NCBI GenBank assembly: GCA_947504705.1 | Contig: CANNIA010000022.1 | Location: 1-56,499 of the forward strand | DNA length: 56,499 nucleotides | Reading direction: 5' to 3' | Origin: Paracoccaceae bacterium | GTDB taxonomy: Bacteria; Pseudomonadota; Alphaproteobacteria; Rhodobacterales; Rhodobacteraceae | Shown: positions 1-56,499 of the stretch, piece after piece | Numbering within the stretch: the stretch's first letter is position 1 | Layout: the number at the start of each line of letters is the position of its first letter | The notes under the pieces: model-generated | What the model saw: the letters and a program-made list of their open reading frames with translations, nothing else | What the model was told of the DNA's origin: nothing | The model's database searches: none | Position numbers and translations under genes: made by a program

Positions 1-112
1 AACGCATGGCCGCTCGGGACTTCGACCGTCAGGTTGCCGAGTTCCAGATCCGTGTCGCCGTCCTGAACGGCTTCACCGCGCTCGGCATTCCCGTCACTGA
101 AGTCGTAGGATG
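1..112 (+). pseudogene. 3' end of IS5-family transposase (runs off left edge)
   Basis: The first 112 bases encode the C-terminal end of an IS5-family (IS903-like) DDE transposase, reading RDFDRQVAEFQIRVAVLNG and ending near GIPVTEVVG before TGA. It is nearly the same as the 3' end of the second IS5 copy near position 52000. Only the last ~35 codons are in the window, so whether this copy is intact cannot be judged. It is followed by a matching terminal inverted repeat. Confidence 0.85.
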
Positions 113-150
113 AGTCTGTCCGGGGAAAGGCGAAGTCCGCCTCTCAATCG

Positions 151-167
151 ATTTGTGCAACAGAGCT
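151..167. repeat. right terminal inverted repeat of the left IS5-family copy
   Basis: The bases ATTTGTGCAACAGAGCT are the reverse complement of the left end of the other IS5 element (GGCTCTGTTGCACAAAT at 50961), apart from the outermost base. They mark the right end of the IS copy whose body lies off the left edge. The IS481-like coding scrap begins immediately after. Confidence 0.8.
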
Positions 168-224
168 TATCCGATAGGGTTCTTCCACATCGACATTGCC
201 GAGGTGCAGACCACCGAAGGCCGA
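168..224 (+). pseudogene. IS481-like transposase scrap
   Basis: About 19 codons read GFFHIDIAEVQTTEG in frame, which matches the start of the catalytic core of IS481-family transposases (HIDIAEV contains the first catalytic Asp). The reading then loses the family pattern, where the next block begins. Nothing else of the element is present. It sits exactly between an IS5 end and the tail of an ABC ATPase gene, so it is a nested remnant. The junction is approximate. Confidence 0.6.
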
Positions 225-411
225 GCGTGCGAAGAAAGTGATCCCTTTGGACGGTGATTTGCCTTCCCCTTTCGCGCCGCCCTCGGGCTGCGTCTTCCGC
301 ACCCGCTGCGCGATTGCCGAAGGGGCCTGCGCCGAGCTGGTTCCGGCTCTTCTGGGGTCGGCGGGCCATCAGGTCGCCTGCCATCTGGCGCAGGTGACGG
401 AACGCGCATAA
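225..411 (+). pseudogene. C-terminal tail of oligopeptide ABC transporter ATPase
   Basis: The translated segment VIPLDGDLPSPFAPPSGC, then FRTRC, a Cys, and GHQVACHL, is the characteristic C-terminal 'oligopeptide/dipeptide transporter' extension of OppD/OppF-type ATPases, with its conserved cysteines. The nucleotide-binding domain is missing: upstream is transposase debris. The stop is TAA at 409-411. It probably belonged to a peptide ABC operon cut by the IS insertions. The intact operon downstream has its own fused ATPase, so this remnant is not needed for it. An ATG at 196 opens the frame but lies inside the IS481-like scrap. Confidence 0.75.
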
Positions 412-521
412 GCCCGCCCCTGGACGTTTCAGGTTTAAAATATTTTGACGGGAGCCTTGATTTCCCCGCTTTGGCGGTCCAGCCTAACCCTGCCCAAAGC
501 GAGGGCGAGGGGACCAAGACC

Positions 522-2507
522 ATGCTGCCGAACACCGACCCGGGCGGGTATTTCCTGTATCACTCCATCGGGATGTATCCGGGGAAAGAGGCGGACCTTG
601 CCGCCGCTATGGCCGATTATGCAACCGTCTGGTCAACGCCGAATGACAAGCAATGGGGCTATGTGCTGCGCAAGCGGCAGGACTATCTGGAGGCTTGGGG
701 TCGGCTGGTGAACGCGCCCAAGGGCTCGATCACCCATGTCGACAACGTGACCGACGCCCTGCACAAGATCATGCGCGCGCTGCCGGAGGGGAGCCTGCGC
801 GCCAAATCGGTGCTGGTGGGGGCGGATTGCTTCCCCAGCCTGCATTTCCTGCTGGCAGGACTTGCACCGAAGATGGGCTTTACGCTGGTCACCGTGCCGA
901 TGTCGGAAGGCCGTGCCTGGGTCGAGACCGAGGATTTCATTGCCCATTGGGACAGCAACGTTGCCTTGTCGCTGCTGACCTGGGTAACCTCGACCGCCTC
1001 GGCGCGGATGGATTATCAAGGCTTGGTCGCACATGGCCGGGCGATGGGTAGCCTGATGGTGGCCGACATCACACAGGCGGTGGGGCTGATCCCGTTTGAC
1101 GTGGCTGAGCCGCGCGTTGATTTCATGATCTCGACCAGCCTGAAATGGCTGTGCGGCACACCGGGGGCGGGGGTTCTTTATGCCGACAAGGCGCTGATCC
1201 CGGAACTGCGGCCCGAGGGGCGCGGCTGGTTCAGCCAGAACAACCCGTTTTCGTGGGACTTGGACAAGTTCCAATACGCCCCCGACATCCGCCGGTTCGA
1301 CACAGGGACTCCTGGGTCGGTCGCAGCCGTCGCCAGCCTCCCCGCGATCCGCTGGTTTGCAGCACAGGATCAGACCGCAATCGCCGCGCAGAACCGCAAG
1401 ATGGTGGACCGGATCATCCACCACGCCGATGCGCTGGACCTGCCGCTCCTTGGTCCGCGTGAGGCAGAGCGGCGGGGAGGGGCCGCCATGCTGAAGATGC
1501 CGAACAAGGCCGAGGCGGCAGCGGTTGTCGGGGCTTTGGGCGTCGAAGGCTATTCGGTCGATTTCCGTGGCCATATCCTGCGGCTTTCGCCGGGGATCGT
1601 GACCAATGAAGCTGCGATTGATGCGGTCTTCGACATTGCCCGTGACACGATGCGCCGCCGCCAGTCGCGCTTTGCCGGGAAGGGCGTGCAAGCCTCTGTT
1701 GCCGGCGATCCCGGCCAGACACTTGATGCGCTGAGCGCGGCGCTTTTGTCGGGCAAGGTTCGGGTGGTGGATTGCACCGCCGTTCTGGGGCCAGAGACTC
1801 CGCTTCTACGGCTGCCCAAGGACGTGGCCAAGGACACCCCGCCGGTCGTGATCCACAAGATCAGCGCATATGACAAGGACGGCCCGTTCTGGGCCTGGAA
1901 CTGGCTGGAACTGGGCGAGCATTCCGGCACCCATTTCGACGCGCCGCACCATTGGCTTTCGGGCAAGGATTTCCCCGACGGCTATACCGACACGCTGGAT
2001 GTCCAGCGGCTGATCGCCCCGGTCAACGTGATCGATTGCTCCAGGGAAGCCGCCGCCGATCCCGATTTCCTGCTGACGGCGGAAGCGGTGAAAGCTTGGG
2101 AACGCCAGCACGGGGCGATCAACCCCGGCGAATGGGTGGTGATGCGTTCTGACTGGGATGCCCGCGCGCATGATGTGGAGTTGTTCCTTAGCCCGGATTC
2201 CGATCCGCATGAGGACGGGTTTCATTCGCCCGGCCCTTCGACCGACTGCATCGACTACCTTCTGTCACGCGGGATTGTCGGCTGGGGGACGCAGTGCATC
2301 GGCACCGATGCGGGGATGGCGGGGAAGTTCAGCCCGCCTTACCCGGCACACAATTACCTCCACCGCGACAACTGTTTCGGCATCGCGAGCCTTTGCAACC
2401 TTGATCAGCTTCCCCCCAAGGGTGCGATCCTAGTCGTGCCACCCCTGAAGATCAAACAAGGCACCGGCAGCCCGATGCGGGTGCTGGCTTTGGTGCCCGA
2501 GGGCTGA
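522..2507 (+). CDS. fusion: kynureninase-like PLP enzyme + kynurenine-formamidase-like cyclase
   Basis: A 661-aa two-domain protein. Residues ~1-395 are an aminotransferase class-V fold: VADITQAVG is the cofactor-binding region, and STSLKWLCGTPG (Lys208) is the expected PLP lysine site, resembling the kynureninase NGGPG region. Residues ~420-661 are a 'cyclase' (kynurenine formamidase/isatin hydrolase) domain with the metal motif HSGTHFDAPHHW at 467-478. The ATG at 522 follows GAGGGG at a good distance; an earlier in-frame ATG at 471 lacks one. The two folds catalyse consecutive steps of tryptophan breakdown (deformylation of N-formylkynurenine, then cleavage of kynurenine), normally from separate genes. 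Here the catabolic domain precedes the hydrolase. First gene of a peptide-ABC operon, so the true substrate may be an N-acylated or cyclic amino-acid derivative. Domain calls are firm; the substrate is inferred. Confidence 0.85.
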   Translation: MLPNTDPGGYFLYHSIGMYPGKEADLAAAMADYATVWSTPNDKQWGYVLRKRQDYLEAWGRLVNAPKGSITHVDNVTDALHKIMRALPEGSLRAKSVLVGADCFPSLHFLLAGLAPKMGFTLVTVPMSEGRAWVETEDFIAHWDSNVALSLLTWVTSTASARMDYQGLVAHGRAMGSLMVADITQAVGLIPFDVAEPRVDFMISTSLKWLCGTPGAGVLYADKALIPELRPEGRGWFSQNNPFSWDLDKFQYAPDIRRFDTGTPGSVAAVASLPAIRWFAAQDQTAIAAQNRKMVDRIIHHADALDLPLLGPREAERRGGAAMLKMPNKAEAAAVVGALGVEGYSVDFRGHILRLSPGIVTNEAAIDAVFDIARDTMRRRQSRFAGKGVQASVAGDPGQTLDALSAALLSGKVRVVDCTAVLGPETPLLRLPKDVAKDTPPVVIHKISAYDKDGPFWAWNWLELGEHSGTHFDAPHHWLSGKDFPDGYTDTLDVQRLIAPVNVIDCSREAAADPDFLLTAEAVKAWERQHGAINPGEWVVMRSDWDARAHDVELFLSPDSDPHEDGFHSPGPSTDCIDYLLSRGIVGWGTQCIGTDAGMAGKFSPPYPAHNYLHRDNCFGIASLCNLDQLPPKGAILVVPPLKIKQGTGSPMRVLALVPEG

Positions 2508-2605
2508 GCGGGCAGATTTTGTCGCTGTCGCGCCGGTTGGTGACGGGAATGGGCTGCGCGCGGCGGCCAAGTCTGGCTTGGATGCTGTAAAACCGGAGAG
2601 AGCCC

Positions 2606-4645
2606 ATGACCATCCGCACGGAATTCCCCCACAAGATCACCGAGATTGACGATATGGGTATTCCGATGCCCGATGGCATCCGCCTTTCGGCCCGGGCGTG
2701 GTTGCCCCAGGATGCATCTGCGAATCCGGTTCCGGCAGTGCTGGAATACATCCCCTATCGCAAGCGCGACGGCACCTTGCTGCGCGATGAGATGATGCAC
2801 GCCTATGTCGCGGGTCACGGCTATGCCTGCATCCGGGTCGACATGCGCGGCAATGGCGACAGTCAGGGGCTGATGGAGGACGAATATTCGGAGCAGGAGT
2901 TGCGCGACGCGGAAGCCGTGATCGACTGGCTGTCGCGCCAGCCGTGGTGCAGCGGCAATGTGGGGATGATGGGGAAAAGCTGGGGCGGGTTCAACTGCCT
3001 GCAGACCGCCTTTCGCCAGCCCCCTGCGTTGAAGGCTGTGGTCTCGGTCTGCTCGACCACCGACCGCTTTGCCGATGACATCCATTTCAAGGGCGGCACC
3101 CTTCTGGGCGAAAATTTCGGTTGGGGCGCGGTGATGCTGGCCTATTCCTCGCGCCCCGCCGACCCCTTGCTACGCAACGATTGGAAGGGGGATTGGCTGC
3201 AAAGGCTGGAGGCGATGCCGTGGCTTGCCCCGCGCTGGGCCAGCCATCAGGCGCGGGACGCGTACTGGAAGCACGGCTCTGTGGGTGAGGATTGGGGGCG
3301 CAATACCGTCCCCGCGATGATCTGGGGCGGCTGGGCCGACAACTATATGAACACGGTCGCGGCGCTGGTCGAACATTCGCCGGCGCCGACCAAGGGGGTC
3401 GTGGGGCCTTGGGTCCACCAATACCCCCATACCGCCGTTCCCGGCCCAAAGGTTGGTTTCCTGCAAATGGCGATCCGCTGGTGGGACCGCTGGCTGAAAG
3501 GGACCCCTAACGGGGCCGAGGCTGACCCCGCCTATCGCGCCTATATCCTGCATTCTGAACCGCCGAACGCCAGCCCGAAGCATCGCGTCGGGCATTGGGT
3601 GGCCGAGGCCCAGTGGCCCTCGCCCCGCGTAACGGCGGAGGTCCTGCATCTGGCGTCTGTCCGAGCGGGGGTTTCACACCCCCGCACCCCCGTGGGATAT
3701 TTGGGAACAGAAGAAAGCAAAGAGCGATGGTCGCTTGCACTGTCCACGCCTCAGCACCTTGGGCTGGAGACGGGCGAGTTCTTCCCGATGGGGTTGAATG
3801 CCGAAATGCCGGGGGATCAGGCCTCGGATGACGCAAAGTCGCTGTGCTTTGACGGCGACGTGCTGCGGGAGGATCTGCAACTTCTGGGCGCGGCGGAACT
3901 GCGGTTGACGCTGTCGTCGGACAAGCCGCTTGGTTTTGTCGCAGCGCGGATTTGTGATGTGGCACCGGATGGGTCCTCGGTCAGGATCGCGCATGGGATG
4001 CTGAACCTTTGCCATCGCGACAGCCGCGAAAACCCTATGCCGATGGTGCCGGGGCAGGTGGTCGATGTGGGATTCCGGATCGACCAGATGGGCTATCGGC
4101 TGGCGGCGGGCCATCACCTTCGGTTGGCGCTTTCGAACAGCTACTGGCCTTTTGTCTGGCCTTCACCCGAAGCCGGGACGCTGACCATCACCGGCGGCAA
4201 TCTGACTCTGCCGGTCCATCGGGGCGCGGACGCGCCGGAATGGGAGCCGCCGCTGGCTGAGCATGCCCGGCCTTGGGCGCACAAGGTGCTGCGGCAGGGC
4301 GAGAATCGCCGCTATGTGGAACGCGATCTTCTGACCGACAAGCAGACCCTGGTCGTCGTCACCGACGAGGGCGATACCGAGAACCTATCCCACGGGTTGG
4401 TCAGCGGCGAGAGCCTGACCGAACGCTGGGAAATCCACCCCGACGACCCCCTGTCGGCGCGCGCCCACCATGTCTGGGAGCAGCGTCTTTCGCGCGGACC
4501 TTGGGCGGTGCGCACGAGGGTTGATGCCGAGATGACGGCGACAGCCACGCATCTGCGGATGACGGCACGGCTGGAGGCCTGGGAAGGCGACAAGCGCGTC
4601 TTTGTGCGCGAATGGGACGAGATGGTCGAACGCAGGTTTGTCTGA
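2606..4645 (+). CDS. CocE/NonD-family (X-Pro dipeptidyl-peptidase S15-like) serine hydrolase
   Basis: A 679-aa alpha/beta hydrolase. The nucleophile elbow is GKSWGG (Ser125), preceded by VDMRGNGDS; the likely acid lies in WGGWADNY and the His in GPWVHQYPH. The C-terminal third is the jelly-roll domain (PSPEAGTLTITGG) typical of the family, which cleaves acyl-amide and ester bonds such as cocaine, glutaryl-cephalosporins and X-Pro peptides. No signal peptide, so it is cytoplasmic and would act on imported substrate. Start ATG follows GGAGAG. Oddity: residues ~353-378, between the catalytic and jelly-roll parts, are encoded by an inserted hairpin-bearing sequence (see 3659-3740) that keeps the frame. 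Confidence 0.88.
   Translation: MTIRTEFPHKITEIDDMGIPMPDGIRLSARAWLPQDASANPVPAVLEYIPYRKRDGTLLRDEMMHAYVAGHGYACIRVDMRGNGDSQGLMEDEYSEQELRDAEAVIDWLSRQPWCSGNVGMMGKSWGGFNCLQTAFRQPPALKAVVSVCSTTDRFADDIHFKGGTLLGENFGWGAVMLAYSSRPADPLLRNDWKGDWLQRLEAMPWLAPRWASHQARDAYWKHGSVGEDWGRNTVPAMIWGGWADNYMNTVAALVEHSPAPTKGVVGPWVHQYPHTAVPGPKVGFLQMAIRWWDRWLKGTPNGAEADPAYRAYILHSEPPNASPKHRVGHWVAEAQWPSPRVTAEVLHLASVRAGVSHPRTPVGYLGTEESKERWSLALSTPQHLGLETGEFFPMGLNAEMPGDQASDDAKSLCFDGDVLREDLQLLGAAELRLTLSSDKPLGFVAARICDVAPDGSSVRIAHGMLNLCHRDSRENPMPMVPGQVVDVGFRIDQMGYRLAAGHHLRLALSNSYWPFVWPSPEAGTLTITGGNLTLPVHRGADAPEWEPPLAEHARPWAHKVLRQGENRRYVERDLLTDKQTLVVVTDEGDTENLSHGLVSGESLTERWEIHPDDPLSARAHHVWEQRLSRGPWAVRTRVDAEMTATATHLRMTARLEAWEGDKRVFVREWDEMVERRFV
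3659..3740 (+). repeat. hairpin-bearing insertion inside the CocE-like gene
   Basis: Within the coding frame lies GCGGGGGT-TTCAC-ACCCCCGC (3665-3685, perfect 8-bp stem), followed by ACCCCCGTGGGATATTTGGG and a purine-rich stretch. This resembles the intergenic repeat sequences often seen after genes in Rhodobacteraceae (recalled, not searched). It translates to a linker rich in Pro, Gly and Glu with no family counterpart, and the flanking frame is preserved. The limits are approximate. Confidence 0.5.
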
Positions 4646-4680
4646 GCCTGCCAAAATAACGTTTGCCAGCCCGTTACGTC

Positions 4681-4726
4681 GGGGCTTTATTGATTCCCGA
4701 GTCAACAAAAGCCCCGCTCTGGGGCT
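4681..4726 (+). promoter_or_regulatory. alternative hairpins in the leader of the first binding-protein gene
   Basis: GGGGCTTT (4681-4688) can pair with AAAGCCCC (4708-4715). AGCCCC (4710-4715) can instead pair with GGGGCT (4721-4726) around a GCTCT loop. The two pairings exclude each other and sit just before the SBP start at 4745. They could be a processing or stability element favouring binding-protein expression. Structure is read directly; function is inferred. Confidence 0.35.
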
Positions 4727-4744
4727 GAAACCGGGAGAATCAGG

Positions 4745-6343
4745 ATGAACGACAAGCACAACCAGCTTGACTGGATGATCGCGCAGGCGCGCAAGGGGCG
4801 AATGACCCGCCGCGAATTCGTGGGCCGCACCACCGCGCTTGGCGTTTCGGCCACGCTGGCGGGCGCTTTGTTCTCCAAGGCCGCACTGGCGGATGAGCCG
4901 GTCAAGGGCGGTACGCTGCGCCTTGGCGTTTCGGGCGGTGGCAGCACCGATACGTTGGACCCAGCACTCTCGGCCTCGCCCTCGCCTTATAACATCCTGC
5001 GCACATGGGGCGAATGCCTGGTCGATGTCAGCGAAACCGGCACCGTCGAGATGCGGATCGCCGAGGAGGTGTCCTCGAACGCAGATGCGACCGAGTGGAA
5101 GTTCAAGATCCGTCAGGGCGTCGAATTCCATGGCGGCGGCACGGTCACCGCAGACGACGTGGTTGCCACGCTGAAGCGTCACACGGATGAGAAGGCCCAG
5201 TCGGGTGCGCTTGGCATCGTGCAGGGCATCAGTGAAATGACCGCCGACGGTGACATGGTCACGCTGAAGCTTGCTTCGGCCAACGCTGACTTGCCGTTCC
5301 TGATCGCCGACTATCACCTGATCATCCAGCCCGGTGGCGGCGTCGACAACCCGGCAGCGGGCGTTGGCACCGGCCCTTACAAGGTCACCTCGAACGAGCC
5401 GGGCGTCGTCACTACGTTTGAGAAGAACGCGAACTACTGGGATTCGACGCGTGGTCACGCCGACACCGTCGAGATTCTGGTGATCAACGACGACACCGCC
5501 CGTGTTGCAGCACTGCAGGCCGGTCAGGTTCACATGATCGACCGAGTCGATCCCAAGACCGTCGCCACGCTCTCGGGTGACGCCGGTGTGGTGATCGAGC
5601 GCGCTGCCGGCCCCGGCCACTATGTGTTCATCATGCATTGCGACAAGGCCCCCTTCGACAACAATGACCTGCGGATGGCGCTGAAACTGGCGATCAACCG
5701 GCAGGAACTGGTCGACAAGGTGCTGGGTGGCCTTGGTTCGCGCGGGAACGACTTCCCGATCAACGCCGCCTATCCGCTGTTTGACGACACCATCCCGCAG
5801 CGCGAATACGACGCGGCGGCGGCAGCGGCGGCCTATGCCAAGTCGGGCCACGACGGCTCGCCGATCCTGCTGCAGGTTGCTCCGGGCGCTTTCCCGGGCG
5901 CTGTGGACGCGGCCAACCTGTTCGCCTCGTCGGCCAATGCGGCAGGCATCCCGCTGCAGATCCAGGTCGAGCCGGATGACGGCTATTGGTCGAACGTGTG
6001 GAACGTCGCTCCTTTCTGCGCCTCGTATTGGGGGGGCCGTCCGGTGCAGGACCAGATGTACACGACCGCCTACCTGTCGACCGCCGAGTGGAACGACACC
6101 CGCTTCAAGGATGCCCATTTCGACGAGCTTCTGTTGGCGGCACGGGGCGAGCTGGACGGGGCCAAGCGCAAGGGCATCTATTCCGAGATGGCCAACATCA
6201 TGCGCGACACCGGTGGCCTGATCGCGCCGATGTTCAACGACTGGGTCGAAGGCCGCCGCGCCGAGGTTGGTGGCTGGGTGGCTAACCCACAAGGCACGAT
6301 GATGAACGGATTTGCATTGTCCAAGTGCTGGCTGACCGCCTAA
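4745..6343 (+). CDS. peptide-type ABC transporter substrate-binding protein, copy 1 (Tat-exported)
   Basis: A 532-aa family-5 extracellular solute-binding protein (SBP_bac_5: DppA/OppA class). The N-terminus carries a twin-arginine signal, MTRREFVGRTTALGVSA, then a hydrophobic stretch and AALADE, the likely cleavage region, so the protein is exported folded. The mature protein begins with KGGTLRLGV and has the family's LDPAL, TADDVVATLKRH and GTGPYKV segments. It delivers ligand to the permeases encoded after its twin gene. It is about four-fifths identical to the next gene; differences cluster in the first ~60 mature residues and in scattered contact regions. Start chosen at the ATG after GGGAGA. 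The ligand is unknown; oligopeptides or amidated amino acids are plausible. Confidence 0.92.
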   Translation: MNDKHNQLDWMIAQARKGRMTRREFVGRTTALGVSATLAGALFSKAALADEPVKGGTLRLGVSGGGSTDTLDPALSASPSPYNILRTWGECLVDVSETGTVEMRIAEEVSSNADATEWKFKIRQGVEFHGGGTVTADDVVATLKRHTDEKAQSGALGIVQGISEMTADGDMVTLKLASANADLPFLIADYHLIIQPGGGVDNPAAGVGTGPYKVTSNEPGVVTTFEKNANYWDSTRGHADTVEILVINDDTARVAALQAGQVHMIDRVDPKTVATLSGDAGVVIERAAGPGHYVFIMHCDKAPFDNNDLRMALKLAINRQELVDKVLGGLGSRGNDFPINAAYPLFDDTIPQREYDAAAAAAAYAKSGHDGSPILLQVAPGAFPGAVDAANLFASSANAAGIPLQIQVEPDDGYWSNVWNVAPFCASYWGGRPVQDQMYTTAYLSTAEWNDTRFKDAHFDELLLAARGELDGAKRKGIYSEMANIMRDTGGLIAPMFNDWVEGRRAEVGGWVANPQGTMMNGFALSKCWLTA

Positions 6344-6357
6344 GCTTACGATTCTAT

Positions 6358-6381
6358 GGGGGCGGCGCAACGACCGCCCCC
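6358..6381 (+). promoter_or_regulatory. intercistronic hairpin between the tandem binding-protein genes
   Basis: GGGGGCGG-CGCAACGA-CCGCCCCC is a perfect 8-bp GC stem starting 14 nt after the stop of copy 1. It is followed by CAACAAACAAA rather than a T-run, so a 3'-end protecting (mRNA stabilising) element is more likely than a terminator. Confidence 0.5.
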
Positions 6382-6408
6382 CAACAAACAAACGGTAGGG
6401 AGATATGA

Positions 6409-7998
6409 ATGTCCGAACAACTTGACCTGATGATTGCGCGTGTCCGCAAGGGCCGCATGACCCGTCGCGAATTCGTGGGCCGCACCACGGCCATGGGGCT
6501 TTCGGCTGGCTTGGCTGGTGCCTTGTTCTCGAAGGCGGCACTTGCTGATGAGCCGATCAAGGGCGGCGTGATCCGTGCAGGCGTGGCGGGCGGCGAAAGC
6601 ACCAACTCGCTGGATCCGGCACTTGCCGCGTCCGACGTGCCCTACATGATCAACCGCACCTGGGGTGAAACCCTGGTCGACGTTGACGCCAATGGCGCTG
6701 TCGAGATGCGGGTGGCCGAGGAGGTTTCCTCGAACGCCGATGCGACCGAGTGGAAATTCAAGATCCGCGCGGGCGTAGAATACCACGGCGGCGGCACGGT
6801 CACCGCTGATGACGTGGTTGCCACGCTGAAGCGCCACACTGACGAAAAATCGCAATCGGGTGCCCTTGGCATTGTGCAAGGTATTTCGGAGATGTCGGTC
6901 GAAGGCGACATGGTCACGCTGAAGCTTGCTTCGGCCAACGCCGACCTGCCGTTCCTGATCGCCGACTATCACCTGAACATTCAGCCCGGTGGCGGCGTCG
7001 ATGCCCCGGCTGCGGGCAACGGGACCGGTGCCTACAAGGTCGTGGCAAGCGAGCCGGGCGTGATCACCACGTTTGAGCGCTTTGCCAACTACTGGGACAG
7101 CTCGCGCGGGCACGCCGAAACGGTCGAGGTTCTGACCATCAACGACGACACCGCCCGTTCGGCGGCGATCCAGGCGGGTCAGGTCCATGTGATCAACCGT
7201 GTCGACCCCAAGATCGTCGAGGCGCTGAAGGGCGACGCTGGCGTCGTGATCGAACGCGCCGCAGGCCCCGGCCACTATGTCTTCATCATGCATGTCGACA
7301 AGGCCCCCTTCGACAACAACGACCTGCGGATGGCACTGAAGCTGGCGGTCAACCGTCAGGAAATGGTCGACAAGGTGCTGGGCGGCTATGGTTCGCGCGG
7401 CAACGACTTCCCGATCAACGCGGCCTATCCGATGTTCGATGACAGCATCGAGCAGCGCGAGTATGACGCGGCAGCAGCGGCGGAATACTATGCCAAGTCC
7501 GGCCATGATGGCTCGCCCATCATCCTGAAGGCCGCTCCTGGTGCCTTCCCGGGGGCTGTTGACGCGGCGAACCTGTTTGCCTCGTCGGCCAATGCGGCAG
7601 GCATTCCGCTGCAGATCCAGGTCGAGCCCGATGACGGCTACTGGTCCAACGTCTGGAACGTCGAACCCTTCTGCGCCTCGTATTGGGGTGGGCGTCCGGT
7701 GCAGGACCAGATGTACACCACCGCGTATCTCTCGACCGCCGAATGGAACGACACCAAGTTCAAGAACGCCAAGTTCGACGAGCTTCTGCTCGCCGCGCGG
7801 GGCGAATTGGATGCGGCCAAGCGCAAGGGCCTTTACTCGGAAATGGCCCATATCGTCCGCGACGAGGGTGGTCTGATCCTGCCGATGTTCAACGACTGGG
7901 TTGAAAGCCGCCGTGCCGAAATTGGCGGCTGGATTGCCGATCCGCAGGGCACGCTGATGAACGGCACGGCACTGAACAAGTGCTGGCTCACGGCCTGA
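6409..7998 (+). CDS. peptide-type ABC transporter substrate-binding protein, copy 2 (Tat-exported)
   Basis: A 529-aa paralogue of the preceding gene with the same architecture: Tat signal MTRREFVGRTTAMGLSA, AALADE cleavage region, then a family-5 binding-protein fold. The C-terminal half (for example GSRGNDFPINAAYP, EPDDGYWSNVWNV, WGGRPVQDQMYTTAYLS) is almost unchanged, while the region after KGG differs (RAGVAGGESTNSLDPALAAS against RLGVSGGGSTDTLDPALSAS). This suggests a recent tandem duplication with drift or selection at the ligand site. Start at ATG 6409 follows GTAGGGAGAT. It lies 14 bp before the first permease gene. Confidence 0.92.
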   Translation: MSEQLDLMIARVRKGRMTRREFVGRTTAMGLSAGLAGALFSKAALADEPIKGGVIRAGVAGGESTNSLDPALAASDVPYMINRTWGETLVDVDANGAVEMRVAEEVSSNADATEWKFKIRAGVEYHGGGTVTADDVVATLKRHTDEKSQSGALGIVQGISEMSVEGDMVTLKLASANADLPFLIADYHLNIQPGGGVDAPAAGNGTGAYKVVASEPGVITTFERFANYWDSSRGHAETVEVLTINDDTARSAAIQAGQVHVINRVDPKIVEALKGDAGVVIERAAGPGHYVFIMHVDKAPFDNNDLRMALKLAVNRQEMVDKVLGGYGSRGNDFPINAAYPMFDDSIEQREYDAAAAAEYYAKSGHDGSPIILKAAPGAFPGAVDAANLFASSANAAGIPLQIQVEPDDGYWSNVWNVEPFCASYWGGRPVQDQMYTTAYLSTAEWNDTKFKNAKFDELLLAARGELDAAKRKGLYSEMAHIVRDEGGLILPMFNDWVESRRAEIGGWIADPQGTLMNGTALNKCWLTA

Positions 7999-8012
7999 TC
8001 GGGAAACGCCCA

Positions 8013-8969
8013 GTGCATCCCGTTCTCAAATTGGTGGTCCAGCGCGTCGCGCTGGGCCTCCTGTTGCTCCTCGTCATCTCTGTAGTGATTTTCCTCGGTG
8101 TCGAGGCGCTTCCGGGGGACACGGCACAGGCGATCCTTGGCCAATCGGCAACCCCGCAGGCGCTGGCGAATCTTCGCGCTGAAATGGGTCTCGATCAGCC
8201 CGCGCTCACGCGCTATCTGCATTGGCTCGGCGGTATCCTTACCGGCGATCTTGGCGCGGCCCTGACCAACAAGGCCGATATCGCAAAGTCGATCAGCTCC
8301 AAACTGGGCAATACATTGTTCCTAGCTGGAAGTGCGGCTGTCATCGCCGTTCCGCTGGCGATCTTGCTGGGCATCCTTGCCGCCCGCTATGCCGGGCGCT
8401 GGCCCGACAAGGTGATCTCGGCGGTTACACTGACCACGATCAGCCTGCCCGAGTTCGTCGCGGCCTATTTCGTCATCTTCTTCCTGACTCAGGTCTTCCC
8501 GATCTTCCAACCCGTCTCGTTGGTGCTGCCGGGCATGGGATTCTGGGAAAAGCTGCATGCCATAGCGCTGCCGGTGATCGTGCTGGTGATGGTCGTCCTT
8601 GCCCACATGATGCGGATGACCCGTGCCGCGATCCTGAACGTGATGCAATCGGCCTATATCGAAACCGCCGAGCTTAAGGGCCTTTCACCCATGCAGGTCG
8701 TCTGGCGCCACGCTTTCCCGAACGCCATCGCGCCGGTCGTGGCGGTCGTGATGCTGAACCTTGCCTATCTGGTCGTCGGCGTCGTCGTGGTCGAGGTGGT
8801 CTTCAGCTATAACGCCCTTGGAAAATATCTGGTCGACCATGTGACCAAGCGTGACCTGCCGGTCGTGCAAGCGGTGGGGCTGATCTTTGCCGCTGTCTAC
8901 ATTTTCCTCAACATGGCGGCCGACATCATCGGCATCCTGTCGAACCCCCGTCTGAGGCACCCGAAATGA
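8013..8969 (+). CDS. peptide-type ABC transporter permease (DppB/OppB class)
   Basis: A 318-aa inner-membrane protein with the family pattern: an N-terminal helix (LLLLLVISVVIFLGVEALPGD), the lipid-facing LAxxRAEMGLDQP segment, five more helices and the EAA loop ETAELKGLSPMQVVWRHAFPNA that contacts the ATPase. GTG 8013, after GGGAAA and 14 nt beyond the stop of SBP2, is preferred to a further upstream start that would overlap SBP2. Its last codons overlap the next gene by ATGA, implying translational coupling to the second permease. Confidence 0.9.
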   Translation: MHPVLKLVVQRVALGLLLLLVISVVIFLGVEALPGDTAQAILGQSATPQALANLRAEMGLDQPALTRYLHWLGGILTGDLGAALTNKADIAKSISSKLGNTLFLAGSAAVIAVPLAILLGILAARYAGRWPDKVISAVTLTTISLPEFVAAYFVIFFLTQVFPIFQPVSLVLPGMGFWEKLHAIALPVIVLVMVVLAHMMRMTRAAILNVMQSAYIETAELKGLSPMQVVWRHAFPNAIAPVVAVVMLNLAYLVVGVVVVEVVFSYNALGKYLVDHVTKRDLPVVQAVGLIFAAVYIFLNMAADIIGILSNPRLRHPK

Positions 8970-9781
8970 GGATCCCGCTTTCCGCCCTGATCGGGCTGAC
9001 CTTGACCGGGATGTTCCTCTTCGTCGCCCTCTTCGCGCCGTGGCTTGCCCCCTATGCGGTCGGTGACAGCTCTGGCGCGCAGTGGGAGGGCATGACCTCC
9101 GCCCACTGGCTTGGCACTGACACCATCGGTCGCGATATCCTGTCGCGATTGCTCTTTGGTGCTCAGATCACCATCTTCGTTGCGCTTGCCTCGTCGATCC
9201 TGTCGTTCTCCTTGGGGGCTTTCCTTGGCTTTACTGCTGCGGTCCAGGGTGGCTGGATCGATCAGGCCCTGTCGCGGCTTGTTGATCTTGTCATGGCGGT
9301 CCCGTCGCTGATCATCGCGCTTGTGGTGCTGACCATCATGAACCCAAGTCTGATCGTGTTGATCCTGATCATGGGCCTATTGGATTCAACCCGCGTCTTC
9401 CGTCTTTCCCGCGCCGTGGCCGCCGATATCGCGGTGATGGATTATGTCGAGGCTGCGCGCCTTCGCGGCGAAAAGGGCACCTGGGTGATCTTTCGCGAGA
9501 TACTGCCCAATGCCCTTTCCCCCCTCGTCGCCGAATTCGGCCTGCGGTTTATCTTTGCCGTCCTCTTCATCTCGACGCTTTCCTTCCTTGGCCTTGGCAT
9601 CCAGCCGCCGCTGACCGACTGGGGTGGCATGCTGCAAGAAAACAAGATCGGGATCACCCAAGGCAAATCTGCCGCCCTGCTGCCCGCCTTTGCGATCATG
9701 TCGCTGGCGATCAGCGTCAACCTTGTTGCCGACTGGATCCTGACCCGGACCTCCAGCCTGAAAGGGGGCCGTGGTGGCTGA
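8966..9781 (+). CDS. peptide-type ABC transporter permease (DppC/OppC class)
   Basis: A 271-aa second inner-membrane subunit. The N-terminal helix is followed by HWLGTDTIGRDILSRLLFGAQ, the signature of DppC-type permeases, and by the EAA loop DYVEAARLRGEKGTWVIFREILPNA. It would pair with the 8013-8969 product to form the translocation channel. The start overlaps the upstream stop (ATGA), and the stop overlaps the start of the ATPase gene. Confidence 0.9.
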   Translation: MRIPLSALIGLTLTGMFLFVALFAPWLAPYAVGDSSGAQWEGMTSAHWLGTDTIGRDILSRLLFGAQITIFVALASSILSFSLGAFLGFTAAVQGGWIDQALSRLVDLVMAVPSLIIALVVLTIMNPSLIVLILIMGLLDSTRVFRLSRAVAADIAVMDYVEAARLRGEKGTWVIFREILPNALSPLVAEFGLRFIFAVLFISTLSFLGLGIQPPLTDWGGMLQENKIGITQGKSAALLPAFAIMSLAISVNLVADWILTRTSSLKGGRGG

Positions 9782-11411
9782 CGACACGCTTCTGGACATC
9801 AAGGGCCTTGTAATCGAGGCCACCTCTTACCCGCCGGGTGAACCGCCCAAGAACGTCACGCTGGTCCATGGCGTGGATGTGAACCTGAAACGCGGTCGGG
9901 TGCTTGGCCTGATCGGCGAATCCGGCGCGGGCAAGTCCACCATCGGCCTTTCCGCCATGTCCTTTGGCCGGGGCGGGGTGCGGCTGACCGGCGGCACGAT
10001 CCACCTCAACGGCCGCGAAATCCGGCTGGCGGACGCGAAAACCCTGCGCAGCCTTCGGGGCCGCGAGGTCACCTATGTCTCGCAATCCGCAATCGCGAGC
10101 TTCAACCCAGCCAAGCAGATCATGGAGCAGGTAATCGAAACCTCGCTCTCGCATGGCCTGATGCAAAAGCCCGAGGCCGAGGCCCGCGCACGCATGTTGT
10201 TCAAAAAGCTTGGCCTGCCGAACCCCGACACCATCGGCAGCCGCTATCCGCACCAGGTATCGGGCGGCCAGCTCCAGCGCTGCATGACGGCGATGGCGCT
10301 TTGCCCGAAACCCGACCTTGTGATCTTTGACGAACCGACGACCGCGCTGGACGTGACCACGCAAATCGACGTTCTGGCCGCGATCAAAGAGGCGATCCGG
10401 GACACCCAGGTCGCCGCGTTGTATATCACTCATGACCTTGCCGTCGTGGCGCAAGTCGCTGATGAGATCATGGTCCTGCGTCATGGCCGGATGGTCGAAC
10501 TGGGCGATACCGGCCAGATCATCAAGTCCCCCCGTGAGGATTATACCAAGGCGCTGGTCTCGGTTCGGGGGATCGAGCACACGGAAAAACCACCTGCGGC
10601 GCCGATCCTGCAAGTGCAGAACGTGACCGCCCGCTATCGCGGCACCAATTTCGACGTCTTGAAGAATGTCTCGGTCGACTTGCCGCCGGGTCAGACGTTG
10701 GCCGTGGTGGGGGAATCCGGGTCAGGCAAATCGACCCTCGCCCGTGCGATCACTGGCCTTCTGCCGCCAACCTCGGGCCGGATGACCTTCAACGGGCGCA
10801 CTTTGTCACCCGATCTTGCGGGCCGGACCAAGGACGATCTGCGCGAGATCCAGATGATCTACCAGATGGCCGACACCGCAATGAACCCGCGCCAGACCGT
10901 GGGCACAATCATCGGGCGGCCCTTGGAGTTCTACTTTGGCCTCAAGGGTGCCGAACGCGACAAGCGCGTGCAGGACCTGCTGGACCATATCGAGATGGGC
11001 AAGGGTTTTGCCGACCGCTATCCGGCGGAGCTATCGGGCGGGCAGAAGCAACGCGTCTGCATCGCCCGCGCCTTGGCCGCGAACCCCAAGTTGATCATCT
11101 GTGATGAGGTTACTTCGGCGCTGGACCCCCTGGTCGCGGACGGGATCCTGAAGCTGCTTCTGAACCTTCAGGCCGAGGCGAACGTGGCCTATCTGTTCAT
11201 CACCCATGACCTTGCGACGGTAAGGGCGATTTCCGACAAGATCGCGGTGATGTACAAGGGCGCAGTGGTCCGCTACGGCCAGAAGTCCGACGTTCTGGAA
11301 CCGCCCTACGATGACTATACCGACCTTCTTCTGTCCTCCGTCCCCGAGATGGAGGTTGGCTGGCTGGAAAAGGTCATCGCCCATCGCAAGATGGAAAGCG
11401 CCGGGAACTGA
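9771..11411 (+). CDS. fused double ATP-binding subunit of peptide ABC transporter (OppD-OppF type)
   Basis: A 546-aa cytoplasmic ATPase with two complete nucleotide-binding domains. NBD1 has Walker A GESGAGKST (Lys55), signature SGGQLQR and DEPTTALD. NBD2 has GESGSGKST (Lys320), signature SGGQKQR and a Walker B region, CDEVTSALD. Residues after each domain keep vestiges of the peptide-transporter extension, but the Cys-rich PSGC tail is absent. Start is one of two consecutive GTG codons (9771 or 9774) overlapping the end of the permease gene. One fused protein replaces the usual OppD/OppF pair, so the OppF tail at 225-411 is not a missing partner. Confidence 0.9.
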   Translation: MVADDTLLDIKGLVIEATSYPPGEPPKNVTLVHGVDVNLKRGRVLGLIGESGAGKSTIGLSAMSFGRGGVRLTGGTIHLNGREIRLADAKTLRSLRGREVTYVSQSAIASFNPAKQIMEQVIETSLSHGLMQKPEAEARARMLFKKLGLPNPDTIGSRYPHQVSGGQLQRCMTAMALCPKPDLVIFDEPTTALDVTTQIDVLAAIKEAIRDTQVAALYITHDLAVVAQVADEIMVLRHGRMVELGDTGQIIKSPREDYTKALVSVRGIEHTEKPPAAPILQVQNVTARYRGTNFDVLKNVSVDLPPGQTLAVVGESGSGKSTLARAITGLLPPTSGRMTFNGRTLSPDLAGRTKDDLREIQMIYQMADTAMNPRQTVGTIIGRPLEFYFGLKGAERDKRVQDLLDHIEMGKGFADRYPAELSGGQKQRVCIARALAANPKLIICDEVTSALDPLVADGILKLLLNLQAEANVAYLFITHDLATVRAISDKIAVMYKGAVVRYGQKSDVLEPPYDDYTDLLLSSVPEMEVGWLEKVIAHRKMESAGN

Positions 11412-11417
11412 GGAGCG

Positions 11418-11433
11418 CCATTGCCTGCAATGG
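11418..11433 (+). promoter_or_regulatory. small hairpin between ATPase and phosphatase genes
   Basis: CCATTG-CCTG-CAATGG forms a perfect 6-bp stem 7 nt after the ATPase stop. There is no T-run after it, so complete termination is unlikely. It may reduce or protect the distal message. Function is inferred. Confidence 0.3.
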
Positions 11434-11473
11434 TGGAAGACACTTGGAAGACGCAAGGAAGACGCCTGTCGCC

Positions 11474-12307
11474 ATGACCAAACTTCTCCTCATCATCCTT
11501 GACGGGGTGCCTTACCGCAACTGGCGCAGGCTCTTCGGAAATCTGGAAGGCTGGGTCGCTTCGGGCGAAGCCCAGGTGCGCCGGATGCGGTCGGTCCTGC
11601 CGTCAACGTCGGGTTCTTGCTATGCATCGATCCACACCGGCCTGCCGCCGCAGGTGCATCGGATATGGGACAACTCCGGCATCCGGCGGCTGGAGTTTCC
11701 CGATGTCTTTGGCGAATTGACCCGCGCGGGCAAGGTGACCGGGGCCGTAACCCACAGTTTCTGGTCAGAACTCTTCAACCGGGCGCCCTTCGACGTGGTC
11801 CGCGATATCGAATATGATGAATCGGGCGGCCCGATCACCCATGGCCGGTTCCACACCATGCATGGCGACTCTGGATATAACCAGATGACCCCCGCCGACT
11901 ATGATCTTTTCGGCACCCTGACCCGCCTGTGCGAGGTCAAGGGCATCGACTACGGCATCTTACATACCTGCACGCTCGACAGCATGGGGCACCGATTCTT
12001 CCACGACTGCGAGGAAATGGACGACGCCTGCTACCGGATGGACGCAACACTTGCCCCCTTCATCCACCGCTGGCGCAAGGCAGGGTATGAGGTGATTCTC
12101 ACCGCCGACCACGGCCAGGACGCGCGCGGCCATCACGGCGGCACGGGCGAGGATCAGCGTGATTTTGCTTTCTACTATTTCGGCGACAGCCCCTTGCCGC
12201 CGGAAGATGAGGTACTGGATCAGCTGGCCCTAGCGCCCTCGATCCTGACGCGTATGGGGGTTTCCGTCCCGCCGATGATGAATGTTAAACCGTTTTTCGC
12301 CGCGTAA
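11474..12307 (+). CDS. alkaline-phosphatase-superfamily hydrolase (type I phosphodiesterase/nucleotide pyrophosphatase-like)
   Basis: A 277-aa cytoplasmic protein with the metal-dependent phosphohydrolase layout: an early metal Asp in LLLIILDGVPY, the nucleophile region STSGSCYASIHTGLPPQVH, and the late metal cluster TADHGQDARGHHGG. This is shorter than typical family members (~400 aa), but the core motifs are present. ATG 11474 (MTKLLLIILDG) fits the fold start; an upstream in-frame ATG at 11444 adds ten unlike residues. It is the last gene of the peptide-ABC operon and ends 3 bp from the convergent iolB. It may dephosphorylate or cleave a phospho- or sulfo-ester in the imported substrate, which is inference. 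Confidence 0.8.
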   Translation: MTKLLLIILDGVPYRNWRRLFGNLEGWVASGEAQVRRMRSVLPSTSGSCYASIHTGLPPQVHRIWDNSGIRRLEFPDVFGELTRAGKVTGAVTHSFWSELFNRAPFDVVRDIEYDESGGPITHGRFHTMHGDSGYNQMTPADYDLFGTLTRLCEVKGIDYGILHTCTLDSMGHRFFHDCEEMDDACYRMDATLAPFIHRWRKAGYEVILTADHGQDARGHHGGTGEDQRDFAFYYFGDSPLPPEDEVLDQLALAPSILTRMGVSVPPMMNVKPFFAA

Positions 12308-12310
12308 GGA

Positions 12311-13117
12311 TCAAGCGTCCCGCTTGGCAATCCAGTCGTGGTCCGGGTCATTCTCGAACCGCCAGTTGCGGCGGGGACCGGCCATAACGTTCAGGTAGTA
12401 CATGTCATAGCCATAGGGCGCGCCGCAGGGGTGGTGGCCTTTCGGCACCAGCACCACGTCATGGTTCTTGAACGCCATCGTCTCGTCCAGCGACCCATCC
12501 TCGGTATAGACCCGCTGAATGCCGAAGCCTTGGGCGGGGTTCAGCCGGTGGTAATAGGTTTCCTCCAGATAGGTCATCCGGGGGAAGTCATCCGCGTCAT
12601 GCCGGTGGCTGGGATAGCTGGACCAATGGCCCGATGGCGTGAAGACCTCGGTGACCAGCAGACTGCCCGCCACGTCGCGGGCATCCATCGCGATGTTGTT
12701 CACATAGCGGGTGTTTGTCCCCTTTCCGCGCGGCGTCAGTTCGATCCCTTCGGGACCAAGCCGGGCAGGGGGAAAGTCGCCCTTGGCGGGCGCCAGACAC
12801 AAAGCCAGTGTCAGATCCGTCGTCGCCGTGACAGACCAATCCGACCCGCCCGGCAGATAGACGCAATGCGGGGGCGTGCGTTCGAAGACATCCATCCGCT
12901 CGCCAAGGATGCCCCAATCCTGACCGGCTCCGGTCAGGTGACCCTTGCCCTCGACATAGACGACAATCGCCTCTTGATCGCCAAGCTTGCCACTGGCGCA
13001 TTCGCCCGGGGCCAGTCGGTAAAGCTGAAACCCCACATAGCCCCAACCCGCGCTTTCGGGCGTGATGTTATGGACAAGACCATGATTTCCCAGGGGTTTG
13101 CGCAAGAGGTCAGCCAT
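12311..13117 (-). CDS. iolB: 5-deoxy-glucuronate isomerase IolB
   Basis: A 268-aa bicupin enzyme of myo-inositol catabolism that converts 5-deoxy-D-glucuronate to 5-dehydro-2-deoxy-D-gluconate. Visible family features include the N-terminal GLVHNITPESAGWGYVGFQ, the metal-binding SSYPSHRHD followed by the Glu pair EETYYHR, and the C-terminal VPKGHHPCGAPYGYDMYYLNVMAGP. It is the last gene of the minus-strand iol operon, separated from the small membrane protein gene by 3 bp. Confidence 0.95.
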   Translation of the reverse strand: MADLLRKPLGNHGLVHNITPESAGWGYVGFQLYRLAPGECASGKLGDQEAIVVYVEGKGHLTGAGQDWGILGERMDVFERTPPHCVYLPGGSDWSVTATTDLTLALCLAPAKGDFPPARLGPEGIELTPRGKGTNTRYVNNIAMDARDVAGSLLVTEVFTPSGHWSSYPSHRHDADDFPRMTYLEETYYHRLNPAQGFGIQRVYTEDGSLDETMAFKNHDVVLVPKGHHPCGAPYGYDMYYLNVMAGPRRNWRFENDPDHDWIAKRDA

Positions 13118-13120
13118 GGC

Positions 13121-13309
13121 TTAGTCCTTCGGTTTGGGCGGGAATGTCAGGATCAGCGTCCAGAAGGTGAACACGGTCGCCGCCGCGAACAGGATCATCC
13201 AGAACGGATTGCCCGACCAGGCATCCATGGCGAACAAGATCGCGCAGACCAGAACGACACCGATCCGGCGATAGAGCGGCTGATACCACGGATGGGTAAA
13301 GTCGAACAT
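13121..13309 (-). CDS. 62-aa two-helix membrane protein inside the iol operon
   Basis: I do not recognise this protein. It has two hydrophobic segments (IGVVLVCAILFAMDAW and FWMILFAAATVFTFWTLILTF) separated by a short GNP turn, with a positively charged tail PPKPKD. The start overlaps the iolE stop (ATGA) and the stop lies 3 bp before iolB, so it is translated as part of the operon. Small hydrophobic proteins in such positions often assist a transporter or anchor an enzyme complex, but nothing here shows which. Confidence 0.75.
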   Translation of the reverse strand: MFDFTHPWYQPLYRRIGVVLVCAILFAMDAWSGNPFWMILFAAATVFTFWTLILTFPPKPKD

Positions 13310-14205
13310 CAGATCAGACCCGCTTCTCGTGACAGCCGCTTAAGCGTCGCCAGTCCCAGCGTCTGATACAGCAATGGATTGCGGACCGACGGGTTCTGCT
13401 CGGCCTCGATCACGATCCAGCCGTCATAGCCCGCCGATTTCAAAATCTTCAGCAGCGGTCCGAAATCGACCCCGCCGTCCTGATCGCCGGGCACTGTAAA
13501 GGCCCCTTCGACCACGCCCTTCAGAAACGACCAGCCCTCGGCCCGAACGCGGGCGGTCACGGCAGGGCGGGTGTTCTTGGCATGGAAATGCCGAACCCGC
13601 GCAGCGTGCTTGGTCAAGACCGCCACCGGATCGCCACCGCCAAAGGCGCAGTGGCCCGCGTCGAACAGAAGGTGCGTATGCGGCCCAGTCGCGGCCATCA
13701 GCGCGTCGATCTCTTCAGGAGACTCAACGATCGTGCCCATGTGGTGGTGATAGACCAAGGTGATGCCTTCGCCCGCCAGATAGGCCGCGAACGCCTCCAG
13801 CTTCGCCCCGAACGCCACCATTTCACCCGCCGTCAGCCGGGGCCGGTCATTCACCGCCCGACCCGCATCGCCATGGATCGCGTTCGAGGTCTCGCAGACG
13901 ATCATCACCTTGCAGCCGTTGTGTTTCAGCTTGGCCAGATGCGACTGGCAGGCGGCGATCTCGGCCGGGACTGACCGGATCAGCAACTCCGTCGAATACC
14001 AGCCCGAGATGAACTTCAGACCGTTCGCCGCCAAAAGCGCCCGCAAAGCCTCGGGCTCATCCGGCCAGCGGTGGCCGTTCTCGATCCCGTCGAACCCGAT
14101 CTGGCGACCGGCTTCGTCAAGGATGCGGGCGGTCGGGATATCCGCGCCGATACTGCGGTCGTCGTCATTGGCCCAGGCGATGGGGTTGGTGCCGAAAAGG
14201 ATCAT
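13309..14205 (-). CDS. iolE: myo-inosose-2 dehydratase IolE
   Basis: A 298-aa TIM-barrel enzyme (xylose-isomerase-like fold) dehydrating scyllo-inosose. It begins MILFGTNPIAWANDD, the characteristic IolE N-terminus, and contains YHHHMGTIVE and LFDAGHCAFGGGDP, which carry metal-ligand residues, then HFHAKNTRP. The longer frame to 14253 adds unrelated residues, so ATG 14205 is preferred. It lies 10 bp after iolD and overlaps the 62-aa gene. Confidence 0.94.
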   Translation of the reverse strand: MILFGTNPIAWANDDDRSIGADIPTARILDEAGRQIGFDGIENGHRWPDEPEALRALLAANGLKFISGWYSTELLIRSVPAEIAACQSHLAKLKHNGCKVMIVCETSNAIHGDAGRAVNDRPRLTAGEMVAFGAKLEAFAAYLAGEGITLVYHHHMGTIVESPEEIDALMAATGPHTHLLFDAGHCAFGGGDPVAVLTKHAARVRHFHAKNTRPAVTARVRAEGWSFLKGVVEGAFTVPGDQDGGVDFGPLLKILKSAGYDGWIVIEAEQNPSVRNPLLYQTLGLATLKRLSREAGLI

Positions 14206-14215
14206 CTTCTGTCTC

Positions 14216-16048
14216 TCAATTGACCAGCCACTGGGCCTTGGTCGCGGCTTCATAGCCCTTGCGGGCCTCGTTCACTTCGCTGCGGTCGGACACTTCCGGC
14301 ACAGCCACTTCCCACCATGTGCCCCCGGCGCCGGTTCCCGGCAAGGGGTCGGTGTCGATCACGATCACGGTCGGCAACTTGGCGGTCTTGGCCTCGGCCA
14401 TCATTGCCTCAAGTTCCGCAATTGACGCGGCCTTCTTCGCAATCGCCCCCATCGCGCCCGCATGGGCGACAAAGTCGATGTTCGAGGGGTTCAGATGATA
14501 GCTGTCGTCCAGAAGGTTGTTGAAGGGCGCACCGCCCGTCGCCATCTGCAGGCGGTTGATGCAGCCATAGCCCCGGTTGTCGGTCAGGACCAAGGTAAAG
14601 GGAATGCCCATCGTCACCGCCGTCGCAAGCTCAGAGTTGGCCATCATGTAGGAGCCGTCGCCCACCATGCAGACCACGTCCTTTTCCGGCTGGGCCATCT
14701 TGATCCCCATCGCTCCGGCAATCTCATACCCCATGCAGGAAAAGCCGTATTCCATGTGATACCCGCCCTGCGCGGCCCGCCAAAGCACATGCAGCGCCCC
14801 CGGCATCGTGCCCGCCGCCGACATCACGACCGACTGCTTGCCGGTCTGACGCTGGACCGCGCCGATCACTTGCGCATCCGTCGGCAAGGTATTGGCAATG
14901 GGCGCCGCCATCAGCGCATCGGTCGTGGCGAACCAGTCCTTGCGGACCCCCTCATTCGGGCTGGCAAAGCGGTGGCTGCCAAGGGCGGCGGTAATCTTCT
15001 CCAGACAAACCTTCGCATCGCCGACCAATGCTTGTGCCCCCCGCTTTCCGGCGTCATAGCCGTGGATGTTGATCGACAGAAGCCTCCGCCCCGGCGCGCT
15101 GAAGACAGTCCAGCTGCCCGTAGTGAAATCCTGAAACCGCGTGCCTACCCCGATCACAAGGTCCGCCTTCGCCGCCAGCGCATTGCCGCAGCCGGTGCCG
15201 GTCACGCCGGGTGAGCCATAGTGCAGCGGCTCCTCCCAATCGACCGCGCCTTTTCCGGCCTGGCTTTCGACCAACGGGATGTTGTGGGTGCGGGCAAAGG
15301 TCAGAAGCGCAGCTTCCGCCCCGGAATAGATCACCCCTCCGCCTGCCACGATCAATGGCGACTTCGACGCGCGGATCGCGGCGACAGCCGCCTCCAACTC
15401 GCGCTGGTCGGGTTCGGGGCGGCGGATGTGCCAGATGCGGGGTTCGAAGAATTCGACCGGGTAGTCATAGGCCTCGGCCTGAGTGTCCTGACAGAACGCC
15501 AGACAGACCGGCCCGCAATTCGCCGGGTCTGTCATCACCCGCAAAGCGCGGGGCAGGGCGGACAGGATATGTTCCGGGCGGCTGATCCGGTCGAAAAACC
15601 GGACAACCGGGCGGAAGCAATCATTCGCCGAAACGGTGGCATCATCGAAATCCTCGATCTGCTGCAAGACCGGGTCGGGCGCGCGGCTGGCAAAGACATC
15701 GCCGGGGATGAAGAGGACCGGCAGCCGGTTCACATGCGCCAGCGTCGCCGCCGTCACCAGGTTCGTCGCCCCCGGCCCGATGGAGGTCGTCACTGCCATC
15801 GCCCGCCGTCGCCCATGCGCCTTGGCGTAGGCTATCGCCGCATGCGCCATGGTCTGTTCGTTCTGCCCCCGCCAGGTCGGGAACATGCCCTTGTGGGCAT
15901 GCAAAGCCTCACCCAGACCCGCCACATTGCCATGGCCAAAGATCGCCCAGATGCCGTCGATGAAACGCTCACCTTCGTCGGTCATCTGCACTGACAGCCA
16001 GCGCACCATGGCCTGAGCCGCCGTCAGCCTGATCGTCTTGCCCATCAT
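14216..16048 (-). CDS. iolD: 3D-(3,5/4)-trihydroxycyclohexane-1,2-dione hydrolase IolD
   Basis: A 610-aa thiamine-diphosphate enzyme that opens the inositol-derived ring. It has the three ThDP domains: the N-terminal Pyr domain with the active Glu region (GIWAIFGHGNVAGLGEAL), a central domain, and the C-terminal PP domain with the cofactor motif VGDGSYMMANSELATAVTMG. The start was set at ATG 16048, which overlaps the iolC stop (ATGA) and gives the standard MMGKTIRLTAAQA beginning; the frame is open further upstream inside iolC. Confidence 0.95.
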   Translation of the reverse strand: MMGKTIRLTAAQAMVRWLSVQMTDEGERFIDGIWAIFGHGNVAGLGEALHAHKGMFPTWRGQNEQTMAHAAIAYAKAHGRRRAMAVTTSIGPGATNLVTAATLAHVNRLPVLFIPGDVFASRAPDPVLQQIEDFDDATVSANDCFRPVVRFFDRISRPEHILSALPRALRVMTDPANCGPVCLAFCQDTQAEAYDYPVEFFEPRIWHIRRPEPDQRELEAAVAAIRASKSPLIVAGGGVIYSGAEAALLTFARTHNIPLVESQAGKGAVDWEEPLHYGSPGVTGTGCGNALAAKADLVIGVGTRFQDFTTGSWTVFSAPGRRLLSINIHGYDAGKRGAQALVGDAKVCLEKITAALGSHRFASPNEGVRKDWFATTDALMAAPIANTLPTDAQVIGAVQRQTGKQSVVMSAAGTMPGALHVLWRAAQGGYHMEYGFSCMGYEIAGAMGIKMAQPEKDVVCMVGDGSYMMANSELATAVTMGIPFTLVLTDNRGYGCINRLQMATGGAPFNNLLDDSYHLNPSNIDFVAHAGAMGAIAKKAASIAELEAMMAEAKTAKLPTVIVIDTDPLPGTGAGGTWWEVAVPEVSDRSEVNEARKGYEAATKAQWLVN

Positions 16049-17946
16049 TTGTCCCCCGAAGCGCGTGCCGCATCCCAGACCGCGCACAGCCGCGCGAAAT
16101 TGCCTGCCATCATGGCGATGGCCGCCTGATCGTCCGAACCCCCGGCCATCCACGCCTTTGCCGCCTCGGCAAAGATGGTGCGGCCGACGGCAAAGCCTTT
16201 GACCAAGGGTTCCGCAGCGGCCAGCCGGAAGGCCGCTGCCAATTCATCCTCGGCCTGACCCAGCCCAAGCACGACAACGCCCTGCACATGGGGATCACGT
16301 GCCTCGATCGCCGCACAGGTCGCGCGCCATCCTTCGGAGGTGCGCAGGGGTTCCAGCTTCCACCAGTCGGGGTAGATGCCCAGATCATAGATCCGGTTGA
16401 TCAGCCGCGCATTGGTGTCATCGCCGACCGGCCCGACCTTGGACGGGATGATCTCCAGCAGCATCGCCAGCCGGTTCCGGCGGCAAGCGTGGAACAGCCG
16501 CGTCAGGGTTTCCTCCTGATCCGCCGCCATGGATGAGGGGTCATCGGGGTGGCAAAAGCACAGCACCTTGACCACATGCTCCAGCGGCCATTCCGACAGG
16601 CCACCGAAATCCGGCCCCAGCTCCGGCTCCAGCCGCAAGGGGCGCGAACCCGGCCATTCGACGGGACGGCCAATCCAGATGCCCTTGCCCGCCGCCTTGT
16701 GCAGCGCCGACTTGCCCAGACGGTTGTCGCACAGGATGCCATAGCCCGGACGGCCCGCCGAGACCGTCTCCATGGCATCCAGACACAACTCTTTGAACTT
16801 GCCGATCCGCTCGACCGTCGCCCCCGGCACGTCCTCAAGCTGCAAGCGGTGGTCAAAGGCAAAGGCCCGCACTTCGGGCCAATCCTTACGGCGGTTCGTC
16901 GACCAATGAATCTGCTCCAGCGCCGGGTCGTGGCGAAGCGCAGGGGTGACGACCCCGCGACCAAGAAAGAACTGCAACTCCTCCCAGGACGGATAGGCAG
17001 GCGTGCAACCATGCCGCGACACGGCAAAAGCCCCACAGGCATTGGCGTATTTAAGGGCCACCGGCCAAGGCTCATCGCCCATCCAGCCCTTGATCAGGCC
17101 AGACATGAAGCCATCGCCCGCGCCAAGCACGTTGAAGACTTCGATGGGGAAGCCGGGACCGGTTTCGCCCCCATCCAGTGTGTCCGGGATCGCGCCCTTG
17201 AAGGCCGCCGCCCCCATCGGACCGCGCTTGCAGACCAGCACCGCAGGGGTCAGCGCCCGCACGGCGCGCAGGGCGGCGATGGTGTCGGTGGTCCCGCCCG
17301 CAATGTGGAATTCTTCTTCGGTGCCGACGATCAGGTCGAACAGCGGCAAAGTGCCTTGCAGCTTGGCCGTCACCTGTGCCGATTCAATGAACCGGCTCTC
17401 GCCATCCCCATGCCCCGCCAGCCCCCAAAGGTTCGGGCGATAATCGATGTCCAGGGCCGTCCGCGCGCCGTGCCGACGTGCCAGCCGTAGCGCCTTTAGC
17501 ACAGCCGCCTCAGTCCGGGGGTTCGACAGATGCGTGCCGGTGGCCACCACTGACCTTGCGCGGGCAATCAGCGCCTCGTCGATATCCGCCTCACACAGCG
17601 CCATGTCGGCGCAGTTCTCGCGGTAGAAAATCAGCGGGAACTGCTTTTCGTCGCGGATCCCCAGGATCACCAGCGCCGTCAGCCGTTCCGGGTCGGTCAC
17701 GACACCGCTGACATCGACGCCCTCACGCGCGAGTTCCTCGCGGATGAAGCGGCCCATGTGTTCGTCCCCGACACGCGTGATCAGGGCCGAGCGCATCCCC
17801 AGCCGCGCCGTGCCTGCGGCGATGTTCGTCGGGCTGCCGCCGATGTATTTCTGGAACGAGCCCATGTCTTCCAGCCGCCCACCGACCTGCGCGCCGTAAA
17901 GGTCGACCGAGGCGCGGCCGATGGTGATGACATCAAGGTCTTTCAT
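16045..17946 (-). CDS. iolC: IolC: 5-dehydro-2-deoxygluconokinase fused to DUF2090 aldolase-like domain
   Basis: A 633-aa fusion. Residues ~1-330 are a PfkB/ribokinase-type sugar kinase: TIGRASVDLYG at the start, the GGSPTNIA sugar-binding region and GAGDGFMSGLIKGW with the catalytic Asp. Residues ~340-633 are DUF2090, an aldolase-like domain often fused to IolC in alphaproteobacteria and thought to cleave 2-deoxy-5-keto-gluconate-6-phosphate, in place of a separate iolJ (none is present here). ATG 17946 lies 27 bp downstream of a GGAA-N6-TTCC operator and 64 bp after iolR. First gene of iolC-D-E-62aa-B. Confidence 0.94.
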   Translation of the reverse strand: MKDLDVITIGRASVDLYGAQVGGRLEDMGSFQKYIGGSPTNIAAGTARLGMRSALITRVGDEHMGRFIREELAREGVDVSGVVTDPERLTALVILGIRDEKQFPLIFYRENCADMALCEADIDEALIARARSVVATGTHLSNPRTEAAVLKALRLARRHGARTALDIDYRPNLWGLAGHGDGESRFIESAQVTAKLQGTLPLFDLIVGTEEEFHIAGGTTDTIAALRAVRALTPAVLVCKRGPMGAAAFKGAIPDTLDGGETGPGFPIEVFNVLGAGDGFMSGLIKGWMGDEPWPVALKYANACGAFAVSRHGCTPAYPSWEELQFFLGRGVVTPALRHDPALEQIHWSTNRRKDWPEVRAFAFDHRLQLEDVPGATVERIGKFKELCLDAMETVSAGRPGYGILCDNRLGKSALHKAAGKGIWIGRPVEWPGSRPLRLEPELGPDFGGLSEWPLEHVVKVLCFCHPDDPSSMAADQEETLTRLFHACRRNRLAMLLEIIPSKVGPVGDDTNARLINRIYDLGIYPDWWKLEPLRTSEGWRATCAAIEARDPHVQGVVVLGLGQAEDELAAAFRLAAAEPLVKGFAVGRTIFAEAAKAWMAGGSDDQAAIAMMAGNFARLCAVWDAARASGDK

Positions 17947-17972
17947 CGATCTGATCCAGCGTGATTCTGATT

Positions 17973-17988
17973 TGGAAAAAATATTCCA
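17973..17988. promoter_or_regulatory. IolR operator upstream of iolC
   Basis: TGGAAAAAATATTCCA is a near-perfect dyad with TGGAA/TTCCA arms around a 6-nt spacer. It fits the GGAA-N6-TTCC site described for the RpiR-type IolR of Sinorhizobium meliloti. It sits between iolR and the iolC start and matches a second copy at 18867. Confidence 0.8.
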
Positions 17989-18010
17989 TTCTATTCGAAA
18001 GGGGAAGCCC

Positions 18011-18823
18011 CTATGTCTCGCGGGCGGCGGCAACCGAAACGGCCAGACCCAATGCCAGGGCAAGCGTGGCCGACAGTGCCCGGAACGCACCGAAATCCAC
18101 TTCCTGAACGGTCACCACCTCGGTCGCGGCTTTCGCCAGCGGGCTGGTCAGGCTGTCAGTCAGGGCCACCACGGGGATACCCGCCGCGACTGAGGCGGTG
18201 ACGAGCGTCAAAGTCTCGGCCGAATATGGCGCGAAAGAAATTGCCAGAAGGGCGTCACCCGGGCGCAGCGCGTGGGAAAGGGCCAATCCACCCGTCGCCT
18301 CATGCAGCATCGCCGGTATCGCCAGCTTCTCGCAGACGTAGGCCAGATAGGCCGCCACCGGATAGGCACGCCGCAATCCTACCAGATGCAGCGTGCCCGC
18401 CTTTGACAACACCGAAACCGCCCGCGAAAGCGCCGCCTCATCCATCGTTTTCGCAAGATTTTCCAGCGATTGCCGCCCAGATTCTATGAATTCGGCAACC
18501 AGCGCGCCGGGACGATCTTCGCCACCTGCCTTCAGGTTCTTCAAACGCGTCGCATAGTCTGGCAGACCCCCGGCCACAGCATCACGAAACAACCGCTGCA
18601 TATCCGAAAAGCCCTGAAACCCCAGGATCTGACAAAACCGCATCAGGGCCGAGGGCGGCACGTCTGCCCCGGCCGCAAGCTCGGCCACCGTGGACACCGC
18701 GATCCGGTCCAGATTGCCCGCCAAATGATCGGCGCATTGCCGCAAACGCTTTGGCAGGTTGCCGAGACCGGAAAGGCGGCTGCGGAAGTCTTCAACAGTG
18801 CTTGGTGGGGCAGGCTGTCCCAT
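18011..18823 (-). CDS. iolR: RpiR-family transcriptional regulator of inositol catabolism (IolR)
   Basis: A 270-aa RpiR-type protein: an N-terminal winged HTH (ISTVAEL-type helix VSTVAELAAGADVPPSALMRFCQILGFQGF) followed by a SIS sugar-phosphate-binding domain (LHLVGLRRAYPVAAYLAY, then DALLAISFAPYSAETL). It would repress iolC-B and iolG until a phosphorylated intermediate binds the SIS domain. The ORF opens at GTG 18826, but ATG 18823 is preferred. It lies between iolC and divergent iolG, with operators on both sides. Confidence 0.9.
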   Translation of the reverse strand: MGQPAPPSTVEDFRSRLSGLGNLPKRLRQCADHLAGNLDRIAVSTVAELAAGADVPPSALMRFCQILGFQGFSDMQRLFRDAVAGGLPDYATRLKNLKAGGEDRPGALVAEFIESGRQSLENLAKTMDEAALSRAVSVLSKAGTLHLVGLRRAYPVAAYLAYVCEKLAIPAMLHEATGGLALSHALRPGDALLAISFAPYSAETLTLVTASVAAGIPVVALTDSLTSPLAKAATEVVTVQEVDFGAFRALSATLALALGLAVSVAAARET

Positions 18824-18866
18824 CACGAAAATCCCTCTTGAGCCCGACGGGCCCTTGCGTTACCGA

Positions 18867-18882
18867 TGGAACAAATATTCCA
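18867..18882. promoter_or_regulatory. IolR operator between iolR and iolG
   Basis: TGGAACAAATATTCCA shares both arms and the ATATTCCA half with the iolC-proximal site. It lies in the 94-bp divergent region, 35 bp upstream of iolG and 44 bp upstream of iolR, so it could control both. Confidence 0.8.
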
Positions 18883-18917
18883 TCATGTAAAGCGGCATCG
18901 GCCGCATGGGGGCAAAG

Positions 18918-19922
18918 ATGACGGTTCGCTTCGGACTTCTGGGCGCAGGGCGCATCGGCAAGGTGCATGCCAAGGCGGTGACGGGTGACGCTTCGGCCAA
19001 GCTGGTGGCAGTGGCGGACGCGATGCCTGCGGCCGCGCAGGCGATTGCCGATCAGTATGGCTGCGATGTCCGCACCATTGACGCAATCCTCGCCGCCAAG
19101 GACATTGACGCCGTCGTGATCTGCACACCGACCGACACCCACGCCGACCTGATCGAACGCTTCGTCAAGGCCGGCAAGGCGGTCTTCTGCGAAAAGCCGA
19201 TCGACCTGTCGCTCTCGCGCGTCAAGACCTGTCTTGAGGTGGTCCGCAAGCACAAGGGCACGCTGATGGTCGGCTTTAACCGTCGCTTTGACCCGCATTT
19301 CCGCGCGGTCCGCGCCCAGATCGACGCGGGCGCGATTGGCGCGGTCGAGATGGTGGTGATCACCTCGCGCGATCCCGGTGCGCCTCCGGTCGATTACATC
19401 AAACGCTCGGGCGGGATTTTCCGTGACATGACGATCCATGACTTCGACATGGCCCGTTTCCTTTTGGGCGAAGAAATCACCGAAGTCGTCGCCACTGCCG
19501 CTGTGCTGGTCGACCCGGAAATCGGCAAGGCCGGGGATTTCGACTCGGTTCAGGTCATGCTGAAGACGGCCAGCGGCAAGCAGGCGATGATCTCGAACTC
19601 GCGCCGGGCGACCTATGGCTATGACCAGCGGATCGAAGTGCATGGGTCAAAGGGCATGGTGTCGGCGGAAAACCAGCGCCCGGTGTCGATCGAAGTGGCG
19701 AATGCTGCAGGCTACACCCGCCCGCCGCTGCATGATTTCTTCATGACCCGCTATACCGAGGCCTACGCCGCCGAAATCGCCACGTTCATCGCCGCGTTGG
19801 CGGGCAAGGGCAAGGCAGAACCGACCGGTGAGGATGGGCTGATTGCCCTTGCGCTGGCAGACGCCGCGGTGAAGTCGGTTGCCGAAAAGCGGGTGGTCAC
19901 TGTCGCCGAAATTCTGGCCTGA
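18918..19922 (+). CDS. iolG: inositol 2-dehydrogenase IolG
   Basis: A 334-aa Gfo/Idh/MocA-family NAD-dependent oxidoreductase. The Rossmann motif is FGLLGAGRIGKVHA, the EKP motif CEKPIDL carries the catalytic Lys, and RDMTIHDFDMARFLLGEE matches inositol dehydrogenases. It oxidises myo-inositol to scyllo-inosose, the first step for the divergent iolC-B operon. ATG 18918 (MTVRFGLLG) is preferred over ATG 18906, which has no ribosome-binding site. Confidence 0.92.
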   Translation: MTVRFGLLGAGRIGKVHAKAVTGDASAKLVAVADAMPAAAQAIADQYGCDVRTIDAILAAKDIDAVVICTPTDTHADLIERFVKAGKAVFCEKPIDLSLSRVKTCLEVVRKHKGTLMVGFNRRFDPHFRAVRAQIDAGAIGAVEMVVITSRDPGAPPVDYIKRSGGIFRDMTIHDFDMARFLLGEEITEVVATAAVLVDPEIGKAGDFDSVQVMLKTASGKQAMISNSRRATYGYDQRIEVHGSKGMVSAENQRPVSIEVANAAGYTRPPLHDFFMTRYTEAYAAEIATFIAALAGKGKAEPTGEDGLIALALADAAVKSVAEKRVVTVAEILA

Positions 19923-19930
19923 GGGCCGCG

Positions 19931-19996
19931 ATTTCCGCACAGAAATCGTGACGGAGCCCGCACGGGCTCCGTACCGGAATTCGTCTTCAGAATTCC
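19931..19996. terminator. three tandem hairpins between convergent iolG and the CRTAC1-like gene
   Basis: In 66 bp there are ATTTC-CGCACA-GAAAT (19931-19946), ACGGAGCCC-GCAC-GGGCTCCGT (19951-19972, perfect 9-bp stem) and GGAATTC-GTCTTCA-GAATTCC (19976-19996, perfect 7-bp stem). No long T-run follows on either strand. The position between convergent genes suggests a bidirectional transcript end; it may also be a dispersed repeat. Confidence 0.5.
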
Positions 19997-20009
19997 GTCC
20001 CCTTGGCCG

Positions 20010-21539
20010 TTAGCGTTCTATCAGGGTGACCTGACCCGAGGTGACCGGGGCCCAGTCGCCCTCCACCCCATCCGGCCAGATTACCCGGGCTTCTGCGCTT
20101 TCCACAGCACCCAGGCCGAAATGCAGCGGCATCAGCACGCCCCCGGCCTGACCGCCGCCGACCAATACTTCCTGACGTTGCACCCGGTCGCCCACCCGCA
20201 CCTCAGCCCAACCGTTCACCGCGTCGCGGTTCGGCCCGTCCATCTGTGGCTTGATTGCAACCCAGTTCCCCGCAGGCCCGGTATTCCGCCAGACCTGCGC
20301 CGGGCCGTTGCGGTTGACGACCAGCATGTCGATCAGCCCATCGCCGTTCATATCCGCCAATGCCCCGCCGCGTCCCTCCAGCATCGAGGCGACACCGGCC
20401 TTGTCGCCAGCTTCGACAAAGGTCCCGTCCTCTTGCCCAAGGAACAGGTTGTTAGGGTCTGCTTGGGCAAAATCCGGCATAGCCCAGACATTGCCCTTGA
20501 CGATGAAGAGGTCCGCCCAGCCGTCGTTGTTCACATCCTCGAACTGCGCATGCCAGGCGGTCGAGGGGCGCTTGTCCTCGCCGGTATAGGGTTGATGCGC
20601 CGTCACCCCGCGTTTGAACGCCTCGTCGGCATATTGCGGCTTGGCGTCCGGGTTGGGGGTGGCCAGGAACTGCAGCTTGTTGTCGGCCATCGAGGTCAGG
20701 AAGTATTCCGGGTAGCCGTCATCGTTCAAATCGCGGCTGGCAATCCCCATGCCCCAGATTCGCAGCCGCTTCCAACCTTCAGCTTCGGTGTAGAGGCGCG
20801 GCTCTGCCCCGGCGTCGATGTGCCAAAGCTGTTCCTGCCCGCCTTTGTAATACTCCCGGTCGTTGGACACGCGAAGGGCAGGGGTGCCCGACCGGTTCCA
20901 GTCGGTGAACAGCATCGAAAGCGTGCAGAACGAAGGCTTCAGCTCCTGCGGCGCGGTGAACTTGCCCGCAGATCCGCGGTAAAGGAAGTTTTCGGTACAG
21001 TTGCCCCAGGGGAAATCTTCCTGCGTCCGGTCGATATAGCTGCCAAAGGCCAGCGTCGGCCAGTCGGCTCCCTTCTCCCAGGTCGCCGCAAAGGCGGTGT
21101 TCCACAGGTCATGAGCCTCAAACCCCCAATCGGTCGAGGCATCTGTGAACTTGCAGTCTCCCAAACCTTTCATCAACCGCGCCTGACCGACCCGCAGCAT
21201 GGCAAGGTCGGTCACACCATCGGCGTCAATGTCCAAGGGATAGGCCCCGGTGACCATATCCATCTCCAGCCCGGAGGCATCCGCCTTCTGGAAAGCCAGC
21301 GTTTCCGAGCTGTTGTTCAGGAACAGCGCCGAGGGCACAGTCCCGCCCGCCATGAACACCTCGGGCAAGCCGTCGCCGGAACAGTCAAAGACCGCAGCGC
21401 CACCGCCAACGATGAATTCCCATTCGCCGGTGTATTGATGCGCAAGGCCGGAGCTTTCGGTTTCCTCGACAAACTGCGGGATCATTGGGTCGTCGGCAAA
21501 GGCGGGTCCAGCCAGGAGAAGAGCGAAAAGCCTTTTCAT
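20010..21539 (-). CDS. secreted CRTAC1-like FG-GAP/VCBS repeat protein with ASPIC/UnbV domain
   Basis: A 509-aa exported protein. The start [17 protein letters not shown] is a Sec signal peptide. The body carries FG-GAP/VCBS-type calcium-binding repeats (VFDCSGDGLPEVFMAGG, LDIDADGVTDLAMLRVG, FEDVNNDGWADLFIVKGN, ADMNGDGLIDMLVVN), predicting a beta-propeller. The C-terminus (NWVAIKP..., EVRVGDRVQRQEVLVGGG, ARVIWPDG) is the ASPIC/UnbV domain of CRTAC1. The start overlaps the stop of the upstream haloperoxidase-like gene by 4 bp. Gene pairs of CRTAC1-like and vanadium-haloperoxidase-like proteins recur in bacteria, so they may act together outside the membrane. The role is unknown. Confidence 0.88.
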   Translation of the reverse strand: MKRLFALLLAGPAFADDPMIPQFVEETESSGLAHQYTGEWEFIVGGGAAVFDCSGDGLPEVFMAGGTVPSALFLNNSSETLAFQKADASGLEMDMVTGAYPLDIDADGVTDLAMLRVGQARLMKGLGDCKFTDASTDWGFEAHDLWNTAFAATWEKGADWPTLAFGSYIDRTQEDFPWGNCTENFLYRGSAGKFTAPQELKPSFCTLSMLFTDWNRSGTPALRVSNDREYYKGGQEQLWHIDAGAEPRLYTEAEGWKRLRIWGMGIASRDLNDDGYPEYFLTSMADNKLQFLATPNPDAKPQYADEAFKRGVTAHQPYTGEDKRPSTAWHAQFEDVNNDGWADLFIVKGNVWAMPDFAQADPNNLFLGQEDGTFVEAGDKAGVASMLEGRGGALADMNGDGLIDMLVVNRNGPAQVWRNTGPAGNWVAIKPQMDGPNRDAVNGWAEVRVGDRVQRQEVLVGGGQAGGVLMPLHFGLGAVESAEARVIWPDGVEGDWAPVTSGQVTLIER

Positions 21540-22843
21540 AGCGTCTTCATTGCATTGACGAATGCGGCTACACATTCACCCTGCCTGATTCCGTTGTCAA
21601 TTGCAGCACGGAAGTGAATTCCACCATAGAGCCTTGAAATAGCTGCCTCTTCAGCCGCTGCCTTGAAGGATGGGAAGTGGCGGACGGGAAGGCCATCATC
21701 CTCATGGGTGGCGTCGTCGAACGCGAAGTCAGGGCCGAATACCGCCTCGAGGGCGGCATAGGCCGCGCCGGACTGGCTTGAATGGCCGGATGGATATTCC
21801 GGGAAGGGCGGGGTGATCAGCAGGGTCTCCCATTTCGGGTCGATCAACCGGCGGATATAAGTCACCGGGCGCAGAAGATCGTATTCGTATTTCACCCGCC
21901 AGCAGACAATGAAAGCATCCGCTACCGCCATGCCAAGCCGCACAAGCGCATCGGCCAGCCGGTCCAAAGGCAGGGCGTCGCGCGCTGCAATCTCGATCAC
22001 GATCGAGGCCCAGTGGCCGGGCGGGGTGGGCGACAGCATTGGGTCATCCGACCAGAAGCGGGCTATGATCTTCTGTTCGTCGGTCAGGGCCTTGGTCGTC
22101 TCATAGACCTCCATCGCCTCGGCGTAGAAAGCGCTGGTCGGGTCTTCGGAATATTCGGGGTGTGGCTCCAGCCCGCAGGGCAGATCACCGGTCAGGGTAA
22201 AGGGCCGGTTATTGCCCCAGTCTGGCAAAAGCGGGGCTTGCTGCAGATCTGCCGTGTTGGTCGGCACCCAGGAAGCAGGTGTGCCACCAAGGGTGTACTC
22301 CATTGGGAAGCCAAGGTTTTCGACCTTTGCCCCACCGTCGGTTTCGGCCCAGGCCAGGATATGCGCCACAATCGCGGCTCCATGGTCGATTGAAGTCGCG
22401 GCAAGGGCGGGGTCGACCCCGTCGGTCACCCTGGTGCCCATCTTTTCGGTCATCGCGGTCATTGCGCGCTGGCCCGTCGGACCGGTGTTGCCAAAGAGCG
22501 CCGCCGTTCCCGCCGCAAGCGTGGCATGAACCAGCACGGCTTCGTCCATCGTGCCCGGGGCAACGGGCAGGGAGGTCAGCCCGTTCACTTGACCCGATAG
22601 GCTGGTCAGCCCGCGCGATTGTGCTACCGCTTCCCAAAGCGCCACGCCAAGATAGGCAAAGGCGCGGCTGGCGACAGGGGGCGAATAGGTCGCTGTATGG
22701 CGGATCAATTCCAGGATCAGCCGGTACCAGGTCAGCACCACCTCTTCCGGTGCGGGCCGGTCGGCAGCAAAGGCAGGGACCGGCAAGGCGAAAGCGACGC
22801 CTGCCAAAAGCAGGCTGCGGCGGTTCAGATGAAACGGTTCCAC
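21536..22843 (-). CDS. secreted vanadium-dependent-haloperoxidase/PAP2-like protein
   Basis: A 435-aa protein with a signal sequence ([22 protein letters not shown]) and an all-helical body. The oxyanion-binding residues lie in [15 protein letters not shown] and [16 protein letters not shown], the two motifs shared by vanadium haloperoxidases and type-2 phosphatidic acid phosphatases. The GTG start is inside the last codons of xylA (19-bp overlap), preceded by GGAGA, so translation is coupled to xylA. Substrate (halide, phosphate ester or other) cannot be told from sequence. Confidence 0.85.
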
Positions 22844-24126
22844 AGGTTCTCCAATCGTTCCTGTCGCCCCGATTTCGGGGCGGGTTCAAGGCCTTCGGCA
22901 GTGACGCGCGCGGCGGCAGCCTCAAGGCCCCCCGTCAGCATCGCCTTGGCAGCCGGGGTTTCCCAGCCAGCATAACGGGCATTGCGATGGGCCTCAAGCT
23001 CACCCGCCTCGATCAGCGCGGCGGCAGCCTTCAGCGCACGGGCGCAGGTGTCCATGCCGCCGACATGGGCCAGGATCAGGTCTTCCGGATCAAGCGACTG
23101 GCGGCGGATCTTGGCGTCAAAATTGGTGCCGCCGGTGGTATAGCCGCCCGCGCGCAGGATTTCGTAGAAGGCCACGGCCTTTTCCGCATGATTGTTCGGG
23201 AATTGGTCGGTGTCCCAGCCGGACTGGTAATCGTTCCGGTTCATGTCGATCGACCCGAATATCCCAAGCGCCGCCGCAAGGGCAATTTCATGCTCGAACG
23301 AATGCCCGGCAAGGATCGCATGGCCCTGTTCGATATTGGTTTGCACTTCCTTTTCTAGACCGAAATCCTTCAGGAAGCCGTAAACCGTGGCCACGTCGTA
23401 ATCGTACTGGTGCTTTGACGGCTCCTGCGGCTTCGGCTCGATCAGGATCGCGCCCTTGAAGCCGATCTTGTGCTTGTACTCGACAACCTGCTGCAGGAAC
23501 CGCCCGGCATGGGCGCGTTCGGCCACAAGGTCGGTATTCAGCAGCGTCTCATAGCCCTCACGCCCGCCCCAAAGCACATAGTTCTGCCCGCCCAAGCGGT
23601 GCGTAACATCCATGTTCGCCTTCACGGTTGCCGCAGCATAGGCATAGACATCCGGGTCGGGGTTCGTGGCCGCGCCCGACATCCAGCGCCGGTGGCTGAA
23701 CAGGTTCGCCGTGCCCCACAGCAGCTTGGCCTTGTGCTTGGCCTGCTTGCCTTCAAGGTAATCTGCAATCTCGTTCAGGTTCTTCAAGGACTCGGCAAAG
23801 GTCGCCCCTTCGGGCCGCGCATCGGCATCGTGGAAGCAATAGTAGGGCACGCCCAGAATATCGAACATCTCGAATGCAACATCGGCCTTGAGCTTCGCTT
23901 TCGCCATCCCATCCCCGAACCACGGCCGCTCAAAAGTCTGGCCGCCAAAGGGGTCGCCACCCGGCCAGGCAAAGCTGTGCCAATAGGCGACGGCAAAGCG
24001 CAGATGATCTTCCATCCGCTTGCCCAGCACCACTTCATCGGGGTTGTAGTGGCGGAAGGCGAATTCGTTCGACGACGTTGGGCCTTCATAGCGGATCTGG
24101 GCGATACCCTTGAAGAAGTCACTCAT
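22825..24126 (-). CDS. xylA: xylose isomerase XylA
   Basis: A 433-aa metal-dependent isomerase (D-xylose to D-xylulose), group II by length. Motifs include FAYWHSF-type [29 protein letters not shown] with the active His, [20 protein letters not shown] with the metal Glu, and [21 protein letters not shown]. It overlaps xylB by 4 bp upstream and the haloperoxidase-like gene downstream. Confidence 0.96.
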
Positions 24127-25559
24127 GGCAAGTCCTTGATGGCGGTTTGGGCGGCGCGGAACCGGGCGGCTCCTGCATCCATGGCGTCTTTAAGCGTGGC
24201 ATCGGGTTCGATGACCCGGGCAATCTTGGGCAGCGTCGCGATCTCGGCCCCGGCGCCGGTCGCGGCCATGATCGCCAGCCGCGCGGCCCCGAAAGCCCCG
24301 CCGAAATCGCCCGCGACGGGCAGGGCGACCGGGCAATCCAGCGTCGTGGCAATCAGCTTCAGCCAGTAGTCCGAGCGCGAACCCCCGCCCACCGCCAGCA
24401 GGTGATCCAGCCTTGTCCCGGTCGCGGCCAAGGCGTCGCGGCAGTCGCGGATGGCATAGGTCACGCCCTCCAAGACGGCCCGCGTCCCGGCCTGCCGGTC
24501 GGTGGCATGCTCCAACCCGGTAAAGGCCCCGCGAACGGAGGCCGAGTTCAAAGGTGTCCGCTCACCGCCCAGATAGGGCAGGAACAGCGCCTTGCCGGGT
24601 GCCTGCAGCGGACCCAACTCGCCCGTCAACTGCGCGGCATCGCACCCCACCAGCCGAGCGTACCAGTTCAGGGCATCTGTAGCAGCAAGGATCACCCCCA
24701 TCTGGTGCCAGGTGTTCGGCAGGGCATGGCAGAAGGTATGCACCGCCGTCGCCGGATCGGGCTGATAGCCATCATTGGCGGCGAACAGCACGCCACTGGT
24801 GCCAAGCGAAACAAACGCTTCTCCGGACCGCACGACACCCACACCGACGCCCGCCGCCGCATTGTCGCCACCGCCGCCAGCAACGACCACGCCTTTCGGC
24901 AGGCCCCAGCGCGCAGTCAGCGCATCACGCAACCGGCCCGAAACTTCCGAGCCTTCGACCAGACGCGGCATATGGCTAAGGTCCAGCCCGGTCTTGGCCA
25001 AGAGCTGATCCGACCATTCGCGCCGCCCGGTGTCCAGCCAACTGGTGCCAGCCGCATCCGACATCTCGCCGACATGCTCACCGGTCAGCCAAAGCCGCAG
25101 GTAGTCCTTCGGCAACAACACCTTGGCCACCCGCGCGCGGATCCTGGGTTCGTGCCGCGCGACCCAAAGTAGCTTGGGCGCGGTAAAGCCCGGAAAGACG
25201 ATATTGCCGGTCAGCCGCCGAAAGTCGGGGTCGCTGTCCAGTTCACCCGCCTCAAGATGCGACCTGGTATCATTCCACAGGATGCAAGGGCGCAGCACCT
25301 CATCCCGTGCGTCCAGCAGGGTTGCCCCATGCATGTGGCCCGAAAGCCCGATGCCCCTGACCGCCCCCAGCCCCTTGGCGGAAAGCCGGTCAAAGACCGT
25401 CTCAGCCGCCGAGATCCAGTCGGAAGGGGCCTGCTCGCTCCACCCCTCCTCGGGGCGCGAAACGGTAAGCGGCGCGGTGGCCTCGGCAAGGACCTTCTGG
25501 TCTTCATTGATCAGCACCCCTTTGAGGCCAGAGGTGCCGAGATCAAGCCCGATATACAT
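24123..25559 (-). CDS. xylB: xylulokinase XylB
   Basis: A 478-aa FGGY-family kinase (D-xylulose to xylulose 5-phosphate). It begins [17 protein letters not shown] (phosphate motif 1) and contains [32 protein letters not shown] and the C-terminal [18 protein letters not shown] 25559 is chosen because the upstream extension is unlike the family. It starts 1 bp after the end of the ATPase gene xylG. Confidence 0.95.
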
Positions 25560-25560
25560 C

Positions 25561-26325
25561 TCAGGCCGCCAGATGCGCCGGCTTCTTGCCAAGGATGATC
25601 ATGCCCAGGATGTCGTCGTCGGTCACTTCCTTGACGTCCACCGTGCCGACAAGCTGGCCGTTCTTCATCACGCTTGCCCGGTCGCACAGCTTCATAACGT
25701 TGTGGATGTCATGTTCGATAAGGAAAATGCCCAACCCTTGGGCTTTCAACTCCTGGATCAGCTCGGCCACCATCTGGGTTTCATGCGGACCCAAAGCGGC
25801 GGTCGGTTCATCCATGATCAGGATCTTGGCGTTGAAATAGACGGCGCGCGCGATGGCAACCGACTGACGCTGACCGCCCGACAAGGCACTGACCGGCACG
25901 TTGAACTTCTTGAAGTTCGGGTTCAGCCGCCCCATGATCTTGCGGGTTTCGGCCTCCATCCTGCTGTCGTCCAGAAAGCCCCACTTGTTCACCAGCTCGC
26001 GGCCAAGGAACAGGTTCGAGGCGGCATCGACGTTGTCGGCCAGCGCCAGCGTCTGATAGATCGTCTCGATGTTCTGCGACCTGGCATCGCGGGGGTCTTT
26101 GATCTCGACCTCTTGCCCGTTGATCAGGATCTGGCCGCTATCCTTTTGATAAGCGCCCGACAGGCACTTGATCAGCGTCGATTTTCCCGCCCCGTTGTGG
26201 CCCAGAAGGCCCACGACTTCGCCGGGGTAAAGGTCTACCGTAACATGATCCACGGCCTTGATGCCGCCGAAGGCGATCGAGATGTCGCGCAGTTCGACAA
26301 GCGGGGTTCCGGTTCTGTCTACCAT
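25561..26325 (-). CDS. xylG: xylose ABC transporter ATPase XylG (single-domain form)
   Basis: A 254-aa ATP-binding subunit with Walker [10 protein letters not shown], signature [17 protein letters not shown] and Walker [13 protein letters not shown]. Sugar ATPases of the XylG/RbsA class normally have two domains (~500 aa). This one has a single complete domain, as in the FrcA-type carbohydrate transporters of alphaproteobacteria, so two copies should pair. There is no sign of truncation: both ends are clean and fit the operon spacing (12 bp from xylH). Confidence 0.9.
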
Positions 26326-26337
26326 GATTTCAGCCCC

Positions 26338-27648
26338 TTACTTGATGCGTTTGCGGTAAACGATGTCGAGGTAGACGGCGAGGACCAGCGCGACACCGGT
26401 GACCATGCGCTGGTACGAGCCGTCGCCGAAGCCGATCAGAACCATGCCGGTCTGCAGCGACGAAAGCACCAGCGCACCGATGATCGCGCCATAGATCGTG
26501 CCGACGCCACCCGCCAGCGAAGTGCCGCCGATGACAGCCGCTGCGATGACGTAAAGTTCGTCAAAGACCCCCATCGCGTTGGTGGCCGAATTCTGCCGCG
26601 CCGAGCCGACGATGGCCGCAAGTCCGGCCAGCGCCCCCATCAGCGCGAAGACCTTGACCTTCATCGCCTGGGTGTTGATGCCCGACAGGGCCGCCGCTTC
26701 GGGGTTGCCTCCGATGGCAAAGACATAGCGGCCAAAGCGGGTGCGGTTCATCAGGACCGTCATGGCGACCACGATGACCACCATGATCAGCAGGGGATAG
26801 GCAAAGCCATGCCCGAACTCGGCCCCTTCAGGCACCGGCTCCCCCAGCTTTTCAAAGTAGATCTTCAGGTTGCCGGGGGCCCAGTTATAGGCATTGACCA
26901 CCGCAGCCGCGCCCAGGATCACCAGGCAGGCAAATCCGGCGACAAAGCTTTCGGCCCAGACCGGGCGCGGGGCAAACCCGTGCTTGCTCCGGGCGTTCCG
27001 GCCGACCAGCGTGATCCAGATCACTGCGGCGCAGGCAAGGACTGCGATGATCCAGCTTCCGGTGGTGCCCATGGCCGCAAAGGGACCGGCACCGCCAAAA
27101 AGCACGAAGGTATCATCCAAGGGCGCAATGGTGCTGCCGCTGGACACGAAAGCAGCACCACGCCAGACGAGCAGGCCGCCAAGGGTGACGATAAAGGACG
27201 GGATCGCAAGATAGGCGATCAGCACACCCTGGAACGCCCCGATCAGCGCGCCCATCAGAAGGCCTGCGACCACGGTGATGATCCAGATCAGCGGATGGCC
27301 AAGCCCCAAGATCGGCACCAGCCAGTCGACCTGCATCAGCCCCATGACGACGCCGACAAACCCCATGATCGACCCGATGGAAAGGTCGATCTCGCGCATG
27401 ATGATGATCAGCACCATCCCTGTGGCCATGATCCCAATATAGGCCGTCTGCACCGACAGGTTCCAAAGGTTCCGTGGCGTCAGAAACAGGCCCTGATCCA
27501 GAAAGATCGCGCCATAAAGGTGAAAGCCCAGCCAGATCAGCAAAAGCGCCCCGATACGACCCAGAAGGCCCTGATCGATCTCGGTCGCTCGCACAAAGCG
27601 GCCGATCGGGTTGCCTTGCGGTGAAGGGGGATTTGATGTGTCGGTCAT
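26338..27648 (-). CDS. xylH: xylose ABC transporter permease XylH
   Basis: A 436-aa carbohydrate permease, longer than RbsC (~320 aa) as is usual for XylH. It has about 12 hydrophobic segments and the conserved cytoplasmic loop FAIGGNPEAAALSGINTQ. ATG 27648 (MTDTSNPPSP) was chosen; the 60 nt of open frame upstream encode residues unlike the family. A hairpin separates it from xylF. Confidence 0.92.
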   Translation of the reverse strand: MTDTSNPPSPQGNPIGRFVRATEIDQGLLGRIGALLLIWLGFHLYGAIFLDQGLFLTPRNLWNLSVQTAYIGIMATGMVLIIIMREIDLSIGSIMGFVGVVMGLMQVDWLVPILGLGHPLIWIITVVAGLLMGALIGAFQGVLIAYLAIPSFIVTLGGLLVWRGAAFVSSGSTIAPLDDTFVLFGGAGPFAAMGTTGSWIIAVLACAAVIWITLVGRNARSKHGFAPRPVWAESFVAGFACLVILGAAAVVNAYNWAPGNLKIYFEKLGEPVPEGAEFGHGFAYPLLIMVVIVVAMTVLMNRTRFGRYVFAIGGNPEAAALSGINTQAMKVKVFALMGALAGLAAIVGSARQNSATNAMGVFDELYVIAAAVIGGTSLAGGVGTIYGAIIGALVLSSLQTGMVLIGFGDGSYQRMVTGVALVLAVYLDIVYRKRIK

Positions 27649-27754
27649 GTCCACGTCCAGCCTGTGAGAGGGGTGTGGCCCAACCTGACCCCGCGCCGCA
27701 TCGCGCAAGGAAGGGGCCCCGACAGCCGGGGGCGCAAGGCCACGCGCATGAAAG

Positions 27755-27789
27755 GTGGAAAACCGGCGCCACCCTTGGGATGGCGCCGG
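27755..27789 (-). terminator. partial terminator/attenuator between xylF and xylH
   Basis: On the minus strand, CCGGCGCCA-(9 nt)-TGGCGCCGG (27763-27789) forms a perfect 9-bp GC stem followed directly by TTTTCC. It starts 15 bp after the xylF stop. This is the expected arrangement for attenuated read-through, giving more binding protein than permease. Confidence 0.7.
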
Positions 27790-27803
27790 AAAATCAGCCT
27801 AGA

Positions 27804-28829
27804 TCACTGGCAAGCAGCGACGCCTTCCATGGCGCCCTCGCAAGCAGCTTCTTTGGTGATGTGGCCAGCGTCGATCGCCAGGTTCAGCGTGTCCTTGGTG
27901 ATCGGGGTCGGGTTCAGCAGGATCGCGTTCATTTCAACGCCCTTTTCGCCGCCCGAGAACTTGGTCGCGCCTTCGATTGCGTCCAGTGCCGCCCCGTCAG
28001 CCAGAGCCGACGCGATTTCACCAGCCTTGGCACCAAGGTCACGCGCGTTCTTCCAGACCGAAACCGTCTGCGTGCCACGGGCAACGCGGTTGATTGCGGC
28101 CATGTCGCCGTCCTGGCCACCCAGTGGCACGTTCAGGCCCTGAGCTGCAAGGGCAGCAGCAGCGCCACCAGCCATGCCGTCGTTTTCCGACAGGACAGCG
28201 TCAACGGCGTTGTTGTTGGCGGTCAGGATCTGCTCCATGTTCTTCTGAGCATTTTCCGGCTTCCAGCCGTCCGAGTTGGCTTCGCCAACGATGACAATGT
28301 CGCCCGAAGCAACCGAAGCGCCGATCACTTCTTCCATGCCCTGACGCAGGAAGCCGGTGTTCGGGTCGCCCGGGTCGCCGAGGATGATCGCATAATTGCC
28401 CTTCGGAGCGACAGCGATCACCGATTCAGCGATGATGCGGCCGACGCCGACGTTGTCGAAGGTAAGATAGAAGGTGCGGTCATCTTCGATCAGACGGTCA
28501 TAGCCAACGACCGGAACGCCTTCGGCAGCGGCTTTCTCGATGGCCGGCCCGATTGCGTCCTTGTCCCAAGCGTTGATGATCAGGGCGTCAACACCCTGAG
28601 CCAGCAGCGCGTCGATGTCCGACAGCTGCTTTTCGGCCGATGCCTGAGCGTCAGCCGAGACGTATTCGTTGCCAGCGGCTTCGATAGCAGCCTTCATGGC
28701 AGCTTCGTCGATCTTCCAGCGCTCTTCCTGGAACTGAGCCCAAGAAACGCCGATCTTCTTGCCCTCGGCCAGAGCGGCCGACGAGAAGCCAGTCACCGCC
28801 AGCACGGCGACGAGAATTGCGGTACGCAT
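27804..28829 (-). CDS. xylF: D-xylose ABC transporter substrate-binding protein XylF
   Basis: A 341-aa periplasmic binding protein with a Sec signal (MRTAILVAVLAVTGFSSAALAE). The mature chain GKKIGVSWAQFQEERWKID is the XylF-type N-terminus, with the sugar-binding Asp region YDRLIEDD and GGQDGDMAAI. ATG 28829 follows GGGAGGAT. First gene of the xylF-H-G-B-A operon, divergent from the ROK repressor. Confidence 0.94.
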   Translation of the reverse strand: MRTAILVAVLAVTGFSSAALAEGKKIGVSWAQFQEERWKIDEAAMKAAIEAAGNEYVSADAQASAEKQLSDIDALLAQGVDALIINAWDKDAIGPAIEKAAAEGVPVVGYDRLIEDDRTFYLTFDNVGVGRIIAESVIAVAPKGNYAIILGDPGDPNTGFLRQGMEEVIGASVASGDIVIVGEANSDGWKPENAQKNMEQILTANNNAVDAVLSENDGMAGGAAAALAAQGLNVPLGGQDGDMAAINRVARGTQTVSVWKNARDLGAKAGEIASALADGAALDAIEGATKFSGGEKGVEMNAILLNPTPITKDTLNLAIDAGHITKEAACEGAMEGVAACQ

Positions 28830-28909
28830 AGTTATCCTCCCTAGGATTTCGGCCTGCAGAGGGCCGGCCCGGCAGATTCGCCGGAACGTCGGGAAGATTG
28901 CCGTCAATA

Positions 28910-28929
28910 AATTCAGTTGTCAAAATAAA
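28910..28929. promoter_or_regulatory. putative XylR operator 1
   Basis: AATTCAGTTGTCAAAATAAA matches the site at 29173 in 18 of 20 bases. It overlaps a TTGACA on the minus strand, where a bound repressor would block xylF transcription. Confidence 0.6.
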
Positions 28930-29172
28930 AAGGCAACCTTCGGATGGCCGAAGGGGTTTCCGGCCAAAAAATGCAGCGCCAACCCGCGCCGAACCACTCC
29001 ACAACCCGCGACTTTCAGGGTCAGATTTAGCTGAATCTCCCACGCCGACCGCAAGAGGCGGCTTCATGGCCTGCGCTTCCCGCTTCGGATGTCGATTTGC
29101 GTCCAGGTTCAGGGGCATCGGGTGGCTGCATTGGCAGGGCGGGCTGGGAACGGATTCTGACCGCCTCGTAAA

Positions 29173-29192
29173 AATTCAGTTGATAAAATAAA
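29173..29192. promoter_or_regulatory. putative XylR operator 2
   Basis: AATTCAGTTGATAAAATAAA, in the same orientation as operator 1 and 263 bp away. It lies upstream of the ROK gene and could serve autoregulation or looping with site 1. Confidence 0.55.
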
Positions 29193-29305
29193 TAGATCTG
29201 CAAAGACTGCGCGCTGCGGTGGGGACTGAATGACCCTGCCATCAGGCCCCGAAACCCGCGTAAAAACCGTTTCTGGGCCGGGCTTTAACGTTGGAGGATG
29301 GTTCA

Positions 29306-30589
29306 ATGCCCCCGCGGGCGGACGAACATATGGGCGAGGGTGGGGCCGAAAAGGCCTCCGATGCAGCGCGTCGTGGCGTCGGCCCTCTGATCTCGCCTTT
29401 GGCCGAATCGCAGCGGCCCCTTCGCCAGCAGGTCTTTGAACTTGTCCGCGCCGCGGGTCAGATCCCGCGGGTCCAACTAGCCAAGGATCTTGGCGTCAGC
29501 CCCGCCTCGGTCACCACCATCGCCGCCGAACTGATCGAGGTCGGCCTGATCGAGGAAGTCTCAGCCGCGCGCGACGAAGACGCCGGTCGGGGCCGCCCCG
29601 CTGTGGCGCTGGGTGTCCGGGCCGGGGCGCACCGCGTTGCGGGGATGAAGCTTTCCGACCGCGAACATACCGCCGTGATCGTCGATTTCGCCGGGCGGCT
29701 GATCGCCGATGACGTGATTCCCCGCATTCCCGGACCGATGTCTGCGGCCGAGATACTGGATGCCATCGAAACCCTGCTTGACCGGATCTGCGCCAAGGCG
29801 AATGTCCGGCGTGAGGACTTGTCCGCCATCGGCCTTGGCGTCCCCGGCTTTGTCGATTGCCTGGAAGGGCAGGTCCTGTGGTCCTCGGTTCTGGCCGATC
29901 GCAACGTGCCCCTAGCGGCCCTTGCCAAGTCGCGCCTTGGCCTGCCCGTCAGCATCGACAACGACGCCAACCTTGTCGCCTTGGCCGAGCTTTGGTTCGG
30001 CGCGGGGCGAGAGCTTTCCGATTTCGCCGTTCTGACCATCGAACATGGCGTCGGCATGGGGTTCGTGATGAACCACCGCCTCTATCGCGGTTCGCAACGG
30101 GTGGGGATGGAACTGGGCCATATCAAGGTCCAACTCGACGGCGCCCTTTGCCGCTGCGGCCAGCGCGGCTGCCTTGAGGCTTACGTCGCCGACTACGCCC
30201 TGGCCCGCGAAGCCTCGACCGCGCTCAATTGGGCACATCGCGAGGTGCAGCCGATCTCGGTCCTTCTGGAAAGCCTTTACGACCACGCCAAGGCCGGGAA
30301 CGCCACCGCGCGCACGATTTTCCGCCGGGCAGGGCGCTATCTTTCGGTCGGCCTTTCCACCGTTATCAACCTCTTTGACCCCTCGCTGATCATCCTTTCC
30401 GGTGAACGCATGCGCTTCGACTATCTCTACGCCGCCGAAACCCTGGCCGAGCTTGACAACCTTGTCATCGCCACCGGCCGCCCCCGCCCACCCATCGAGA
30501 TTCACGCTTGGGGAGACCTCCTTTGGGCCCACGGCGCAGCGGCCCTTGCGTTGGGTGAGTTGGGCGAACGGCTGCTTGCGCCCGGCTAA
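29306..30589 (+). CDS. xylR: ROK-family xylose repressor XylR
   Basis: A 427-aa repressor. Residues ~35-95 form a winged HTH (IPRVQLAKDLGVSPASVTTIAAELI); the rest is a ROK sugar-kinase-like sensor with VGMELGHIKV and the zinc motif CRCGQRGCLEAYV. ATG 29306 follows GGAGGAT; the frame also opens at TTG 29291, which overlaps that ribosome-binding site. Divergent from xylFHGBA and adjacent to twin candidate operators, so xylose (or glucose) responsive control of that operon is likely. Confidence 0.9.
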   Translation: MPPRADEHMGEGGAEKASDAARRGVGPLISPLAESQRPLRQQVFELVRAAGQIPRVQLAKDLGVSPASVTTIAAELIEVGLIEEVSAARDEDAGRGRPAVALGVRAGAHRVAGMKLSDREHTAVIVDFAGRLIADDVIPRIPGPMSAAEILDAIETLLDRICAKANVRREDLSAIGLGVPGFVDCLEGQVLWSSVLADRNVPLAALAKSRLGLPVSIDNDANLVALAELWFGAGRELSDFAVLTIEHGVGMGFVMNHRLYRGSQRVGMELGHIKVQLDGALCRCGQRGCLEAYVADYALAREASTALNWAHREVQPISVLLESLYDHAKAGNATARTIFRRAGRYLSVGLSTVINLFDPSLIILSGERMRFDYLYAAETLAELDNLVIATGRPRPPIEIHAWGDLLWAHGAAALALGELGERLLAPG

Positions 30590-30609
30590 GATTCAGATTG
30601 GCCTAAGGC

Positions 30610-32526
30610 TCAGAAAGGCCAAAGCCAGGGCTGCGGCCAGCTTTGCGGCACCAGAAAATCGAAGATCGCATAGACTACCGCCAGCGCCAGCACCGCCTGA
30701 ACCAGCGCCACCAGCGGGCGCGGACTGCCGAACCGCCACGCAGCAAGCATCAGAAACACCAGCGGCCCCGCCAGATGCCCCAGCGCCAGGATCGCCAGCC
30801 CCAACCCGCCGGGGATCAGGATAAAGCCAAGGTCCGCCACCAGCCCCTGCCGATCCCCAACCGCCTGCGGCAACCCCGTCTGCCAGATCAAGAGCAGGAT
30901 GAAGACCAAGGCCGACCCAACCACAATCGCCGGAAAGATCGCCGCAGCCTCGGGCATCCGCAGCAGACTGACCCCCGCCACCAGCACCACCGCCAGCACG
31001 GCAAGCGTAAAGCTCAGGTCCAACCGCGTTGGCGCGTCCTTGGTCCGTTCCCCACGCCCCCTGCGCCAGCTGCCAAGGCTGCGCAGGATCGTGGTTGCCG
31101 CGATGGCCAGAAAGATCAGCACCACCGGCTGCGTCAGCCAGGACCAGCCGGAAATCTGCCAGGACAGAAAGAAGAACCGCTCCAGGTTCGGGGCCAGCAC
31201 AAACCCCAGCGCAAAGGCGGGCCGCGACCAGCCAAGGCGGCGCAGCACCAGACCCAATAGCCCAAAAACCACCAGCAGCAACAGGTCGCGCCAGTCCTTG
31301 GCCGCGTAAAACGCCCCGATCCCCACGAAAACCAGCGCCAAGGGCACCAGACTTGTCGCCGGCACCCGCGCCAACCGCGCGAGCCACGGCGTCAACCCCA
31401 GACAAATCACCGCCCCCAGCACATTGGCCACGGCCACCGTCAGGATCATCGTGACCAGAAGGGTCGCGTTCTCCTCCAGCATCTTCGGCCCCGGCACCAC
31501 ACCATGCACCGCGAATGCCCCCAAAAGGATCGCCATCGACGCCGACCCCGGTATCCCGAACGCCAAGGTCGGCAAAAGCGAGCCACCCTCCTTGGCATTG
31601 TTGGCGCTTTCGGGTGCGATAACGCCGCGAATGTTGCCCTTGCCATAGGCAGGCTCACCCTTCGCCGCATCGGTCTTTGCGCGGGCCGCATCGCCGTAAG
31701 CCACCCATTCGATGACCACGACCCCAACCCCCGGCACCGCCCCCAGAAATGCGCCGATCGACCCCGACCGCAAGATCAACCGCCAATGCCGCAGCGCATC
31801 GCGGATGCCGCGCAGCAACCCTCCCGGCTCGGGTGCCAACATTGTGGTCTGGATCTGCCCCCGTGCCAGTACCCCCGCCAGTTCCGGGATCGCGAACAGG
31901 CCAAGAAAGACCACCGCAACCGGCACCCCGTCCCACAGGTAAACCTGCCCGAAGGTCCAGCGCTCGACGCCTTCGTAAGGGTCAAGCCCGACATAGGCGA
32001 CCAGCGCGCCCAGATGCGCGGCCAGCAGCCCCTTGATCCAGTTCGACCCCGACAACAGCGCCACCAGCGTCAGCCCGAAGACCGTGATCGCGAACAGATC
32101 ACCATAGTTCAGCAGCAACACCAACGGCCGCATTACCGGGATCGACAGCGCCAGCATGACCGCCCCGAACACCCCCCCGATCATCGAGGCGGTATAGGCC
32201 GCCCCCAAGGCCCGCGCCGCCTCGCCGTTCTTGGCCATCTCGTGGCCATCGACGACAGTCGCCGCCGCGCCAACAGTGCCCGGCACCCCGATCAGCACCG
32301 CCGGGATCGTGTCCGAGGTGGTGGTGACCGAGGCCATCCCGAGCAGCAGCGCAAAGGCGGAAATCGGGTCCAGCCCATAGGTGATCGGGATCAGGATCGT
32401 CAGGCCAAAAATCCCGCCGATCCCCGGAATGACCCCGACCACAAGCCCCAGCAACACGCCCAAGATCAGCATGGCCAGCCGCAACGGCTCGGCCATCTCG
32501 ATGAGTGCCGCGATCAGGACATCCAT
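30610..32526 (-). CDS. TctA-TctB fusion permease of tripartite tricarboxylate-type transporter
   Basis: A 638-aa membrane protein. Residues ~1-490 are TctA: GVIPGIGGIFGLTILIPITYGL and GAVPGVGVVVIEWVAYGDAAR are the duplicated signature loops. Residues ~500-638 form a four-helix unit (LSFTLAVLAVVLVAGVSLL onward) that resembles TctB, normally a separate ~150-aa subunit. It would import a carboxylate delivered by the adjacent TctC using an ion gradient. Last gene of the operon 34958-30610. Confidence 0.88.
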   Translation of the reverse strand: MDVLIAALIEMAEPLRLAMLILGVLLGLVVGVIPGIGGIFGLTILIPITYGLDPISAFALLLGMASVTTTSDTIPAVLIGVPGTVGAAATVVDGHEMAKNGEAARALGAAYTASMIGGVFGAVMLALSIPVMRPLVLLLNYGDLFAITVFGLTLVALLSGSNWIKGLLAAHLGALVAYVGLDPYEGVERWTFGQVYLWDGVPVAVVFLGLFAIPELAGVLARGQIQTTMLAPEPGGLLRGIRDALRHWRLILRSGSIGAFLGAVPGVGVVVIEWVAYGDAARAKTDAAKGEPAYGKGNIRGVIAPESANNAKEGGSLLPTLAFGIPGSASMAILLGAFAVHGVVPGPKMLEENATLLVTMILTVAVANVLGAVICLGLTPWLARLARVPATSLVPLALVFVGIGAFYAAKDWRDLLLLVVFGLLGLVLRRLGWSRPAFALGFVLAPNLERFFFLSWQISGWSWLTQPVVLIFLAIAATTILRSLGSWRRGRGERTKDAPTRLDLSFTLAVLAVVLVAGVSLLRMPEAAAIFPAIVVGSALVFILLLIWQTGLPQAVGDRQGLVADLGFILIPGGLGLAILALGHLAGPLVFLMLAAWRFGSPRPLVALVQAVLALAVVYAIFDFLVPQSWPQPWLWPF

Positions 32527-32541
32527 GCTGGTGAACTCGGC

Positions 32542-33513
32542 TTACTGAACCATCTGCCGCGCCAGTTCCTTGATCGCGGGGTCGGTCGCCAGCATCTCGG
32601 CAATGACAGCGTCAATACCGGCGCCAGAAGTATAGCCAAGCTGGATGCCACGGGTCTTGGCGTCCTCTTGGAACGCCGGGTCCGCCGCCATCGCGTCAAA
32701 GGCGGCCCGCAGTTCCGCCACCCGCTCCGGCGAGGTTGCAGGGGCCACGACAAAGGGATGGTGGATCCGCGTCACCGAAAAAACCAGCGCCAGCGCGGCC
32801 TTGGTGGTGGGGTCACTCAACTTGTCCAGAATGAAGTCGGCCCCGACGCCGGTTTCGGACCGGACGACAGCGATTTCGCCCAGCACGTTGTACCGCGACA
32901 GCATGTCGCTTTCCATCAGATCGGCGGCACTGATCCCGCAGCGTCCCTGCAGATCGCCCCGTTCCATCGCAAGATCAATCTCGGCGCTGCCCTCAAACCC
33001 CGTAACGATCTCGATATTGGCCCCAAACGCCGCCTTGATCGCCGCCGGATAGGTATAGGTCGAGCTTGACTTGCCCGTCGCCCCCACCTTGGCCCCGCTT
33101 TGCAAAAAGGCGTCAAATGTCTCGATCCCGGTCGACTTCGGCGTGACGCAGTATGAAGATTCCGACGACATCGCCGCGATGTAATGCACCTTCAGCGGGT
33201 CGAAATCGGTGTTCTCGGGATCAAGGATCGGAATTTGCGCCAAAGCCGGGCTGATCGAAGCCAGAACCATGCCATCGGTTGCAGTGTCGGCCATGACCAG
33301 TTTTCCCAGCTTCAGGCTTCCCGCCCCCGGCACATTCTCGACGATCACGTCGGGAGTGCCAGTCAGAAAGGCCCCGATATGGTCGCCCACGATGCGCGAA
33401 ACCAGATCAAAACTGCCGCCGGGCGCATATCCGACCTTGATCGACATTGTATCCGCCTGGGCGGCAAGCCCGGCCGTAAAGGAAAGGGCAACGGCAAGGG
33501 AAATGGCTTTCAT
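32542..33513 (-). CDS. tctC: TctC-family periplasmic solute receptor
   Basis: A 323-aa Bug/TctC receptor. The Sec signal MKAISLAVALSFTAGLAAQA is followed by KVGYAPGGSFDLVSRIVGDHI and VENVPGAGSLKLGKLV, the ligand-binding loops of the family. Start overlaps the stop of the upstream ligase gene (ATGA), and the TctAB fusion follows 15 bp later. Ligands of this family are carboxylates; the neighbouring acyl-adenylating enzymes suggest an organic acid that is then activated. Confidence 0.9.
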   Translation of the reverse strand: MKAISLAVALSFTAGLAAQADTMSIKVGYAPGGSFDLVSRIVGDHIGAFLTGTPDVIVENVPGAGSLKLGKLVMADTATDGMVLASISPALAQIPILDPENTDFDPLKVHYIAAMSSESSYCVTPKSTGIETFDAFLQSGAKVGATGKSSSTYTYPAAIKAAFGANIEIVTGFEGSAEIDLAMERGDLQGRCGISAADLMESDMLSRYNVLGEIAVVRSETGVGADFILDKLSDPTTKAALALVFSVTRIHHPFVVAPATSPERVAELRAAFDAMAADPAFQEDAKTRGIQLGYTSGAGIDAVIAEMLATDPAIKELARQMVQ

Positions 33514-34958
33514 CTGGACGTCTCTTTCTGGTTTCGGGTTTCGTCTTGGTGGGCACGGGTCAAGGCCGCGCGGTCGATCTTTCCTGCCTCAGTCATTGGC
33601 AGCCGGTCAAGCCGGCGTAGGGCAAGTGGATAGCGCGGGCCCAGCTTTGCGGCCATATGGGCAAGGAACTCCACCGCATCAAACCCATCCCCCGCCACCA
33701 CGGCCAATCCCACCTGATCGGTACCGCTTTCCGACGGTGCGCGGAAGACCGCAATCTGGTCCAGCCCCGGAAATCCTGCCGTCAGCACTTCCAGCAGAAC
33801 CGGGGCAATCTTGTCGCCGCCAATGTTCAACGCGTCCGAGACCCGGCCCAAAAGCTGCAACCTTCCATCCGGCAAAAGCCGCGCCAGATCGCCCGTCGCC
33901 TGCCAGCCATCGACATCGCAAAGCGGCTGGCCCGAAGGATAGTCGCGCACCCAAAGGTCCGGCGGCAGCTTGATCCACAGCGCCCCGCCGGTCTCTGGGT
34001 TGGTCTCAATCCCACTGTCATCAACAAACCTCAGCGTCATGTCCGGATAGACCCGCCCCACGATCCCCAGCATGCCATCCGACAGGGCAGGGCGGTGATG
34101 CGCAATCGACCCCGTCTCGTTGCTGCCATAGGTGTTCACGACCGGGCAGCCGAACAACGCCTCGCCCCGCTGGGCATCGCCGGGCGACAGCGCGCCCCCG
34201 CCCACCCTGATCTCCTCCAGCCGCAGCCCTTCGGTCCCCTCCGCCTCGGCCACTGCCAGCAGCTGCTCGAAACTTCCGGGCGGCAGGCAGGCCAGCATCG
34301 CCTGATGCCGGATCATCGCCGCCAGCCATTCCCGTGCCGTTGCGGGCTGGTTCGCCTGCGCCGCTCCGGCCAACAGCGCCCGCATTCCCGTGCTGAACCC
34401 CGGTGACGAGGCCGGATTATAGCCGATGAACACCGCCCCACCCGCCCGGCCACGCAGTTTGGCGCTGCGTTTCAACCGGGTTGCCAGACCAATTTCATCC
34501 ACCACCCGCAGCTTCGGCACCCCCGTCGTCCCCGAGGTTGACTTCACCATCCGCCCGCCACCGGCCACCGGCACTAGGCGCGTGGGGCTGCAGATCCAGT
34601 CGGGCGTCACAACAAGCTCCGCCCCCCGACCAGCAGGATCAGGCCGCTGCACCAGCCGTAGGTCGCAAGGAATATCCGGATGCGCCGCAAGGTTCGGCAA
34701 CACCGTCGCCCCCAGCCGCAGCAGCGCCAAGACCAGCATCCGCCCGGCGATCCCGTCCTGAAACGCGACCGACACCGCGCTGCCAGAGCCGACCCGCGCC
34801 GCCTGCAACCGTTCGGCAAAAGCGATGATCGTCGCGAAATAGCTCGCGAAACTGACCGGCGCGCCGTCGGCCTGCCAGGTCGCAACCCGGTCGCGATAGC
34901 GGCTGCAGGCCGCTTCGACCTCGAACGAAATCCCCTGACCCTGCATCGCTCTACCCAT
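33510..34958 (-). CDS. AMP-dependent synthetase/ligase (ANL superfamily), minus-strand copy
   Basis: A ~482-aa acyl-adenylate-forming enzyme. Motifs: P-loop STSGTTGVPK, YGSNETGS, hinge TGDLARLLPDGRLQLLGRVSDALNIGGDKIAP and the catalytic C-terminal Lys in PMTEAGKIDRAAL. All core residues are present, so it should activate a carboxylate as acyl-AMP, probably to acyl-CoA. The start is uncertain: ATG 34958 or 34946. The open frame reaches 35072 but would take up the whole divergent promoter region. It overlaps tctC by 4 bp, so transporter and ligase are co-expressed. Confidence 0.88.
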   Translation of the reverse strand: MGRAMQGQGISFEVEAACSRYRDRVATWQADGAPVSFASYFATIIAFAERLQAARVGSGSAVSVAFQDGIAGRMLVLALLRLGATVLPNLAAHPDIPCDLRLVQRPDPAGRGAELVVTPDWICSPTRLVPVAGGGRMVKSTSGTTGVPKLRVVDEIGLATRLKRSAKLRGRAGGAVFIGYNPASSPGFSTGMRALLAGAAQANQPATAREWLAAMIRHQAMLACLPPGSFEQLLAVAEAEGTEGLRLEEIRVGGGALSPGDAQRGEALFGCPVVNTYGSNETGSIAHHRPALSDGMLGIVGRVYPDMTLRFVDDSGIETNPETGGALWIKLPPDLWVRDYPSGQPLCDVDGWQATGDLARLLPDGRLQLLGRVSDALNIGGDKIAPVLLEVLTAGFPGLDQIAVFRAPSESGTDQVGLAVVAGDGFDAVEFLAHMAAKLGPRYPLALRRLDRLPMTEAGKIDRAALTRAHQDETRNQKETSR

Positions 34959-35071
34959 CCCGGCGGCCAGACTAGTCGGCTCGCCTTTTCCGGGCAAGGC
35001 CCCCACTTCTGCCCCTTGACGCGGCGGCCATCCTGCCATCGACTTGGCCGCAAAATACGAAGGTTCCCTCA

Positions 35072-36532
35072 ATGTCGCTTGTCTCGGAATTCGCCAAGGT
35101 TGCCGCCCGCCTGCCGCAGAAGATCGCGCTGATCACAACGACCAGCCAGCTGACCTTCCACGACATCCTTGCCATGGTCCAAGTGCTGGATGACCGGCTG
35201 ACCGCGCAAGGCATCCGCCCCGGCCAGACAGTTGCCGTCGCCAGCCCAAGGGCCGAATTCATCATCCCCCTTGCGCTTTTGGCCAGCTATCGCGGCTGGA
35301 CCGTGGTCTTTTCCGGCAACAGCCCGCAGCCACTCACAGAAGCCGGACTTGCCTTCGACTGGCTGATCCTGACAGAGGCCGGGGTCGAGGGCCCAGCCGG
35401 TCGGACCATCACGATTGATCCCGCATGGTTCCGCAGCCCCGCCAAACTCACCTTGCCGGATTTCACTGCCCATCAGGGCGCCGGAGTCCGGTTCGCCTTT
35501 CCGTCCTCGGGAACGACCGGCGTAGCGAAATTCACCCTCAGTTCCGAAGCGAACCGGCTGGAAGCCATGTCCGACAACTGGCACTCCCTTGATGCGGGGC
35601 TTTCCGGCCGCCGGGGCCTTACCAGCCTTGCCCCCGGCACCGGCTGGGCCTTCACCACCAACTTCGCCTTCCTGTTGGCCGGAAGCTCGGTGGTCTCTTT
35701 GGGCACCGAGGCCAGCCAGATCCTGCCCACGCTCGACCTTTACAACGTCGATACCCTCGCCCTGACCCCGGTGATGGTCAGCCGCATGCTGGCCATTCCC
35801 GAAGCTGCCCAGTTCCTTGCCGGGGTGCGTGACATCCGCTTCGGCGGCGCCTTGGTCAGCGAAATGCTCCTGCGCGACTTCGCCCGCATTTGCTCTGCAC
35901 GCTTGTACCGCGCCTATGGTGCTGCCGAAATCGGCACCTGCCTGATGGAATGCTGGTCACCTGACACCCCACGGGCCGAAGGCTATCTTGGCCGCCTGTC
36001 CAACCCCCGCATCGAGGCCGCCTTCTTCGACGAAGACCTGAACCCGATCCCCGGTGCGACCGAAGGCATCGTCGGCTTCCGCTCGCATGGGTCAACCGGG
36101 GCGCGCAGTTATCTGACCGATCCCCATGACGCCAAGACCGGCTTTCACCACGGCTTCTTCATCCCCGGCGATGTGATGCGGCGGGAGGGGGATGACTTCT
36201 TCCTGATCGGGCGCACCAAGAACATCCTGAACATCTCGGGCAACAAATTCTCGCTGGAAATGATCGGCGAGCATCTTGCCCGCGCTTTTCCGGGCGCTGA
36301 TCTGGTGCCGCTGGTCGACACCGGCAGCGATGGGCTGGAACGGTTGGCACTGGCCTACCGGGCCGACCACGCGCTGTCAGCCGCCGAGGTGCAGCGCGCG
36401 CTGGATGCCTCCCACCGCTTTCCCGGGTTGCAGGTCACTCTGGTCGCGCGGGTGCCAATGATCCCGTTGACCCAAACCGTCAAGGCCGACATCAAGGCCC
36501 TGCGCCGCGAGATCGGCCTTGATCGGGCCTAA
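35072..36532 (+). CDS. AMP-dependent synthetase/ligase (ANL superfamily), plus-strand copy
   Basis: A 486-aa acyl-adenylate-forming enzyme divergent from the minus-strand ligase. P-loop FPSSGTTGVAKFT, YGAAEIGT, GDVMRREGDDFFLIGRTKNILNISGNKFS and a C-terminal Lys in PLTQTVKADIKALRRE. The P-loop and YGxxE motif vary from the usual TSGTTGxPK/YGxTE, and the C-terminus lacks the common GK, having VK. It probably acts on a different acid from its neighbour, or on the same acid as part of a set. The substrate is not identifiable. Confidence 0.88.
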   Translation: MSLVSEFAKVAARLPQKIALITTTSQLTFHDILAMVQVLDDRLTAQGIRPGQTVAVASPRAEFIIPLALLASYRGWTVVFSGNSPQPLTEAGLAFDWLILTEAGVEGPAGRTITIDPAWFRSPAKLTLPDFTAHQGAGVRFAFPSSGTTGVAKFTLSSEANRLEAMSDNWHSLDAGLSGRRGLTSLAPGTGWAFTTNFAFLLAGSSVVSLGTEASQILPTLDLYNVDTLALTPVMVSRMLAIPEAAQFLAGVRDIRFGGALVSEMLLRDFARICSARLYRAYGAAEIGTCLMECWSPDTPRAEGYLGRLSNPRIEAAFFDEDLNPIPGATEGIVGFRSHGSTGARSYLTDPHDAKTGFHHGFFIPGDVMRREGDDFFLIGRTKNILNISGNKFSLEMIGEHLARAFPGADLVPLVDTGSDGLERLALAYRADHALSAAEVQRALDASHRFPGLQVTLVARVPMIPLTQTVKADIKALRREIGLDRA

Positions 36533-36540
36533 GTGCAAAA

Positions 36541-36563
36541 CAAAAGGCCGCCCGAAGGCGGCC
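36541..36563 (-). terminator. intrinsic terminator of the outer-membrane protein gene
   Basis: On the minus strand GGCCGCC-TTCG-GGCGGCC is followed by TTTTGTTTTG: a 7-bp GC stem with an ultrastable TTCG loop and a T-rich tail. It starts 25 bp after the OMP stop and also lies 9 bp after the convergent ligase stop. Confidence 0.85.
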
Positions 36564-36587
36564 CATATTCCTTGCGGAAAGCCCTGA

Positions 36588-37178
36588 TCAGAACCGCAGA
36601 CCGACGCGCAGCGAAAAGGTGTTCAGCGTTGCGTCATCGAAATAGAAGGCCGGGCGAGAACTCAGATCCAGATCCCGAGTCAGATATTCGCCGCCGACAA
36701 AGCCCTTGTTGCCCAGCGAGGTTTCAAACCCAAGACCGATGGCCGTGGCGCTGGCATCGCCGTCGTCTACTGTGTTTAAAGCGCCAAATATGTCGATGTC
36801 CATCGTCGACCGACCAACGACACCATAGACCAGCGTCTTGCCGAACACCCGGCCCGCGCGCAGCTTGAGGTCGCGGACGTTCTCGGCATCCATTTGCGGA
36901 TTGTTGCCGTCAAAGCTTTCGTAATCGCCGTTCGAGAAGGCTAGTTCGGCCCCGAACAGCCAATCGCCCATGACATGGTTGTAGCCGATGAAACCGCCAC
37001 CTGCATTCCCGTCGAAGGAATAGGTGTCGTTGTTGTCATGGATATCGCCCGAGCCATTGGTATAGCTCAAGCCGCCGTAAAGGCCGTCGAAGTCCTGAGC
37101 CTTTGCCGCCCCGGCCATGGCAACGATGACCGCCGCCCCGCCCTTGATCGCAAGTTCCGCGTGATTCCGTTTCGACAT
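36588..37178 (-). CDS. small outer-membrane beta-barrel protein
   Basis: A 196-aa protein with an N-terminal signal (IKGGAAVIVAMAGAAKAQD) followed by alternating hydrophobic/polar strands rich in Gly, Asn and aromatic residues. It ends in FSLRVGLRF, the C-terminal Phe signature for BAM-assembled barrels. Size fits an 8-strand OmpA/OmpW-like or Opa-like barrel. It sits alone between the ligase genes with its own terminator, and may be an unrelated insertion or the outer-membrane entry route. The function is unknown. Confidence 0.8.
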   Translation of the reverse strand: MSKRNHAELAIKGGAAVIVAMAGAAKAQDFDGLYGGLSYTNGSGDIHDNNDTYSFDGNAGGGFIGYNHVMGDWLFGAELAFSNGDYESFDGNNPQMDAENVRDLKLRAGRVFGKTLVYGVVGRSTMDIDIFGALNTVDDGDASATAIGLGFETSLGNKGFVGGEYLTRDLDLSSRPAFYFDDATLNTFSLRVGLRF

Positions 37179-37291
37179 GACCGTCCTCCACGAATTTTCC
37201 CAAACACTAGACGCAGTCCGTTCAAATCGGAAGACCGGAATTCAAAATTTCTTGGCGGTGATGCAAAAACGCCACTCTTCCCGCCGCAAGT

Positions 37292-38401
37292 TCAGTCTTT
37301 CCTGGCCGCTGCACCCGCATCAAGCCCCTTCCGCCGTCGCCGCCGCCGCGCCGCAAGCACCCGGTCCCGGCAAGCCTCGCGGTCGGGCAAGCCATCGGCA
37401 AGTCGAGGCAGGGCATCCCCCAGCAAAAACCGCCCCGGCACCGCCGCGCGCCCACCCAGCCGCAAGGCCGCGATCTTCGCCTCGCTTGTCACCTGCGGCA
37501 AGTCCGCCCCCAGTGCCAACGTCAGAAACGCAGTCAGCCGGTCGGGCTTGCCCGCTTTCGGTGCCATGAAAGTCATGGCATCCGCCACACCGTCGATCTC
37601 GCGGAACAACTGGTCCAGAAGATCAAACAAAGCCGCTTCCGCCCCCCGATCCCCCTCAAGATCCGCCCCGTCGCTCACCCGCTCGAACACCTCAAGCGGC
37701 AGATCCCCAGCCTTCCCCCAAAGCCGCAGCTCCCGAAACCGGCCCCCGGCCCAACCCGCCAGACACTCCGCTACCGCCCCGGACCGCCCCGCCACCAGCA
37801 CCACGCCTTCCGCCCGCCACACCCCAGGCTCCGCACTCTCGACCAGCACCCCGCCATGATACAGCACAGCCAAGGCCAGCATCAGTTGCTCCGGCTCCTG
37901 CGGCCCTCCCAGCCCCACAACCGCCGCCCCCGGCCGGTCAAACACCCCGGCCTCCGCCCGAAATCGCGCCAACAGGTCCGCATCCGCAAACCCCCGCCCG
38001 CCCAATCTCAGCCAAACTTCGCCCGCCGCGACGCCCGGAAACATCCCCTCGACCTCGGCCATCGGCTGCACCGCCCAAGCCTCATCGACCAAGACCGCAC
38101 CTGGCAACAGCGTGCCGTCCGGGGCGGTATCCAACAAAAGGTCCACCCCTTTCGCCCCCGCCATATCCCAGCGCCCACCCAGCAAACCCACCGCAAGCAT
38201 CGACGCCAGGCTCACCACCAGATCATCCGACCGCAGCGCCACCCGCGACCCCCGCCCGATCCCCCGCCGCCAAAGATGCAGCGCCATATTCCGCGCCACC
38301 TCTGCCAAGGCCATCCCGCTCAGCCGCAGTTCCGGGGCAACCAGCACCGCAGCCTCCCCCCGGCGTGCCAATTCCATCAGAATCTGCCCTGCCAGGCCCA
38401 C
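37292..38401 (-). CDS. degenerate acyl-adenylating (ANL-like) protein lacking catalytic motifs
   Basis: A 369-aa protein similar in outline to the two ligases. The N-terminal region (RLSGMALAEVARNMALHLWRRGIGRGSRVALRSDD) and the C-terminal domain (GVADAMTFMAPKAGKPDRLTAFLTL, then LPRLADGLPDREACR) are recognisable. However, no SGTTG P-loop or YGxTE motif is visible, and the expected catalytic Lys of PRTxxGKxDR is replaced in LADGLPDR. It is about 120 aa shorter than the others. The frame is clean and GTG 38401 has a strong AAGGAGG site, so it looks maintained rather than decaying. A regulatory or scaffold partner of the neighbouring ligases is one possibility. Confidence 0.65.
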   Translation of the reverse strand: MGLAGQILMELARRGEAAVLVAPELRLSGMALAEVARNMALHLWRRGIGRGSRVALRSDDLVVSLASMLAVGLLGGRWDMAGAKGVDLLLDTAPDGTLLPGAVLVDEAWAVQPMAEVEGMFPGVAAGEVWLRLGGRGFADADLLARFRAEAGVFDRPGAAVVGLGGPQEPEQLMLALAVLYHGGVLVESAEPGVWRAEGVVLVAGRSGAVAECLAGWAGGRFRELRLWGKAGDLPLEVFERVSDGADLEGDRGAEAALFDLLDQLFREIDGVADAMTFMAPKAGKPDRLTAFLTLALGADLPQVTSEAKIAALRLGGRAAVPGRFLLGDALPRLADGLPDREACRDRVLAARRRRRRKGLDAGAAARKD

Positions 38402-38555
38402 ATCCGCCTCCTTCGCTTTCCCGTTTCATGGCAGTTGGTGCGGGCATTGTCACCCGCCCAATGTCGGCCTTGGATTGCCAAGCGGTTGCATGTCCCTGAT
38501 GCGCCCCTAGATTAGTAGACGCTTTGCCGCCTAACTTTGAGGCTAGGAGGCCGAG

Positions 38556-38831
38556 ATGGGGACGGGCAACTACAGCGACGAGTTCAAGCGGGATGCGGTG
38601 CAGCAGATCACGGTGCGTGGGTATCCGGTTCGGGAGGTTTCGCGGCGCCCGGGGGTGAGTTCGCACTCGCTCTACAAGTGACTTAGGCTGTTCGCCGAGC
38701 CAGCGCCTAAGTTGGGCAGCATTGACCACGAAGCCGAGAACCGACGGTTGAAGCGGGGGCTGGCTCGGGTGACCGAGGAGCGCGACATCTTAAAAAAGGC
38801 AACGGCGTACTTCGCGCGCGAGTCCCAATGA
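38556..38831 (+). pseudogene. IS3-family orfA with in-frame TGA
   Basis: Reads MGTGNYSDEFKRDAVQQITV, then REVS...GVSSHSLYK, TGA at 38679-38681, and LRLFAEPAP...ENRRLKRGLARVTEERDILKKATAYFARESQ. This is the HTH and leucine-zipper region of an IS3 OrfA. The stop falls where the family has Trp (SLYKWL), consistent with TGG to TGA. Codon spacing is otherwise intact, and orfB begins at the overlapping ATG 38828. Confidence 0.85.
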
Positions 38832-39216
38832 AGTACGCTTTCATCCGGGCGCATCAGAACGAGTTCGGTGTCCGGGCCATGTGCCGGGTGCTGCGGGTTC
38901 ACTTCGGTGGCTTCTACGCCTGGCTTAAGGAACCGTTAAGCCGCCGCGCGCAGGACGATGCGCGCCAGACGGAACTGATCCGGCAGGCCTGGTCCGAGAG
39001 CGGCAAGGTCTATGGCTATCGCAAGCTCGCTGACGATCTGCGTGACCAAGGCGAGCACGTTTCGGAGAACCGAGTGGCACGGCTGGCATCAATGGCCGGG
39101 ATTGCCGCGCAGGTTGGCTACAAGCGCCGTCCCGGCCGCTATGGCGGCAAGCCCGCCATCCTCGTGAACAACACCCTGGACCGGCAGTTTGAGGTCGATA
39201 CGCCCGACAGGGTCTG

Positions 39217-39253
39217 CCTATCGGCGATTGAAGGCAATCGCCTGTCGGCAACA
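39217..39253 (+). repeat. palindromic mini-insertion in IS3 orfB
   Basis: The core GGCGATTGAAGGCAATCGCC (39223-39242) is a perfect 8-bp palindrome with AAGG loop, flanked by GCC and GGC at 4-nt distance on each side. The same core with a different loop occurs in the IS5 transposase at 51121-51140. Removing 37 nt restores the IS3 frame (DRV-W-VTDITY). Confidence 0.8.
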
Positions 39254-39515
39254 GGTGACCGACATCACCTACATCAAGACCCATGAGGGCTGGTTGTATC
39301 TTTCGGTCGTGATCGATCTGGTCTCGCGACGCGTGGTCGGCTGGTCCGCCCAGCCCCGCATGACGACTGACCTGGCGCTGCAGGCCTTGCTGGCTGCAGT
39401 CTGGCGACGCAAACCCAAGACCTGAGTGATGATCCATTCCGACCAGGGATCGCAGTTCACCAGCCGCGAGTGGCAGGTGTTCCTTGGCCAGCACAATCTG
39501 GAGGCCAGCATGAGC

Positions 39516-39551
39516 TGCCGAGGGAACTGCCGAGGGAACTGCCGAGGGAAC
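39516..39551 (+). repeat. 12-bp in-frame triplication in IS3 orfB
   Basis: TGCCGAGGGAAC is repeated three times exactly, encoding CRGN-CRGN-CRGN before CHDNAVAESFF. Family members have one RGN at this place, so 24 nt are extra. The frame is kept. Confidence 0.92.
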
Positions 39552-39785
39552 TGCCATGACAATGCGGTGGCCGAAAGCTTCTTCCAACTCTTGAAGCGGG
39601 AACGCATCCGGCGCCGCACCTACCTGACCCGCGAAGCCGCAAGGCAGGACGTCTTCGACTACATCGAGATGTTCTACAACCCGAAGCGTAAGCACACGAA
39701 CAACGGCATGCTGTCGCCCGTTGACTTCGAAACCAGGCAGCAGAAACTGAACGAGGCAGGTGTCTAGGAAACTAGGGGCACCTCA

Positions 39786-40176
39786 GATATCCTTCACGAC
39801 CCGCTTGGCAGGCGCCTTCGTCGTCACGGGTTTCTTCATCATCTTCAACTCCAACTGGGGTAAAGATGAGCCGCAAACCCTCCGCTACGCAATCATGCAA
39901 AACTGTTCCATGGGCGCTGATGGCGGACAGCTTTTTTGGGCCACGGAAAATGAAGCCCTAGGTGACCGTTGGGCCACGGTTGCCAACCGCTCCAAAGCAC
40001 CAATGTCATTTCTACCTGACCTCACGCTCCGCAGGGACGAAAGCCGCGGCAGCCAAGGGCAAGGTAAGGTTCGTAGCATTGCCGTTGACATCTACGGGTG
40101 CCGTCAAGGAAGCCGATTGTGAAACGTCGTATAGCTATGAGCCGGCCGGAGCTTCAGCCGAGTAAAGGCACTTAGT
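39786..40176. other. 391-bp segment after the IS3 element with no supported gene
   Basis: No frame runs through it convincingly. One frame (to 40122) reads KDEPQTLRYAIMQNCSMGADGGQ and a second (39962-40165) ends KEADCETSYSYEPAGASAE. Together they may be a small frameshifted gene whose 5' end was cut by the IS. Base composition is visibly less GC-rich than neighbouring genes. I do not recognise either peptide. The stop at 40163-40165 is 11 bp from the end of the convergent kinase gene. Confidence 0.35.
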
Positions 40177-41799
40177 TTAGCCCTTTGCCAGATCTTCGAA
40201 CAGTCTTGTCACACCTTCTGCCCCGGGATCGTTGTGACCCTTGAGCTTGTCGGGGGCCAGGTAGCTTGCCCGTCCCGCCTTCGCTCTGGTCATCTGGGCA
40301 GTTGCATTGGCCCCCTCCCGTGCGGCCTTCGCGGCGGCTTGGACCCCGTTGGGCAGCGCGGCAAGGGCAGGGGCAAGGGCGTCAATCATCGTGCGGTGGC
40401 CGGGCGCGGCACCACCGACCTGCATGACGCGGTCAAGGCCAGCGCTAAGCGCGCCGATCCACATCTTGCCCGAGGCGCTGGCGTCACCCGCGGCCGCAAA
40501 GAAAATGGCAAGCAAGACCCCGGATGATCCGCCCATCGTCTGGCTGAGCTCCATGCCGATTGCCCGGTAAAGCTGGGTTGAATCGGCCAAGGGTAGACGG
40601 TCAAGCGCGGAAAGAAGCGCACGCGCTGCCCCCGCAAGGGTGCTGCCGGTGTCGCCGTCTCCGGATTTTGCGTCGAGCTGGTTGAGATCGGCTTCGCAGG
40701 CGATCAGCGCCTTGCAGCAGCGATCAATCAGCGCGCGGCGTGAGGGGTGGGCGCTGGGCACCGGTTGGATGGGGGCAAGGCCATCGGGCAGGGGGCGAAT
40801 GGCGACGGCTCCGAACGGGAGGAGGCCGGGCCAGGCATGGGGCCCGACCGGCGCGGCGAGGCTGGTCACTTGGGCGTGGTCGACCGGCAGGAGCGAAACC
40901 GAAAAGCCGTGCATGTCAAGTGAGGTCATGAGGGGGGCAGGGCCGATCATCCATTTGACACGTCCACCCAAGGGCGAGCGGGCGAGTTCCTCGGCTAGAA
41001 CCGACATTTCAAGCGGCGTGGTAGACCCGAGGTTGTTGAGAAGCGCCACATGATCGCCCGCGCCGGTGTGGGGCAAAAGTTTATCGACCACCATCTGCAT
41101 GGCCGAGCGCGCCCCCGAGAAGTCAACCTGTTCGATCCCGGCCTCGCCATGGATGCCAAGGCCCAGTTCGGCCTTTCCTGTGGCGATGCGATCCTCTTTC
41201 GGAGAACCGGGGACACTGCAGGTATCAAGCGACATGCCGATAGAGATCGCACATTGGATCACGGCGCTTGCAGCAGCGGTGATTGTGTCAAGGTCGGCAC
41301 CTGTTTCGGCCATGGCGCCAGCGATCTTGTGAACAAAAAGGGTTCCGGCAACGCCCCGAGCTTGCGGCAGATCGGGAAGGGCCACGTCGTCATCAACGAT
41401 GACCATCGCGACCTTGAGCCCGAAGGCCCGGGCGCGTTCCGCGGCAAGGCCAAAGTTCAGCCGGTCGCCGGTGTAGTTCTTGACAATGAGAAGGCAGCCA
41501 GCCTTGCCCGTGACGGCAAGAATCCCTGCAAGCACGGCATCCACCGAAGGGCTTGCGAAAACGTCACCACAGACCGCAGCCGTAAGCATTCCCTGACCGA
41601 CGAAACCTGCGTGCGAAGGTTCGTGGCCGGAACCACCGCCAGACACCAAGGCAACCTTTTGGCGGTCCCAATCGGTACGGACAACGACCCGGATATGCGG
41701 ATAGCCGTCAAGGCGTGCAAGTTTGCCGCCGCTGGTTCTGAGCAGGCCGTCGATGGCTTCGGTGACGAGGCTCTCGCGGGAGTTCATGAACTGTTTCAT
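40177..41799 (-). CDS. dihydroxyacetone-kinase-family enzyme (DhaK+DhaL fused, ATP-dependent)
   Basis: A 540-aa single-chain DAK kinase. The DhaK part (1-330) has VSGGGSGHEPSHAGFVG and the covalent-substrate His in LGLGIHGEAGIEQ; the DhaL part (~345-540) has the ATP/Mg ligands in DAKSGDGDTGSTLAGAAR. The first ATG (MKQFMNSRESL) is used. It phosphorylates a short ketose such as dihydroxyacetone, or a tetrulose as in the LerK/DerK members. It is the last gene of the ABC operon below, replacing the glycerol kinase that usually accompanies that transporter type, so the imported solute is probably a C3-C4 ketose or polyol. Confidence 0.9.
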   Translation of the reverse strand: MKQFMNSRESLVTEAIDGLLRTSGGKLARLDGYPHIRVVVRTDWDRQKVALVSGGGSGHEPSHAGFVGQGMLTAAVCGDVFASPSVDAVLAGILAVTGKAGCLLIVKNYTGDRLNFGLAAERARAFGLKVAMVIVDDDVALPDLPQARGVAGTLFVHKIAGAMAETGADLDTITAAASAVIQCAISIGMSLDTCSVPGSPKEDRIATGKAELGLGIHGEAGIEQVDFSGARSAMQMVVDKLLPHTGAGDHVALLNNLGSTTPLEMSVLAEELARSPLGGRVKWMIGPAPLMTSLDMHGFSVSLLPVDHAQVTSLAAPVGPHAWPGLLPFGAVAIRPLPDGLAPIQPVPSAHPSRRALIDRCCKALIACEADLNQLDAKSGDGDTGSTLAGAARALLSALDRLPLADSTQLYRAIGMELSQTMGGSSGVLLAIFFAAAGDASASGKMWIGALSAGLDRVMQVGGAAPGHRTMIDALAPALAALPNGVQAAAKAAREGANATAQMTRAKAGRASYLAPDKLKGHNDPGAEGVTRLFEDLAKG

Positions 41800-41811
41800 G
41801 GGGCTGGCCTT

Positions 41812-42804
41812 TCAGATGCGGTTGCCGGTGGCGTCGAACCAAAGGGGGTTATGGGGGCGAATCTTCAAGGTCTCGCCCGGCTTCAAAGCCGTATGCGGCT
41901 CGGTGAGAGTAATCAGGTTGTGGGGCCCCAGGGTCAGGTGAAGACGGGTCTGGTCGCCCAAATGCTCGACCCGGTGGATGGTCGTATCTTGCCCTTCGCC
42001 TACCAGGATGTGTTCGGGGCGTAGGCCGATCTGAGCCGCGTTGTCTGGGGCGCCAGGGAAGGCGCTCGCAGGAAGCAGATTGATGTGTGGCTGGCCAAGG
42101 CGGGCGGCGACATAGGTGGACACCGGGTTTTCGTAGATATCCCGGGGCGTTCCGAACTGAACCAGTTTTCCGCGATCCAGAACGCCGACATGGGTGGCCA
42201 TGGTCATCGCCTCGATCTGGTCGTGGGTGACGTAAAGGAAGGTAGCGGCCATATCGGCATGGATACGCTTCAACTCGATCCGCAGGTCCGCCCGCAGTTT
42301 GGCGTCCAGTGAGGAGAGCGGTTCATCCATCAGGTAAATGCTTGGGTTACGGACAAGGGCACGGCCGATGGAAACCCGCTGCATCTCGCCCCCTGACAGC
42401 GCGGTGGCCTTGTTGTCCAGCTTGTGGGGGATGCGCAGAACCTCGGCCACCTCTTGCACCCGCTTGGCGATCTCGGCTTCCGGCATGGCGATGATGGGAG
42501 AGCGGAGCGGGAAGGCGAGGTTGTCGCGGACAGTGAGGTGGGGATAAAGCGAGTATTGCTGAAAGACCATCGCCACGTCACGTTGGGCGGGAGTGACCTG
42601 CATGACGGAATGGCCGGCGATACGGACATCGCCGTTGTCGGGTTTGTCGAGCCCAGCGATTAGGCGCAGGATGGTGGTCTTTCCCGCCCCCGTTGGGCCA
42701 AGAAGGACGACGAAAGCACCGTCTGGGATCGTCATGCCGACATCCTGCAGCGCCCGGGTGGTGCCGTAGGATTTGCTAAGCCCTGTGAGGATGACTTCAG
42801 CCAT
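41812..42804 (-). CDS. carbohydrate ABC transporter ATPase (MalK/UgpC type), second copy
   Basis: A 330-aa ATPase with Walker A GPTGAGKT, signature LSGGEMQRVSIGRAL, Walker B IYLMDEPLSSLD and a C-terminal TOBE/OB region (GLRPEHILVGEG). ATG 42804 overlaps the end of the preceding ATPase gene by 8 bp. Having two different ATPases in one operon is typical of GlpS/GlpT of rhizobial glycerol transporters, where they heterodimerise. Confidence 0.9.
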   Translation of the reverse strand: MAEVILTGLSKSYGTTRALQDVGMTIPDGAFVVLLGPTGAGKTTILRLIAGLDKPDNGDVRIAGHSVMQVTPAQRDVAMVFQQYSLYPHLTVRDNLAFPLRSPIIAMPEAEIAKRVQEVAEVLRIPHKLDNKATALSGGEMQRVSIGRALVRNPSIYLMDEPLSSLDAKLRADLRIELKRIHADMAATFLYVTHDQIEAMTMATHVGVLDRGKLVQFGTPRDIYENPVSTYVAARLGQPHINLLPASAFPGAPDNAAQIGLRPEHILVGEGQDTTIHRVEHLGDQTRLHLTLGPHNLITLTEPHTALKPGETLKIRPHNPLWFDATGNRI

Positions 42805-43891
42805 GAAAGACCCCGGCATTGGCGGCGGTGCGCAAAGCGCGGCCTGTGGTGGCGTCGAAAAGCGAAAGCCGAGGTGCCGAGAGGTTCAGCCCGGTCAGGT
42901 CGCCGGGTTTGGCGGGAAGGGCAGAGGAGGTGCGCGCCTTCACCGGGCCAAAGGGGGTAGACAGGATGACGATCTGGGTGGTGCCAAGATATTCCACCGC
43001 CTCGATCCGGCCACGCAAAGGGGCCGTGTCAGAAAGGCTGACATGTTCGGGACGAACGCCAAGGACAAGGGCTCCGGCGGCAGGTTCCTGAACCTGGGGC
43101 AGGGTCACAGGAAAGTCGCCAAGGGTGACCGTCTCGGCCCCCTTGGTTGCGTTGCCTTCGAACCGCAGAAAATTCATCGCGGGACTTCCGATGAAGTCGG
43201 CGACAAACAGGGAGGCTGGGTGGTCATAGATGTCCTGCGGTGTGCCGAATTGTTCAACGACGCCATGGTTCATCACCACGATCTTGTCGCCCATCTGCAT
43301 CGCTTCAAGCTGATCATGGGTGACGTAGACGGTGGTGGCGAGCATCCGGTCGTGCAGGGCGCGAAGCTCCTCTGCCATGATCTCGCGGAATTCGGAGTCG
43401 AGCGCACCAAGGGGTTCGTCCATCATAAACGCCTTGGGGTTTCTGACGATGGCGCGACCAAGGGCGACGCGCTGGCGGTCACCGCCTGACAACCCACCCA
43501 CGGGTTTGTCGAGCATGTGGTCGATCCGAAGGATCTTGGCGACCTCGGCCACCTTGCGCTGGATCTCTGCCTTGGGGACGCCTTGTGACGCAAGCGGATA
43601 GGCGATGTTCTTGCGCACGTTCATATGCGGGTAAAGCGCGAACATCTGGAAAACCAGGGCGATGTCGCGCTGGCTGGCAGGGCGCTGGCTGACGTCAACA
43701 CCATCAATCAGGATTTCACCGGAGGTCGGGAGTTCCAGCCCCGCGATCATACGCAGCGTGGTGGTCTTGCCGCAGCCCGACGGCCCAAGCAGCATGAAGA
43801 ACTCGCCATCCTTGATTGTGAAGGACGATCCCTTGACGGCGGTGAACGCGCCGAATTCCTTGCGAAGGTTGCGAATGACGATCTCGGCCAT
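42797..43891 (-). CDS. carbohydrate ABC transporter ATPase (MalK/UgpC type), first copy
   Basis: A 364-aa ATPase: Walker A GPSGCGKT, signature LSGGDRQRVALGRAI, Walker B FMMDEPLGALD, and GVRPEHVSLSD in the C-terminal regulatory domain. The signature has Asp where most have Gln/Glu (SGGD). ATG 43891 (MAEIVIRNLRKEFG) is chosen; the upstream extension overlaps the small membrane protein gene and has no family match. Confidence 0.9.
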   Translation of the reverse strand: MAEIVIRNLRKEFGAFTAVKGSSFTIKDGEFFMLLGPSGCGKTTTLRMIAGLELPTSGEILIDGVDVSQRPASQRDIALVFQMFALYPHMNVRKNIAYPLASQGVPKAEIQRKVAEVAKILRIDHMLDKPVGGLSGGDRQRVALGRAIVRNPKAFMMDEPLGALDSEFREIMAEELRALHDRMLATTVYVTHDQLEAMQMGDKIVVMNHGVVEQFGTPQDIYDHPASLFVADFIGSPAMNFLRFEGNATKGAETVTLGDFPVTLPQVQEPAAGALVLGVRPEHVSLSDTAPLRGRIEAVEYLGTTQIVILSTPFGPVKARTSSALPAKPGDLTGLNLSAPRLSLFDATTGRALRTAANAGVFHG

Positions 43892-43893
43892 GT

Positions 43894-44082
43894 CTATTCC
43901 GGAAAATGGCTGGTGATGATGAACAACACGGTGCCGACAAGGGTCACGACGAAGGACCAGGTGTAGGCCCACAGGAAGAACGGCTGCATCAGCATCACCA
44001 CCCCAAGCGCGATAAGGATGGTGGCCAGCATCTCCCATGGACCACGGCGAAGGCGGCGAAGGCCGTCGAGGAAAGCGGTCAT
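43894..44082 (-). CDS. DUF2160-like small membrane protein of the ABC operon
   Basis: A 62-aa protein with two helices (WEMLATILIALGVVMLMQPFF and WAYTWSFVVTLVGTVLFIITSHF). A DUF2160 protein of this size lies at the same place in the glpSTPQV glycerol-transport operons of rhizobia. It overlaps the upstream permease (ATGA) and ends 2 bp before the ATPase gene. Its role is not known; a transporter accessory subunit is likely. Confidence 0.8.
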   Translation of the reverse strand: MTAFLDGLRRLRRGPWEMLATILIALGVVMLMQPFFLWAYTWSFVVTLVGTVLFIITSHFPE

Positions 44083-45020
44083 TTGCGGACGGCTCCGAAG
44101 GTGATGCCGCGCAGAAGGTGTTTGCGCAGAAGGATAGTGAAAATCATGACTGGAAGCAGGAACAAGGTCGCGCCTGCGGCCACGGCCGGCCAATCCTGTC
44201 CCCCGACCCCGATGATCGTCGGGATGAAGGGCGGCGCGGTCTGGGCGTTGCCGCTCGTGAGCAGCACGGCGAAGGCATATTCGTTCCAGGCAAAGATAAG
44301 ACAGAAGATCGCGGTCGAGGCGATGCCGGTCGCGGCCTGCGGCAGGACGACCTTCCGGAAGGCCTGAAAGCGGGTGTAGCCGTCGATCAGCGCAGCCTCT
44401 TCATATTCGCGCGGGATTTCGTCGATGAACCCCTTCAGAAGCCAGACCGCAAGTGAGATGTTTACCCCGGTATAAAGCAGGATCATGCCCACATGCGTGT
44501 CCGAAAGGCCAAGCTGGCGATACATCAGATAGATCGGGATCGCGACGGCGATGGGGGGCATCATCCGCGTAGAGAGGATGAAAAACAGAAGGTCATCCTT
44601 CAGTGGAACCTTGAAACGCGAGAAGGCGTACGCGGCGAGGGTGCCAAGAAAGATCGACAGCGCCGTCGACCCAAACCCGATGATGACCGAGTTCAGAAAG
44701 CGTTCCCCAAACCGCGAAGGGCCAGTGATGATCGTGCCCTGGCGGCGGGCGATTTCCTCGAACAGCCCGTCGGGGGGTGGCAGGGTGTCAAGCTCGGACA
44801 CGGCGGGCCGGGTGCGGGTGGTAAAAAGGTTGACGTAGCCTTCCACAGTTGGTTCGAAGAACACCTTCGGCGGGTAGGAAATCGAATCCGGGCCGGTCTT
44901 GAAGCTGGTCGAGATGATCCACATCAGCGGCAGCAGCGTGATGATCGTGTAGGCGACGACCAGAAGGCCCGCGACCCATTTAGAGGCCTTTGAAGGTTCG
45001 GTGACGGAATAGGTACCCAT
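44079..45020 (-). CDS. carbohydrate ABC transporter permease (MalG/GlpQ class)
   Basis: A 313-aa permease with six predicted helices and the EAA loop EYEEAALIDGYTRFQAFRKVVLPQA. An unusually long periplasmic segment (TRTRPAVSELDTLPPPDGLFEEIARRQG) lies between helices 1 and 2, as in the GlpQ group. It lies 1 bp from the first permease gene. Confidence 0.9.
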   Translation of the reverse strand: MGTYSVTEPSKASKWVAGLLVVAYTIITLLPLMWIISTSFKTGPDSISYPPKVFFEPTVEGYVNLFTTRTRPAVSELDTLPPPDGLFEEIARRQGTIITGPSRFGERFLNSVIIGFGSTALSIFLGTLAAYAFSRFKVPLKDDLLFFILSTRMMPPIAVAIPIYLMYRQLGLSDTHVGMILLYTGVNISLAVWLLKGFIDEIPREYEEAALIDGYTRFQAFRKVVLPQAATGIASTAIFCLIFAWNEYAFAVLLTSGNAQTAPPFIPTIIGVGGQDWPAVAAGATLFLLPVMIFTILLRKHLLRGITFGAVRK

Positions 45021-45021
45021 C

Positions 45022-45975
45022 CTAGCGCTCCTTCACCTTGTTAAGCGCCTTCACGTAGATCGAGGCGAGGCCAAAGACGGTCACGAAAAGGATGATTGCA
45101 TAGGCCGAGGAATAGCCCGTGCGCCACTTCTCAAATGCCTCGCGCTTGAGGTCGATGGAGGTCAGGAGCGTCTCATCTCCCGGACCGCCCCCGGTCAGTA
45201 GATTGACCATGTCGAACATCTTGAAGTTCTCGATCCCGCGGAAAAGGACGGCCAGCATCAGGAACGGCAGGACCATTGGCACGGTGATCGTCCAGAACTG
45301 CCGCCACTTCGAGGCGCGGTCCACTTCGGCGGCCTCATAGATGTAGTCGGGAATCGAACGCAGCCCCGCAAGGCAAATGAGCATGACAAAGGGCGTCCAC
45401 ATCCAGGTGTCCACGATGATGATCGACCAGGGCGCAAGGCCTCCGGGGCCAAGCATCGAGAAGCTGGCAGCCGGGATCCCGGTGAAGAATTCGACGATGT
45501 AGTTCACCACGCCGATCTGCGGTTGGTACAGGAAGGTCCAGAAGTTGCCGACGACGGCGGGGGACAGCATCATCGGCACGACGAGAAGGGTGGTCAGCAG
45601 GTCGTTGCCCTTGAATTTTCGGTTGATCAGCCAAGCCAGCGTAAAGCCGATGATCACCTGCAGGATGATGGTCCAGATCAGGAAATGCGCCGTGGTCTGC
45701 ATGTTGGACCATGTGCCCTCGTCGGTAAGAATCCGGGCGTAGTTGCGATAGATCGGCTCCACCCACTCGATCTCGCGGTTCGGCTTGTTCGCCGCATAAT
45801 TGGTGAAGGACAGATAGACGGTCCAGATCAGCGGGAAGATGTTGATGGCCAACAAAAGCAGGATCGTGGGGGCCACGAAGATCCAGGCGATGGTGCGATC
45901 CGACAAGCCGCGGACCTTGCGTGCCAGGGATGGCGGGGTAGCCCGCGCAAGTCGGTCGATGGGGGACGTAACCAT
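45022..45975 (-). CDS. carbohydrate ABC transporter permease (MalF/GlpP class)
   Basis: A 317-aa permease: helices begin at IAWIFVAPTILLLLAINIFPLIW, and the EAA loop is YIYEAAEVDRASKWRQFWTITVPM. ATG 45975 (MVTSPIDRL) lies 55 bp after the binding-protein gene; the 99 nt of open frame upstream are mostly intergenic and unlike the family. Confidence 0.9.
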   Translation of the reverse strand: MVTSPIDRLARATPPSLARKVRGLSDRTIAWIFVAPTILLLLAINIFPLIWTVYLSFTNYAANKPNREIEWVEPIYRNYARILTDEGTWSNMQTTAHFLIWTIILQVIIGFTLAWLINRKFKGNDLLTTLLVVPMMLSPAVVGNFWTFLYQPQIGVVNYIVEFFTGIPAASFSMLGPGGLAPWSIIIVDTWMWTPFVMLICLAGLRSIPDYIYEAAEVDRASKWRQFWTITVPMVLPFLMLAVLFRGIENFKMFDMVNLLTGGGPGDETLLTSIDLKREAFEKWRTGYSSAYAIILFVTVFGLASIYVKALNKVKER

Positions 45976-46030
45976 GTCGGGGATCCTGGAAAAGGGGGTG
46001 CGCCGGTAGATCCCGGCGCACCCAGTCGGG

Positions 46031-47353
46031 TCAGAGCTTGCCGTCGTCCATGAAGACTTCGGTCCAGTCGGCAATCATCCCATCCAGCGCTTCTTTTGCC
46101 GTGCCGTTGCCGGCGACGACATAGTCATGAACGCGGGCCTGCGACGCCTGCAGAAGCGAGGCATAGCTTGGTTCTGCCCAGAAGTCCTTCACGATTGCCA
46201 TGCTGTCAAGGAAGGTCTGCGCATAGGGCTGGCTGGTGGCAAAGGACGGATCCTCGACCACGGCCTTCAGGCAAGAGAATCCGCCCATCGACCACCACTT
46301 TTGCTGCACGTCCTGCTGGGCGAACCATTTGACGTAGGCCAGCGCCCCATCCATGTTGTCCGTGTTGGCCACAACCGAGATGCCTTGGCCGCCAAGTTGG
46401 GCGTATTGTTCGCCGTTCGGACCCTTCGGGTTCACCAGATAGCCCGTTTTGCCGCCGCCGACGTTCGGATCAACTTCAAACCCTGGCCAGGTGAAAGCGA
46501 AGTTCATCTGCATCGCGACCTGACCCGATTTGTAGGCGTCGATGCCTTCGCCCATATAGGTGTTCGAGGTGCCAGGGGCGACGCAGCAATCATACAGCGA
46601 CTTGTAGAATTCAAGTCCGGCGATTGCTCCGTCCGAGTTTACAAAGCCTTCCATGTCATAGGGCTTTTCGGGGTTGTCGTACTTGAAGCCGAAGGAATGC
46701 AGGACATCCATCGCCCCCATGGTGATGCCTTCAGACCCACGCTCGGTGTAGATCGAAGCACCATAGACCGTCTTGCCGTCAATATCGCGGCCCTGGAAGA
46801 ATTCGGCGACGTCCTTGAGTTCGGCAAAGGTGGCGGGCGGGGTCAGGTCGCGGCCATACTTTTCTTTGAACGCGGTCTGGATTTCGGGACGTTCAAACCA
46901 GTCCTTGCGGTAGGTCCAGCCCACCACATCGCCAAAGGCGGGCAGCGACCAATAGTTCGGCGTGCCTTTCGGCCATTCGGAATAGCCCGTCACCGTGGCC
47001 GGGACGAAGGCATCCATCGAAATGCCTTCCTTGTCGAAGAAATCGTTCAGCTTGACGTACCAGCCGTTTTCAGCAGCGCCGCCTATCCATTGGCTGTCGC
47101 CGATCATCAGGTCGCATAACTGGCCGCCCGAGTTCAACTCGTTCAGCATGCGGTCGGCAAAGTTGGGCCACGGAACGAACTCGAAGTTCATCTTGGTGCC
47201 AGACTGGGCTTCGAAGTCTTTCGAAAGCTCGACCAGCGCGTTTGCTGGGTCCCATGCGGCCCAGCAGAGGGTCAGTTCTTTGTCCTGCGCACTGGCCTGG
47301 GTCGCCCAGATAAGTGCAGTCGCCGCAGATGCGGCAAGTGTCATCCGTTTCAT
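46031..47353 (-). CDS. carbohydrate ABC transporter substrate-binding protein
   Basis: A 440-aa family-1-type extracellular binding protein. Signal MKRMTLAASAATALIWATQASAQ, then KELTLCWAAWDPANALVELSKDFE. Internal Cys pairs (YDCCVAPG) are notable. First gene of the operon SBP - permease - permease - DUF2160 - ATPase - ATPase - kinase. Start has an AGGA site. A candidate operator lies about 100 bp upstream. The ligand is probably a short polyol or ketose given the kinase. Confidence 0.9.
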   Translation of the reverse strand: MKRMTLAASAATALIWATQASAQDKELTLCWAAWDPANALVELSKDFEAQSGTKMNFEFVPWPNFADRMLNELNSGGQLCDLMIGDSQWIGGAAENGWYVKLNDFFDKEGISMDAFVPATVTGYSEWPKGTPNYWSLPAFGDVVGWTYRKDWFERPEIQTAFKEKYGRDLTPPATFAELKDVAEFFQGRDIDGKTVYGASIYTERGSEGITMGAMDVLHSFGFKYDNPEKPYDMEGFVNSDGAIAGLEFYKSLYDCCVAPGTSNTYMGEGIDAYKSGQVAMQMNFAFTWPGFEVDPNVGGGKTGYLVNPKGPNGEQYAQLGGQGISVVANTDNMDGALAYVKWFAQQDVQQKWWSMGGFSCLKAVVEDPSFATSQPYAQTFLDSMAIVKDFWAEPSYASLLQASQARVHDYVVAGNGTAKEALDGMIADWTEVFMDDGKL

Positions 47354-47452
47354 GCAATCCTCCCGGTTTTGGTGAAATTGGACCCGTGTAGCGCCGGGCC
47401 TTCTTTGGATTGAGGCGACCATAGACTCAGCGTCTGGGGCCTGTAAAGCAAT

Positions 47453-47474
47453 TTTTGAGGAACGTACCTCAAAA
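47453..47474. promoter_or_regulatory. LacI-type operator upstream of the polyol/ketose ABC operon
   Basis: TTTTGAGG-AACGTA-CCTCAAAA is a dyad with perfect 8-bp arms and a near-symmetric centre. It lies between the regulator gene and the binding-protein gene it is expected to control. A related half site occurs at 48623. Confidence 0.75.
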
Positions 47475-47511
47475 TGATCGAACAGCTTGTAGCAATGCGA
47501 TTTTGCGAACC

Positions 47512-48594
47512 TCAGGAGGTGCGATCGATAGGGGCTTGGGCCGAAAAATCGGGTAGCGCGGGAAGGTTTTCACGCAAGACGATTTCGATTCGAATCTGCT
47601 CCTGACCTTCGTCGAGTGGCTGATGGTCAACCTTCGCGCGCAGCACACGCAGGGTGGATCGTGCCAGATGGCCAAGGTTCTGGGTGATGACCGCAGTGAC
47701 CTCGCCGCCGATAAGCGCCGCCCTGACATGCGGGGTAAGTTCGTGGCAGATCACCGTGAGTTTCCCTGAAAGCCCCATATCCGCAAGCACTTGCGTCAAA
47801 GTTCGGTTGCCACCGCCCATGGCATAGATGCCGCAGATCTGGGGCGCGTTCGTAAGTATTTCAGCGACGACCTGACGCAAAGTGACGGGCGAGCCGTGGG
47901 TTTCCAGCGATTGCAGCACTTCAAGACCAGGAAAGTCGCGCTGCATCACCTCGTCAAAGCCGCGCCTGCGTTCGATCATGTCCCGGGCAAGCAGGGATTG
48001 ACCAAGGACCATGACCTGACCAGGCCCACCGCCCAGAAACCGGCCAATCATCACGCCCGCCGTCCGCCCCGCTGCGCGGTTGTCAACGCCGACGAAATGG
48101 TCGCACCCGGCGTTTGGCAGATCCGAGACAAGCGCGACCGTCGGAATCCCCTTGGCGCGCAGGCCGCGCACCGCATCCCGCAAGACCGGCGTTTCCGGTG
48201 CCATCAGCGCAACGCCGACATAATTACGGTCGGACAGGCTGCCAAGCAGGGCAGCCAGCGCATGCGGGTCTTCGGCGGGAAACCGGTAAAGGTGAAGTTC
48301 GGTTCGGCTAGTCGCGGCCATCGATCCCGCCTCGGTCAAAGCTTCCGCAAGGGATTGAAGGAATTGACTTTCCGTGTCCGGCAGGACAGCCGCAACCTTA
48401 TAGCTCCGACCGCGCGCAAGGTTGGCGGCGGTCAAGTCTCGGACATACCCAAGCTTCGAAATCGCCTCGTTTACGGCGCGGACGGTTTTCTCACGCACCC
48501 CGGGCCGCGCGTTAAGAACGCGGTCGACTGTCGCCAGGCTGACCCCGGCCTCACGCGCAATATCGATGACAGTTGGCCGCAAAACGGGCTCCAA
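47512..48594 (-). CDS. LacI-family transcriptional regulator
   Basis: A 360-aa repressor: the N-terminal HTH RPTVIDIAREAGVSLATVDRVLNARPGV, with the hinge region around RDLTAANLARGRSYKVAAVLPD, and a periplasmic-binding-protein-like sensor. The HTH has SLATVDRVLN, a pattern of the LacI branch tied to sugar-alcohol and inositol transporters. It lies in the same direction as, and just upstream of, the ABC operon. Twin palindromic sites at 47453 and 48623 suggest repression of the operon and of itself. Confidence 0.9.
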   Translation of the reverse strand: MEPVLRPTVIDIAREAGVSLATVDRVLNARPGVREKTVRAVNEAISKLGYVRDLTAANLARGRSYKVAAVLPDTESQFLQSLAEALTEAGSMAATSRTELHLYRFPAEDPHALAALLGSLSDRNYVGVALMAPETPVLRDAVRGLRAKGIPTVALVSDLPNAGCDHFVGVDNRAAGRTAGVMIGRFLGGGPGQVMVLGQSLLARDMIERRRGFDEVMQRDFPGLEVLQSLETHGSPVTLRQVVAEILTNAPQICGIYAMGGGNRTLTQVLADMGLSGKLTVICHELTPHVRAALIGGEVTAVITQNLGHLARSTLRVLRAKVDHQPLDEGQEQIRIEIVLRENLPALPDFSAQAPIDRTS

Positions 48595-49093
48595 GTTTTC
48601 TACGTCACTATTCGGTGGAAGCTGAGGTACGTCAATCAGAAATTGCTTTCTCGCAAGCCCGTGAATCGCGATGGCAGCAAAGCCCTACACTGCGTTCGAG
48701 ATCCTCCGCAGGTCCAAGTATGGTCGTGCTCTGGGCATTTTAAGGCGCGGGCGGCGTGTCTTACGGCTGTCCCCCAACGAACAGTTTCCTTCATAAATTG
48801 CCAGTTGCGCGGGTCCTCTTCCCCGCGCTTCATCCAGTACAGTGCCGGGGCCTCCCTATCCAGCTTCTTTGGGCTCGCCGAAATTAGCTATTCCGGGGTT
48901 TTGTCATTCCCAGCAGCTTGGGCAACACGGGACCAATCAATCGGCTGCCGTCTGATCTGAAAGGATCAGATCCATGAAAAACTCTGCCTCCGGGCGGTCC
49001 AAGGTTGGGGGTCGGATCACAGGTTGGGCAGAGTCGGCATCACGGGAATGGAAATTTAGGGGGACAGGTCAGGGCCAAGATGGGCTAGATGCT
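48595..49093. other. 499-bp region between LacI gene and ribokinase; possible IS end remnant
   Basis: The first ~50 bp hold the second LacI-type half site. The rest shows no convincing gene: a 65-codon minus frame (48636-48833) reads MKRGEEDPRNWQFMKETV but has no family I recognise. Near 49047-49076, GGAAATTTAGGGGGACAGGTCA on its complementary strand begins TGACCTGTCCCCC, which resembles the terminal repeat of IS407-group IS3 elements. An eroded IS end at this junction is plausible but not established. Confidence 0.35.
48623..48638. promoter_or_regulatory. second LacI-type half operator, upstream of the LacI gene
   Basis: TGAGGTACGTCAATCA; its complement TGATTGACGTACCTCA shares ACGTACCTCA with the palindrome at 47453. 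It lies 29 bp before the regulator start, a normal place for autoregulation. Confidence 0.55.
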
Positions 49094-49957
49094 TCAGCGA
49101 GTGCTGACGTGGATTGCGGCAGCGTGTGAGGCTGCCTGACATGCGTCGTGTAATGTCTGGCCACTGCCGAGGGCTGCACATAGTGTTCCGATGAAGGCAT
49201 CTCCGGCGCCATGACTGGACACTGCCTGGACCTTTTCGGCGGGTAACGAGAATGCCTCATCATCCGGCGTGACGGCTGCAAGACCTTTGCTGCCTGCGGT
49301 CACGATCACTGCCTCGAACTGGTCGGCGAGCCGTCTGGCCGCGTCGGCGGCGCTGTGCAGGCAGCAAACCGGATCGGCTCCCATCATCTCGGCCTCGACC
49401 GAATTGACAACCAGAATGTCGACCAGCGGGACCAGATCGGTCGAGAGCCCCCGCGCCGGGGCAGCATTCAAGAGCGTGCGGATGCCCCGCGCCCGCGCCT
49501 GCCTTGCGGCCGCGATGTTCAGGGCCTCGGGGACTTCGTTCTGCAGGATCATCAGGCTGACATCTTGCCAAAGCGCGTCGTCATCCAGCCTGTCCGCATT
49601 AGAGTGAAGATTGGCCCCAGAAACGATGGTTGCGGCGTAGTCGCCCGAGCCGTCGAGGATTGCTACACTCATCCCCGAGCCGACATTGGGCAGGGTGACG
49701 ACAAAGGCATCGTCCACTCCCCCGGCCTGCAATGCGCGGCGCAGAAAACTGCCGAAATCGTCGGCCCCGATGGCGCCAAACATCCGGGCGCTGGCACCTG
49801 CGCGGGCAACAGCCACCGCCTGATTGCCACCTTTTCCCCCGAATTTGGGATACCACCGGTTGCCCACCGCCGTTTCGTCCTTGCGGGGCAGATGGTTGGC
49901 TTCGACCATGATGTCATAGTGCAGGCTGCCGACAACTAGGATGGTGGGGCGGGTCAC
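49094..49957 (-). CDS. rbsK: ribokinase RbsK
   Basis: A 287-aa PfkB-family kinase. The sugar-binding GGKGGNQAVAVARAGA and catalytic SSHGAGDAFIGTLCAALG motifs are typical of ribokinase. GTG 49957 (VTRPTILVVGSLHYD) follows AGGAAA. The frame opens further upstream at a TTG, but that would overlap the RpiR gene by 140 bp. Slightly short at the C-terminus but with all catalytic parts. It is the only apparently intact gene of a decayed ribose-type operon. Confidence 0.88.
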   Translation of the reverse strand: MTRPTILVVGSLHYDIMVEANHLPRKDETAVGNRWYPKFGGKGGNQAVAVARAGASARMFGAIGADDFGSFLRRALQAGGVDDAFVVTLPNVGSGMSVAILDGSGDYAATIVSGANLHSNADRLDDDALWQDVSLMILQNEVPEALNIAAARQARARGIRTLLNAAPARGLSTDLVPLVDILVVNSVEAEMMGADPVCCLHSAADAARRLADQFEAVIVTAGSKGLAAVTPDDEAFSLPAEKVQAVSSHGAGDAFIGTLCAALGSGQTLHDACQAASHAAAIHVSTR

Positions 49958-49967
49958 GGGATTTTCC

Positions 49968-50447
49968 TTACAGCTTTCGTTTGGCCTGCACGGCACGCAT
50001 CCTGCGGGCAATCTGGGCCGAGCCGCCAAACCCGTAGAAATCGCGCTGCCGGGCGCGGTGGAGGTGATCTGCGGCGCGGTCGACGGCCTGAAGATCAAGA
50101 ATTGCAAAGGTCTCTTCCAAGGCCCGCATCGCGGTGCGAAACACCTTCTGCACGATCTGGCCAGAGGTGTCGTCGGCCCCTATCTCGGCATGCAGGGCTG
50201 CAGTATCAGACCGGTAGTAGTCCACCAGTCCCTGACGAAACTCACGAAAGCCGGCGAAGCCCTGCTTTTTGGCGACCTTGACCACCATCGCCACGGACAC
50301 ACCCGACCCGACCGCCACGTCGCGCAGCGCCGTCGCCTCGTCAATGTCCCTGCGCGCCAGAATGTCGGCGGCAACCTGCGTTTCGAGTGGTGTCAACGTC
50401 GGCAGTTTCATCCGGATCTGTCCGCCGACCGCGCGCGCGTCACCCAT
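49968..50447 (-). pseudogene. RpiR-family regulator truncated in its SIS domain
   Basis: A 159-aa product. The HTH (TLTPLETQVAADILARRDIDEATALRDVAVGSGVSVAMVVKVAKKQGF) is complete. The SIS domain starts normally (RARQRDFYGFGGSAQIARR) but ends after ~20 residues with MRAVQAKRKL and TAA, where the family continues for about 120 more. The ribokinase gene begins 11 bp later, so a deletion has removed the effector-binding part while keeping the next gene's ribosome-binding site. The product might still bind DNA without sensing sugar phosphate. Confidence 0.75.
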
Positions 50448-50459
50448 GTCTCACCCCAG

Positions 50460-50960
50460 CTAGCCGCTGGTCAACTTGTCGATCAGCATGGCGACAATGA
50501 TGATGATTCCGGTGGCAAGCAACTGGTAGATAGCCTGGACGTTCATCAGGGTAAGCCCGTTGCGAAACGTGCCAAGGATGACGGCCCCAATTGCACATTC
50601 GAAGATTGAGCTACGACCGCCCATCAGGCTGGCCCCGCCAATCGCGGCGGCTGCGATGGCGTACAGCTCCCACAGAGTTCCCAGCGTGGGTTCGGCAGCC
50701 CCCAACCGACCGATCAGGATCATCGCGGCAAAGGTCGCCATCAGGTCCGAGATCATATAGGCGGCAAGTTCGGTCAGCTTTACCGGCACCCCGGCGATCC
50801 GCGCGGCTTCCGGGTTACCACCGACGGCCATGAAGTATTCGCCAAGCGGGGTCTTGTTGAGGATCACTCAGGCGAGCAGCGCCAGAATTCCAACCGCTAT
50901 CACCGGGTTTGGGATACTGGCAAGCGACCCATTGGTCAGGGCGCAAAACCCATCTGGAGC
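50460..50960 (-). pseudogene. ribose-type ABC permease (RbsC class), 5'-truncated with in-frame TGA
   Basis: The C-terminal ~165 codons of an RbsC-type permease. The frame reads SLASIPNPVIAVGILALLA, then TGA (50868-50870), then VILNKTPLGEYFMAVGGNPEAARIAGVPV and the last three helices, ending DKLTSG. The TGA lies where the family usually has Trp. Upstream it is cut by the IS5 element at 50961, losing roughly half of the protein. The open frame from GTG 50867 is not a real gene start. Confidence 0.88.
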
Positions 50961-51108
50961 GGCTCTGTTGCACAAATCCTGTCAGGGATTCATCTTGTGA
51001 ATCCAGTGTTAGCTGGATGTCATGAGCAGACCGAACACACCGACCTACAAGACCCTCAACTGGCCCGCCTACAACAAGGCGCGCTGGCGCCGCGGATCGC
51101 TGATAATC

Positions 51109-51147
51109 CATTGGCCGGTAGGCGATTGTCTTCAATCGCCGTAAGGC
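51109..51147 (+). repeat. palindromic mini-insertion near the start of the IS5 transposase
   Basis: The core GGCGATTGTCTTCAATCGCC (51121-51140) is flanked by GCC and GGC at ~4 nt. Its arms are identical to the IS3 orfB insertion at 39223. Read on the opposite strand, the loop is AAGA against AAGG in IS3, so the two are the same element in opposite orientation. Removing 39 nt restores SLII-WFGSDMAW, the family N-terminal region. Confidence 0.8.
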
Positions 51148-51423
51148 TGGTTCGGTTCTGACATGGCATGGGCGGCGCAGCCGACGGGCAAGCGTGGGCG
51201 ACCGCCCGTCTACACCGACGCCGCCTTCCAAGCCTGCCTGACGATGAAGGTGCTCTTCGGCATGGCCCTGCGGCAGACGACAGGGTTTGTCGAGAGCCTG
51301 CTGCGGTTGATCGGTCTGGACTGGGATGTGCCGGACTTCAGCACGCCCAGCCGTCGCCAGAAGACCCTTGCCGTGAACATTCCGCATCGGGGGTCGCTGG
51401 GTCCGCTGCATCTCTTGATCGAC

Positions 51424-51465
51424 ATCGAGCCGGTAAGCGCCACCGGATCGAGCGAACCGGCGAGG
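51424..51465 (+). repeat. in-frame expansion directly after the first catalytic Asp of the IS5 transposase
   Basis: Family proteins read LLIDSTGIKVEGEGEW. Here LLID is followed by IEPVSATGSSEPAR and then GIKVEGEGEW: 14 residues in place of two, a net gain of 36 nt. The segment contains ATCGAGC twice (51424-51430 and 51447-51453) and GCCGGT...ACCGGC ends (51429-51434, 51456-51461). Confidence 0.7.
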
Positions 51466-51675
51466 GGGATCAAGGTGGAGGGAGAAGGCGAGTGGAACGC
51501 CCGCAAGCATAGCGGTCCCAAGCGCCGTGTCTGGCGCAAGGTCCATCTCGGGATCGACGAGCAAACACTGGAGATCAGGGCCGTCGAGATCACCAGCAGC
51601 GACATAGGCGACGCGCCCATGTTGCCGGAGTTGCTCAGCCAGATCCCTGCTGATCAGGACATTGCAAGCGTCTCA

Positions 51676-51711
51676 GCCGACGGGGCCGCCGATGGGGCCG
51701 CCGACGGGGCC
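51676..51711 (+). repeat. 12-bp in-frame triplication in the IS5 transposase
   Basis: GCCGACGGGGCC three times (the middle copy has one C-to-T change), encoding ADGA-ADGA-ADGA before HDTRKCHDA. Family members have one ADGA followed by YDTRK. The repeated block contains the second catalytic Asp. Confidence 0.92.
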
Positions 51712-51873
51712 CACGACACGCGCAAATGCCACGATGCCATCGCCGAACGCGGGGTCGCCGCCGTCATTCCACCCCGAAAGAACGCCAGGTCGTGGAAGAC
51801 AGAAACGGCAGGTGCGGTCGCGTACAACGAGGCCCTGCGGGCGTCGAAATACCTCGGACGGGCACTCTGGCGA

Positions 51874-51917
51874 CCCCTCTCGGCAGCATCCTTTGGATGC
51901 GCCTGCCGGGCAATGGA
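51874..51917 (+). repeat. 44-nt hairpin insertion before the catalytic Glu of the IS5 transposase
   Basis: CGGCA-GCATCC-TTT-GGATGC-(GCC)-TGCCG (51881-51908) is an 11-bp stem with a 3-nt bulge. It interrupts LGRALWR/WSGYHRR and shifts the frame by two. Its sequence differs from the GGCGATTG palindrome, though its size is similar. Confidence 0.75.
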
Positions 51918-52148
51918 TGGAGCGGATATCACCGCCGACGTCGCGCAGAGACGAAAGTGCACTGCGTCAAACTCCTGGGTCAACGCCTCATGGCGCGGGA
52001 CTTCGACCGTCAGGTCGCTGAGTTCCAGGTGCGTGTGGCCGTTCTGAACGGCTACACCGCGCTCGGCATCCCCGTCAGGAAGGTCATGCGATAGGTCCGT
52101 CCGGGAGAAGGGGCAGTCCGGCCATCAGCCAATTTGCGCAGCAGAGCC

Positions 52149-52505
52149 AATCGGCGCGCCCATCGCATGGGCCGCGCCAATTCCGCGCTTGGTTAGATCG
52201 ATCGCTTCTCGCCGGACAGCAGTATCCGGGTTGGTGAAGGCTCCGCGGTTGAAGGCCGGGGTGGAGTAATAGCGCATCGCCAGGCCCGACACCTGCAAAC
52301 CGCAGTCGCGTACCATCTTTCCGACACTGACCGGGTCGTCGCGGAGGTGATCGGGCTAGTTCAAATCCAGCTCAGTCAACCCGTCAACTGAAGCCGCAAG
52401 ACGGGCCATCTGCTCAAGGCTCGGGTTGAAGGAAAGGTCCGGCCAATAGCCCGTCACCCCCGAGGCAAACGAGTATACCCGCGTTGCAAAACGGCTTCCA
52501 AGCAT
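52149..52505 (-). pseudogene. truncated sugar-phosphate isomerase/epimerase with in-frame TAG
   Basis: Reading from ATG 52505 on the minus strand: MLGSRFATRVYSFASGVTGY, then TELDLN, TAG (52356-52358), PDHLRDDPVSVGKMVRDCG, LQVSGLAMRYYSTPAFNRG and AIDLTKRGIGAAHAMG, ending at the IS5 border. It is a paralogue of the TIM-barrel gene starting at 55772, which has DLNFPDH, GLAMRYYTDPGFRLGAF and AIDLTKRGLDALADMG at the matching places. The C-terminal two thirds are lost to the IS. The stop replaces an aromatic residue, so this copy is dead twice over. Confidence 0.85.
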
Positions 52506-52623
52506 ACGATTCGCCTATTAACTTTACGTTAGGCAAAAAAGGCATGAAGTAAGCGCTTTTCTATCGCCCCATGCCCGGCCTGGTGTAGCATTGCGGCTAA
52601 GGAACCAACTGACGGGGCGCCGA
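52506..52623. promoter_or_regulatory. upstream region of the lactonase gene with an imperfect palindrome
   Basis: GCCTATTAACTTTACGTTAGGC (52513-52534 region) has GCCTA/TAGGC ends and AAC/GTT inner arms. It lies between the divergent starts of the broken isomerase and the amidohydrolase, so it may be an operator. No clear promoter is evident. Confidence 0.35.
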
Positions 52624-53466
52624 ATGCCGAATTTCCCCATTGTTGACAGCCACCTGCACCTGTGGGACCCGCGCCGGCTAAGCTATCCTTGGCTGTCCGG
52701 CACGCTTGACCGCCCCTTCCTGCCAGCCGATTTTCAGGCGGCAAGCGCAGCGGTTGCCATCGAATCACTGGTCTTTCTGGAATGCGCCGCTGCCCCGCAT
52801 CTGGCGATGGAGGAGGCGGCTTGGGTGCTGGATCAAGCCAAGCTTGAGCCCCGGATTTCTGCAATGGTCTGCCACGCTGCCTTGGAAAACGGCGACGCCG
52901 TTCGCCTCGATCTGGAACGCCTGACTGCCACCGAGAAGGTCAGGGGCGTCCGGCGGATCTATCAGGATGAACCCGACCCGGCCTTCTGCACCCGCCCCGA
53001 CTTCATCAGCGGAGTGCGGGCGCTGGCCGACTATGGCTTAAGTTTCGACATGTGCCTGAAGCATCCGCAACTGCAGGCCTCGATCGCTTTGGCCGACGCC
53101 TGCCCGAATGTCCCCATCGTGCTGGACCATATTGCCAAACCCGGCATCAAGGCGGGGCTGATGCAGCCTTGGGCCGATCAGATGCGCGATCTGGCGAAGC
53201 GGGAAAACGTGGTCTGCAAACTCTCTGGCGTTGCGACCGAAGCCGCTGCCGATTGGACGCCCGCAACCCTTCGCCCGTATATGGAGGTGGCGCTAGATGC
53301 CTTTGGCCCCAGCCGCATCATGTTCGGCGGTGACTGGCCGGTGTCGACGCTGGCGATCACCTATCCGACCTGGGTGGCGGTGGTGGACGAGCTGATCAAG
53401 GACCTGACCGAAACCGAACAGCGCCAGATCTACCGCGACACCGCGCGGGCGTTTTACCGCCTTTGA
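52624..53466 (+). CDS. amidohydrolase-2 family, probable sugar lactonase
   Basis: A 280-aa TIM-barrel hydrolase of the amidohydrolase-related family. It begins FPIVDSHLHLWDPRRLSYPW (metal HxH motif) and has CLKHPQLQASIALADACPNVPIVLDHIAKPG and MFGGDWPVS with the final Asp. The family includes L-fucono-1,5-lactonase and L-rhamnono-lactonase. ATG 52624 (MPNFPIVDS) is used; the open frame upstream is unlike the family. Next to a UxaA-family dehydratase and a sugar isomerase, it probably opens an aldonolactone. It ends directly at the stop of the convergent gene. Confidence 0.88.
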   Translation: MPNFPIVDSHLHLWDPRRLSYPWLSGTLDRPFLPADFQAASAAVAIESLVFLECAAAPHLAMEEAAWVLDQAKLEPRISAMVCHAALENGDAVRLDLERLTATEKVRGVRRIYQDEPDPAFCTRPDFISGVRALADYGLSFDMCLKHPQLQASIALADACPNVPIVLDHIAKPGIKAGLMQPWADQMRDLAKRENVVCKLSGVATEAAADWTPATLRPYMEVALDAFGPSRIMFGGDWPVSTLAITYPTWVAVVDELIKDLTETEQRQIYRDTARAFYRL

Positions 53467-54972
53467 CTACATCACTGCGCCGATCTGCCAGGGCACAAAC
53501 TCGGCCCCGCCAAAGCCAAGCTGCTCTGACAGAGTCTCTTCGCCTGACGCGGTGGCGATGATCTTTTCAAGGATCTCGGCCCCCTTGGCCGCAATCGAAA
53601 CCCCGTCGATGATGTCACCGCAGTTGATGTCCATATCCTCGGCCATCCGCTGATACATCTCGTTGTTCGTAGCCAGCTTGATGCAGGGGCTGGGCTTGTA
53701 GCCCGACACCGATCCGCGCCCGGTGGTAAAGACGATCATCGTCGCACCGCTGGCGATCTGGCCGGTAACCGAACAAGGGTCATAGCCGGGGCTGTCCATG
53801 TAGACGAACCCCGGAGAGGTTATCGGTTCGGCGAATTTGTAGACCCCGGCCAATGGTGCGGTTCCGCCCTTGGCCACCGCGCCCAGCGACTTTTCCAGAA
53901 TGGTGGTCAGCCCGCCGCGCTTGTTGCCAGGGGAGGGGTTGTTGTCCATCTCGCCGCCGTTGATCGCGGTGTAGTTTTCCCACCACCTGATCCGCTCGAT
54001 CAGCTTTTCGCCGACCTCGGTGTTGACGGCGCGGCGGGTCAGCAGATGCTCGGCGCCATAGATTTCCGGCGTCTCCGACAAGATCGTGGTCCCGCCCATC
54101 TGCACCAGCATGTCGCTTGCCACGCCAAGTGCCGGGTTGGCAGTGATCCCGGAATAACCATCCGAGCCGCCGCATTGCAGCCCGACGATCAGCTTCGACA
54201 CCGGGGCAGGGGCGCGGGCAACCTTTGAGGCGACCGTTGCCATCTCGGCCAGCACCTTCAGCCCCTTGGCGATGGTGGCGCGGGTGCCGCCAGTGCCTTG
54301 AATGGTCATGTAGCGGAAGTTGCCATCCGGGCGCAGGCGGCCCTGGCCGACCAGATCGGGCACCTGCATGACCTCGCACCCCAGACCGACCAGAAGTATG
54401 CCGCCAAAGTTCGCGTTGCGGGCATAGCCTTTCAGCGTCCGCATCAGGGTGTCATACCCCTCATTCACCCCCGACATGCCGCAGCCGGAATTGTGGACGA
54501 TGGGCACAAAGCCGTCGATATTCGGCATCGAAGACAGGACCGGGTCCTTCTCCGCCGCCTCGGCAATGAAGCGCGCGACGGACCCCGAACAGTTCACCGA
54601 AGTCAGGATGCCGATGTAATTCCGCGTGCCAACCTGCCCGTCGGACCGGTGATAGCCCATGAACGACCGTTCCGGCAGCTCAGGCAAGGGTGTGGCGTGC
54701 TGGCCAATGGCATAGTCGGTGCTGTGCGGGCCCATGCCAAGGTTGTGGCTGTGGATATGCCCGCCCGCCGGGATATCCTCGGTCGCCTGTCCGATCGACT
54801 GGCCATAGCGCAGGACGGTTTCGCCCTTGGCAATCGCGCGGGTGGCAAGCTTGTGACCGCGCGGCACGGGGCCTGGCAGCACCATCCCCGCAACCGTCGC
54901 CCCCTTGGCCAAGTCGGCCAGTGCGATGACAAGGTTGTCTGTCGCGTGCAATCGGATAGTAGCATCCGCCAT
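53467..54972 (-). CDS. UxaA-family sugar-acid dehydratase (altronate/galactarate dehydratase type)
   Basis: A 501-aa enzyme with an N-terminal SAF domain (~1-95, ending GGHIHSHNLGMG) and a C-terminal dehydratase body: RSDGQVGTRNYIGILTSVNCSGSVA, VHNSGCGMS, LQCGGSDGYSGITANPALG, IYGAEHLLTRRA and DSPGYDPCSVTGQIASGATMIVFTTGRGS. These cysteine- and glycine-rich segments are the UxaA/GarD signature for iron-dependent dehydration of aldonates or aldarates. The start is preceded by GAGGTGA. Divergent from the GntR gene. Altronate is the textbook substrate, but the adjacent lactonase suggests a related aldonate. Confidence 0.9.
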   Translation of the reverse strand: MADATIRLHATDNLVIALADLAKGATVAGMVLPGPVPRGHKLATRAIAKGETVLRYGQSIGQATEDIPAGGHIHSHNLGMGPHSTDYAIGQHATPLPELPERSFMGYHRSDGQVGTRNYIGILTSVNCSGSVARFIAEAAEKDPVLSSMPNIDGFVPIVHNSGCGMSGVNEGYDTLMRTLKGYARNANFGGILLVGLGCEVMQVPDLVGQGRLRPDGNFRYMTIQGTGGTRATIAKGLKVLAEMATVASKVARAPAPVSKLIVGLQCGGSDGYSGITANPALGVASDMLVQMGGTTILSETPEIYGAEHLLTRRAVNTEVGEKLIERIRWWENYTAINGGEMDNNPSPGNKRGGLTTILEKSLGAVAKGGTAPLAGVYKFAEPITSPGFVYMDSPGYDPCSVTGQIASGATMIVFTTGRGSVSGYKPSPCIKLATNNEMYQRMAEDMDINCGDIIDGVSIAAKGAEILEKIIATASGEETLSEQLGFGGAEFVPWQIGAVM

Positions 54973-55000
54973 GGTGTCACCTCAATCCTGCGACCCTTCC

Positions 55001-55040
55001 TTGACAGGCGGGCCGCCGAGCCTAACATGTTAGCATGCTA
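55001..55040 (+). promoter_or_regulatory. promoter and nested palindromes at the GntR gene start
   Basis: TTGACA (55001-55006), 16 nt, TAACAT (55023-55028) gives a promoter whose expected start point, about 7 nt on, coincides with the ATG at 55035. Two overlapping perfect palindromes, TAACATGTTA (55023-55032) and TAGCATGCTA (55031-55040), cover the -10 region and the start codon. They fit operator half-sites for a dimeric GntR repressor and suggest a leaderless, self-repressed message. Confidence 0.6.
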
Positions 55041-55775
55041 CAAGCGCCTTTGACCGGATCACAAGACCTGAATGGCGCGGCCCGGCTTTTGCCGTTGGAC
55101 CGGTTTCAGGGATCATTGGGCCAGCGGGTCTATCAAAGCCTGCAGCAGGCGATCCTGACGCTGGCCTATCGCCCCGGCGAGATCATCCGTAAGCCCGAGA
55201 TTTGTGAGCGACTGGGTGTGTCGCGAAGTCCGGTCGCCGATGCCGTGGCGCGGCTTGCCGCCGATGGTCTGGTCGATGTCGTGCCACAGGCGGGCACCTT
55301 TGTCACCCGGCTGTCGATGACTGACATCCGCGAAGGCGCCTTCATCCGTGAGGCGATCGAGGTCGCCGCCGCCGAGCTTGTGGCGACGATGATCACCGAC
55401 GACCAGTTGCGCGATCTGCGCCGCAATCTGATGCTGCAGGAAGCGTTGGCGGCGGACGGCGATCAGCAGGGTTTCATGCAGCTTGATGGCCAGATGCACG
55501 AAATGATGCTGTCCTTCACCGGCTTTCCCCGGCTGCCGCAAGTATCGCAGACGGCATGGCTTAGCGTTCACCGCGCGCGGCAGCTGATCCTGCCGGTTCC
55601 GGGCCGCATGCAGACCACGCTTGCCGAACACCGCAGCATCCTTGCCGCGTTCGAGGCTCGTGACCCCCAAGCCGCCCGCCTTGCCGTACAGCACCATCTG
55701 CGCCAGCTGCTGACCTATCTTCAGCCGCTGGAACGTGACCACCCCGATCTTTTCTCAGCCCAAGGACAGTCATGA
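55035..55775 (+). CDS. GntR-family (FCD/FadR type) transcriptional regulator
   Basis: A 246-aa regulator: winged HTH at ~25-95 (PGEIIRKPEICERLGVSRSPVADAVARLAADGLVDVVPQAGTFV) and an FCD ligand-binding domain with the usual metal/effector residues (FIREAIEVAAAE, DGQMHEMML, EHRSILAAFEARD). No ribosome-binding site precedes the ATG. Likely controls the divergent dehydratase and the downstream isomerase, whose start overlaps its stop (ATGA). Confidence 0.9.
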   Translation: MLQAPLTGSQDLNGAARLLPLDRFQGSLGQRVYQSLQQAILTLAYRPGEIIRKPEICERLGVSRSPVADAVARLAADGLVDVVPQAGTFVTRLSMTDIREGAFIREAIEVAAAELVATMITDDQLRDLRRNLMLQEALAADGDQQGFMQLDGQMHEMMLSFTGFPRLPQVSQTAWLSVHRARQLILPVPGRMQTTLAEHRSILAAFEARDPQAARLAVQHHLRQLLTYLQPLERDHPDLFSAQGQS

Positions 55776-56499
55776 CCCTGCCGAACCGCCCGCGCTATGC
55801 GACCCGGCTGAATGCGTTCAAGCAAAAGGGGGATACCGTGGCGCAGATGATTGCCGCCGCTTCCCGCGTGGGCGGGCTGGACGCGGCCGATCTGAACTTT
55901 CCCGACCATTTCGACCACCACCGCCCGGCAGAGCTGTCAAAGCTTCTGGCCGACCATGGCATGGCGCTGAACGGCCTTGCGATGCGCTATTACACCGATC
56001 CCGGCTTTCGCCTTGGCGCGTTCAGCCACCCAGATGCCAATATCCGGCGTGCCGCCATCGACCTGACCAAGCGCGGCCTTGATGCCTTGGCCGACATGGG
56101 CGGGCGGCTGATGACGTTGTGGCTGGGTCAGGACGGCTTTGACTACAGCTTTCAGGCTGATTACGCCCGGATGTGGGATGACAGCATCTCGGCGATTGCC
56201 GAGGTTGCCGACCACAACCCCGCCGTCGACCTCGCCATCGAATACAAGCCCAACGAACCCCGCGCCCATGTGGTGATGCCCGACATGACCACCACGCTTC
56301 TGGCATTGGCCGAGGTGGCCCGCCCGAACACCGGCGTCACGCTGGACTTTTGCCACATGCTGTTCGCCGGCGAGATGCCCGCCCGGGCCGCGATGCTGGC
56401 CGCGCGCCACAGCCGCATCCTTGGGGTTCACCTCAACGACGGCTACGGCAAGCGCGATGACGGGCTGATCGCGGGGTCCGTCCATCCGGTGCAGACGGT
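55772..56499 (+). CDS. sugar-phosphate isomerase/epimerase (xylose-isomerase-like TIM barrel), runs off right edge
   Basis: 242 codons are visible without a stop. MTLPNRPRYATRLNAFKQKG, then ADLNFPDHFDHHRPAELSKLL, GLAMRYYTDPGFRLGAF, LAIEYKPNEPRAH (metal Glu), VTLDFCHMLFAGEMP (metal Asp/His) and ILGVHLNDGYGKRDDG. This is the AP-endonuclease-2/xylose-isomerase-like fold used by sugar isomerases and epimerases. It is translationally coupled to the GntR gene. The broken minus-strand paralogue at 52149-52505 is its close relative. The exact substrate is unknown. Confidence 0.88.
   Translation, partial: MTLPNRPRYATRLNAFKQKGDTVAQMIAAASRVGGLDAADLNFPDHFDHHRPAELSKLLADHGMALNGLAMRYYTDPGFRLGAFSHPDANIRRAAIDLTKRGLDALADMGGRLMTLWLGQDGFDYSFQADYARMWDDSISAIAEVADHNPAVDLAIEYKPNEPRAHVVMPDMTTTLLALAEVARPNTGVTLDFCHMLFAGEMPARAAMLAARHSRILGVHLNDGYGKRDDGLIAGSVHPVQT

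What the first reader, a model, noticed from the sequence alone, without database searches (positions are those of the whole stretch)
38828..52093. All six DDE motifs of two unrelated dead transposases carry a lesion at or within about 35 nt
IS3 orfB: a 37-nt insertion ends 7 nt before the first Asp codon (39261), a TGA lies 16 nt before the second Asp (39441), and a 24-nt repeat expansion ends 22 nt before the Glu (39573). IS5: a net 36-nt expansion directly follows the first Asp (51421), a 24-nt expansion duplicates the second Asp itself (51676-51711), and a 44-nt insertion ends 31 nt before the Glu (51948). The sequence between these points is well preserved, including in frame. Random decay would scatter lesions through ~900 coding bases. 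The pattern suggests either a process that targets catalytic codons of transposases or selection among repeated inactivating events. Intact family sequence is recalled, so insertion edges are approximate.
Basis: partly seen in the sequence, partly recalled or inferred. Interest (0 to 1): 0.8.

Follow-up and report, generated by a model that had tools for sequence, protein, structure and literature searches.

The report
Tiny mobile hairpins inside transposase genes
Three of the six lesions that looked aimed at the catalytic codons of two dead transposases are copies of two families of roughly 40-letter hairpin elements that, in this group of bacteria, turn up largely inside transposase genes of many unrelated kinds, usually away from the catalytic codons.

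Summary
The six lesions are real, but the list is incomplete and the catalytic-codon reading does not hold. Family A's hairpin shows strong covariation (85.6% paired; slid controls at most 44.8%). The two 24-nt expansions are 12-nt units in about three copies, as slippage would give; the sixth lesion is a TGA. In genus-mates 45 of 58 window-type A elements lie in or beside transposase genes (IS3, IS5, IS21, IS66, IS256, IS630). In 400 kb of this genome the only two clear hits lie inside transposase genes (IS3- and IS30-type). Insertion sites recur across species, but only 8 of 24 distinct IS3/IS5 sites lie within 12 residues of a catalytic residue (P 0.12). No Y1 (RAYT) transposase was found in 16 genus genomes. 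Best reading: previously undescribed (in my searches) very small mobile hairpins with a marked bias to transposase genes; mobiliser and cause of the bias unknown. A sister subtype is mostly outside transposases.

The parts
38503..39786 (+). dead IS3-family element, orfA and orfB interrupted
38679..38681 (+). TGA in orfA where intact relatives have TGG (not in the finding)
39217..39253 (+). family B palindromic element, 37 nt, clean insertion, 7 nt before the D1 codon
39423..39425 (+). TGA before the D2 codon (point change)
39515..39555 (+). 12-nt tandem array, 3.4 copies, net +24 nt, upstream of the Glu codon; also in the copy on contig C35
50961..52148 (+). dead IS5-family element
51109..51147 (-). 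family B palindromic element, 39 nt, far from D/D/E, not in the finding; brings a TAA in frame; shared with L062
51425..51465 (+). family A palindromic element: model match 51427-51463 plus two paired bases at each end, directly after the D1 codon; net +36 nt; shared with L062
51676..51711 (+). 12-nt tandem array, 3 copies, net +24 nt, repeating the D2 Asp codon; absent from L062
51875..51915 (+). family B palindromic element, 41 nt, clean insertion before the Glu codon; same site as in L065 of another genus

Best explanation
The two elements are decaying IS copies hit repeatedly by non-autonomous mobile hairpins of about 40 nt, of two families. Family B (conserved ends around a variable stem-loop) inserts between two bases with no loss and no target duplication. 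Family A (two complementary end bases, GAGCC.., variable stem, loop CGCCAYTGGTYCRAG, stem, ..GGCGA, two end bases; about 39-43 nt) replaces 4-6 target bases if its end pairs are counted as its own. A trans-acting activity not identified here inserts them, at sites that recur in a given transposase gene. Shown: the elements exist; family A's fold covaries; ends are sharp; empty sites exist in relatives; homologous sites are hit in different species; window-type elements are over-represented in transposase genes of unrelated families. Inferred: movement as a single-stranded DNA or RNA hairpin, and an insertion preference rather than retention alone. The two 24-nt expansions are most likely replication slippage; the TGAs are point mutations. 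Nearness to D, D and E follows from where some recurrent sites lie.
For: Inserts and models. Fold of A: 9 of 9 pairs with two-sided changes, 151 such cells, 85.6% paired against 22.8-44.8% with partners slid, 60 distinct rows, alignment fitted to the model. Ends of A: the two flanking bases pair in 55 and 56 of 58 GAG-type hits (shuffle means 28 and 27), the third in 4 of 58. Empty sites: B loses no base in 5 of 5; A loses 0, 1 or 2 flank bases in 6, 7 and 1 of 14, before its four end bases are counted. Same site, different species: IS5 after D1 (WIN, L063, L074, L251), IS5 before E (WIN, L065), IS3 frameshift site (L039, L042, L204, L253), IS3 residue 249-252 in two IS3 lineages. Host genes: 45 of 58 GAG-type A hits and 12 of 14 B hits in or beside transposases by Pfam, tblastn or flank similarity. 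Control: in 400 kb of this genome the only hits with E below 0.001 are one A and one B; the A lies inside an rve/HTH_21 (IS3-type) frame, the B inside an IS30-type gene whose relative lacks about 40 nt there.
Against: A wider A subtype (GTCGCC..GGCGAC) is mostly not beside transposases: 3 of 58 pattern hits, against 15 of 39 for the GAG type and 5 of 24 others, with a limited transposase query set. Of the 58 GAG-type hits, 3 are in GTA or phage-tail genes, 1 in a ribonucleotide reductase gene, 8 by genes not identified as transposases (two of them next to an acyltransferase-like gene; four in a hypothetical gene), 1 apparently intergenic. No mobiliser was found; no Y1 transposase in 16 of 16 genus genomes. 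Genome scans score only the best 150 first-look places, so copy numbers are lower bounds; the control found two copies they had missed. The amount of transposase DNA in the control is itself a lower bound: 1,160 nt with the query set, 1,634 nt with two control frames added, and the IS30 gene was not in that set. Many hits share loci, so counts are not independent. Family B's model rests on 8 sequences.
Confidence: 0.78

Rival explanations
1. A process aimed at the catalytic codons of transposases, for example a host defence that disables D, D and E.
For: All six motifs here have a lesion within 35 nt (P 0.0024-0.009 per gene, limit set afterwards); several other inserts abut D1, D2 or E.
Against: 8 of 24 distinct sites near, coverage about 0.215, P 0.12; one insert in this IS5 and most sites in relatives lie elsewhere; the elements also occur in phage-tail, reductase and intergenic places.
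Confidence: 0.05
2. Retention only: elements insert everywhere, are purged from working genes, and are seen in dead IS copies because these are free to decay.
For: Several host copies carry 2-5 inserts; net lengths show no frame preference (7, 6, 6 by remainder mod 3 of 19).
Against: Non-coding DNA should then carry many copies; in the 400-kb control, where about 80 kb lies outside GC3-biased open frames by a crude measure, no hit with E below 0.001 lies outside transposase genes. Non-IS pseudogenes were not counted.
Confidence: 0.2
3. Inherited variants of IS lineages rather than repeated insertion: an ancestral IS with inserts spread by transposition.
For: WIN and L062 share two inserts at different loci; WIN, L062 and L063 share one at D1 with nearly the same letters; third-codon-position bias persists between them.
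Against: L091 without the D1 insert has fewer differences from WIN (120 of 933) than L063 with it (143 of 916); WIN and L065 share the site before E with different stems while L091 and L063 lack it. An exact D1-insert pattern was found in 1 of 394 family genomes, the window's own, though it misses variants such as L074 and L251.
Confidence: 0.12
4. REP sequences moved by a RAYT (Y1 tyrosine transposase).
For: Short palindromes with conserved ends; an apparently intergenic subtype exists.
Against: No PF01797 match in 16 of 16 genus genomes; few copies found per genome; location inside ORFs.
Confidence: 0.04

Closest known systems
Small dispersed repeats (SDR) of cyanobacteria (Elhai et al. 2008, Genome Res 18:1484; not held; features recalled; citation seen in PMC3116915)
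   Same: recalled: very short elements (21-27 nt) with a shared hairpin kept by compensatory changes, confined to one clade, no known enzyme, often inside other mobile elements
   Different: about 40 nt; sequences not compared; here largely in transposase ORFs; family A replaces target bases
Rickettsia palindromic elements (RPE)
   Same: palindromic elements inside protein-coding genes of Alphaproteobacteria (passages of PMC3733652, and PMC10969869)
   Different: about 150 bp and in frame in unrelated metabolic genes; here about 40 nt, no frame preference, largely in transposases
REP / REPIN with RAYT
   Same: imperfect palindromes of about 20-60 bp (passages of PMC3116915)
   Different: described as extragenic, hundreds per genome and RAYT-linked; not so for the window-type elements
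MITEs
   Same: short non-autonomous elements (passages of PMC10969869)
   Different: 70-300 bp (passage of PMC3733652), with direct repeats in the example; here about 40 nt and no duplication

Membership tests
SDR-like very small mobile elements | hairpin conserved by compensatory changes | tested here: met
   family A; family B, 8 sequences, 7 of 12 pairs with a two-sided change
SDR-like very small mobile elements | filled and empty sites | tested here: met
   between species or genera; not within one species
SDR-like very small mobile elements | sequence relation to cyanobacterial SDRs | not tested
   their sequences were not at hand
REP/RAYT | Y1 transposase in the genome | tested here: not met
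   0 of 16 genus genomes, own included
REP/RAYT | extragenic location | tested here: not met
   for GAG-type A and for B; the GTCGCC subtype may differ
REP/RAYT | hundreds of copies per genome | tested here: inconclusive
   few found, but scans score only 150 candidates; 2 in 400 kb of control
RPE | in-frame insertion in protein-coding genes | tested here: not met
   19 net lengths, 7/6/6 by remainder mod 3
MITE | target-site duplication | tested here: not met
Known RNA family | Rfam match at the element | tested here: not met
   12 loci with A elements, E up to 0.1; one tRNA elsewhere in one locus; family B loci and the window not searched

The most novel reading that the evidence does not exclude
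Two unrelated families of about 40-nt hairpins form a transposase-gene-targeting system in Rhodobacterales: an unidentified activity inserts them preferentially into transposase ORFs of many IS families, making them parasites of, or a host brake on, insertion sequences, and among the smallest mobile elements known.
Probability: 0.25. Interest if true: 0.85.

Novelty: new variant of a known kind. Interest (0 to 1): 0.6.

Why it matters
If the bias to transposase genes reflects insertion preference, these would be tiny elements that live on and disable other mobile DNA, with recurrent sites that make the mechanism directly testable. Even if it is only retention, two families of very small hairpins with sharp ends and clean empty sites give a tractable case for how sub-50-nt elements move without a known enzyme.

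Tried and rejected
Exact palindrome core pattern found too few copies; covariance models were used instead. Rfam: no family at the elements in 12 loci. Y1/RAYT driver: none in 16 genus genomes. A widespread living IS5 lineage with the D1 insert: not supported, 1 of 394 family genomes by an exact pattern that misses variants. Translational skipping of the insert: not favoured; net gain and element length differ by 0 to 2 nt between copies, so skipping one fixed stretch would restore the frame only in some. Tandem arrays of unit 9-30 nt are uncommon (4 in 400 kb of control; the same scan saw the IS3 array but not the slightly imperfect IS5 one, which one search found). A family-B pattern in viral contigs: 0. 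Placing the window by plasmid similarity gave only low-coverage matches.

Literature: five stretches of the core sequences in 0 held papers; no description of these elements seen in the listings; passages read of PMC2884548, PMC3116915, PMC12306157, PMC3733652 and PMC10969869 only.

Rows dropped and limits: 3 of the 78 rows were left out (one outside the family, two partial). Three control rows with E above 0.5 for family A were not counted. Assignments rest partly on flank-similarity clusters. Site lists were typed by hand; they include one-sided matches and the inserts of L070 and L081, which are neither A nor B, and leave out weak one-sided IS3 matches (L236, L255). The IS/intergenic sizes in the last line were assumed and are not used. 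In one search two open frames of the control itself were added as queries; one search repeats it without them. The 19 net lengths were typed. Pfam matches for three own-genome hosts were below curated cut-offs; searches then matched them to IS30, IS3 and IS481 transposases.

Full report
What was checked. The window is contig C22 of a 3.72 Mb draft in 87 contigs. The records closest to its IS copies, and nearly all named carriers of family A, are Rhodobacterales; no call named the genus. IS3 (38503-39786) and IS5 (50961-52148) were aligned with relatives from other genomes and plasmids. All six lesions of the finding exist. Two more were missed: a 39-nt insertion in the IS5 N-terminal part (51109-51147) and a TGA in IS3 orfA (38679-38681). 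The third IS5 insertion is 41 nt, not 44.

What the insertions are. Three of the four larger ones are one family (B): 39217-39253, 51109-51147 and 51875-51915. The fourth, after the first IS5 Asp, is family A. Relatives without them show empty sites. Other copies of the same genes, in other species, carry further A and B inserts, five in one IS3 copy (L040) and three in one IS5 copy (L063). Covariance models found 3 A and 6 B elements in this genome; a 400-kb sample gave one A and one B more, 11 in all. Eight of the 11 lie in transposase genes: the four here, an IS3-type frame (C1:135015), an IS30-type gene (C1:133381), an IS481-type gene (C1:229064) and an IS3-type gene (C19:61527). Two lie near IS3 pieces (C72) or by a phage-tail gene (C19:58588), and one is in an intergenic-type context (C4:4342).

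Structure. On 60 distinct family-A sequences all nine stem pairs show two-sided changes that keep pairing; 85.6% of cells pair against 22.8-44.8% with partners slid. The alignment was fitted to the model, which leans towards the structure, but the margin is wide. The two bases outside each end of the model pair in 55 and 56 of 58 GAG-type hits and the third in 4 of 58, which marks the ends. B adds its length exactly in 5 of 5 cases; A, counted with its four end bases, replaces 4 to 6 target bases in 14 of 14.

Where they sit. Of 75 A hits kept, 58 are of the window's GAG type. By Pfam, tblastn or flank similarity 45 of these are in or beside transposase genes of IS3/rve, IS5 (two groups), IS21, IS66, IS256 and IS630 type; 3 are in GTA or phage-tail genes, 1 in a ribonucleotide reductase gene, 8 by genes not identified as transposases, 1 apparently intergenic. 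Of 14 B hits, 10 are in or abut a transposase match, an eleventh is in an IS3-type gene and a twelfth shares its flanks; the other two are C72 and C19:58588. In the control the only two hits with E below 0.001 both lie inside transposase genes; for the IS30 case the best relative matches on both sides of the element and is about 40 nt shorter. The transposase DNA found there is 1.2 to 1.6 kb, a lower bound from a limited query set.

Are catalytic codons the target? Some recurrent sites abut them: IS5 after D1 in several species; IS3 before D1; D2 in other IS3-like copies, read from the flanking codons; and before E. Others are the IS3 frameshift site, the orfB start, and IS5 residues near 19, 29, 70-75, 145, 280 and 292. 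Of 13 distinct IS5 sites 4 lie within 12 residues of D, D or E (coverage 0.24, P 0.39); of 11 IS3 sites 4 (coverage 0.19, P 0.14); combined 8 of 24, P 0.12. The list is hand-made, with the limits told under Tried and rejected.

Order of events. L062, in another species of the genus and with other flanks, has the same 39-nt and 36-nt inserts as the window's IS5 but not the 24-nt expansion; its match ends before the site near E. The 24-nt expansion at D2 therefore fell on a gene already damaged, so selection for inactivation does not explain it. The damaged copy appears to have moved, presumably with transposase supplied in trans. The IS3 24-nt expansion is also in a second copy (C35) whose match stops at the IS end. 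One observation does not fit simply: the 26 differences between WIN and L062 still favour third codon positions (7, 5, 14).

How it may work. No Y1 transposase was found in 16 genus genomes, and no Rfam family matched the elements in 12 loci. The conserved fold and a sense-strand excess for A (46 to 22, P 0.005, rows not independent) suggest a hairpin of RNA or single-stranded DNA as intermediate; this is inference. The closest kind known to me is the cyanobacterial SDR elements (recalled; paper not held). The bold reading, that an unidentified activity aims these hairpins at transposase genes, is not excluded; the rival that they merely survive best there needs a count in other pseudogenes.

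Noticed in passing
L106:1501-1537 (G006:C180): A family-A element lies in an open frame of a ribonucleotide reductase gene, recalling the in-frame Rickettsia palindromic elements.
   Followed up: partly
L142, L157, L138; viral contigs L322, L325, L328: Elements also lie in or near GTA_TIM and phage-tail genes; three viral contigs have a GTA-like match about 535 nt away.
   Followed up: no
L259:276-312, L281:1121-1157: IS5 copies whose left flank looks like the residue-72 site and whose right flank is the D1 site: apparent deletion between two family-A elements in one gene.
   Followed up: partly
contig G013:C541, 2321-2362 (in L062 and L126): A family-B element sits at the junction of an IS5 fragment and an IS66 tnpB fragment.
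   Followed up: no
L081 (43-nt insert) and L070 (61-nt insert): Further hairpin-like inserts in IS5 relatives that match neither family A nor B; the 61-nt one is next to D2.
   Followed up: no
L112, L113, L114, L116, L161, L168, L171, L173, L174, L176: A family-A subtype outside the GAG type, mostly in a G-rich/C-rich, terminator-like context that looks intergenic.
   Followed up: partly
L154, L155, L156, L169: The same family-A element with the same flanks in four places of three species, in a gene known only as hypothetical.
   Followed up: partly
window 1-166: The contig begins in an IS5 end about 80% like the dead one; several other contigs also end in such sequence, which suggests multi-copy relatives.
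   Followed up: no
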